From Calothrix sp. HK-06 (lineage in GTDB: Bacteria; Cyanobacteriota; Cyanobacteriia; Cyanobacteriales; Nostocaceae): 34,549 nucleotides of DNA. Position numbers and translations under genes: made by a program. The DNA lies in assembly GCF_001904745.1 (NCBI RefSeq), contig NZ_MRCD01000094.1, positions 1 through 34,549 of the forward strand. The letters run 5' to 3'. The notes under the pieces are model-generated. The model saw only the letters and a list, made by a program, of their open reading frames with translations, ran no database searches and was not told the origin of the DNA. Position 1 is the stretch's first letter; every line of letters begins with the position of its first letter. Below are positions 1 to 34,549 of the stretch, one piece after another.

Positions 1-54
1 TTTATATTTTAAATCAAGTGAACATAAATTTCATTAACTCACTAGGGGGTTTCA

Positions 55-1524
55 ATGCTCGATAAACTCGATAAAGTCGATCATGCCGAAAATATTCCCC
101 AAGATATTCCTGATGATACACGCAACGATACTTCTGACGGTATAGTTCCCAGCGCTGTTCCCAAAACAAAAAAAAGAAAGTTTGGAAAAGCTCTTTTTAT
201 GTTAGCTACTTTACTTGTAGTTGGGGGCATTGGTGTAGGTGTTACACATAATATTACCAAACCGAAGCAAGAAAAACCATCTCGCAGCGCTAGACTTAGA
301 AATGTACCTGTAATAGTTGCCCAAGTAACAACTAAAAGTATTCCTGTCCAGCTACAAGCTATTGGTAATGTCCAGGCTTATAACACAGTTTCTGTTACAC
401 CACAAGCTGGTGGACAAATTACTGGAATATTCTTTAAAAAAGGACAGGATGTTAAAAAAGGTCAATTACTGTTTACATTAGACCCACGTACTCAAAATGC
501 CGCTATCGACCAGGCAAAAGGCACCATACAAAAAGATTTGGCACTGATACAACAAGCAAGGGCAACTTATCAAAAAGATTTAACACAAGTACAACAAGCC
601 AAAGCAAATCTTGCCAAAGACCAAGCACAATCTGCATTCGCCCAAGCACAAAGTAATCGCTATAGTTCATTATTAAAAGAAGGCGCCGTTACTCAGGCAG
701 ATACACAGCAATATCAAGCTAATGCAAAAGCTGCGAGTGCTGGTTTAGATGCTGATAAACAAGCAATAGCAAATGCTCAATCACAATTAGGTGTTGATCA
801 AGCTGCAATTCAAAATGCTCAAAGCGTTCTCGCTAGTGACCAAGCAGCGCTAAAAGCTGCTACTGTTCAAGCAACCTATACTAAAATCTATTCTCCCATC
901 GATGGACGTGTAGGTGACATTCTCGTGACTACAGGTAATGTCGTTCAAGCTAACAACAACACTACTCCTTTAGTCAAAATAAATCAAATTCGTCCGATTC
1001 AAGTTTCTTTCTCAATTCCTGAAAAAGACTTGTCTTTAATCCAAAAGTATGCGTCGGGAAGCAAATTACCAGTTAGTGTCAATTTTCCCAATAGCAAGCG
1101 TACCATATCAGGTTTACTAAACTTCGTAAATAATACCGTAGATAACACCACAGGTACTATTCAATTAATAGGCACTTTTGATAACGCCGAAGAAAATCTC
1201 TTCCCCGGACAATATGTAAACGCAACATTAACTCTCACAACCAAACAGAATGCAACAGTTGTTCCTTCTCAAGCAGTTCAACAAGGTCCAAACGGCAAGT
1301 TTGTGTTTGTAGTTGATACTGATACGAACAAAGTGAAAAATGTACCTGTCACAACTGGTGATAGCTATAACGGTTTTGATGAAATTACACAAAGTGTCAA
1401 ACCTGGGGATACAGTTGTCATCGACGGTCAGTCAAACTTGGTTGATGGTAGCAAGGTACAAATTAAAACAGATATAAATGGTGGACAAAAACAACAAGGA
1501 GATATTTTGAATGAATCTTTCTGA
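55..1524 (+). CDS. RND efflux periplasmic adaptor (HlyD/AcrA/MdtA family)
   Basis: Membrane-fusion subunit that links an inner-membrane RND pump to an outer-membrane channel. The 489-residue protein has a polar, Asp-rich N-terminus (1-40), one membrane segment at about 45-64, and a lipoyl-like half-motif around 112-144 (QAGGQITGIFFKKGQDVKKG). A long Gln/Ala-rich alpha-hairpin follows (about 145-270), then the second lipoyl half and the beta-barrel (VPSQAVQQG near 402). The uncleaved N-terminal anchor differs from the lipid anchor of AcrA. The ATG follows an AGGGGG stretch about 6 bases upstream. The gene overlaps the next pump gene by 14 bases, so the two are translationally coupled. The substrate cannot be told from sequence, and no TolC-like gene is in the window. 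Confidence 0.92.
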   Translation: MLDKLDKVDHAENIPQDIPDDTRNDTSDGIVPSAVPKTKKRKFGKALFMLATLLVVGGIGVGVTHNITKPKQEKPSRSARLRNVPVIVAQVTTKSIPVQLQAIGNVQAYNTVSVTPQAGGQITGIFFKKGQDVKKGQLLFTLDPRTQNAAIDQAKGTIQKDLALIQQARATYQKDLTQVQQAKANLAKDQAQSAFAQAQSNRYSSLLKEGAVTQADTQQYQANAKAASAGLDADKQAIANAQSQLGVDQAAIQNAQSVLASDQAALKAATVQATYTKIYSPIDGRVGDILVTTGNVVQANNNTTPLVKINQIRPIQVSFSIPEKDLSLIQKYASGSKLPVSVNFPNSKRTISGLLNFVNNTVDNTTGTIQLIGTFDNAEENLFPGQYVNATLTLTTKQNATVVPSQAVQQGPNGKFVFVVDTDTNKVKNVPVTTGDSYNGFDEITQSVKPGDTVVIDGQSNLVDGSKVQIKTDINGGQKQQGDILNESF

Positions 1525-4500
1525 GTTGTACATTAAGCGCCCCATCATGACAACGCTTGTCATGGTCAGCATTGTCATCTTTGGGTTTATGGCTTATCGG
1601 TTACTACCAATTAGTGACTTACCCAACGTTGATTTTCCCACAATTCAAGTTACCGCTTCAAGACCTGGTGCCAGTGCTGAAACAATGGCATCATCGGTAA
1701 CACGACCAATGGAAAAGCAGTTTTCAGCAATTCCAGGTTTATCAACGCTTTCATCAACTTCGGCAATGGGTAGTACCCAAATAACGCTTCAGTTTGACCT
1801 CAACCGCAACATCGATGACGCTGCACAAGATGTTCAAGCTGCACTTTCGGCAATAGGAGGACAAATACCCAAAGATTTACCAAACCCTCCAACGTACAGC
1901 AAAGTAAACCCAGCCGACCAACCAATATTATATTTATATATAGATTCCCCAACCCTACCACTATCAAAAGTCAACGATTTTACCGAAACTTACATAGCTG
2001 AGAAATTATCTACCATCAACGGTGTTGCTCAAGTACAAGTTTACGGTTCACAAAAATATGCTGTTCGGGTGCAACTCGATCCGCAAAAGTTAGCGACATA
2101 TCAAGTTGGTCTCGACCAAATTCAAACCAGCATTCAACAAGGTAACGTAGACTTACCTACAGGAAGTCTTTCCGGAACTTACAAAAGTCGAACAATTCAA
2201 GCTAACGGTCAATTAAAAGATGCAGCAGCATACCGCGCGCTCATCGTAGCTTACCGTAACGGCACCCCCATTTATCTCAACCAGCTTGGTAATGTTATTG
2301 ATAACGTTCAAAACAATAAGGTTGCTAGTTGGTATAATAACGAACAAGCCTTAATTCTTGCAATTCGGCGCCAACCAGGTACAAACACCGTAGAAGTAGT
2401 AGACACCATTAAAAAGCTACTACCTGACTTACAATCTCAAATTCCCGGTTCCATTCGAGTCGGTATTCTCTACGATGCTTCCGAGTCAATTACAGATTCA
2501 GTAAATGATGTACGCTTCACACTGGTTCTCACAATTGCCTTAGTTATCTTAGTAATTTTCTTATTCCTCCGCAATCTCTCAGCTACCTTCATTCCAAGTT
2601 TAGCCCTACCAGTTTCACTGATAGGTACATTCGCAGTAATGTACTTCCTGGGATATTCTCTCGACAACCTATCATTAATGGCATTAACACTATCAGTAGG
2701 TTTCGTCGTAGATGATGCCATCGTGATGCTAGAGAACATTATCCGTCACATGGAAATGGGAGAGGCGCCTCTTGAAGCAGCATTAAACGGTTCAAAGGAA
2801 ATCAGCTTTACTATTTTATCAATGACAATCTCATTGGTAGCAGTATTTATTCCAATGCTGTTCATGAACGGATTATTGGGAAGATTATTCCATGAATTTG
2901 CCGTTACCATCGCCGTATCTATATTAGTATCGGGGTTCGTCTCACTCTCATTAACCCCAATGCTATGCAGTCGCTTTGTTCGTCCACCTAACCACGGGCG
3001 CCGAAGTCGATTGTACCAAGCTTCCGAAGCTGTATTTGATGGCTTACTAAATTTATACGATTGGAGTTTAAAATTAGTACTGAAATATCATCGAACAGCA
3101 ATGATATTGTCAGGTGCAATATTTATCGTAACTATATATTTATTTATCATCGTACCAAAAGGCTTTATACCTAGCGAAGACACCGGACAAATTATTGGTA
3201 CCGTGCAAGCAGCACAAGATATATCCTTTGATAACTTAGTACAGCACCAACAAGAAGTTTCTAAATTAATTAGTCAAAACCCCAACGTCGAAGCAGTCAA
3301 CACTACTATTGGGGGAAGTACCAGCGCAAGTGGAAGTTCAGGAGTACAAGCAGGAAACACAGGTAACTTATTTATTCGTCTTAAAGAGCGTGCGAAGCGT
3401 CAAAATACTGCAGATGAGGTTGTCCAACAACTGCGTACCAAATTAACATCAGTACCAGGAGTACAAGTTTATCTACAAAACCCACCTGCCATACCCGTTG
3501 GTACACAGCAGTCAACCGGACTTTACCAGCTAACATTCCAAACACCCAACGGTAATACATTAAGTCAATATATACCGCAACTCGTTACGCAACTAAAAAC
3601 TAGACCAGAAATTCAAGACGTTAACAGCGACTTACAATTAACCTCACAAATTAAAGTAAACATCAACCGTGACCAAGCAACAACACTAGGAATAACAGCA
3701 CAACAAATAGAAACAGTATTAAGAAACGCTTACGGTTCCTACCAAGTATCCACCATCTACGGTACAAGTAACGAATACGAAGTTATTTTAGAACTACAAC
3801 CTGAGTACCAACAAGACCCCAACGCCTTACTAAAACTGTACATAAATTCCAGCACCGGACAACCAGTCCCTCTAAGTAGTATTGCCACATTAACCCAAAC
3901 GGTTACACCATTAATGATTAACCATTTTGGTCAAATGAACGCGGCAACAATATCCTTTAACCTGGCGCCGGGTGTATCCTTAGATAAAGCGAATAACGCC
4001 ATTGAGAATATAGTAAATGCCACAGTACCATCAGGTGTTACATATCAATATCAAGGTGCCTCGCAAGTATTCCAAGAGTCATTACCAAGCTTAGGTTTAC
4101 TCTTAGTAATAGCCATCTTTGTAATCTATTTAGTATTGGGTGTCTTATACGAAGACTTTATCCACCCCATCACAATTCTATCTGGCTTACCATCAGCAGG
4201 ATTCGGCGCCTTACTAACACTGTTAATGTTCGGAGTCGAATTAAACGTTTACTCCTTCATCGGCATTATATTACTAGTCGGTATCGTCAAGAAAAACGGC
4301 ATTATGATGGTGGACTTTGCAGTAGAAGCACAGCGCAACGAAGGCAAAAGTCCCAGAGATGCAATATACCAAGCATCGTTAGTAAGATTTCGTCCCATCA
4401 TGATGACCACAATGGCGGCATTAATGGGCACATTACCAATTGCTTTAGGATTTGGAGCAGGTTCTGAAGTAAGGCGCCCATTAGGTATTGCCGTAGTAGG

Positions 4501-4615
4501 AGGACTAGTCTTTTCACAGTTCTTAACGCTATATATAACACCAGTCTTCTTCACTTATATGGAAGCTGCACGTAAACACTTTACCAAGAGAAAACACACC
4601 TTGCAACGGATATAA
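1511..4615 (+). CDS. RND efflux permease (HAE1/MdtB-like), first copy
   Basis: Proton-driven inner-membrane multidrug pump subunit of 1034 residues, the normal length for AcrB/MdtB relatives. The N-terminus has the family start MNLSELYIKRPIMTTL. TM4 carries the proton-relay pair D401-D402 (GFVVDDAIVMLENI). TM10 has the conserved GIVKKNGIMMVDFA block with K927/K928. Two large periplasmic loops follow TM1 and TM7, as expected. It starts inside the adaptor gene and forms an operon with it. A closely similar paralogue follows, which recalls the MdtB-MdtC arrangement where two permeases form a heterotrimer; that pairing is inference. The stop codon lies inside an AACGGAT repeat shared with the end of the second pump gene. 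Confidence 0.95.
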   Translation: MNLSELYIKRPIMTTLVMVSIVIFGFMAYRLLPISDLPNVDFPTIQVTASRPGASAETMASSVTRPMEKQFSAIPGLSTLSSTSAMGSTQITLQFDLNRNIDDAAQDVQAALSAIGGQIPKDLPNPPTYSKVNPADQPILYLYIDSPTLPLSKVNDFTETYIAEKLSTINGVAQVQVYGSQKYAVRVQLDPQKLATYQVGLDQIQTSIQQGNVDLPTGSLSGTYKSRTIQANGQLKDAAAYRALIVAYRNGTPIYLNQLGNVIDNVQNNKVASWYNNEQALILAIRRQPGTNTVEVVDTIKKLLPDLQSQIPGSIRVGILYDASESITDSVNDVRFTLVLTIALVILVIFLFLRNLSATFIPSLALPVSLIGTFAVMYFLGYSLDNLSLMALTLSVGFVVDDAIVMLENIIRHMEMGEAPLEAALNGSKEISFTILSMTISLVAVFIPMLFMNGLLGRLFHEFAVTIAVSILVSGFVSLSLTPMLCSRFVRPPNHGRRSRLYQASEAVFDGLLNLYDWSLKLVLKYHRTAMILSGAIFIVTIYLFIIVPKGFIPSEDTGQIIGTVQAAQDISFDNLVQHQQEVSKLISQNPNVEAVNTTIGGSTSASGSSGVQAGNTGNLFIRLKERAKRQNTADEVVQQLRTKLTSVPGVQVYLQNPPAIPVGTQQSTGLYQLTFQTPNGNTLSQYIPQLVTQLKTRPEIQDVNSDLQLTSQIKVNINRDQATTLGITAQQIETVLRNAYGSYQVSTIYGTSNEYEVILELQPEYQQDPNALLKLYINSSTGQPVPLSSIATLTQTVTPLMINHFGQMNAATISFNLAPGVSLDKANNAIENIVNATVPSGVTYQYQGASQVFQESLPSLGLLLVIAIFVIYLVLGVLYEDFIHPITILSGLPSAGFGALLTLLMFGVELNVYSFIGIILLVGIVKKNGIMMVDFAVEAQRNEGKSPRDAIYQASLVRFRPIMMTTMAALMGTLPIALGFGAGSEVRRPLGIAVVGGLVFSQFLTLYITPVFFTYMEAARKHFTKRKHTLQRI

Positions 4616-4728
4616 CGGATGTAACGGATAAGTTGTTAGTTACAAACAAAAATATGCTTATTTAAAATCAGTTACTGGTTACAAACAAAAATATGGTCGT
4701 TTAAAATCAGTTATCCGTTACATCCGTT
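4614..4728. repeat. 18-bp inverted repeat enclosing a 39-bp-period tandem duplication
   Basis: An 18-bp arm at 4614-4631 (AACGGATGTAACGGATAA) is perfectly complementary to 4711-4728. Between them two 36-bp copies (4639-4674 and 4678-4713) repeat with a period of 39 and differ at three positions. AACGGAT heptamers continue outside both arms. The left arm overlaps the stop of the first pump gene. A 17-bp copy recurs at 7844-7860, at the end of the second pump gene. The spacer could fold into a large hairpin and lower expression of the second pump, or it may just be a repeat insertion. Confidence 0.85.
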
Positions 4729-4760
4729 CATTATCCGTTGCCAACAAGGATATCAATTAT

Positions 4761-7700
4761 ATGAATCTATCAGAAATATTTATCCGGCGCCCAGTGATGA
4801 CGACCCTAACAATGGTAGGTATCGTCATCTTCGGATTAATGAGTTACATGTTACTACCAATAAGCGACCTACCCAGCATTGATTTTCCCACAATTCAAGT
4901 TACCGCTAGCTTACCCGGCGCCACACCAGATACAATGGCAGCATCAGTTGCCACACCATTAGAAAAACAATTTTCTAGCATCGCAGGTATAGACTCATTC
5001 AACTCCACCAGTTCACTTGGCAGTACAAATATAACTTTACAATTTAACTTAGACCGCAATATAACTCAAGCAGCCAAAGACGTACAAGCAGCAATAAATG
5101 CAGCAGCAAGTGAGTTGCCCGCAGGACTACCACGCTTACCAACTTACCGTAAAGTCAATCCAAGCGCGGCGCCTATCTTATATTTATATCTATATTCAAA
5201 AACACTTCCCATTTCTACAGTCGATGAATATGCAGAAATAACCGTTGGTCAACCAATATCAATGGTTAATGGAGTCGCACAAGTACAAGTGTTTGGATCA
5301 AAACAGTACGCAGTGCGTGTACAAGTAGACCCAAAAGAGTTAGCAAGTCGTGGTATTGGTATCGACCAAGTACAAACTGCTCTTCAACAGGCAAACGTTA
5401 GTTTACCAACGGGTATACTTTCAGGAAAATATAAAAGCTATATAGTAAATGCAGACGGTCAATTAACGAATGCTGCTGCTTATCGAAAACTAATTGTATC
5501 CTACAAAAACGGTGCTGCGGTACGTTTAGAAGATGTAGGACAAGTTATTGACAGCATTCAAAATATAAATTCTTCTAATGCTTATAATGGCAACCCTTCG
5601 GTAGTTTTAGCAATACAGCGTCAACCCAATACAAATACAGTAGCAATCGTTGATGCAATCAAAAACTTAATGCCAACTTTGCGCGAACAAGTTCCTCAAG
5701 CAATTGAAATGGGGATTTTCTACGACCGTTCAGAATCTATTCGCGCGTCTGTAGATGACGTAAAATTTACCTTACTACTAACGATTGCTTTAGTAGTGAT
5801 GGTAATATTTATCTTCCTGCGAAACATTTCAGCTACAGTAATACCAAGTTTAGCACTACCAATCGCTCTAATTGGCACCTTCGCAGTAATGTATTTATCG
5901 GGTTACTCGTTAGATAACCTTTCATTAATGGCATTAACGCTATCAGTAGGGTTTGTCGTGGATGATGCGGTAGTAGTGCTTGAAAATATAGTTCGCTACC
6001 AAGAAATGGGAGAAACACCTTTAGAAGCAGCATTAAAAGGTTCTAGAGAAATTGGCTTTACGATAGTATCAATGACATTATCGTTAGTTGCCGTATTTAT
6101 CCCCATCATATTTATGGGTGGGATATTAGGGAAATTATTCCATGAATTTGCCGTTACTATCTCTGTAGCAATATTAGTATCGGGGTTTGTGTCACTTTCA
6201 TTGACCCCAATGTTATGTAGCCGATTTTTAACTTCACATCATAATAACTCGAATCGATTTTACCGAGCGTTCGAGTCGGGTTTTGACTTAGTGCAAAAAG
6301 TTTACGCATCCACTCTCAAAACAGTACTGAAATATCATGTCTTAACTTTAATAACTTCATTCGTGATTTTAGTACTGACGTGTTACTTAGCCACAGTTGT
6401 TCAGAAAGGGTTTATACCAACCCAAGATACCGGACAAATTACAGCAAACACGAAAGCAGCGCAAGATATATCTTACGAAGCGATGTTGAAACATCAACAA
6501 GCAGTCATTGATATAATTCGCAAAGACCCAAACGTCAAAGCAGTAAATTCCACAGTGGGTGCAGCAGGACCGAATGGGTCAGTAAATAGTGGACGTATAA
6601 TTATACGATTAAAACCATTTTCTCAACGGCGCCTAAATTCAGACCAAATAATTCAAAAACTGCGGCCAAAAGTTTCAAAAATACCAGGTTTGCGAGTATT
6701 AATGCAGTCTCCACCAGCAATAGCGATAGGAGGACAGCAAACAAACGCAGTCTATCAATACACATTACAAAGTTTAGACTCATCACTCTTAGCTCAATAT
6801 GTCCCCAAACTCGAAGAGAAAATGAAAACTTTACGGGGACTTCAGGATGTTAACAGTACATTAGAATTAAGCAGTCCACGGATTCAAGTAAATATAGATC
6901 GAAATAAAGCATCAACATTAGGGGTAACAGCATCACAAATAGAAAGTGCGCTAGCAAGTGCTTTTAGTTCAGGACAAGTTTCATTAATATACACACCCAC
7001 CGACCAATTCCAAGTTATCCTCGAAGTACTACCGCAATTCCAACGCGATATTAGTGCCATCTCATCATTATATATACGTTCCAGTTCAGGAAACTTAGTA
7101 CCATTAAGTGCAGTAGCAAACTTCAGCCAAAGCGTCACTCCACTTAGCCTGAGTCATCAAGGAGAAATACCAAGTGCGACAATATCATATAACCTGGCGC
7201 CAGGTACATCACTCGATGAAGCAAACCAACAAATAACCAAACTAGCAGCTTCGATATTACCATCAACCATTACAGGAGGATTTCAAGGAGGCGCCAAAGC
7301 ATTCCAACAATCGACGCAAAGCTTAGGATTACTCTTAATAGTATCCATCGCCGTCATATACTTAATCCTGGGAATATTATACGAAGACTTCATTCACCCA
7401 CTAACAATTCTTTCAGGACTACCAAGTGCAGGATTCGGCGCCATACTAACATTAATATTATTTGACGTAGAATTAAACGTTTACTCCTTCATCGGCATCA
7501 TCTTACTAATAGGTATCGTCAAGAAAAACGGTATTATGATGGTAGACTTTGCCATAGAAGCACAGCGTAACGAAGCTAAAAGCCCATACGATGCAATATA
7601 CCAAGCTTGCTTAGTTAGATTTCGACCCATCATGATGACCACAATGGCAGCATTAATGGGCACATTACCAATTGCACTCGGACTAGGAGCAGGTTCAGAA

Positions 7701-7865
7701 ACAAGGCGCCCACTTGGTATTGCCGTAGTAGGGGGACTAGTATTTTCACAGATACTAACTTTATATTTAACACCAGTATATTACCTATACATGGAAGCAT
7801 TCCGAAACTTCCTATCAAAAAGAAAAACTAGGCAAAGGATTGCAACGGATGTAACGGATAGTTAA
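4761..7865 (+). CDS. RND efflux permease (HAE1/MdtC-like), second copy
   Basis: Second proton-driven RND pump subunit, also 1034 residues, colinear with the first and clearly a tandem paralogue. It keeps the start block (MNLSEIFIRRPVMTTL), the TM4 proton-relay pair D401-D402 (GFVVDDAVVVLENI) and the TM10 block GIVKKNGIMMVDFA with K921/K922, so it should be active. It probably uses the upstream adaptor, because no second adaptor is present. It lies 145 bases after the first pump, beyond a repeat-rich spacer. The last residues (ATDVTDS) are encoded by the AACGGATGTAACGGATA repeat, so the repeat appears to have supplied a new C-terminus and stop. Confidence 0.95.
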   Translation: MNLSEIFIRRPVMTTLTMVGIVIFGLMSYMLLPISDLPSIDFPTIQVTASLPGATPDTMAASVATPLEKQFSSIAGIDSFNSTSSLGSTNITLQFNLDRNITQAAKDVQAAINAAASELPAGLPRLPTYRKVNPSAAPILYLYLYSKTLPISTVDEYAEITVGQPISMVNGVAQVQVFGSKQYAVRVQVDPKELASRGIGIDQVQTALQQANVSLPTGILSGKYKSYIVNADGQLTNAAAYRKLIVSYKNGAAVRLEDVGQVIDSIQNINSSNAYNGNPSVVLAIQRQPNTNTVAIVDAIKNLMPTLREQVPQAIEMGIFYDRSESIRASVDDVKFTLLLTIALVVMVIFIFLRNISATVIPSLALPIALIGTFAVMYLSGYSLDNLSLMALTLSVGFVVDDAVVVLENIVRYQEMGETPLEAALKGSREIGFTIVSMTLSLVAVFIPIIFMGGILGKLFHEFAVTISVAILVSGFVSLSLTPMLCSRFLTSHHNNSNRFYRAFESGFDLVQKVYASTLKTVLKYHVLTLITSFVILVLTCYLATVVQKGFIPTQDTGQITANTKAAQDISYEAMLKHQQAVIDIIRKDPNVKAVNSTVGAAGPNGSVNSGRIIIRLKPFSQRRLNSDQIIQKLRPKVSKIPGLRVLMQSPPAIAIGGQQTNAVYQYTLQSLDSSLLAQYVPKLEEKMKTLRGLQDVNSTLELSSPRIQVNIDRNKASTLGVTASQIESALASAFSSGQVSLIYTPTDQFQVILEVLPQFQRDISAISSLYIRSSSGNLVPLSAVANFSQSVTPLSLSHQGEIPSATISYNLAPGTSLDEANQQITKLAASILPSTITGGFQGGAKAFQQSTQSLGLLLIVSIAVIYLILGILYEDFIHPLTILSGLPSAGFGAILTLILFDVELNVYSFIGIILLIGIVKKNGIMMVDFAIEAQRNEAKSPYDAIYQACLVRFRPIMMTTMAALMGTLPIALGLGAGSETRRPLGIAVVGGLVFSQILTLYLTPVYYLYMEAFRNFLSKRKTRQRIATDVTDS
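7844..7860. repeat. Third copy of the AACGGATGTAACGGATA repeat
   Basis: These 17 bases are identical to the left arm of the inverted repeat at 4614-4631. They encode the final residues of the second RND pump just before its TAG stop. Homologous recombination between the copies could delete or duplicate the intervening pump gene. Confidence 0.8.
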
Positions 7866-7876
7866 TTTATAAATGT

Positions 7877-7899
7877 GGGACGGGCATCCTGCCTGTCCT
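7877..7899. repeat. Dispersed hairpin repeat (GGGCATCC/GCCTGTCC type)
   Basis: Contains GGACGGGCA, then TCC, then TGCCTGTCC, a 9-bp stem with one mismatch. It belongs to the same loose family as elements at 12962, 19199, 29896 and 33678 in this window. It lies between the second pump stop and the PstS remnant. Confidence 0.65.
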
Positions 7900-7917
7900 T
7901 TCAAGCACTGATTAATA

Positions 7918-8121
7918 ATGCGTAACCGCAAAAATATACTAAATATCGTCGTAGCAATAATAATTATATTATTGGCTTGCACAGGTATATTATCCTTAAT
8001 GTCAATTCTTGTACATCCCGTTTCCTTAACAGGAGCAGGCGCCTCGTTTCCTCAAGTAATTTATTCTACGTGGTCTCGTGATGGCAACACAATTATGAAT
8101 CATACTATATACCACAGCTGA
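7918..8121 (+). pseudogene. Truncated PstS-like phosphate-binding protein (N-terminal remnant)
   Basis: The 67-residue ORF has a charged start and a hydrophobic segment (about 8-33), like a signal sequence. Residues 37-52 (LTGAGASFPQVIYSTW) match the highly conserved N-terminus of mature PstS/SphX phosphate-binding proteins of the Pst ABC transporter. Homology stops soon after residue 52. Intact family members have over 300 residues. The reading frame ends at 8121, overlapping the 3' end of the convergent GUN4-domain gene by 17 bases. No pstC, pstA or pstB is nearby. It is best read as the broken end of a lost pstS, perhaps cut off when the neighbouring module arrived. A short exported peptide is a less likely alternative. 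Confidence 0.6.
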
Positions 8122-9049
8122 GAATTCTAGACATATAGGCGCGTCGATCACCACTACCCTGCCAATTTACGAACCAAGGGAACTGCCCTTCTGGAGTACT
8201 AAAAGAATATTCAGGTATATACATATAGTAAAACTCACCCTTCTCATTTAACTTTCCCCAGCCAACTTGAATCATAAATTTATCAAGATTTTTGTTTACA
8301 TCACTTGATTGGAAAATGCGACTCTGAGTACTAAAACCAAAGCGTTTTTTGGAGTATTTTGTCCAAAGATTATCTATAGCACGTAAATCTTCGCATGGAA
8401 AATTATTATAGTCAGCTGCTTGAAGACTACGTTTTTCCCATTGACCAGCCACTCCCCACATCCTGTCCGCAGTTTCCACATCAGCGTCTTTCCATCTTCC
8501 TTGTGATAGTAAATTTTGTAGTTGAATGTAACGTGGGTTAACCGACTCCGTTTTATAAAACCCTGCAAAACTAGCTAACCCAATTAGAAAAATAGCTCCA
8601 CCAGTTAACCAATAAAGTTTTTTCGATTGAGATTTTGCTTCAGTTGATTGATTAGGAGAATTAGTTCTGAATTCAGGAATAGCATTAGGTGTTGGGGAGG
8701 TTGTTTGCTCTGTAGAGTTTGAATTTGAATAATTCTGTTCATACTCTAGGTTACAATTAAATTTTTCTGCGATTTCTTTTAAAAGAGATTCACGTCGTCC
8801 TCCCTTAAAAATAGGTTCTAGTTCTTTAACACAAAGCTGACAAAGAGCTTTTGTATTTCCTACATCATTTAAATGATTAATTAAATTTATGGCAAAGCTC
8901 TCATCTGTAGGGTCATTTATAAACCCAAGTTGCCTGTAGTAAGTAATTCCAATTCTTATACATAGTGCTTCTCGTGTTCTTACTTTTGAGCTAATTAGTA
9001 ATAGGTCTACTAACGTCGCTATGTCATCTGAGTTTAATTCTTGTGGCAT
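8105..9049 (-). CDS. Membrane-anchored GUN4-domain protein with N-terminal adaptor (EAD-like) domain
   Basis: The 314-residue protein has three parts. Residues 6-100 are a helical adaptor domain (EALCIRIGI...LGF...ALCQLC..LE..FKGGR) clearly homologous to the C-terminus of the adjacent CHAT protease. Residues 101-143 are a Ser/Thr/Asn-rich linker, followed by one membrane segment (about 145-165). Residues 173-314 are a GUN4 domain, with LLSQGRWKDAD, FPCEDLRAIDNLW, RFGFSTQSRIFQS and VGWG. GUN4 proteins bind porphyrins and activate Mg-chelatase, but stand-alone Gun4 lacks the anchor and adaptor, so this is not the housekeeping gun4. It starts 17 bases after the CHAT gene stop, so the two are co-transcribed. 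Orientation puts the adaptor on one side of the membrane and GUN4 on the other. The role, perhaps effector or tetrapyrrole sensor, is inference. Confidence 0.85.
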   Translation of the reverse strand: MPQELNSDDIATLVDLLLISSKVRTREALCIRIGITYYRQLGFINDPTDESFAINLINHLNDVGNTKALCQLCVKELEPIFKGGRRESLLKEIAEKFNCNLEYEQNYSNSNSTEQTTSPTPNAIPEFRTNSPNQSTEAKSQSKKLYWLTGGAIFLIGLASFAGFYKTESVNPRYIQLQNLLSQGRWKDADVETADRMWGVAGQWEKRSLQAADYNNFPCEDLRAIDNLWTKYSKKRFGFSTQSRIFQSSDVNKNLDKFMIQVGWGKLNEKGEFYYMYIPEYSFSTPEGQFPWFVNWQGSGDRRAYMSRILSCGI

Positions 9050-9066
9050 ATTTATAATTCACCAAA

Positions 9067-9999
9067 CTACTTACAATTTAGTTTTAATTTAAGATTTTCC
9101 AAATCCGCCGAGTATCTACCCCTTTTAAAAACAACTTCTAGTTCCTTACAGATTTTACAAAGAGCTTGTTTGTCATCTATACTATCCAAATAATTAATTA
9201 GCTCTAAGGCAAAGTCAGTGTCAGTAGATTGTCTTAAAAATCCCAATTTATTTGGCTCAATTCCAATTTTTAGGCATAATGCTTTTCGTGCCGAATACTC
9301 TGCACGTCCACTGCGTATTAAGAGTTCCGTAAGTATTTCTATATAATTGTTTACTTCCTGAGATGAATCTAACTTAGATTCGTTTTGAACTAGAAGGTGG
9401 TCTTCAGGTAAATTTGTCCTAGCCATCGTCTCACTAATATTTTGGTTCCGTATTAATCTTGGAGTTAGTTGTTCAGGAATACCTGCTAATCGAATTGCAG
9501 CACAACCAAATTTATAGGCAAATTCAACAGGTTTCCCTGCTCCTAAAGCATCGTAAAAGCCAACAGCGAATTCAATTGCTGCTGTATCTCCGATAGCCTT
9601 TTTCATACCAATTACATAGTTAATGTGTTGAGAAATTGCTTCGGCTTGCACTTGTGAGTAACAACCGTTAAGGACAACACACTCAACCTGATTAGCAAAT
9701 AAATCAAATAGTCCCGCTAGAGCTTCGCCATCGACTAGCTTTGCCGAACCTGTTTCATCTTCAAATACTAGACCTTCTGAATCCACCCCATGTCCAGAAA
9801 AATGGACAATAGTCGGATTAAAATCCAGCATCGCGCGCTGAATATCCCTCGGTCGCACTGCCCACTTCTGCTTTAAGACAAACTGCTGACGTTGTTTTGC
9901 TCGCTCCAACCCAGCATCAATTTCGCGCACCTCCTCATCTAAACGCAGCGGTGTTGTGCCTTTAGGATTTGCTGCCAAAATTAAGATTGTTTGCTCCAT
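9067..9999 (-). CDS. CHAT-domain caspase-like protease with C-terminal adaptor (EAD-like) domain
   Basis: The 310-residue protein begins with TILILAANPKGTTPLRLDEE, the typical start of bacterial CHAT proteases. The catalytic dyad is visible as H70 in VHFSGHG and C113 in VVLNGCYS, so peptidase activity is expected. The CHAT domain spans about 1-180. After a short polar linker, residues 218-310 form a helical domain (ARKALCLKIGI...KLGF...FALELINYLD...ALCKICKELEVVFKRGR) matching the N-terminus of the downstream GUN4 protein. Such homotypic effector-associated domains are known to tether proteases to partners in cyanobacterial conflict systems; the assignment to that class is by resemblance. An RHH regulator gene ends 31 bases upstream, giving the order RHH, CHAT, GUN4. 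Confidence 0.88.
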   Translation of the reverse strand: MEQTILILAANPKGTTPLRLDEEVREIDAGLERAKQRQQFVLKQKWAVRPRDIQRAMLDFNPTIVHFSGHGVDSEGLVFEDETGSAKLVDGEALAGLFDLFANQVECVVLNGCYSQVQAEAISQHINYVIGMKKAIGDTAAIEFAVGFYDALGAGKPVEFAYKFGCAAIRLAGIPEQLTPRLIRNQNISETMARTNLPEDHLLVQNESKLDSSQEVNNYIEILTELLIRSGRAEYSARKALCLKIGIEPNKLGFLRQSTDTDFALELINYLDSIDDKQALCKICKELEVVFKRGRYSADLENLKLKLNCK

Positions 10000-10030
10000 T
10001 TCCTTACTCCACTAATCGTTTGCCGTTTTC

Positions 10031-10225
10031 TCACTCAGTTTTACTCATAGCTAGACCATCCGTAACAACAGTCTCTTGCTTTTTATCCGATCTATTTAAA
10101 GAACAGTGTTGTTTTTCTAACCATTGTTCAATTAACTCATTGACTACTTGACTCATCTTCAAACCCCGAAGAGCGCAAGTCGCATGAAATCGTTTCTTGA
10201 GATCGTCTGTAATACTGATATGCAT
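10031..10225 (-). CDS. Small ribbon-helix-helix (CopG/ParD-type) protein
   Basis: The predicted protein has 64 residues. The first strand is HISIT, followed by helix A (DDLKKRFHATCALRG) and helix B (LKMSQVVNELIEQWLEKQ), the pattern of ribbon-helix-helix DNA-binding proteins and antitoxins, with a polar tail. An ATG at 10252 would add MSFLLLLSL, which does not fit the fold, so the internal ATG at 10225 is preferred. No clear Shine-Dalgarno sequence supports either start. It is the first gene of the RHH-CHAT-GUN4 unit and is a likely autorepressor or antidote for it. No ParE/RelE-type toxin lies next to it, which makes the CHAT protein the natural partner. Confidence 0.72.
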   Translation of the reverse strand: MHISITDDLKKRFHATCALRGLKMSQVVNELIEQWLEKQHCSLNRSDKKQETVVTDGLAMSKTE

Positions 10226-10261
10226 AAGCGATAAAAGTAATAAAAATGACATTTTCTCATC

Positions 10262-10285
10262 TGTACAAAATTACAAATGTACAAA
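10262..10285. promoter_or_regulatory. Candidate operator: repeated TGTACAAA upstream of the RHH gene
   Basis: TGTACAAA occurs at 10262-10269 and again at 10278-10285, with TTACAAA between them at 10271-10277. The spacing of 8-9 bases between related units suits arrays bound by ribbon-helix-helix dimers. The array is about 40 bases upstream of the chosen RHH start and next to AT-rich TATATAAG-like sequence on the minus strand. Binding by the adjacent regulator is inference. Confidence 0.4.
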
Positions 10286-10641
10286 CTTATATAAATATAG
10301 GGGGAAGTAAAACTAACTTATGCACTTGGCTGTGTATTATGGATTAAAAAGGCGCGATACAGTTGACTGTTGAGCTTTGAGTACGCTTCGCCACTGGTAT
10401 ACACCCTTGGTCGGTGAGGTGCATAATTTAAAAAGGCGCCTATAAGTATAAAACTAAGAAGAAAGTTTATCTTTATACTTTGTTCATTATAAAACCTATC
10501 GTTGACGTATAGGTGCCAACCTTAACTTGACATTAATGGTGTCCCACCTGTCCGTCAAATACTGTATGACGCATCAATGCCCATCCTACAATGATTATTC
10601 TGGCGCATTTTTGTAATTAGAGTACTCTTACCTTTACTAAA
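10286..10641. other. Non-coding stretch with an imperfect inverted repeat
   Basis: No convincing gene is visible. TTGACGTATAGGTG (10502-10515) and CACCTGTCCGTCAA (10545-10558) form a 14-bp inverted repeat with two mismatches around a 29-base loop. One GGCGCC site lies near 10434. It could be a regulatory stem, a small RNA or repeat debris. Confidence 0.35.
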
Positions 10642-11170
<529 letters not shown>

Positions 11171-11176
11171 AGAATG

Positions 11177-11632
11177 TTATCTTTGTTCGTGTTTATGCTT
11201 AGGAAAGTTACCTATTAAATAGCATAAAACTAATATATTTAATATAAAAACAATAATTTTGAGTAGAGTGATACTTTTAATTAATTCATATATTTCTGCT
11301 GGAATGCTAATACCAACAAGTCCAACAACTAAAATATGTGCCCAGCGCTTTTGAAACCATAAACCAACTGCTTCTATTGCTGTTACAATTGCATAAAGTC
11401 CTGCTCCAATACCACTAAATGCTAATGTTTTACGATTTAAGTTAAGAATTTTATCTAAAAGAAAATCAATAATTTGTGATTTTCCTTCCAAAACGTAAAA
11501 ATCAGAGAAATCTTCTAAGCTTTGATAATTTTTCAACGCAAATAATAAAGCTATCGCTGTCACCATTAATAGTACAGCAACAAAAGACTTATAGAAGACA
11601 ATAGCGACTAAACCGAATGGACGTTCTTTCAT
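11177..11632 (-). CDS. DUF2127 family integral membrane protein
   Basis: The 151-residue protein has a conserved RPFGLVAI start and four hydrophobic segments, at about 8-30, 70-90, 95-112 and 122-141. Conserved stretches include GIGAGLYAIVTAIEAVGLW, RWAH and IPAEIYEL, which fit the DUF2127 pattern. It should sit in the cytoplasmic membrane; its function is unknown. It is divergent from the DUF1400-SGNH gene, and the 171-base AT-rich spacer would hold both promoters. It may share a transcript with the small ORF and the VOC gene downstream. Confidence 0.8.
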   Translation of the reverse strand: MKERPFGLVAIVFYKSFVAVLLMVTAIALLFALKNYQSLEDFSDFYVLEGKSQIIDFLLDKILNLNRKTLAFSGIGAGLYAIVTAIEAVGLWFQKRWAHILVVGLVGISIPAEIYELIKSITLLKIIVFILNILVLCYLIGNFPKHKHEQR

Positions 11633-11803
11633 AAAATTTATTACTTTATACTTAAACCATAATGTACATTTCTATGATTTAAATTACATAATATTATCAT
11701 AATTTTACAAATTATTACATGCTGAGATTGAATTGGATTGGAATGATTATACTGAAAGGCTGAAGTAATAATATAGTTATATAAATACTGACAGAAAAAA
11801 CGT

Positions 11804-12943
11804 ATGAATATATTACGTCGTGCTTTGTTATGTGTCATTAGTTCGCTACTAATTTTTGGCATTGAGAGTGTGTTAGATAAAACTCCTAGTTTTGCAGCTT
11901 CTCAAATTACTGTTAGATATGGGATATTAGAGCAATCGTTGCCTATATCAGATTTACGTAAATACGCAGAGACAGGAAAAGTCTCTTCTGATTTACAATC
12001 TTTTCTTAATTATATAGATTCTGATGCTCAACAAAAGCTGCAAGGCGCCTTACAAGTTAAAATGTCTCTTGATATAGCAGCAGTCGATAAAGTCCTTGAT
12101 ACTCCATTTGCTAAACAAATATTATCAGCGGTTTCTACAGGTATCGCGCGTCGTGACTCTGCTGGTGTAACTGCACTGCGTGCGGCTATAATTTTAGGCA
12201 CTAAATCAAAAGAGGGTTTATCGGTAGTTAGCTTTTTAGAAGCATATCCAAGTGACAGACTAGTTGTTGATGTACCAGCAGCTTTAGAGCTAGCTTCTCA
12301 AGCTGAAAAATATTCTATAAATTCATCTAACCCACCTGCTCAAGATAACCTTAGTTCTACACCTTTTTGGAGAATTGCAATTCAATATCAAAGATTTGCT
12401 GCTCAAAATAAGCAGTTTTCAGGTTGCTTGTTTGGAGATTCTGTATCTGCTGAATTAGGAAGTACACTTGGTGAAGGTAATTTTAATTTTGCCTTAAATG
12501 GTTTAAGTGCTGTTTCGCTTGTTGAACAGTTAAAACTTTTAGCTCCGGTTAAAGTAAAATGTGAAAAGGCAGTAATTGCTGTAGGTGGGAATGATGCTTG
12601 GTATAAACTTAGTAATGATGTTTTTGTAAACAATTTACGTGAGTCAATCGCATTAACTCGACAATTAGGCGCCAAGCAAATCGTTTTAATTCCGGGTTTT
12701 TACTCAACGGTCGCAGCTAGCAAAGACCCTAGTATATCGGCGCCGAATTCGCGAGTTGATGAAATTAATGCTTTAATTAAGCAAGTTGCTTTAGCTGAAA
12801 ATGTGCCTGTTGAAACCCTAGGTTTAGAAACTTTAAATGAAAAAGGCGCCTTAAAGGAAGCATTTGCGAGCAGTGATGGAGACCATCTTAATGACGAAGG
12901 TATTAAATTTTACCGTCAAGCTTTGTTAAAAATTTTTGGATAA
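11804..12943 (+). CDS. Secreted DUF1400-SGNH/GDSL hydrolase fusion
   Basis: The 379-residue protein has a signal peptide (hydrophobic core about 8-22, likely cleavage after SFA near residue 31). A DUF1400 domain follows at about 34-165 (ITVRYGILEQSLPISDLRKYAETGKVSS is split by the family pattern ITVRYG...ISDL..YAETG). Residues 205-379 form an SGNH hydrolase domain: block I FGDSVS with nucleophile S213, block III GGNDAW with N263, and block V DGDH with D358 and H361. All catalytic residues are present, so it should be an active esterase or lipase-like enzyme outside the cytoplasm. DUF1400 is best known ahead of alpha/beta-hydrolase domains in cyanobacteria, so joining it to an SGNH domain is less usual. 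The substrate is unknown. Confidence 0.85.
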   Translation: MNILRRALLCVISSLLIFGIESVLDKTPSFAASQITVRYGILEQSLPISDLRKYAETGKVSSDLQSFLNYIDSDAQQKLQGALQVKMSLDIAAVDKVLDTPFAKQILSAVSTGIARRDSAGVTALRAAIILGTKSKEGLSVVSFLEAYPSDRLVVDVPAALELASQAEKYSINSSNPPAQDNLSSTPFWRIAIQYQRFAAQNKQFSGCLFGDSVSAELGSTLGEGNFNFALNGLSAVSLVEQLKLLAPVKVKCEKAVIAVGGNDAWYKLSNDVFVNNLRESIALTRQLGAKQIVLIPGFYSTVAASKDPSISAPNSRVDEINALIKQVALAENVPVETLGLETLNEKGALKEAFASSDGDHLNDEGIKFYRQALLKIFG

Positions 12944-12961
12944 ATTTGTTTTGATTTTGTA

Positions 12962-12990
12962 GGGGCGGGTAGGGATGCCCGCTCCACAAG
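12962..12990. repeat. Dispersed hairpin repeat (GCGGGTAGGGATGCCCGC type)
   Basis: GCGGGTA and TGCCCGC form a 7-bp stem with one G-T pair around a short loop, followed by TCCACAAG. It is the same family as the copy at 19199-19226, and it sits just after the DUF1400-SGNH stop. Confidence 0.7.
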
Positions 12991-13040
12991 ACAAGATCAG
13001 AGAAGTTTAGAGATGTTGGATATTTATATTTTCCCATTTG

Positions 13041-13564
13041 TCATATAGATATTCCACAACGAGGCGCCGATGGCAGTCTTGATTCTAGTTGCTGCTGCGT
13101 AAGTAGTGTACCGTTACTTAATATATGGTTAATTTTTATGTCGCGATGATGTAGGTTTTGACATACTAAAATGGCACGATGACATGTCATGGGGTCTTTT
13201 TCGGCACACATTAAGGCTATTCGATACTTTTGGGTGCCTTTGAGCAAGCGCTATATACCAATCCCAAACTCTTGAGTCGCAGCAATTCTTTCGTATAAAG
13301 CTTTACCATCTACATAACAGCTAGGGTTACTTGACAAACACCGCCTAACTCTTTACCTAGAAAAACGTAGTAAATACCTACTTCGAGCAAAGTAGCTTTG
13401 ACAGCATCTGGAGTAAATTGGGGGTTTTGACGACTGTAGGGATAGGAACGCACGTCCGCAATGGCTGTTACTTCGTGTTGCTTGAGTAATTGAATAAAAG
13501 CTTCGCTATTATGGTTTGATTGACCAATCGTAAATAATTCTTTATGGTTATTCATGGTATGCAA
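13041..13564 (-). pseudogene. Decayed DUF488 family gene (frameshift plus stop)
   Basis: The N-terminal part (13564 down to about 13335) reads ELFTIGQSNHNSEAFIQLL, ADVRSYPYSRQNPQF and YYVFLGKELGG, which is a clear DUF488 N-terminus. Near 13330-13340 the frame shifts and continues as NPSCYVDGKALYERIAATQEF. That second frame meets an in-frame TAG at 13251-13253 and then continues with LLKGTQKYRIALMCAEKDPMTCHRAI, the conserved DUF488 C-terminal block. One indel and one nonsense codon therefore separate three collinear pieces of a protein of about 170 residues. The protein would end near 13041. Sequencing error could explain the indel, but hardly both lesions. DUF488 function is poorly defined. 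Confidence 0.82.
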
Positions 13565-13691
13565 ACTTTTTGTTTACGATTTTACTCGCTCAACGAATAA
13601 AAAATCGTGAATAGCTTGGGAATATGGGCAAGTTTGTTATAAATTAAGTTATGTGTCAATTATTAACGATATCACCTGATTGGAGAAGCGC

Positions 13692-14021
13692 ATGAGTACG
13701 GGTGTAATTACTATCACTGATACTGAGTTTGAAACAGAAGTTTTGAAATCTGAGCAGCCCGTATTACTTTATTTCTGGGCTTCTTGGTGCGGTCCTTGCA
13801 AGTTAATGACTATGACGGTGAACAATGCCGCTAATACTTATGGCGACCGTCTGAAAGTAGTTAAAATGGAAGTTGACCCGAATCCTACTACTGTCAAGCA
13901 GTACCAAATCGAAGGTGTACCTGCCTTTCGGATAGTTCAAGATGGTCAACTTTTAGCTGCTACTGAAGGCGCCATTGGTAAAGACAAGCTGTTTAACTTC
14001 ATTGATAGCCATCTAAATTAG
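13692..14021 (+). CDS. Thioredoxin
   Basis: Cytosolic dithiol-disulfide reductase of 109 residues. The active site is WCGPC with C33 and C36, and the cis-proline loop is GVPAF (P79). The chosen ATG at 13692 has a GGAGAAG Shine-Dalgarno sequence 6-10 bases upstream; an upstream start at 13680 would place that sequence inside the gene. After the active site the protein has KLMTMTVNNAAN instead of the usual proline-containing helix, so it is a divergent thioredoxin rather than the main trxA type. The aminotransferase gene follows after 96 bases containing a hairpin. Confidence 0.88.
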   Translation: MSTGVITITDTEFETEVLKSEQPVLLYFWASWCGPCKLMTMTVNNAANTYGDRLKVVKMEVDPNPTTVKQYQIEGVPAFRIVQDGQLLAATEGAIGKDKLFNFIDSHLN

Positions 14022-14027
14022 CTTGCG

Positions 14028-14092
14028 AGAAACCGGGCTTGTTTAAGGAAATTAAGGTTAAGAGCAAATATTTCTCTAGAAGCCCGGTTTCT
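14028..14092. repeat. Inverted AGAAACCGGGCTT repeat after the thioredoxin gene
   Basis: AGAAACCGGGCTT at 14028-14040 pairs perfectly with AAGCCCGGTTTCT at 14080-14092 across a 39-base loop. A related half copy (AAAGAAACCGGGTTTA) occurs at about 15416-15431. It starts just after the thioredoxin stop, so it may act as a transcript end or RNA-stabilising stem, but there is no T run. Confidence 0.7.
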
Positions 14093-14117
14093 ATGATGCA
14101 TAATATAGTTGAATGTT

Positions 14118-15299
14118 ATGCAAGATACCGAAATGCAATTTGCTAAACGTCTACAACCTCTGCAAAGTAATGTGTTTGCGGATATGGATACTGCCAAAAC
14201 CAAAGCTTTGGCGGCATCTAAAGAGTTGATTGATTTGTCGCTGGGTTCTTCTGACCTAGCGGCACAACCACATGTTATTGATGCTATTGCAAAATCATTA
14301 GATGACCCATCAACTCATGGTTACTTACTTTTCGGCGCCACGATAGCATTTCGTACTGCTACAGCAACTTGGTATGAGCAAAAGTTCGGTATTTCCATTG
14401 ACCCGGAAACTGAAGTATTACCTTTAATTGGTTCACAGGAAGGAACCGCTCATTTACCTTTGGCAATTCTTAACCCTGGTGATTACGCTTTACTATTAGA
14501 CCCAGGTTATCCTTCTCACGCAGGTGGAGTCTATTTAGCTTCAGGATTAATTTATCCAATGCCACTGCGCGCGGAAAATGAATTTTTACCTATATTTAGC
14601 GATATTCCCGTCGATGTCTTAAACAAGGCGCGGATGATGGTGTTAAGTTATCCACATAATCCTACTGCTGCAACGGCGCCACTATCATTCTTTAAAGAAG
14701 CAGTTAATTTCTGCCAACAGCATAATATTGTTCTCGTTCATGATTTTCCTTACGTTGATTTAGTATTCTCTGACGAAACAGCCCCTTCGATATTTCAAGC
14801 TGACCCAGAAAAAAGCGTCTCGATTGAATTTTTTACCCTCTCGAAGTCTTATAATATGGGCGGTTTCCGTATTGGCTTCGCTATTGGCAACGCGGACTTA
14901 ATTCGTGCGTTACGTCAAGTCAAAGCTGCCGTTGACTTTAACCAGTATCGAGGAATTCTAAACGGCGCCGTTGCTGCTTTGACTGGCCCCCAAACAGGAG
15001 TAGAGACTGCTGTCGCAACTTTTAAAAGGCGCCGTGATGCTTTTATTGGTGCTTTAGATCACATTGGTTGGCATGTACCAACACCCCAAGCAACTATGTA
15101 TGTCTGGGCAAAACTGCCTCAAGAGTGGCGCCATAACTCAATCGAATTTTGCACAAAACTTGTCCAACAAACAGGTGTAGCTGCATCACCTGGTGCAGGT
15201 TTTGGTAAGTCAGGAGAAGGTTATGTCCGTTTTGCGCTTGTTCGGGAACCTCTGACTTTAGAAATAGCGGTTCAACGTATTGCTGAATTTCTAAAGTAA
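14118..15299 (+). CDS. Class I/II PLP-dependent aminotransferase (LL-DAP/aspartate aminotransferase-like)
   Basis: The fold-type I aminotransferase has 393 residues from the ATG at 14118; a TTG at 14109 is possible. The PLP lysine is K243 in TLSKSYNMGGFRIG, and the substrate and cofactor contacts SYPHNPT and DFPYVDL are present, as is the C-terminal Arg region (GYVRFALVRE). Cyanobacterial homologues with this sequence pattern are often labelled LL-diaminopimelate aminotransferase, but the classical DapL is longer and distinct, so the exact substrate is uncertain. It lies downstream of a thioredoxin gene and is separated by a hairpin. It is full length with no sign of damage. Confidence 0.87.
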   Translation: MQDTEMQFAKRLQPLQSNVFADMDTAKTKALAASKELIDLSLGSSDLAAQPHVIDAIAKSLDDPSTHGYLLFGATIAFRTATATWYEQKFGISIDPETEVLPLIGSQEGTAHLPLAILNPGDYALLLDPGYPSHAGGVYLASGLIYPMPLRAENEFLPIFSDIPVDVLNKARMMVLSYPHNPTAATAPLSFFKEAVNFCQQHNIVLVHDFPYVDLVFSDETAPSIFQADPEKSVSIEFFTLSKSYNMGGFRIGFAIGNADLIRALRQVKAAVDFNQYRGILNGAVAALTGPQTGVETAVATFKRRRDAFIGALDHIGWHVPTPQATMYVWAKLPQEWRHNSIEFCTKLVQQTGVAASPGAGFGKSGEGYVRFALVREPLTLEIAVQRIAEFLK

Positions 15300-15451
15300 A
15301 TTTACTAATACTTCATGATTGATTAACCATAAGTTTATAAAGATTACCTAAAATTTCAGTATTTCCAAGCTAGACTACAGGGGGATTACTGAATAATATC
15401 GTATTATATTAAACCAAAGAAACCGGGTTTATATAGCTAACCTAATTGCTT

Positions 15452-15985
15452 ATGAGGAATTTAAGTAAAATTTTTACAACAACTATTAACCTAGTTGTAA
15501 TTTTAATATTGGGTAGTTTTTCTATGCCAGCCCAAGCAATATCGTTAAAAAATGGTTCATTTACAGAACAATTAAAACTAAATGATAATGAGAATAATAA
15601 TACAAGTCTGAATACTCAACTTGATGATATAGTGCCTTTTAGCTCCAAGTTATTCAGTAAAAATACTGAAAATAAAAATAAAATTGAGTCACGCTTACTT
15701 GCAGAAGCGAAAGATACCATCAATGAAGTCAGAGAAGCAAATAAAGTAATCCAAGAAGACATTAGTGGTAAAACTGTATATCTTTATAAGCTAGAAACGA
15801 TAAAGCCTGTTGCTAAGAACAATAATACAAATATTTCAGCAGCAAACCAAATTACTTGGAAATTACAACAACCAAAACGCATAAGAAAAGTATCAGAACC
15901 TTCTACAGGTGTTAGTTTAATATTAGCATTCATTCTTTTAGCAGCACGATGTTCGTTAAAACAGGTACAGAAATTTTGGCTGTAA
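15452..15985 (+). CDS. Secreted protein with PEP-CTERM-like C-terminal anchor
   Basis: The 177-residue protein has a signal peptide at 1-29 with cleavage predicted after AQA. A polar, Asn-, Lys- and Glu-rich middle (32-145) has no recognised domain. The C-terminus reads SEPST (148-152), then a hydrophobic helix (GVSLILAFILLAA), then basic residues. This is the tripartite layout of PEP-CTERM sorting tags, although the proline before Glu is replaced by Ser. If processed, the tag would be cut by an exosortase during export. The start is ATG 15452, with a TTG six bases upstream as an alternative. I recognise no function for the body of the protein. Confidence 0.6.
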   Translation: MRNLSKIFTTTINLVVILILGSFSMPAQAISLKNGSFTEQLKLNDNENNNTSLNTQLDDIVPFSSKLFSKNTENKNKIESRLLAEAKDTINEVREANKVIQEDISGKTVYLYKLETIKPVAKNNNTNISAANQITWKLQQPKRIRKVSEPSTGVSLILAFILLAARCSLKQVQKFWL

Positions 15986-16322
15986 GTATTTAGGGTAAGG
16001 CACCAATACAAAAAAGTAATTATAAGATATTCTTATAGTGAATCAAATTTTTTAGAAAAAGCGATTGATATTTTTTTATTGAGCAATAATACGTCTCAAG
16101 TGCCTTCTATGCTTGGATAGTAAGTTAATTTAAAAACTTTGCTTAATTTGAAAATTTGAGTTAATATTGTCTAACTGTAGATAACTCTATATGTAAAATT
16201 GTTGTCATTACTTCAGGCTGCATGAAATAAATAACTAAATTTAAGAAATTCAACGAGTTTTGTGCAGTTATATTTGAGTCCAGTAGTTATCGTTGAGTTT
16301 TTACCTAATTGAATAGGGAGAA
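15986..16322. other. AT-rich non-coding region upstream of the response regulator
   Basis: No gene, RNA or strong repeat was recognised here. The last bases hold the ribosome-binding site AGGGAGAA directly before the ATG at 16323. The remainder presumably contains the response-regulator promoter. Confidence 0.5.
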
Positions 16323-16745
16323 ATGACAGCGCGATTACTTGAAACTAAACAAAAGTACAAGTCATATCCTTCTAAACGTATTCTGTTGATAGAAGATAAC
16401 GATATGAATCGAATGTTGCTAAGTGATTATTTAGGTTATTTTAATTACGATGTTATTGGTCTGCCTGAAGCATCGCAATTTTTTTCAACAGTCGAGCAAT
16501 TTCAACCAGAATTGATACTTTTAGATTTAAAGTTACCAGATATTGATGGTTATTCAATCTTAACCCAAATCAAGCAGAAGCCAAAGTATTCAAAAATACC
16601 TGTTATCGTTGTTTCAGCTTTCGCATTTAAAGCTGACCAAGATAAAGCGATGAAATTAGGCGCCTGTCGTTACTTCGTAAAGCCTGTGAATCTTAACGAA
16701 CTAGTGGCAGCAATTGAAGAGGAGTTAGCTCGTCACTCAAATTAG
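16323..16745 (+). CDS. Single-domain response regulator (CheY-like receiver)
   Basis: The 140-residue receiver domain has no output domain. The acidic pocket is E24-D25, the phosphoacceptor is D68 in LILLDLKLPDIDG, the switch residue is S98 in VVSAFA, and the conserved lysine is K120 in FVKPVN. All phosphotransfer residues are intact. It would act by protein-protein contact or as part of a phosphorelay. A strong GGGAGAA ribosome-binding site precedes the ATG. No histidine kinase lies adjacent; the KdpD-like protein 540 bases downstream lacks a kinase domain, so the partner must be elsewhere. Confidence 0.93.
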   Translation: MTARLLETKQKYKSYPSKRILLIEDNDMNRMLLSDYLGYFNYDVIGLPEASQFFSTVEQFQPELILLDLKLPDIDGYSILTQIKQKPKYSKIPVIVVSAFAFKADQDKAMKLGACRYFVKPVNLNELVAAIEEELARHSN

Positions 16746-16766
16746 TATAGTTAATTTCCCCCATTA

Positions 16767-16949
16767 TCAATGAGGTGTTTGATGATTGGTAATGTATTCC
16801 TCGACGCTTTGATTCAAACTTTGTACAGAACTGCCAATTTGGGAAATTTTACGCTGTACTTGTGCCAGTAGTAAAACAGCCGTTTGTAATTCATTAAGGG
16901 TTTCAGCCATTGCGTCACGGTATTGAGATTCAAATTCTTGCACGTTCAT
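16767..16949 (-). CDS. Small coiled-coil protein
   Basis: The 60-residue ORF begins MNVQEFESQYRDAMAETLNE. It has heptad-spaced hydrophobic residues through LNELQTAVLLLAQVQRKISQIG and on to SLNQSVEEYI, so a helical, self-associating protein is likely. A longer form from a TTG at 16991 adds 14 polar residues. I do not recognise a family. It is convergent with the response regulator, and their stops are 21 bases apart. Confidence 0.55.
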   Translation of the reverse strand: MNVQEFESQYRDAMAETLNELQTAVLLLAQVQRKISQIGSSVQSLNQSVEEYITNHQTPH

Positions 16950-17281
16950 GGAAGTATTCTCAGATTCAACTTTGTTTGTGGCTGTATTCAAGATAAACGT
17001 TGGGTATGAATATATAAATCCGTTGAACCGCCGAATAACTTCTATTTTCGCAAATTTCCGAAATCCCCACTAGACGCAGCAATATATTTATTTTGTTTTG
17101 ACAAGAAAATATAAACAAACGCCCCTATATTACTAAGTTACCAACAATATTGCACTATGCAGACCTTTAGGTTAGCGCCGAGCCAGTAGCAAGTAACTGT
17201 ACTTTAAAAATACTGACATTAGTTTACGAAATCTTTGACAAGCTAGCAGCTCTAATATAAAGTTAGTTACCTCAAACTACT

Positions 17282-18406
17282 ATGTATCATTCCTCAGCCT
17301 CCCCTTCCCCTAACAATACGTATATTCGTCCTGCCCGACGCGGTAAGCATAAAATTTTTATTGGGATGGCGCCTGGTGTAGGCAAAACTTATAAAATGCT
17401 TGAAGAAGCGCATCAACTCAAAGCAGAAGGAATTGATGTAGTTGTTGGTATTCTCGAAACCCACGGACGTAAAGAAACATTAGAAAAATCAACTGGACTC
17501 GAAACAATTCAGCGCAAAGCCATTTTTTACCAAAACGTCACCTTAGAAGAGTTTGACACCGATGCAGTGTTACAACGCTGCCCACAGCTAGTTTTAGTAG
17601 ACGAACTAGCTCATACCAACGTACCAGGTTCAGCACGCGAAAAGCGTTACCAAGATGTAGAAGTTATTTTGCAAGCAGGAATAGACGTTTACTCAACTGT
17701 TAATATTCAACACTTAGAAAGCTTAAATGACTTAGTCGCTAGGATTACAGGCGTTGTAGTTCGCGAACGTATTCCCGACCGTCTACTCGATGAAGCAGAT
17801 GCAGTGATAGTAATAGATGTCACACCAGAAACTTTAGAAGAAAGACTACGAGAAGGGAAAATTTACAGACTCGATAAAATTGAGCAGTCACTAGAGAATT
17901 TTTTCCAGCGACGTAATTTAATTGCACTGCGAGAACTCGCGTTACGGGAAGTTGCAGATACAGTAGAAGACGATGGAAACGCTTCTAACTTAACTGGGCA
18001 AAGCTGTAATATTCACGAAAGAGTTTTAGTTTGTATTTCGACGTATCCCAATTCTATGCAGTTATTACGTCGCGGCGCCAGAATTGCCAGTTATATGAAT
18101 GCTCGCTTGTACACAGTATTTGTTTCAGACCCCGACCGTTTTTTAAGCAAGGAAGAAAGTTTACATGTAGAAACTTGTGAAAAACTCTGTAAAGAATTTG
18201 GTGGTGAATTCGTCAAAGCTAATAGTCATAGCGTAGCCACAGAAATAGCCAAAATAGCATCTGAGCTTCACATTACTCAAATAGTTATTGGTGAAAGCCA
18301 ACAGTCAGGATGGAAACGATTTTTCAAACGCTCCTTCACCCAACGCCTAATGGAACTAATACGACACCAAAACATAGACCTACACATCATCGCTACCGAA
18401 AAATAA
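17282..18406 (+). CDS. KdpD N-terminal sensor protein without kinase domain
   Basis: The 374-residue protein carries the KdpD domain (about 17-230) with Walker A GMAPGVGKT (G28-T36), the LVDELAHTNVPGSAREKRYQDV block and VYSTVNIQHLESLND. A universal-stress-protein-like domain follows (about 245-374, HERVLVCIS...RGARIASYMNARLYTVFVSD). It lacks the four membrane segments and the histidine kinase of full KdpD. Short KdpD proteins of this kind are known in Anabaena, next to kdpABGC. Here no kdpA, kdpB or kdpC flanks the gene, so it is separated from the K+-ATPase operon or serves another purpose. The predicted role is sensing K+ or osmotic state, possibly through ATP or c-di-AMP-type ligands at the USP domain. 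Confidence 0.88.
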   Translation: MYHSSASPSPNNTYIRPARRGKHKIFIGMAPGVGKTYKMLEEAHQLKAEGIDVVVGILETHGRKETLEKSTGLETIQRKAIFYQNVTLEEFDTDAVLQRCPQLVLVDELAHTNVPGSAREKRYQDVEVILQAGIDVYSTVNIQHLESLNDLVARITGVVVRERIPDRLLDEADAVIVIDVTPETLEERLREGKIYRLDKIEQSLENFFQRRNLIALRELALREVADTVEDDGNASNLTGQSCNIHERVLVCISTYPNSMQLLRRGARIASYMNARLYTVFVSDPDRFLSKEESLHVETCEKLCKEFGGEFVKANSHSVATEIAKIASELHITQIVIGESQQSGWKRFFKRSFTQRLMELIRHQNIDLHIIATEK

Positions 18407-18435
18407 CCTCTCGCGTGGAAGCTACCGTGTACACA

Positions 18436-18546
18436 CAAGTCTCTAAAAGTTACTTCTCTTCTCTTTACTTTGCGCCTTTGCGTACTTTGCGGTTAATTTT
18501 TTAACGAACCGCACTCGGACGCTGCATAACGCAAAGAGAAAGAATG
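18436..18546. repeat. Dispersed TTCTCTTT...TTTGCG repeat with inverted partner
   Basis: The sequence around 18452-18500 (CTTTGCGCCTTTGCGTACTTTGCGG) carries three TTTGCG units, and CGCAAAGAGAA near 18529 is the complement of TTCTCTTTGCG-like sequence. Elements of this sort are common between genes in Nostocales. It follows the KdpD gene and may help terminate transcription. Confidence 0.5.
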
Positions 18547-18583
18547 TAAGGGTAATGAAAAGATGTGTTTACACCGTAGCTTT

Positions 18584-18608
18584 TAATAAGGGGGGCTAGG
18601 GGGGATTA
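18584..18608. repeat. Dispersed AAGGGGGGCTAGGGGGGATTA repeat
   Basis: The run TAATAAGGGGGGCTAGGGGG is repeated in reverse complement at 22777-22797, next to the TIGR02450 gene. These two G-rich copies lie about 4.2 kb apart. Confidence 0.7.
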
Positions 18609-18728
18609 TAGTTGTAATTACATACGAAATATCATTTTTTAAAATCATCTAATTCAAAATAAATCAAATTTCATGAGTGGTTAAAGTTATACCCTAGTGA
18701 AGAGAATCAGACAGATAAAGCTAAAGTT

Positions 18729-18836
18729 ATGTTTATTATACCAAATGATACAGTCGAGGCGCCTATTGTAGAAAGTGAACAAAATACTTCTACCTCAAAA
18801 TCTTCTAACCCTGTAATGCGACTTTTCAAAAAATAA
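18729..18836 (+). CDS. Possible 35-residue small protein
   Basis: An ATG frame encodes a 35-residue peptide starting MFIIPNDTVEAPIVESEQ and ending NPVMRLFKK. The composition is protein-like (acidic middle, Ser/Thr linker, basic tail), and a GGCGCC site falls inside it. A stem-loop follows 40 bases after the stop (18877-18899), which would suit a short transcript. There is no strong ribosome-binding site and I recognise no family. It lies in an otherwise gene-poor stretch. Confidence 0.33.
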   Translation: MFIIPNDTVEAPIVESEQNTSTSKSSNPVMRLFKK

Positions 18837-18876
18837 ATTATCAAATCTATCTTCATTCCGATTTTCTAACTTCTGA

Positions 18877-18899
18877 AGGCACAACTAATTATTGTGCCT
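18877..18899. terminator. Stem-loop between small ORF and antitoxin-like gene
   Basis: AGGCACAA (18877-18884) and TTGTGCCT (18892-18899) form a perfect 8-bp stem with a 7-base loop. It lies between convergent small genes, so it could serve both. The T tract is weak on either strand. Confidence 0.5.
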
Positions 18900-18927
18900 C
18901 TAAAACTTAAATAATTATTAACTTCTA

Positions 18928-19095
18928 TTACGCCATTACTTTGGCTAGTTCTGGCTCTATTTCACTTGCTTGCCCTAAATGTTCGACTAATCGAGCTAAT
19001 AATAAAGCCTGAGATTTGAGTGGAAGTGCAAGAACTTCGGCTTCAAGCTGTTCGAGTGTGATTAGTTTTCCTCCATCTGTTTGAGTACAACACAT
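18928..19095 (-). CDS. Addiction-module antitoxin-like protein (PF09720-like), no toxin beside it
   Basis: The 55-residue protein begins MCCTQTDGGKLITLEQLEAE. Its core, LEAEVLALPLKSQALLLARLVEHLG, matches the short helix-turn-helix pattern of unstable RelB-like addiction antitoxins, whose family core is LE..AL.LP...R..LA..L...L. Family members usually precede a ParE/RelE-type toxin gene, but only a stem-loop and an opposite-strand small ORF lie downstream. It is either an orphan antitoxin left after toxin loss or a repurposed regulator. Its small size means it is easily missed in annotation. Confidence 0.55.
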   Translation of the reverse strand: MCCTQTDGGKLITLEQLEAEVLALPLKSQALLLARLVEHLGQASEIEPELAKVMA

Positions 19096-19133
19096 CTATT
19101 ATACCCCGTTGATTTTTTGGAGAACGTCAGCAA

Positions 19134-19162
19134 GCAAGTTTCTTAGTAACTTGCCTTTTTTT
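19134..19162 (+). terminator. Rho-independent-like terminator
   Basis: GCAAGTT (19134-19140) pairs with AACTTGC (19148-19154) and is followed by a C and seven Ts. On the plus strand this is a canonical terminator shape. The transcript it would end is unclear, since the nearest plus-strand gene is the 35-residue ORF. Confidence 0.6.
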
Positions 19163-19198
19163 ATATTGGGCACCATCGCCATAATAAAAAGAATCAAT

Positions 19199-19260
19199 GG
19201 GCGGGCAGGGATGCCCGCTCCACAAGATTTGCTCCACAAGATTTGCTGTGTAAGATTTGC
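19199..19260. repeat. Hairpin repeat followed by three 14-bp tandem units
   Basis: GCGGGCA (19201-19207) and TGCCCGC (19212-19218) form a perfect 7-bp stem with a 4-base loop. Then TCCACAAGATTTGC repeats at 19219-19232 and 19233-19246, with a diverged third unit TGTGTAAGATTTGC at 19247-19260. It lies just past the 3' end of chlN. TCCACAAG also follows the related hairpin at 12962. Confidence 0.8.
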
Positions 19261-19274
19261 TCTAGAAGAGAAAT

Positions 19275-20749
<1,475 letters not shown>

Positions 20750-20758
20750 AAAATGGCT

Positions 20759-21517
20759 TTATCCGTTGGGGAAGAGACGAGCTATTTCTGATTCTTCTTC
20801 AAAACTAGCACCGAAATCCCCATCAACGCTATTCTGAGTTTTTGTTTCCTCACTCCAAACGTCGATTAACACGTCGCTAAATCCGTGGTCGTCTGAAGTG
20901 TTTAGGTCTTCAAGTTCGTTGTAATTATCATTTTTTAGTGGCAAATCACTGTCAAAAGAGATATCACCACCAAAATCGTCGTCTGATGATGCTGAAGACA
21001 ATTTTTGTCCTGTTTCTTCTACGTTGGCGCCAACACCATTTAGAGACATGGTATGTATCTCACTGGTATCAACAGCATCGATTGAGAAACTATTCCTAGC
21101 TGTATCTGTTTCAAAACCACTGGTAAGAATTCCTGGTGCATCATCAACGTCAATTAATTGGCTTTCTTGTTCAACCATTGATTCTTCAATTGATTCGTTT
21201 ATAACCATATCGCTATCTTGCTGATAAGGTATGGAATGATTACCTAGTGCAACATTTGGGTCGAAGTGTAAACCTAGTACTTCGACGAGGGTATCGGCAT
21301 CTGGGTTCAATTTTGAAAAGGGTAACATCAACTGAGCTAATTTCGGCTCTAGCGCGTTTGCTACGCCCAAAATCAGGTAACTTGATGGACGTTTGCCACC
21401 ATCAGGTGTGTAAACCGATTCCACTTGCATCTGCAAGCTTATCCATTCACGGTTAGCCTGAAAAAATTGCAACCACTTCTGTTTCAACGATTCTGTAAAA
21501 CTGTAAAAGAATGCCAT
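20759..21517 (-). CDS. DUF5331 protein encoded between chlL and chlN
   Basis: The 252-residue protein has a conserved N-terminal part (about 1-95, starting MAFFYSFTESLKQKWLQFF and containing GKRPSSYLILGVANALEPKLAQLMLPF), which fits DUF5331. The rest (about 105-252) is highly acidic and Ser/Asp-rich, probably disordered, with DDDFGGDISFDSDLP and a C-terminal EEESEIARLFPNG. It has no signal or membrane segment. It sits between chlL and chlN, 29 bases after the chlL stop and about 90 bases before chlN, a placement that recurs in Nostocales such as Anabaena PCC 7120. A role in assembling or regulating the reductase is suggested by position only. Confidence 0.85.
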   Translation of the reverse strand: MAFFYSFTESLKQKWLQFFQANREWISLQMQVESVYTPDGGKRPSSYLILGVANALEPKLAQLMLPFSKLNPDADTLVEVLGLHFDPNVALGNHSIPYQQDSDMVINESIEESMVEQESQLIDVDDAPGILTSGFETDTARNSFSIDAVDTSEIHTMSLNGVGANVEETGQKLSSASSDDDFGGDISFDSDLPLKNDNYNELEDLNTSDDHGFSDVLIDVWSEETKTQNSVDGDFGASFEEESEIARLFPNG

Positions 21518-21546
21518 ATAGCCCCATCCCGAAAATAAATAATGAT

Positions 21547-22413
21547 TTATACAATCATCAAGTCTAATTGCTCTTCCGGATTAGTGACTGCGGGTTTACC
21601 CGGATTTAAGTAAAAATCTGATAACAAAGAGAATAAATCTCTATCTTGAGCATCGTTAGGCACAACTCCTTCCGGACGCGCTAAAATTTGGTCGGCGATG
21701 CTGAGATAGTAGTCACATACGTAATTTAACGAGGGGTCATGTTCTGCCATCTCGAATAATGTTTTACCTTTAACGCGAGAAACGCGAATGTCTTCTATCA
21801 ATGGCAAAACTTCTAAAACTGGCATGGGCACTGCTTCGATGTATTTCTCTATCAAATCCCGCTTGCTGGTACGGTTGCCAATTAACCCTGCTAAACGCAA
21901 TGGGTGGGTGCGTGCTTTTTCACGTACCGAAGCGGCAATACGATTAGCTGCAAACAATGCGTCAAAACCGTTGTCTGTAACAATCATACAGTAGTCAGCA
22001 TAGTTTAAAGGCGCCGCAAAACCACCACAAACTACGTCACCAAGAACATCAAACAAAATGACATCGTATTCATCAAAGGCATTTAGTTCTTTCAGTAATT
22101 TCACGGTCTCCCCAACTACGTAACCGCCACATCCGGCGCCTGCTGGTGGACCACCTGCTTCAACACAATCGACACCACCGTAACCCTTATAAATTACATC
22201 CTCGGGCCAAACGTCTTCGTAGTGATAGTCTTTTTCTTGCAGCGTATCAATAATTGTTGGAATTAAGAATCCAGTTAGAGTAAATGTACTATCGTGTTTT
22301 GGGTCACAGCCTATTTGTAATACCTTTTTACCGCGCTTGGCTAAGGCGACAGAAATATTACAACTAGTTGTAGATTTACCGATGCCACCTTTTCCATAAA
22401 CTGCTAGTTTCAC
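21547..22413 (-). CDS. chlL: Light-independent protochlorophyllide reductase iron-sulfur ATP-binding protein
   Basis: ChlL is the NifH-like homodimer that delivers electrons, with ATP hydrolysis, to the ChlN-ChlB complex. Starting at a GTG at 22413, the protein has 288 residues, the canonical ChlL length, and begins with the family start [16 protein letters not shown] (P-loop 7-14). An AAGAGG ribosome-binding site lies 8 bases before this GTG. A longer frame from ATG 22542 adds 43 residues absent from typical ChlL and is rejected. C95 (GAGCGG) and C129 (DVVCGG) ligate the bridging 4Fe-4S cluster. It is the first gene of the operon, and the cluster makes the enzyme oxygen-sensitive. Confidence 0.96.
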
Positions 22414-22776
22414 GTCTTTACCTCTTAATTCTTGTTTATAAAACTTTGTGTCTTGAAGCTTTGATGGTTCATGAGTGTCATTATTGTTCAATTCACTCAG
22501 GAAATAAAGGGACTTGCTCTGTGAATAGTAGTCTAATTCCAAGTGCTTGTACTCATTAATTTCTTTTTTGTCACATATCTTCTTAAATCACGCTAATAAG
22601 GTTACAAAATGTTTTTAGAGTATCTTTATATTATTCATTTTATAAAAATAGTTACAATACACAAAAACCTAAAACCCCTAACATAAAAGCCTTTTAGACT
22701 TATATATTTGGGATGATAGTGTGGTTAATAGTAATGAGAATGCAGTAAGTGTAAATAATTATCACAATTGAAGAAT
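22414..22776. other. chlL upstream leader region
   Basis: About 360 AT-rich bases upstream of the chosen chlL start hold no convincing gene. It presumably contains the chlL promoter and leader, with an open frame at 22414-22542 that I regard as untranslated. Confidence 0.5.
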
Positions 22777-22817
22777 AATCCCCCTAGCCCCCCTTATTAA
22801 GGGGGGTTGGGGGGATC
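22777..22817. repeat. G/C-rich palindromic repeat at the end of the TIGR02450 gene
   Basis: TAATCCCCCTAGCCCCCCTT (22777-22796) is followed by an inverted partner, AAGGGGGGTTGGGGGGATCA, giving a near-palindrome. The first half is the reverse complement of the element at 18584-18608. It encodes the last residues and the stop of the minus-strand TIGR02450 gene. Confidence 0.75.
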
Positions 22818-23056
22818 AATTCCATATCTTCTAAAGTTAACCAACCTGGGCGCCAAAGTTCTTGGTCTTGTAATATTGCTGCGTTAGTCCAAAACCGAAC
22901 GTTCGGGTCACAAGATGAAACCATTTCGGCATAAACCCATTTCCCCTGGTTTTTACGGTTGACAACTTCAAAATGGCGCCAACCATCAACTTTTTTTTGT
23001 GATGTCCATTTTGAACCGAGTAAATAGGGAAATTTTTGTTTTTTTGATTTAGGCAT
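22784..23056 (-). CDS. TIGR02450 family small Trp-rich protein
   Basis: The 90-residue protein contains PYLLGSKWTSQKKVDGWRHF, VVNRKNQGKWVYAEMVSSCD and VRFWTNAAILQD, the hallmarks of the TIGR02450 tryptophan-rich family found in cyanobacteria and other marine bacteria. Its function is unknown. The last ten residues (IPPTPLNKGG) are read from a dispersed palindromic repeat, so the natural C-terminus was probably near EDMEL. It is divergent from trpD and upstream of chlL on the same strand, separated by about 370 bases. Confidence 0.85.
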   Translation of the reverse strand: MPKSKKQKFPYLLGSKWTSQKKVDGWRHFEVVNRKNQGKWVYAEMVSSCDPNVRFWTNAAILQDQELWRPGWLTLEDMELIPPTPLNKGG

Positions 23057-23252
23057 AATTACTTAAATTGTCACTCAAAAATTTTATTAATAAATGTTAA
23101 GTGTTATTAATTATAGTAAAGAATGGTCGTTGTGCAGGTGGGCAATTATCACTATAGAAAATTTAGATATACACAAACGATATATAAGTTAAGCACCAGA
23201 GGTTGATTATTAGGTACGATAAGTGCGATATCTAACTATTGCTGTGCCGTTT

Positions 23253-24332
23253 ATGAGCAGTTCGCCTACCACTTTAAAACTTTCTTCTGAATCTACTACA
23301 GTTAACTGGTCTTCATTACTTCAACAAATTCTCGACCATCAATCATTATCGCGCCAACAAGCTGTTGAGTTGATGCAGGGTTGGTTGAACGAAGCTATAC
23401 CCCTAGAGTTATCAGGAGCAATATTAATTGGACTTCAAGCCAAGGGTGTGTCTTGCGACGAATTAGCGGGAATGGCGCAGGTGCTACAATCTCTGTCGGT
23501 GAGCGAAGAGTCAATAGAAGCTACAACTACTCCTTTAATTGATACTTGTGGCACTGGAGGTGATGGCGCCTCTACATTTAATATTTCTACGGCGGTAGCA
23601 TTTGTTGCAGCAGCAGCAGGTGTGCGAGTAGCTAAACATGGTAATCGCTCGGCATCAAGTCGAGTTGGCAGCGCGGATGTACTAGAATATTTAGGTGTAA
23701 ATTTAAGTGCGCCTAGCGATAAGGTGCAAGCTGCTGTAGATTCCGTAGGTATAAGCTTTTTGTTTGCTCCTGGTTGGCATCCAGCAATGAAGGCAGTAGC
23801 TGGAATTAGAAAGAATTTAAAGGTAAGAACTGTATTTAACTTGCTAGGTCCTCTAGTAAACCCAATGCGTCCAACTGGACAGGTAATGGGAGTATATACC
23901 CCTAAATTACTAGAAACGATTGCGAATGCGATGCTGCAATTAGGAACATATAAGGCTATTGTTTTAAATGGACGCGAAGGACTTGATGAGGCTTCTTTAG
24001 GAGATTTAACTGATTTAGCGGTTCTTAATGATGGCTTAGTTGAAATGAAAACAGTTGACCCTCAAGCTTTAGGACTTGTAAAGGTGCCTGTTACGGAACT
24101 GCGAGGTGGAGATGTTGAAGAAAATGCTGATATTTTGAAAGCAGTATTACAGGGTAAAGGCACAACCGCACAAACTTCTGTTGTTGCGCTCAATGCTGGG
24201 TTAGCGCTAGAAGTGGGCGATGCTGTACCTTGGGGTGATCATCAAAAAGGTACAGAGTTAGCACTCGATATTTTGGCTAGCGGCGCAGCTTGGGATAAAT
24301 TGGAATGCTTGGTTGAGTTTCTACGGTCTTAG
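23253..24332 (+). CDS. trpD: Anthranilate phosphoribosyltransferase
   Basis: TrpD transfers the phosphoribosyl group of PRPP to anthranilate, the second step of tryptophan synthesis. The PRPP-binding motif [14 protein letters not shown] lies near residue 100. [18 protein letters not shown] and the [10 protein letters not shown] block follow, as in the family. From ATG 23253 it has 359 residues; a GTG at 23223 would add ten. Neither has a clear ribosome-binding site. The gene stands alone, not in a trp operon, as is usual in cyanobacteria. Its 3' end overlaps the convergent protease gene by 56 bases. Confidence 0.95.
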
Positions 24333-25338
24333 TATCGGTGGGAGTATGAGGTCGAAATTGGACGACATCGCGCTTGATGGTAATGTCGTAGTCTCCAAAA
24401 AAGTCGTGTCCTAATAGTCCAGTTTCTAGTCCTGCTCCTGCTATCGCAACTGGAATTTGCCCAACTTTGACTTCGCCAACTTCCATTGAATTTACATAAC
24501 CAATGGGAAAAGTTACTGCTTTGGAACTAGCGGTATTAGCTTTAGCTTGACCAACGGGTACGATTGAAAGGGAGTCAGCCATTTTTTGAGTGATAACAGT
24601 TCCACTGGCGCCTGTATCGACTATCATCTCAAAATTTTGATTGCCGTTAAATTTAACTTCAATAACTGGTGTACCTCCCATCCTACGTTTAATTGGGACT
24701 GTAATTACTTGTTCTTCTGTTTCCTGGTTAACGAAAGCTTCGGGGGGAATAACTGGTTGAACTTGCTGCTCAACTTGTGGTTGCTTGGGTAAGCGTGGGA
24801 AAACTGGAGAAATAATTTTTTGAGGTTTAGGAGCAGTTGCTATTTTGGCGTTCGCTTGAACTTGTGGTTTGGAAACAGTTTCAGGAACGACGACAACTTG
24901 AGTTGCTTGAGGTTGTGGGGTAGGGAAAGCACTAGCAATGGTTCTCAGTTGTGCTTGCTTGGCTCTTTGTTGGTACTCGCTAACTTTTTGCTGTGCGATT
25001 GAATAATAAGGGTCATCGCGCTGGACTTCTTTCATTAGCGCAACTGCGTCTTGATATTGACCAGCTACTAATAACCAATCATTAACCGATTGAGCCGATT
25101 GACTTATAGTATATGCACCAGCCGCTTTATCTAAACCTAACTCAAACGTCTTGGCTTGGTCTATGGTTTGAGGCGCCGACTCAGATGTTGAAGTGGAATT
25201 CCCCACTATTTGACCGTCAGTCTCTGTAGTCGCCGACATTGAAACAGATTGCCTTTCACTTTTAATTTGAGTTTGCTTGTCACAACTAGTAGTCAGGACT
25301 GCTATCGTAACTAATATTAGGTACCACGAGTTACGCAT
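24277..25338 (-). CDS. Exported retropepsin-like aspartic protease
   Basis: The 353-residue protein has an N-terminal hydrophobic segment ending in a lipobox-like TTSC (C19), so it may be a lipoprotein. A linker region rich in Gln, Pro and Thr follows, with a helical repeat-like section near 75-130 ([18 protein letters not shown]). The C-terminal clan AA aspartic protease domain (about 220-340) has the catalytic motif [11 protein letters not shown] with D241 and the closing block [13 protein letters not shown]. Like other bacterial retropepsin-type proteases, it would function as a dimer. It ends inside trpD (56-base overlap, opposite strands). Confidence 0.85.
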
Positions 25339-25475
25339 CGAAGTAATTAGATTTTTGCTCTTATAGTTTAAATTCTACCTGCTTTCCTTAGTTCGACAAA
25401 ATCCAATAAATATACTTATGGCATAATTAACCATCGGAACCATTCGCTCTCAAATACTCTAACTCTTTTTCCTAA

Positions 25476-26651
25476 ATGCAGCATATGTCACTGTCTGACG
25501 CTATACCTGCTTTACTCGTACTAGCAGATGGAACATCTTATCGTGGCTGGTCTTTTGGCGCCATTGGTACCACTATTGGAGAAGTAGTCTTCAATACAGG
25601 TATGACAGGATATCAAGAAGTCCTGACAGATCCCAGCTACTGTGGTCAGATAGTTCTTTTTACTTATCCAGAATTGGGGAACACTGGTGTCAATCCTCTT
25701 GATGAGGAATCTGACCGTCCACAAGTACGCGGCGCCATTGCTCGTAACATTTGCCACCGTCCTAGTAACTGGCGTTCTACCCAGTCACTGTCCGATTACC
25801 TAAAGCAGCACCAAATACCTGGTATTTATGGTATAGATACACGCGCACTAACTCGTAAAATCCGTAATTTTGGAGCAATGAACGGCGGTATCTCAACGTC
25901 TATTCTCGACGAGAACGAATTACTTGAACAAATTCAAGCGGCACCGAATATGGAAGGTTTGAATCTTGTTCGTGAAGTAACAACACAATCAGTATACGAA
26001 TGGTCAGACCCAACTACAGCGGTTTGGGAATTTAACCCTAAATGTAAAAGTGATTCAAAAAATAGTTTTACAGTTGTAGCTTTAGATTTTGGCGTAAAAC
26101 GTAACATTCTGAGACGATTAGCTTCTTACGGTTGCCGCGTTGTCGTTGTTCCCGCTACCACAAGTGCAGAAGAGATTTTAAAATATAACCCAGATGGTAT
26201 ATTTCTCTCGAACGGACCAGGAGACCCTGCGACTGTTTTAGAGGGCATTGCGACGACGAAGGCATTACTCGAAGCCGAAAAGCCAATGTTTGGAATTTGT
26301 ATGGGACACCAAATTTTAGGTCACGCATTAGGGGCAGAGACCTTTAAGCTAAAATTTGGGCATCGCGGTTTAAATCAACCCGCAGGCTTAACTGAGAAAA
26401 TAGAAATTACTAGCCAAAATCACAGCTTTGCCATAAACCCAGACTCACTACCAACATCCAAGGTCGAAGTCAGTCATTTGAACCTGAACGACCGTACAGT
26501 AGCAGGTGTTCGTCACAAACAACTGCCAGTATTCTCAGTGCAGTATCATCCCGAAGCGAGTCCTGGACCCCACGATGCTGACTACTTGTTTGAGCAGTTT
26601 GTTGAAGAAATGAGCAAAGCAAGACAGTCACAAACGGCAAATGTTTGTTGA
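25476..26651 (+). CDS. carA: Carbamoyl-phosphate synthase small chain
   Basis: CarA is the glutamine amidotransferase subunit that supplies ammonia to CarB for carbamoyl phosphate, used for arginine and pyrimidine synthesis. The 391-residue protein has the N-terminal domain ([33 protein letters not shown]) and a class I glutamine amidotransferase domain. The catalytic triad is C275 (GICMGHQ), H358 and E360 (YHPEAS). A second ATG at 25485 ([11 protein letters not shown]) may be the true start, since homologues begin there. The large subunit carB is not nearby. Confidence 0.96.
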
Positions 26652-26745
26652 CCATTGGCAATTAACTTTGTTTCGGGTCTATTATAGACAAAATGCATTA
26701 AATTCATCTATACTTGAGCGTTCGTTTTAAGACGAGGAGGGAGTT

Positions 26746-27108
26746 ATTGCTGAACCACTAAACTTAACCGTTAGCCTGCGAGGAACCCGCGAAGTTCGGG
26801 ATAACTGTCAGCTATTCCGTCTCACAGGCTTATTAGATGCCTTCTCTGAACCTACATTCCGCAAGGTTATTGGAGGCAAAATTGATGAGGGTCCAAAGAA
26901 TATCATCTTAGACCTCTCACAAATTGATTTTGTAGACAGTTCTGGGTTAGGCGCCCTCGTGCAACTCGCCAAGCAGGCACAGAATAACGAAGGAACCTTA
27001 CAAATTGTCACAAACGCCCGCGTCACTCAAACTGTCAAACTTGTACGTCTAGAGAAATTTCTCGCCCTGCAAACAAGTGTTGACGCGGCTTTAGAGAATA
27101 TCAAGTAG
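26746..27108 (+). CDS. STAS-domain anti-sigma factor antagonist, non-standard start codon
   Basis: This frame encodes about 120 residues of a complete STAS domain. The core IILDLSQIDFVDSSGLGALVQ contains the phosphorylatable serine S65 (DSSGLG), as in SpoIIAA/RsbV-type antagonists that switch partner anti-sigma factors or kinases. The N-terminus (AEPLNLTVSLRGTREVRDNCQLFRLTG) agrees with related cyanobacterial proteins. In this frame a TAA lies at 26728-26730 and no ATG, GTG or TTG follows before the domain. An ATT at 26746, preceded at the right distance by GAGGAGGGAG, is the most plausible start. A GTG-to-GTT change at 26743 would also explain it. Standard ORF callers would miss or truncate it. 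Confidence 0.85.
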   Translation: MAEPLNLTVSLRGTREVRDNCQLFRLTGLLDAFSEPTFRKVIGGKIDEGPKNIILDLSQIDFVDSSGLGALVQLAKQAQNNEGTLQIVTNARVTQTVKLVRLEKFLALQTSVDAALENIK

Positions 27109-27418
27109 CCGGAGCGCTTTTAGCTAATAGCTTTTAGCTAATAGCTAACCGCTAACCGCTTGGAGCATACAACCAGCTATCCGATGTTAAAAATCTGGAT
27201 AGCTTTAATTTTTACGTAAATTTTAGATATAATAAGCTGTTTAGAGTGTGATAATGCGCTAGAGTGTTATCTACAAGATCGCTTGAATCGTAAAGCCTGA
27301 TATTAAAAGTAATTTTATGTAATCCCTAATGATGCCTTTTTGACCCGTAATGGGAGATTGCGGGCAAAGTGTTTGGTTCTACCCCAAGTTGTGCTGCGTC
27401 AATCGCGATATGTAAACA
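27109..27418. repeat. Spacer with repeated TTTTAGCTAATAGC units
   Basis: Starting near 27117, TTTTAGCTAATAGC occurs twice in tandem and is followed by TAACCGCTAACCGCT. The array is a common cyanobacterial intergenic repeat and can fold on itself (AGCTAATAGCT). The rest of the spacer holds no recognised gene; it precedes the Mini-III gene. Confidence 0.6.
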
Positions 27419-27931
27419 GTGAGGAATGATGAATTTGTGAAATTATCGGAGGAACAACCATTTGAAGATGACTCAGAGAGTACGTGTTGTCATAACCCTT
27501 GGAACCAAGTATTGAAAGCTGCTTGCAACAAGTTACCTACTCGAATATCTCTAGCCGAACTTCGACAAATTTCTCCTACTGCTTTAGCCTATTTGGGGGA
27601 TGCAGTTTATGAACTGTACTTTAGAATGTACTATCTCCTACCACCGCAGCGAATCGATAGTTATCATCGCTCGGTAGTTGCACAGGTACGAGCGGAGATG
27701 CAAGCGCGCCATTTACAAGCGCTAGCACCAGAATTGACCGAATTAGAATTAGAAATCGTCCGTAGAGGCCGCAATGCTACTACCGGAAGACCAAAGCGAG
27801 TGAGTGCCGAAACATATCAACAAGCAACAAGCTTAGAGACCTTAGTTGGTTACTTATATTTAACTGACGAAGCGCGTTTAGTAGAACTCCTGCACAAAAT
27901 ACCGACCGAATCAATCGAATCACATATTTAG
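27419..27931 (+). CDS. mrnC: Mini-ribonuclease III
   Basis: Mini-III is a dimeric RNase III-type enzyme without the double-stranded-RNA-binding domain; in Bacillus it matures 23S rRNA. The 170-residue protein has the signature ISPTALAYLGDAVYEL (D61, E65), then the HRSVVAQVRAEMQA and RRGRNATTGRPKR blocks and a closing ATSLETLVGYLYL. The GTG at 27419 is used; a GTG at 27437 is an alternative. About 50 extra N-terminal residues precede the domain. The next gene is the RlmB-like methyltransferase, as in Bacillus, so both act in ribosomal RNA maturation. Confidence 0.9.
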   Translation: MRNDEFVKLSEEQPFEDDSESTCCHNPWNQVLKAACNKLPTRISLAELRQISPTALAYLGDAVYELYFRMYYLLPPQRIDSYHRSVVAQVRAEMQARHLQALAPELTELELEIVRRGRNATTGRPKRVSAETYQQATSLETLVGYLYLTDEARLVELLHKIPTESIESHI

Positions 27932-28044
27932 AACAAGTAGTGGTATTTCTACCTAAAATAACCTTTTGCGCTTGCATTTGGGTTGAATTGTAGTGATAGA
28001 AGTGCCGGAAACGCACATGAAATTAGGGACTTATCATACTTATC

Positions 28045-29379
28045 ATGGCTAACAAAACCAAAAAAATTAACGCCCCCCGTGAACAGCAACGCGGGCAATC
28101 CCTCAAAATTAAGGGTAAGCGCGTAGTTGGAAATTCAGTTGGAACTCCAAGAAGAGCTAATGGCAACGGTAGCAGCGCTCCTAGTCCGCGTCCACAAGCT
28201 AAGTTATCGCTGCCAAATGTATCGAAAAAGGGATTTGATAGAGACAGAGACAGAGACAGAGATAGAGATATCGATAGTCCCGTTCCAAGTCCTCGCCTAA
28301 ACGATAAATTTTCATCTCCATCAGTTAAGCCAATTAATAGCAAGCGAGTTGAGAACAAGCAATTCGACGGCAAGCGAGATGAAGGTAGAAAATATGAAGG
28401 TAAATTTGAGGGTAAATCCGAGGGTCGCAAATTCGAGGGTCGCAAATTTGAGGCTCGAAAAGGTGAAAGCGCGCTTCCAACTCGCCAAGGTGTGAGAATT
28501 AAAGGCAAACGAGTGGTTCCCCATTCCGTTGGCGCGGCAAGTCGATTTGTTAAAGACGACGACATCGCCGAATTTGATACAGATACACAGTCAGAAAGTA
28601 CTGACATGATTTATGGTCGTCACCCTGTTTTGACGGCGTTAGAAGGTACACGTCATCTCAACCGTATCTGGATTACTCCTCGTTTACGCTATGATCCCCG
28701 TTTTCATTCGTTAATTCTTCAAGCGAAAGAAAATGGTACAGTAATTGATGAAGTTGAACCAAGGCGCCTCGACCAAATTACTGAACAAGCAAATCACCAA
28801 GGTGTAGCGGCACAAGTAGCTCCGTACAACTATGCTGATTTGCATGATTTAATCACTCAAGCCTTTAAAAAGAGCTATGCACCAGTAATTGTAGTGGCAG
28901 ACGGCATCACCGATCCCCATAACCTAGGCGCCATCATTCGTACTGCTGAAGCTATTGGCGCCCACGGGTTGGTTATACCACAACGACGTTGTGCTGGTAT
29001 CACTTCCACAGTTATGAAAGTTGCAGCAGGTGCGTTAGAAAACTTTACCGTCTCAAGGGTGACAAACCTAAGCCGCGCATTAGAAGATTTAAAAGCAGCG
29101 GGCTTTTGGATTTACGGTACTGCCGACGATGCAAGCGTTCCACTGCACTCAGTTGATTTTGGCAACCCCAAAGACGACAAAAAACTCAGCCCCATCGCTA
29201 TTGTTATTGGTTCTGAGGGTGAAGGTCTTAGTTTGCTGACACAGCGCGCATGTGATGTATTGGTATCAATTCCCTTATCCGGTAAGACTCCTAGCCTCAA
29301 CGCCTCTGTAGCAGCAGGTATGACACTTTACGAAATTTATCGTCAACGTTGGGTAAATACCTTACATCCTGATAAGTAA
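28045..29379 (+). CDS. rlmB: RlmB-like SpoU/TrmH-family 23S rRNA 2'-O-methyltransferase
   Basis: The knotted SAM-dependent methyltransferase has 444 residues, longer than the usual 250 or so because of a basic low-complexity N-terminus (1-185). That tail contains (DR)5 from 65 and EGK/EGR repeats ([19 protein letters not shown]). The catalytic part has the substrate-binding region ([12 protein letters not shown]), motif 1 ([19 protein letters not shown]), motif 2 ([11 protein letters not shown]) and motif 3 ([17 protein letters not shown]). The tail may aid RNA binding. It follows mrnC, a pair found in other bacteria. The modified nucleotide is inferred as G2251 of 23S rRNA. Confidence 0.92.
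28237..28272 (+). repeat. In-frame GA(C/T)AGA hexamer array in rlmB
   Basis: Five GATAGA/GACAGA units in a row encode alternating Asp-Arg from residue 65 ([11 protein letters not shown]). This is a replication-slippage-prone repeat whose length changes would stay in frame. Confidence 0.75.
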
Positions 29380-29488
29380 ACGACAATTTCTTGGAAAAAG
29401 TTAGAGTAAAAGAGTATAAAGAAATGTAAAGACACTTTTTTCAGCGTACCTTTTACACACAACTCAAAACATCTACTTGGTGAAAGCC

Positions 29489-29791
29489 ATGACAAGCGTT
29501 TGGAATAACTTCAAAGAATTGTTGATCAACGTATATCAAAATATTGGTATGGCGTGGTGGGTCGAGGTTAAAACTCAGTCCCCCCGCTGCACTTATTATT
29601 TCGGTCCATTCCTAACTTCAGCAGAAGCTAGTGCCTCTCGTAAAGGTTATATCGATGACCTTGAACAAGAAGGCGCCACAGGGGTATCTGTTATAGTCAA
29701 GCGCTGCAAACCCGGTGTTTTGACGGTAGCAGATGACCTGGGGGAATTGACTGACCGTAAAGTTCAGCCTATCTTTAGCGGTCAAATGTAA
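29489..29791 (+). CDS. DUF1816 protein
   Basis: The 100-residue cyanobacterial protein is read from ATG 29489 (the TTG at 29477 would add four residues). Conserved features are WWVEVKTQSPRCTYYFGPF, SAEASASRKGYIDDLEQEGA and VIVKRCKP, which fit DUF1816. A short N-terminal helix precedes the domain. The function is unknown. It lies downstream of rlmB with a 110-base gap and likely has its own promoter. It is followed by a hairpin repeat. Confidence 0.85.
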   Translation: MTSVWNNFKELLINVYQNIGMAWWVEVKTQSPRCTYYFGPFLTSAEASASRKGYIDDLEQEGATGVSVIVKRCKPGVLTVADDLGELTDRKVQPIFSGQM

Positions 29792-29805
29792 CTAAAGGCT
29801 TGTAT

Positions 29806-29833
29806 CGTTTCCCAGCTTTTGCACTGGGGAACG
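29806..29833. repeat. CGTTTCCCAG...CTGGGGAACG hairpin repeat
   Basis: A 10-bp stem with one G-T pair and an 8-base loop. It lies just after the DUF1816 stop and could terminate or stabilise that transcript, but no T run follows. Confidence 0.6.
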
Positions 29834-29895
29834 CATTGAGTCTTTAACCAACACAGAAATACAAACTTGAGATACTTTTGCAATAACATCTTGTA

Positions 29896-29917
29896 GAACA
29901 GGCATCCTTGCCTGTTC
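29896..29917. repeat. GAACAGGCA-TCCT-TGCCTGTTC perfect hairpin repeat
   Basis: GAACAGGCA and TGCCTGTTC form a perfect 9-bp stem around a 4-base loop, a member of the same loose family as those at 7877, 12962, 19199 and 33678. It abuts the stop of the downstream amidase (minus strand). Confidence 0.7.
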
Positions 29918-29919
29918 CT

Positions 29920-31407
29920 TCAACATGTGTATACAAGAGGTGGAATTTGAAAACCCTGAGTAACACTCACAAGTTGCCGCACTATACTTAATAATTCCAT
30001 TTCCTTCCACCGTTTACCAATAATTTGTATACCAATAGGTAATCCTGTATCATCTTGACCTATGGGAATCACCACAACTGGATGTCCGGTAAAAGCAAAC
30101 GGCATAGTATAGGCGCCACTTGCCAGTAAATATGGTATTTTTCTACCATCAACTTCAATAGCTGCCCCTTTTGCGCGATGAGTAAATGCAGTAGTACAAG
30201 CAACTGGGCATAACCAAACATCCCAATTTTCTAGCGCTACATCTAATTGGGCAATAATTCGGTCGCGTTCAGTCAGCACTTCAAAATACTTTTTAGGATT
30301 TGGATTTAGTAAATTAGGTAAAAGCTGACTTAGGTTGCTGAGGTTGCGAAGTGCTTTATCACCTTGAGTTGCTTCTTTAAACATAAACGGAAGCACTTGT
30401 AAAAAATCGTCAACTTCCCAAGGTTTCGCGTATCCCATACTGAGAGCCACAAGTAAGTTGTAGAGTTGTAAAGTTTTTCCTAAATCAAACTTTTCAGGAC
30501 TCCAGTTTTCGGTATAGACGCCTGTTTGAGCTAGGTTATCCACAAATGATTTAATTGCACTTTGAATAGATGAAGCTACTGGAATTTCTTTCCAACCATC
30601 AGTCCAAGCAATTTTTAAATTTTGTAAAGATTTATTAGATGGAGTATCGAGAGGAACTGGCGCCAAGTCTGGTTGTCTTGAATCTGTACCTAACGATAGT
30701 GAGAACCATAATTGCAAATCTTCAATTGAGCGAGCAAAGCATCCGGGAGTTAACATGTATCGAATACATTTTGGCTGTCCTGGCACTTCTGGAATATGTC
30801 CAACAGTAGATATACGGCGGTCAGTTGGTTTTAAACTATACACACCACAAAAATGAGCAGGTTGACGCATTGAACCTCCAATATCATCTCCTATTTCTAA
30901 AGGCGCTATTCCAGTAGCTACAGCGACGGCACTTCCACCTGAACTTCCACCTGCTGTACAATTTAAATTCCAAGGATTATTTACTCTTTCAAATAAATCA
31001 TTTGTACTTTGATAATCGCTTGCTAGTTTCGCCAGATTTGATTTTCCTATAATAATTGCTCCTGCTGCGCGTAATCTTTGTACTACTGTGGCGTCTTGAG
31101 TACTCACATAATTTTTAAGTCTTTTATATCCTGCGGTTGTTCGCAGTCCTGCTGTTTCGTATACATCTTTAACGGTCATTGGGACACCGTGTAAAACTCC
31201 CCAGTTTTCTCCTCTTGCTAACGCTTCGTCGGATTGTTTCGCTGTTGTGCGTGCGCGTTCTTCATCAAGTGTACATATGGCGTTTAGTTTAGAATTCTGT
31301 TTATAAATTTGAGCTAGATGTGCTTCTAAAACTTCAACGGCAGATACTTCGCGTGTGCGTATCATTTCTGCTATTTGATGGGCGGGTAGGAAAATTAGAT
31401 TATTCAT
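29920..31407 (-). CDS. Amidase-signature family amidase, second of a tandem pair
   Basis: The amidase-signature (AS) hydrolase has 495 residues from ATG 31407; the longer frame reads the 3' end of the upstream gene. The Ser-Ser-Lys triad is complete: K80 (MTVKDVYE), cis-Ser S155 (GGSSGG) and nucleophile S179 (GGSMRQPAHFCG). The start is two bases from the stop of the other amidase, so they are co-transcribed. The pair are paralogues, with matching positions of the catalytic residues. The substrate is unknown. GSMRQPA replaces the more common GSIR-PA form. Confidence 0.9.
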   Translation of the reverse strand: MNNLIFLPAHQIAEMIRTREVSAVEVLEAHLAQIYKQNSKLNAICTLDEERARTTAKQSDEALARGENWGVLHGVPMTVKDVYETAGLRTTAGYKRLKNYVSTQDATVVQRLRAAGAIIIGKSNLAKLASDYQSTNDLFERVNNPWNLNCTAGGSSGGSAVAVATGIAPLEIGDDIGGSMRQPAHFCGVYSLKPTDRRISTVGHIPEVPGQPKCIRYMLTPGCFARSIEDLQLWFSLSLGTDSRQPDLAPVPLDTPSNKSLQNLKIAWTDGWKEIPVASSIQSAIKSFVDNLAQTGVYTENWSPEKFDLGKTLQLYNLLVALSMGYAKPWEVDDFLQVLPFMFKEATQGDKALRNLSNLSQLLPNLLNPNPKKYFEVLTERDRIIAQLDVALENWDVWLCPVACTTAFTHRAKGAAIEVDGRKIPYLLASGAYTMPFAFTGHPVVVIPIGQDDTGLPIGIQIIGKRWKEMELLSIVRQLVSVTQGFQIPPLVYTC

Positions 31408-31409
31408 AA

Positions 31410-32876
31410 TTAAAGATGTGGATGTTGGAAACTTTGAGTGACTTCGGTTATTTTCTGTGCTATTGCTAGTAATTCCATTTCTTGCCAACGTTTGCCAATT
31501 ATTTGCATTCCTATTGGTAATCCCTTTTTTGTTTGTCCAATGGGAATTACTACAACTGGATGACCTGTAAGGTTAAATGGTACTGTATAGGCGCCATTAG
31601 CCATTTGATATGGCACTTTTCGATTATCAACTTCAATAGCTACACCTTGAGGTCGATGGGTAAATGCTGGTGTTATTGCAACTGGACACAGTAATACATC
31701 CCATTTTTCTAATTCTTTATCCATTTGTGAAATCAACTTATCTCGTTCCTGTAAGGTTTCAAAATATCCTTTCAAAGTTGGATTAAGACCGATTGGAAAT
31801 GCGATGTTAGGAATATTGCTGATTTGGCGTAGTGCTTTATCTCCTGTTGTTGCTTCACGCCATAAAAACCCAATGTTGTGACGAAAGTAATCTAAATCTT
31901 GAGTTTGTGTAAGCGGTACAATATACGTACCTAGGGCATAATAAACTTGCCATGCTGCTAAAAAGTCAAATTTTAAATATTGCTCTTCAAGCAAGGCACC
32001 TGCATTTGTAAGTTTTTTAACTGTGGTATGTATGGCTAATTTAATATCTTCTGCAACTGGAAATATTGATATTTCATCAATCCATCCAATTCGTAAATCC
32101 TCAAGATTACGCTTACTAGGAGTATCTAAAGGCACTGGTGGAATATCAGGTTGACGAATATCGGCACCTGCAATTATTGATAAACAAAGTCTTAAATCTT
32201 CTACCGAACGAGTCAAGGCGCCTACTGTCATCATTTGCCGAATGCTTCCAACTCCAACGGGCAAATTACCTGTTGTTGGAACTCTTCGGTCAGTTGGTTT
32301 AAGTCCAAATATGCCGCAGAAATGAGCAGGTTGACGAATTGAACCACCAAAGTCTGAGCAAATATCTAATGGTGATAAACAGAAAGCAACTGCTGCTGCA
32401 CCACCACTTGAACTTCCACCCGGTGTATAATTTAAATTCCAAGGATTATTTACACGTGGAAAAATCTCGTTGTAACCTTGATAGTCTTCGCTTGCATTCG
32501 CTAAATTTGTCTTGCCAAGAATAATAGCTCCTGCCGCGCGCATTCTTTGCACTACTGTCGCATCTTGTTTGGGCACATAATCTTTAAGTGGCTTATAACC
32601 TGCTGTTGTACGAATTCCAGCAGTTTCAAATGCATCCTTTATAGTTATGGGTACTCCGTGTAAAATTCCCCAACTTTCGCCACGTGAAGTTGCTTCATCG
32701 GCAAGCTTTGCATTTCGGAGCGCGTTTTCTGCATTGAGAGTGCAAATTGCGTTGAGTTCGGAATTATACTTATCTATTTTCTGTAAATAAGCATTTACTA
32801 CTTCTAATGATGACGTTTGCCGTTTTTGTATCATTTGAGCAAGCTTGTGAACGGGCATGGAGGTTAAATCATTCAT
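31410..32876 (-). CDS. Amidase-signature family amidase, first of a tandem pair
   Basis: The 488-residue AS-family amidase has the triad K80 (ITIKDAFE), S155 (GGSSSGG) and S179 (GGSIRQPAHFCG). It is the promoter-proximal gene of two tandem paralogues. It is divergent from a TetR-family gene 120 bases away, and the space between holds two operator-like palindromes. TetR regulators commonly control the divergent enzyme gene and themselves, so an amide inducer is plausible. It is intact and full length. Confidence 0.9.
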   Translation of the reverse strand: MNDLTSMPVHKLAQMIQKRQTSSLEVVNAYLQKIDKYNSELNAICTLNAENALRNAKLADEATSRGESWGILHGVPITIKDAFETAGIRTTAGYKPLKDYVPKQDATVVQRMRAAGAIILGKTNLANASEDYQGYNEIFPRVNNPWNLNYTPGGSSSGGAAAVAFCLSPLDICSDFGGSIRQPAHFCGIFGLKPTDRRVPTTGNLPVGVGSIRQMMTVGALTRSVEDLRLCLSIIAGADIRQPDIPPVPLDTPSKRNLEDLRIGWIDEISIFPVAEDIKLAIHTTVKKLTNAGALLEEQYLKFDFLAAWQVYYALGTYIVPLTQTQDLDYFRHNIGFLWREATTGDKALRQISNIPNIAFPIGLNPTLKGYFETLQERDKLISQMDKELEKWDVLLCPVAITPAFTHRPQGVAIEVDNRKVPYQMANGAYTVPFNLTGHPVVVIPIGQTKKGLPIGMQIIGKRWQEMELLAIAQKITEVTQSFQHPHL

Positions 32877-32910
32877 ACGGTTTTGTTTTTAACCCGATAC
32901 AATATAGATT

Positions 32911-32949
32911 AAGTTAATTATATTAACTTTTAGTTAATTGTGTTAACTA
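32911..32949. promoter_or_regulatory. Twin operator-like palindromes between amidase and TetR genes
   Basis: AAGTTAATTATATTAACTT (32911-32929) and TAGTTAATTGTGTTAACTA (32931-32949) are each perfect inverted repeats, with the consensus AGTTAA-N5-TTAACT. Their centres are 20 bases apart, about two helical turns, so two dimers could bind side by side. They lie between the divergent start codons. TetR binding is inference. Confidence 0.65.
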
Positions 32950-32969
32950 AATTAGTTATACAGGCATAT

Positions 32970-32989
32970 AGACGCGATATATCGCGTCT
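32970..32989. repeat. 20-bp perfect palindrome before the TetR start
   Basis: AGACGCGATATATCGCGTCT is a perfect 20-bp palindrome, 7 bases before the TetR ATG. This is a known type of dispersed cyanobacterial repeat; its position means it could form a hairpin in the leader and hinder translation. Confidence 0.75.
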
Positions 32990-32996
32990 CTACACT

Positions 32997-33587
32997 ATGG
33001 GGCGCCCAACAAAAGGAAATTCTTTAACGAGACAGGATGTAATAGAGGCGGCAATTAGCTGTTTGGAGAAAGAAGGAGAAGCAGCGCTTGGTGTAAATCG
33101 AGTCGCACGTGAGTTAGGTATTAAACCACCAGCAATTTACAAGCATCTCGATGGAAACGCAGCACTACGGAAAGCAGTAGTCTTAGAAGTGTGGCAAAAA
33201 TATTTGATGTATTGTGAACAACAAACCGCACAATTAAGTGAACCTCGCGAAATGTTGCTTGCAGGTGGACACGCAACACGTAACTTTGCACGCATATATC
33301 CGGCATTTTACAGATTGATGATGCAATATCAGCTACAACCTAGTGACCCAGATGCAGGTGTAGTAATTCAGAAATCCCTTAGTTTTTTAAAAAAGTCACT
33401 GCGTTTATATGAATTAAACGAAAATCAACTAATTGATGTAATGCGAATGGTAAATGCTGCCATAACAGGTTTTATTTCTATAGAACAAACAGGGTTAATG
33501 ACATTAGGACGTTCAACCGATGAAAGTTATGAAGTTATGCTTGATGCGTTGCTAGTCGCAATTGAATATATCCGTTCAACAAGCTAA
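32997..33587 (+). CDS. TetR-family transcriptional regulator
   Basis: The 196-residue protein is read from ATG 32997 (MGRPTKGNSLTRQDVIEAA); the frame from 32940 would translate the palindrome and adds 19 unlikely residues. The N-terminal helix-turn-helix is VNRVARELGIKPPAIYKHLDGNAALRKAV split over about 36-65. The C-terminal domain (RNFARIYPAFYRLMM, MVNAAITGFISIEQTG) resembles the WHG-type ligand domain. It probably represses the divergent amidase genes and itself through the twin palindromes at 32911-32949. Confidence 0.9.
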   Translation: MGRPTKGNSLTRQDVIEAAISCLEKEGEAALGVNRVARELGIKPPAIYKHLDGNAALRKAVVLEVWQKYLMYCEQQTAQLSEPREMLLAGGHATRNFARIYPAFYRLMMQYQLQPSDPDAGVVIQKSLSFLKKSLRLYELNENQLIDVMRMVNAAITGFISIEQTGLMTLGRSTDESYEVMLDALLVAIEYIRSTS

Positions 33588-33958
33588 TCATAACCAAGAT
33601 ATATTTACCTTAAATCTTAAATATAGTTTATATGGTATGGGATGGGTGTCAAAGCCCTCCTATCTCAATAAAATTAAAGGCGGGCAAGGATGCCCACTCC
33701 AGAAGAAAAGCCAAATTTACTTTTCAAAAGTTTACAATGTATGTGTTGATGAATACATTAAAAATTAATATAATCTCTTTCCTCAGTTATATAAAAAATA
33801 ATCAATTTAGTAGTACTTTAGATATAAGAAATTATTGTACATATAATCTAAAGACGTGATTAATCCCTTTGAAAAATCCTCTGGATCACACGTCTCTAGA
33901 TTCTTTCCTTGCGTTGACATTTTACTTAATTGTGTAGAAAAATTTATTATTTTTACAA
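33588..33958. other. Non-coding spacer with hairpin repeat
   Basis: No gene is visible. A dispersed repeat lies at 33678-33704 (GGGCA-AGGA-TGCCC, followed by CTCCAGAAG), of the same family as at 12962 and 19199. AGACGTGAT near 33851 and ATCACACGTCT near 33886 form a looser inverted repeat. The short open frames here are not convincing. Confidence 0.5.
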
Positions 33959-34498
33959 ATGGATTTGAAACAATTGCTTCATCAAAAAGCTGACACGATT
34001 GTAAATAATTGGGTTAGAGCAGTTTACTCGGATTCTGAGATTAAAAGCAGTACTTTACTACCTTATACAAATGTAAAAAATCATATACCTCATTTGTTAA
34101 CGGCAATGGCAAATCTTATTTCTCAATCAACCGAAAATGATGTTAAATCACTGGTTTGGGCAAGTTTAGAGCATGGTATAGAGAGAGCAAAATTTGGTTT
34201 TGAGCCTACAGAAATTGCGCGCGAGTATCATTTATTGCGTCAAGAGGTACTTTCAGCATTAGAAAGTGATTTACAGTTTGCCACAGGTACAGAAGTTATG
34301 CGGGTTGTGAAGTTGGTTGATGCAGTAATTGATGAAGCTATTGCTCAAGCGTTTGTAAGCTATACACAGGAGCGAGTGCTGGAAATGGAGCAGTTGCATA
34401 GTCAATTATTACTTACAAATGAAGAATTAAATCGTTTGTTAAATGCTACTCAAGACAATTTCTCTCACTTAGCACACGAACTTAAAACTCCATTCTGA
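33959..34498 (+). pseudogene. Sensor histidine kinase cut off after its H-box (RsbRD_N-type sensor)
   Basis: The 179-residue protein has an N-terminal helical domain (about 1-130) fitting the RsbRD N-terminal sensor domain found in cyanobacterial kinases (LLPYTNVKNHIPHLLTAM, FEPTEIAREYHLLRQEVLSAL). A coiled-coil linker (138-165) and the start of a HisKA domain follow. The H-box FSHLAHELKTPF includes the phosphoacceptor H173, then a TGA stop. The remaining bases to the window end show no ATPase domain in any frame, so the kinase is truncated, by mutation, insertion or assembly break. A short non-catalytic protein would be the alternative. Confidence 0.65.
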
Positions 34499-34549
34499 AG
34501 GGGTGACAAAGGCGCCTACAACATAGACTCAATAAGCCTCATAGCTCTC

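What the first reader, a model, noticed from the sequence alone, without database searches (positions are those of the whole stretch)
8105..10285. Three-gene unit: RHH regulator, CHAT protease, membrane GUN4 protein
The genes are packed on one strand (31- and 17-base gaps). The CHAT protein has an intact H70/C113 dyad, and the downstream protein has a membrane anchor and a GUN4 domain, a porphyrin-binding domain of tetrapyrrole metabolism. Linking a caspase-like protease to a GUN4 module suggests a conflict, cell-death or stress response triggered by tetrapyrrole or light state. The family facts (CHAT dyads, GUN4 porphyrin binding, adaptor domains in cyanobacterial conflict systems) are established; the functional link is inference.
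Basis: partly seen in the sequence, partly recalled or inferred. Interest (0 to 1): 0.78.

Follow-up and report, generated by a model that had tools for sequence, protein, structure and literature searches.

The report
Swappable-sensor receptor and protease pair
Two neighbouring genes of a cyanobacterium seem to make a membrane sensor and a caspase-like protease joined by a shared docking domain, a layout that resembles animal death receptors and in which the sensor part appears to be exchanged repeatedly between relatives.

Summary
It has no Pfam match; profile comparison suggests a remote relative of effector-associated domain EAD8. I call it EADx. In all 42 loci with two usable copies, gene 1 ends in EADx and gene 2, next downstream, begins with it. 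Gene 1 is CHAT in 38 of 46, TIR in 4, trypsin in 3. Gene 2 has a membrane helix in 38 of 48 and a variable end: GUN4 in 7 of 49, CHASE2 in 7, others. GUN4 sits on seven separate EADx lineages; the window's gene 2 is a mosaic. Its GUN4 lacks the bilin/porphyrin-contact motif, so a tetrapyrrole or light trigger is not supported, though not excluded. Best reading: a receptor-protease module with exchangeable sensors, a new variant of EAD-coupled conflict systems. No EADx-bearing NTPase was found in the own genome.

The parts
10031..10252 (-). Ribbon-helix-helix regulator (73 aa)
   Evidence: ParG above cut-off, RHH_10 below; a similar gene lies within about 1.5 kb of a CHAT match in 18 of the 30 RHH loci fetched (three of the 18 matches are weak or short) and before gene 1 in 13 of 42 EADx loci
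10262..10286 (.). Candidate operator: TTTGT-type repeats just upstream of the RHH gene, similar to those upstream of the RHH gene of own contig C48
   Evidence: read by eye; inference, not tested
9067..9999 (-). Gene 1: CHAT protease with C-terminal EADx
9487..9993 (-). CHAT domain (H70 codon 9790-9792, C113 codon 9661-9663)
   Evidence: phmmer match to CHAT-domain protein 8tl0, E 1.8e-14
9073..9372 (-). EADx adaptor copy 1 (gene 1 C-terminus)
8105..9049 (-). Gene 2: EADx - membrane helix - GUN4-like domain
8750..9049 (-). EADx adaptor copy 2 (gene 2 N-terminus); 79% aa / 84.6% nt identical to the copy in L142 (Westiellopsis)
8561..8617 (-). Predicted single membrane helix (aa 145-163), K/R 3 in the 15 residues before and 2 after
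   Evidence: hydropathy only
8135..8545 (-). GUN4-like domain lacking the LxNxLR motif; 57.5% identical to the copy in L161, which sits on a different EADx stalk

Best explanation
A two-gene receptor-effector module. Gene 2 is a single-pass membrane protein with its EADx adaptor in the cytoplasm and an exchangeable sensor domain (here a GUN4-like fold of unknown ligand) on the far side of the membrane. Gene 1 is a soluble caspase-like CHAT protease whose C-terminal EADx docks on the receptor's EADx. When the sensor binds a ligand or clusters, receptor EADx domains gather and recruit the CHAT proteases, which are activated by proximity and cleave cell proteins, arresting or killing the cell. 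No NTPase gene lies in the three-gene unit. The RHH gene probably autoregulates the operon. Shown here: shared adaptor, fixed order and polarity, sensor exchange, intact dyad, loss of the GUN4 motif. Inferred: topology, docking, activation, cell death, RHH role.
For: Shared domain. In all 42 loci with two usable copies gene 1 has C-terminal EADx and is followed on the same strand by gene 2 with N-terminal EADx; of 103 EADx domains found in 55 of 56 stretches none is internal. Effectors exchange on the same adaptor: CHAT 38, TIR 4, trypsin 3 of 46. Gene 2 has a membrane helix in 38 of 48, K/R 114 before versus 50 after it, N-in by net charge in 33 of 38. Beyond the helix cysteine counts are even in 26 of 31 single-helix proteins (zero in 4), while EADx counts are odd in 21 of 31. 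Far-side domains include GUN4 7, CHASE2 7, CVNH 3 of 49, Ricin_B (above cut-off, below), PAN (below cut-off). Sensor exchange: window EADx 79% to L142, linker-helix and GUN4 62% and 57.5% to L161; GUN4 on 7 lineages. Two EADx copies in the own genome. EADx resembles EAD8.
Against: No structure model, binding or activity data. The window's helix is only moderately hydrophobic (1.57) and its flank charges differ little (3 versus 2). One GUN4 gene 2 (Tolypothrix plasmid, L096) has no helix after EADx, so GUN4 can sit in the cytoplasm here. The GUN4 cysteine pair also occurs in soluble GUN4 paralogues, so it says nothing about location; the cysteine counts come from related proteins. In the 27 loci closest to the window, partner copies are barely more alike than non-partners (0.449 versus 0.442; 300 of 10,000 shuffles reach it); 15 other gene 2s are closer to the window's gene 1 than its own partner. 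Some EADx loci do carry a NACHT or iSTAND domain. The kinship with EAD8 has hhalign probability 52 only.
Confidence: 0.5

Rival explanations
1. Gene 2 is not a receptor but the partner that the CHAT protease cuts or is held by: the shared EADx docks the protease on a membrane-bound substrate or inhibitor, and cleavage frees one of the two parts (as in protease-substrate cascades).
For: Fixed pairing and a shared adaptor fit a protease-substrate or protease-inhibitor pair equally well; the closest solved CHAT match is a CHAT-domain protein, 8tl0; that such proteins act in proteolytic cascades is recalled.
Against: The far-side domains are of ligand-binding kinds (CHASE2, CVNH, Ricin_B) and differ between close stalks, which suits sensors better than a common substrate. 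No conserved cleavage site was sought.
Confidence: 0.22
2. The first reader's and Kaur et al.'s reading: GUN4 is a tetrapyrrole sensor that reports photosynthetic or light state and allosterically controls the protease.
For: GUN4 Pfam score well above cut-off; Kaur 2020 proposes GUN4 as a tetrapyrrole sensor in such systems (passage); one GUN4 partner lacks a helix and a fused EAD1-CHAT-GUN4 protein exists.
Against: LxNxLR, with the Arg needed for full porphyrin affinity (PMC8967248, passages) and the Asn for bilin (PMC10156173, passages), is not kept in the window copy. GUN4 alternates with CHASE2, CVNH and others on the same kind of stalk. But the N219G variant of Chlamydomonas GUN4 still bound porphyrin, so binding is not excluded.
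Confidence: 0.15
3. A non-immune or decaying module: a mobile paralogue family with no present role, kept by duplication and transfer.
For: Patchy: 38 of 217 family genomes, no match in the six other genomes of the genus; copies with stops or cut frames exist; one copy sits on a mobilizable plasmid.
Against: Both window genes are open frames with dyad and adaptor kept; order and polarity hold in the 42 two-copy loci.
Confidence: 0.13

Closest known systems
EAD-coupled conflict systems (Kaur et al. 2020, PMC7159879; Kaur et al. 2021, PMC8195603)
   Same: Two adjacent genes each carrying a copy of one small non-enzymatic domain, one with a caspase-superfamily effector; reported from multicellular prokaryotes; GUN4 listed there among associated domains.
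   Different: There one copy is said to be always fused to a core component (VMAP, iSTAND, Ubl, GAP1). Here the partner copy is on a membrane-anchored variable sensor and the own genome has no further EADx copy. EADx matches no Pfam EAD model above cut-off.
EAD8 (PF19961) trypsin/STAND systems
   Same: EADx looks like a remote relative of EAD8 (hhalign E 2e-5, probability 52, score 28.5 against a best of 11.8 in 60 column shuffles); some EADx loci pair trypsin with NACHT, like the EAD8 trypsin-nSTAND1 locus described in PMC10907252 (passage).
   Different: The window pair has CHAT instead of trypsin and a membrane sensor instead of an NTPase; EADx scores below the EAD8 cut-off.
bDLD3-NPCBM / bDLD3-PNPase tandem genes (PMC8195603, passage)
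   Same: Adaptor-lectin and adaptor-effector encoded side by side, lectin taken as sensor.
   Different: Different adaptor and effector; those lectins are described as intracellular, with no membrane helix mentioned in the passage.
TRADD-N/EACC2-caspase systems with variable C-termini such as CHASE2 (PMC8195603, passage)
   Same: Caspase module combined with a variable domain that may be extracellular.
   Different: There the variable domain is fused to the caspase itself; here it is on a separate protein joined by an adaptor.
GUN4-containing cyanobacterial metacaspases (PMC2853523, passages)
   Same: A caspase-type protease combined with GUN4, with a signalling link to cell death proposed.
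   Different: GUN4 and a C14-type protease are in one protein there, with no adaptor pair mentioned.
Animal death receptors (Fas/TNFR1) with adaptor and caspase (recalled; outlined in PMC8195603, passage)
   Same: Outside sensor, one membrane helix, inside adaptor domain, caspase-like effector carrying an adaptor.
   Different: Prokaryotic; adaptor fold not established; N-in/C-out instead of N-out/C-in (recalled); no intermediate adaptor protein.
EAD1-CHAT-GUN4 locus on contig C48 of the same genome (L022/L178)
   Same: RHH gene, CHAT, GUN4 and a pair of adaptors in one gene row.
   Different: CHAT and GUN4 are fused, the adaptor is EAD1, and the partner has a P-loop NTPase-like region and membrane segments (read by eye).

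Membership tests
EAD-coupled conflict system | Second copy of the same small domain in the adjacent gene, one copy with an enzymatic effector | tested here: met
   (E 7e-19); 42 two-copy loci
EAD-coupled conflict system | One copy fused to a core component (VMAP, iSTAND, GAP1, Ubl) | tested here: not met
   Window: gene 2 matches GUN4 only, and the own genome shows no further EADx copy. In relatives iSTAND and NACHT (3 of 49) partners occur.
EAD-coupled conflict system | Adjacent copies closest to each other | tested here: inconclusive
   Over 42 loci 0.506 within versus 0.395 between, 0 of 10,000 shuffles; in the 27 closest loci 0.449 versus 0.442 (300 of 10,000), and the window's partner is not its best match
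EAD-coupled conflict system | Match to a described EAD profile | tested here: inconclusive
   No Pfam EAD model above cut-off; remote profile match to EAD8 (E 2e-5, probability 52; with gene-1 copies alone E 3e-4, probability 18); EAD1 not matched (E 0.18, 0.005)
EAD-coupled conflict system | All-alpha, self-interacting fold | not testable with these tools
CHAT protease | CHAT profile and His-Cys dyad | tested here: met
   (40.3 bits, cut-off 24); H70, C113
CHAT protease | Proteolytic activity | not testable with these tools
   needs an assay
GUN4 tetrapyrrole-binding protein | GUN4 profile | tested here: met
   104.6 bits, cut-off 29.2
GUN4 tetrapyrrole-binding protein | LxNxLR bilin/porphyrin motif | tested here: not met
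   complete in own orthologue L001, not in the window copy nor the 6 other EADx-linked copies; gappy region of the alignment
GUN4 tetrapyrrole-binding protein | Binds porphyrin or bilin | not testable with these tools
   needs a binding assay
Type II toxin-antitoxin system | RHH antitoxin gene fixed beside the toxin | tested here: not met
   RHH found before gene 1 in 13 of 42 loci
Death-receptor-like signalling (works like) | Single-pass membrane protein with sensor outside and adaptor inside | tested here: inconclusive
   Hydropathy and charge statistics favour it; no reporter data

The most novel reading that the evidence does not exclude
A bacterial counterpart of the death receptor: a membrane receptor with an outside sensor and an inside EAD8-like adaptor that directly recruits and activates a caspase-like (or TIR) effector, without an NTPase, in a family that diversifies by exchanging whole sensor domains (lectins, CHASE2, GUN4 and others) onto a constant adaptor stalk, letting filamentous cyanobacteria react to outside ligands with controlled cell death.
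Probability: 0.42. Interest if true: 0.85.

Novelty: new variant of a known kind. Interest (0 to 1): 0.64.

Why it matters
The EAD-coupled cell-death systems described so far are built around NTPase cores (PMC7159879, section 30) and are mostly taken to sense intruders inside the cell. A receptor that reads the outside and hands the signal to a caspase-like protease through a shared docking domain would be the bacterial parallel of the extrinsic death pathway. The exchange of sensors on one stalk offers a natural set of ligand-binding modules that can be tested one by one. It also suggests that GUN4-like domains can be recruited as general sensors detached from chlorophyll synthesis.

Tried and rejected
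Considered and rejected: (1) GUN4 cysteine pair as evidence for an outside location: soluble GUN4 paralogues of the same genome have it too. (2) EADx as a form of EAD1: profile comparison negative. (3) A viral carrier: 37 stretches matched a pattern in viral contigs but none encodes a relative (one scan with one query). (4) An empty site in the same genus: the neighbour DUF2127 protein found no match in six genomes, and the DNA matches to G353 were short pieces with RHH-like, CHAT-like and repeat-like stretches (40 of 264 candidates scored), so gain or loss at this place is undetermined. (5) Strong partner co-variation near the window: weak in the closest 27 loci. (6) RHH as a fixed part: 13 of 42.

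Literature searched: (one search found nothing). I saw no EADx-type membrane receptor paired with CHAT in these listings or in the passages read; the library holds open-licence papers only, figures and supplements were not seen, so Kaur et al.'s source data may contain single examples. Read as passages only: PMC8195603, PMC10907252, PMC2853523, PMC8967248, PMC10156173; PMC7159879 as passages plus section 30 in full.

Rows and counts: the pair count (42) leaves out loci with one copy, cut at a contig end or broken (listed); the pairing script accepted partners on the same strand only, but no stretch listed holds EADx copies on opposite strands. L042 and L099 are counted although their gene-2 EADx matches are weak. 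Three of the 55 N-terminal EADx hits (L164, first L161, first L171) are tails of cut gene 1s. A4 (gene 1) leaves out the broken or cut gene 1s of L161, L164, L166, L171, L176; A3 (gene 2) leaves out L094, L156, L166, L168, L170. The LecA-like, LamG-like, propeller-like, lectin-like and Ig-like labels used are by eye, from recall, not from a profile above cut-off. The GUN4 alignment lacks own locus L009, which my motif filter did not pick up.

Full report
Observation. The three minus-strand genes are present with the stated gaps of 31 and 17 bases. Pfam gives GUN4 at aa 169-305 of the 314-aa protein and CHAT at aa 12-158 of the 310-aa protein; the 73-aa protein is a weak ribbon-helix-helix match. 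H70 and C113 are present.

What was missed. A direct comparison of the two large proteins gives one strong match: the CHAT C-terminus (aa 214-309) and the GUN4-protein N-terminus (aa 3-99), 42% identity, E 7e-19. No Pfam family covers this domain in either protein above a cut-off. A search of the own genome (10 Mb, 243 contigs) with the two-row profile finds only these two copies up to E 1. I call the domain EADx.

Distribution. With the two-row profile, 14 of 388 genomes of the order match at E 0.01, two of them very weakly. With a 27-row profile, 38 of 217 genomes of the family match, none of them among the six other genomes of the window's genus, and 4 of 386 in a phylum-wide sample, all from the same family and the window's own genome among them. 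A scan of named species genomes with one EADx stretch gave 18 loci, from genera such as Nostoc, Brasilonema, Scytonema, Westiellopsis, Tolypothrix, Rhizonema, Plectonema, Desmonostoc and Iningainema, plus one uncultured cyanobacterium; that these are filamentous is recalled. No viral contig was confirmed. One plasmid record matched: a mobilizable plasmid of Tolypothrix sp. PCC 7910, where the two neighbours are annotated as CHAT and GUN4 domain proteins.

Architecture. I looked at 56 stretches, window included (and three earlier loci; the list is). EADx was found 103 times in 55 of them, 48 C-terminal, 55 N-terminal, none internal (three of the 55 are tails of cut gene 1s). In all 42 stretches with two usable copies, gene 1 carries EADx at its C-terminus and gene 2, next downstream on the same strand, carries it at its N-terminus, with the open frames between 107 bases overlapping and 533 bases apart. 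Of 46 gene-1 proteins, 38 have CHAT, 4 TIR and 3 trypsin-like domains. Of 49 gene-2 proteins, 7 have GUN4, 7 CHASE2, 3 CVNH, 3 NACHT, 1 TPR repeats, 1 iSTAND and 1 FGE; Ricin_B is above cut-off in one and below in another, PAN below. A further locus, G002, has an EADx ORF followed, after a stop, by an iSTAND ORF. So the effector and the sensor both vary while the adaptor and its polarity stay.

Topology. Of 48 gene-2 proteins, 38 have a hydropathy peak of at least 1.5 shortly after EADx. The 15 residues before the helix hold 114 K/R in total, those after it 50, and net charge puts the N-terminus inside in 33 of 38. In 31 single-helix proteins the number of cysteines beyond the helix is even in 26 (zero in 4), whereas the EADx part has an odd number in 21 of 31. 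This fits EADx in the reducing cytoplasm and the sensor outside, but the sequences are related and no reporter data exist. For the window the helix is moderate (1.57) and the charge difference small (3 versus 2). The GUN4 partner on the Tolypothrix plasmid has only weak coiled-coil-type matches and no helix after EADx. A cysteine pair in the GUN4 domain looked like a disulphide but also occurs in soluble GUN4 proteins of the same genome, so I dropped it.

The adaptor's kinship. Some EADx members match Pfam EAD8 below its cut-off over the same stretch (best E 8.6e-5). Profile-profile comparison of 84 EADx copies with 15 EAD8 copies gives score 28.5, E 2.2e-5, probability 52, over 93 columns; the best of 60 column-shuffled controls scores 11.8. 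With gene-2 copies alone the result is similar (E 1.4e-5), with gene-1 copies alone weaker (E 2.9e-4, probability 18). EAD1 gives 15.5, E 0.005, probability 2.9 (all), and E 0.18 with the smaller profile; I do not count it as a match. EADx is best seen as a probable divergent EAD8 relative. In a tree rooted on EAD8, the trypsin-NACHT and C14/CHAT-NACHT loci branch near the base (supports 0.29-0.84), and the two copies of a locus are sisters in L145, L172, L173, L169 and L146 (0.98-1.0) but not in L150; in the receptor-type loci around the window the gene-1 and gene-2 copies form largely separate groups, the gene-2 group with support 0.979. This hints that an NTPase-linked arrangement came first and the receptor type arose from it; that is inference.

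Co-variation. Over 42 loci partner copies are more alike than non-partners (0.506 versus 0.395; none of 10,000 shuffles reaches it) and the distance matrices correlate (r 0.752, none of 5,000), but relatedness alone can produce this. In the 27 loci nearest the window the signal nearly vanishes (0.449 versus 0.442, 300 of 10,000; matrix r 0.323, 25 of 5,000).

Sensor exchange. On a tree of 39 gene-2 EADx copies the seven GUN4 partners need seven changes, the most possible and as scattered as shuffled labels (mean 6.6); several splits of this tree are weakly supported. Over 13 sensor labels, partly assigned by eye, 22 changes are needed; 2,000 shuffles need 28.7 on average and never fewer than 24, so sensors are inherited for a while but change often. 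The window gives a direct case: its EADx is 79% identical in protein and 84.6% in DNA to gene 2 of L142, whose C-terminal part is not recognisably related (23.5%), while its linker-helix and GUN4 parts are 61.7% and 57.5% identical to gene 2 of L161, whose EADx is only 48.5% identical. L142 is Westiellopsis by equal contig length. L161 comes from G432, which shares its genus number with two genomes that equal contig lengths make Rhizonema, so that label is less certain.

GUN4. The LxNxLR motif linked to bilin binding, whose Arg is needed for full porphyrin affinity (PMC10156173 and PMC8967248, passages), is complete in the genome's own GUN4 orthologue but not in the window copy, the six other EADx-linked copies or the eight other own paralogues aligned. 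The region is gappy, the G465 copy has an Arg at the aligned column, and own locus L009 is not in the alignment. A Chlamydomonas variant without the Asn still bound porphyrin, so the ligand is open.

The RHH gene and the second RHH-CHAT-GUN4 locus. The RHH gene lies before gene 1 in 13 of 42 EADx loci (39 with at least 600 bases upstream) and within about 1.5 kb of a CHAT match in 18 of 30 fetched RHH loci. On contig C48 of the same genome a similar RHH gene precedes one ORF fusing EAD1, CHAT and GUN4, and the next gene starts with a second EAD1. The stretches upstream of both RHH genes share TTTGT repeats (by eye). CHAT and GUN4 are thus brought together in two ways in one genome, which supports a functional link while showing that it is not specific to EADx.

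Mechanism. The most likely mechanism is adaptor-mediated recruitment: sensor engagement outside clusters the receptor, EADx gathers the protease, and proximity activates it, ending in cell arrest or death. The shared adaptor, fixed polarity, exchangeable sensors and effectors and the intact dyad are shown; topology, docking, activation and outcome are inferred. A protease-substrate or protease-inhibitor pair is the main rival.

Comparison. The EAD principle (Kaur et al. 2020, 2021) covers the shared-adaptor logic, and that work already places GUN4 in such systems and describes adaptor-lectin/adaptor-effector tandem genes. GUN4 joined to metacaspases was listed in 2010 (PMC2853523). What I did not find described, within the searches listed in Tried and rejected, is a membrane-anchored sensor as the second EAD carrier with repeated sensor exchange and no NTPase partner. 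I rate it a new variant of a known kind.

Limits. Sensor labels beyond those with Pfam support are by eye.

Noticed in passing
window 7818-7901: The end of the RND-pump ORF and the bases just after it gave 14 of the 23 listed DNA matches in a same-genus genome (G353, 72-97% identity over 30-73 bases; 40 of 264 candidates scored), like a short dispersed repeat. A separate palindrome-like stretch (GGGACGGGCATCCTGCCTGTCC) follows it.
   Followed up: no
L022/L178 (own contig C48): RHH gene, EAD1-CHAT-GUN4 fusion and an EAD1 protein with a P-loop-like region (by eye) form a parallel gene row in the same genome.
   Followed up: partly
L012-L030 (own genome): A search with the CHAT protein gave 19 matches, one of them the EADx of gene 2; five carry a stop inside and others are short frames. 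Partner modules differ: AAA_35 in L018, others by eye.
   Followed up: partly
L010, L011 (own contigs C4 and C89): Two long GUN4 proteins with a membrane helix; on C89 a CHAT-AAA_35 gene follows directly, on C4 a CHAT gene lies about 26 kb away.
   Followed up: no
L094 (G002) and L146 (G410): EADx in front of an iSTAND domain, in L094 split by an in-frame stop; this ties EADx to the iSTAND ternary systems.
   Followed up: partly
L158 (G407): Two gene-2 receptors in tandem behind one CHAT-EADx gene; the second has a sub-cut-off Ricin_B match, the first looks CVNH-like by eye.
   Followed up: no
L099, L042, L043: Longer CHAT-EADx proteins from outside the family, paired with a large gene 2 without Pfam match and with only a weak EADx match.
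   Followed up: no
window 8135-8545: PADLOC's PD-T4-6 model matches the GUN4 domain (E 4.2e-28, model positions 309-434 of 450), apparently because that model ends in a GUN4-like domain; that PD-T4-6 is a kinase is recalled.
   Followed up: no
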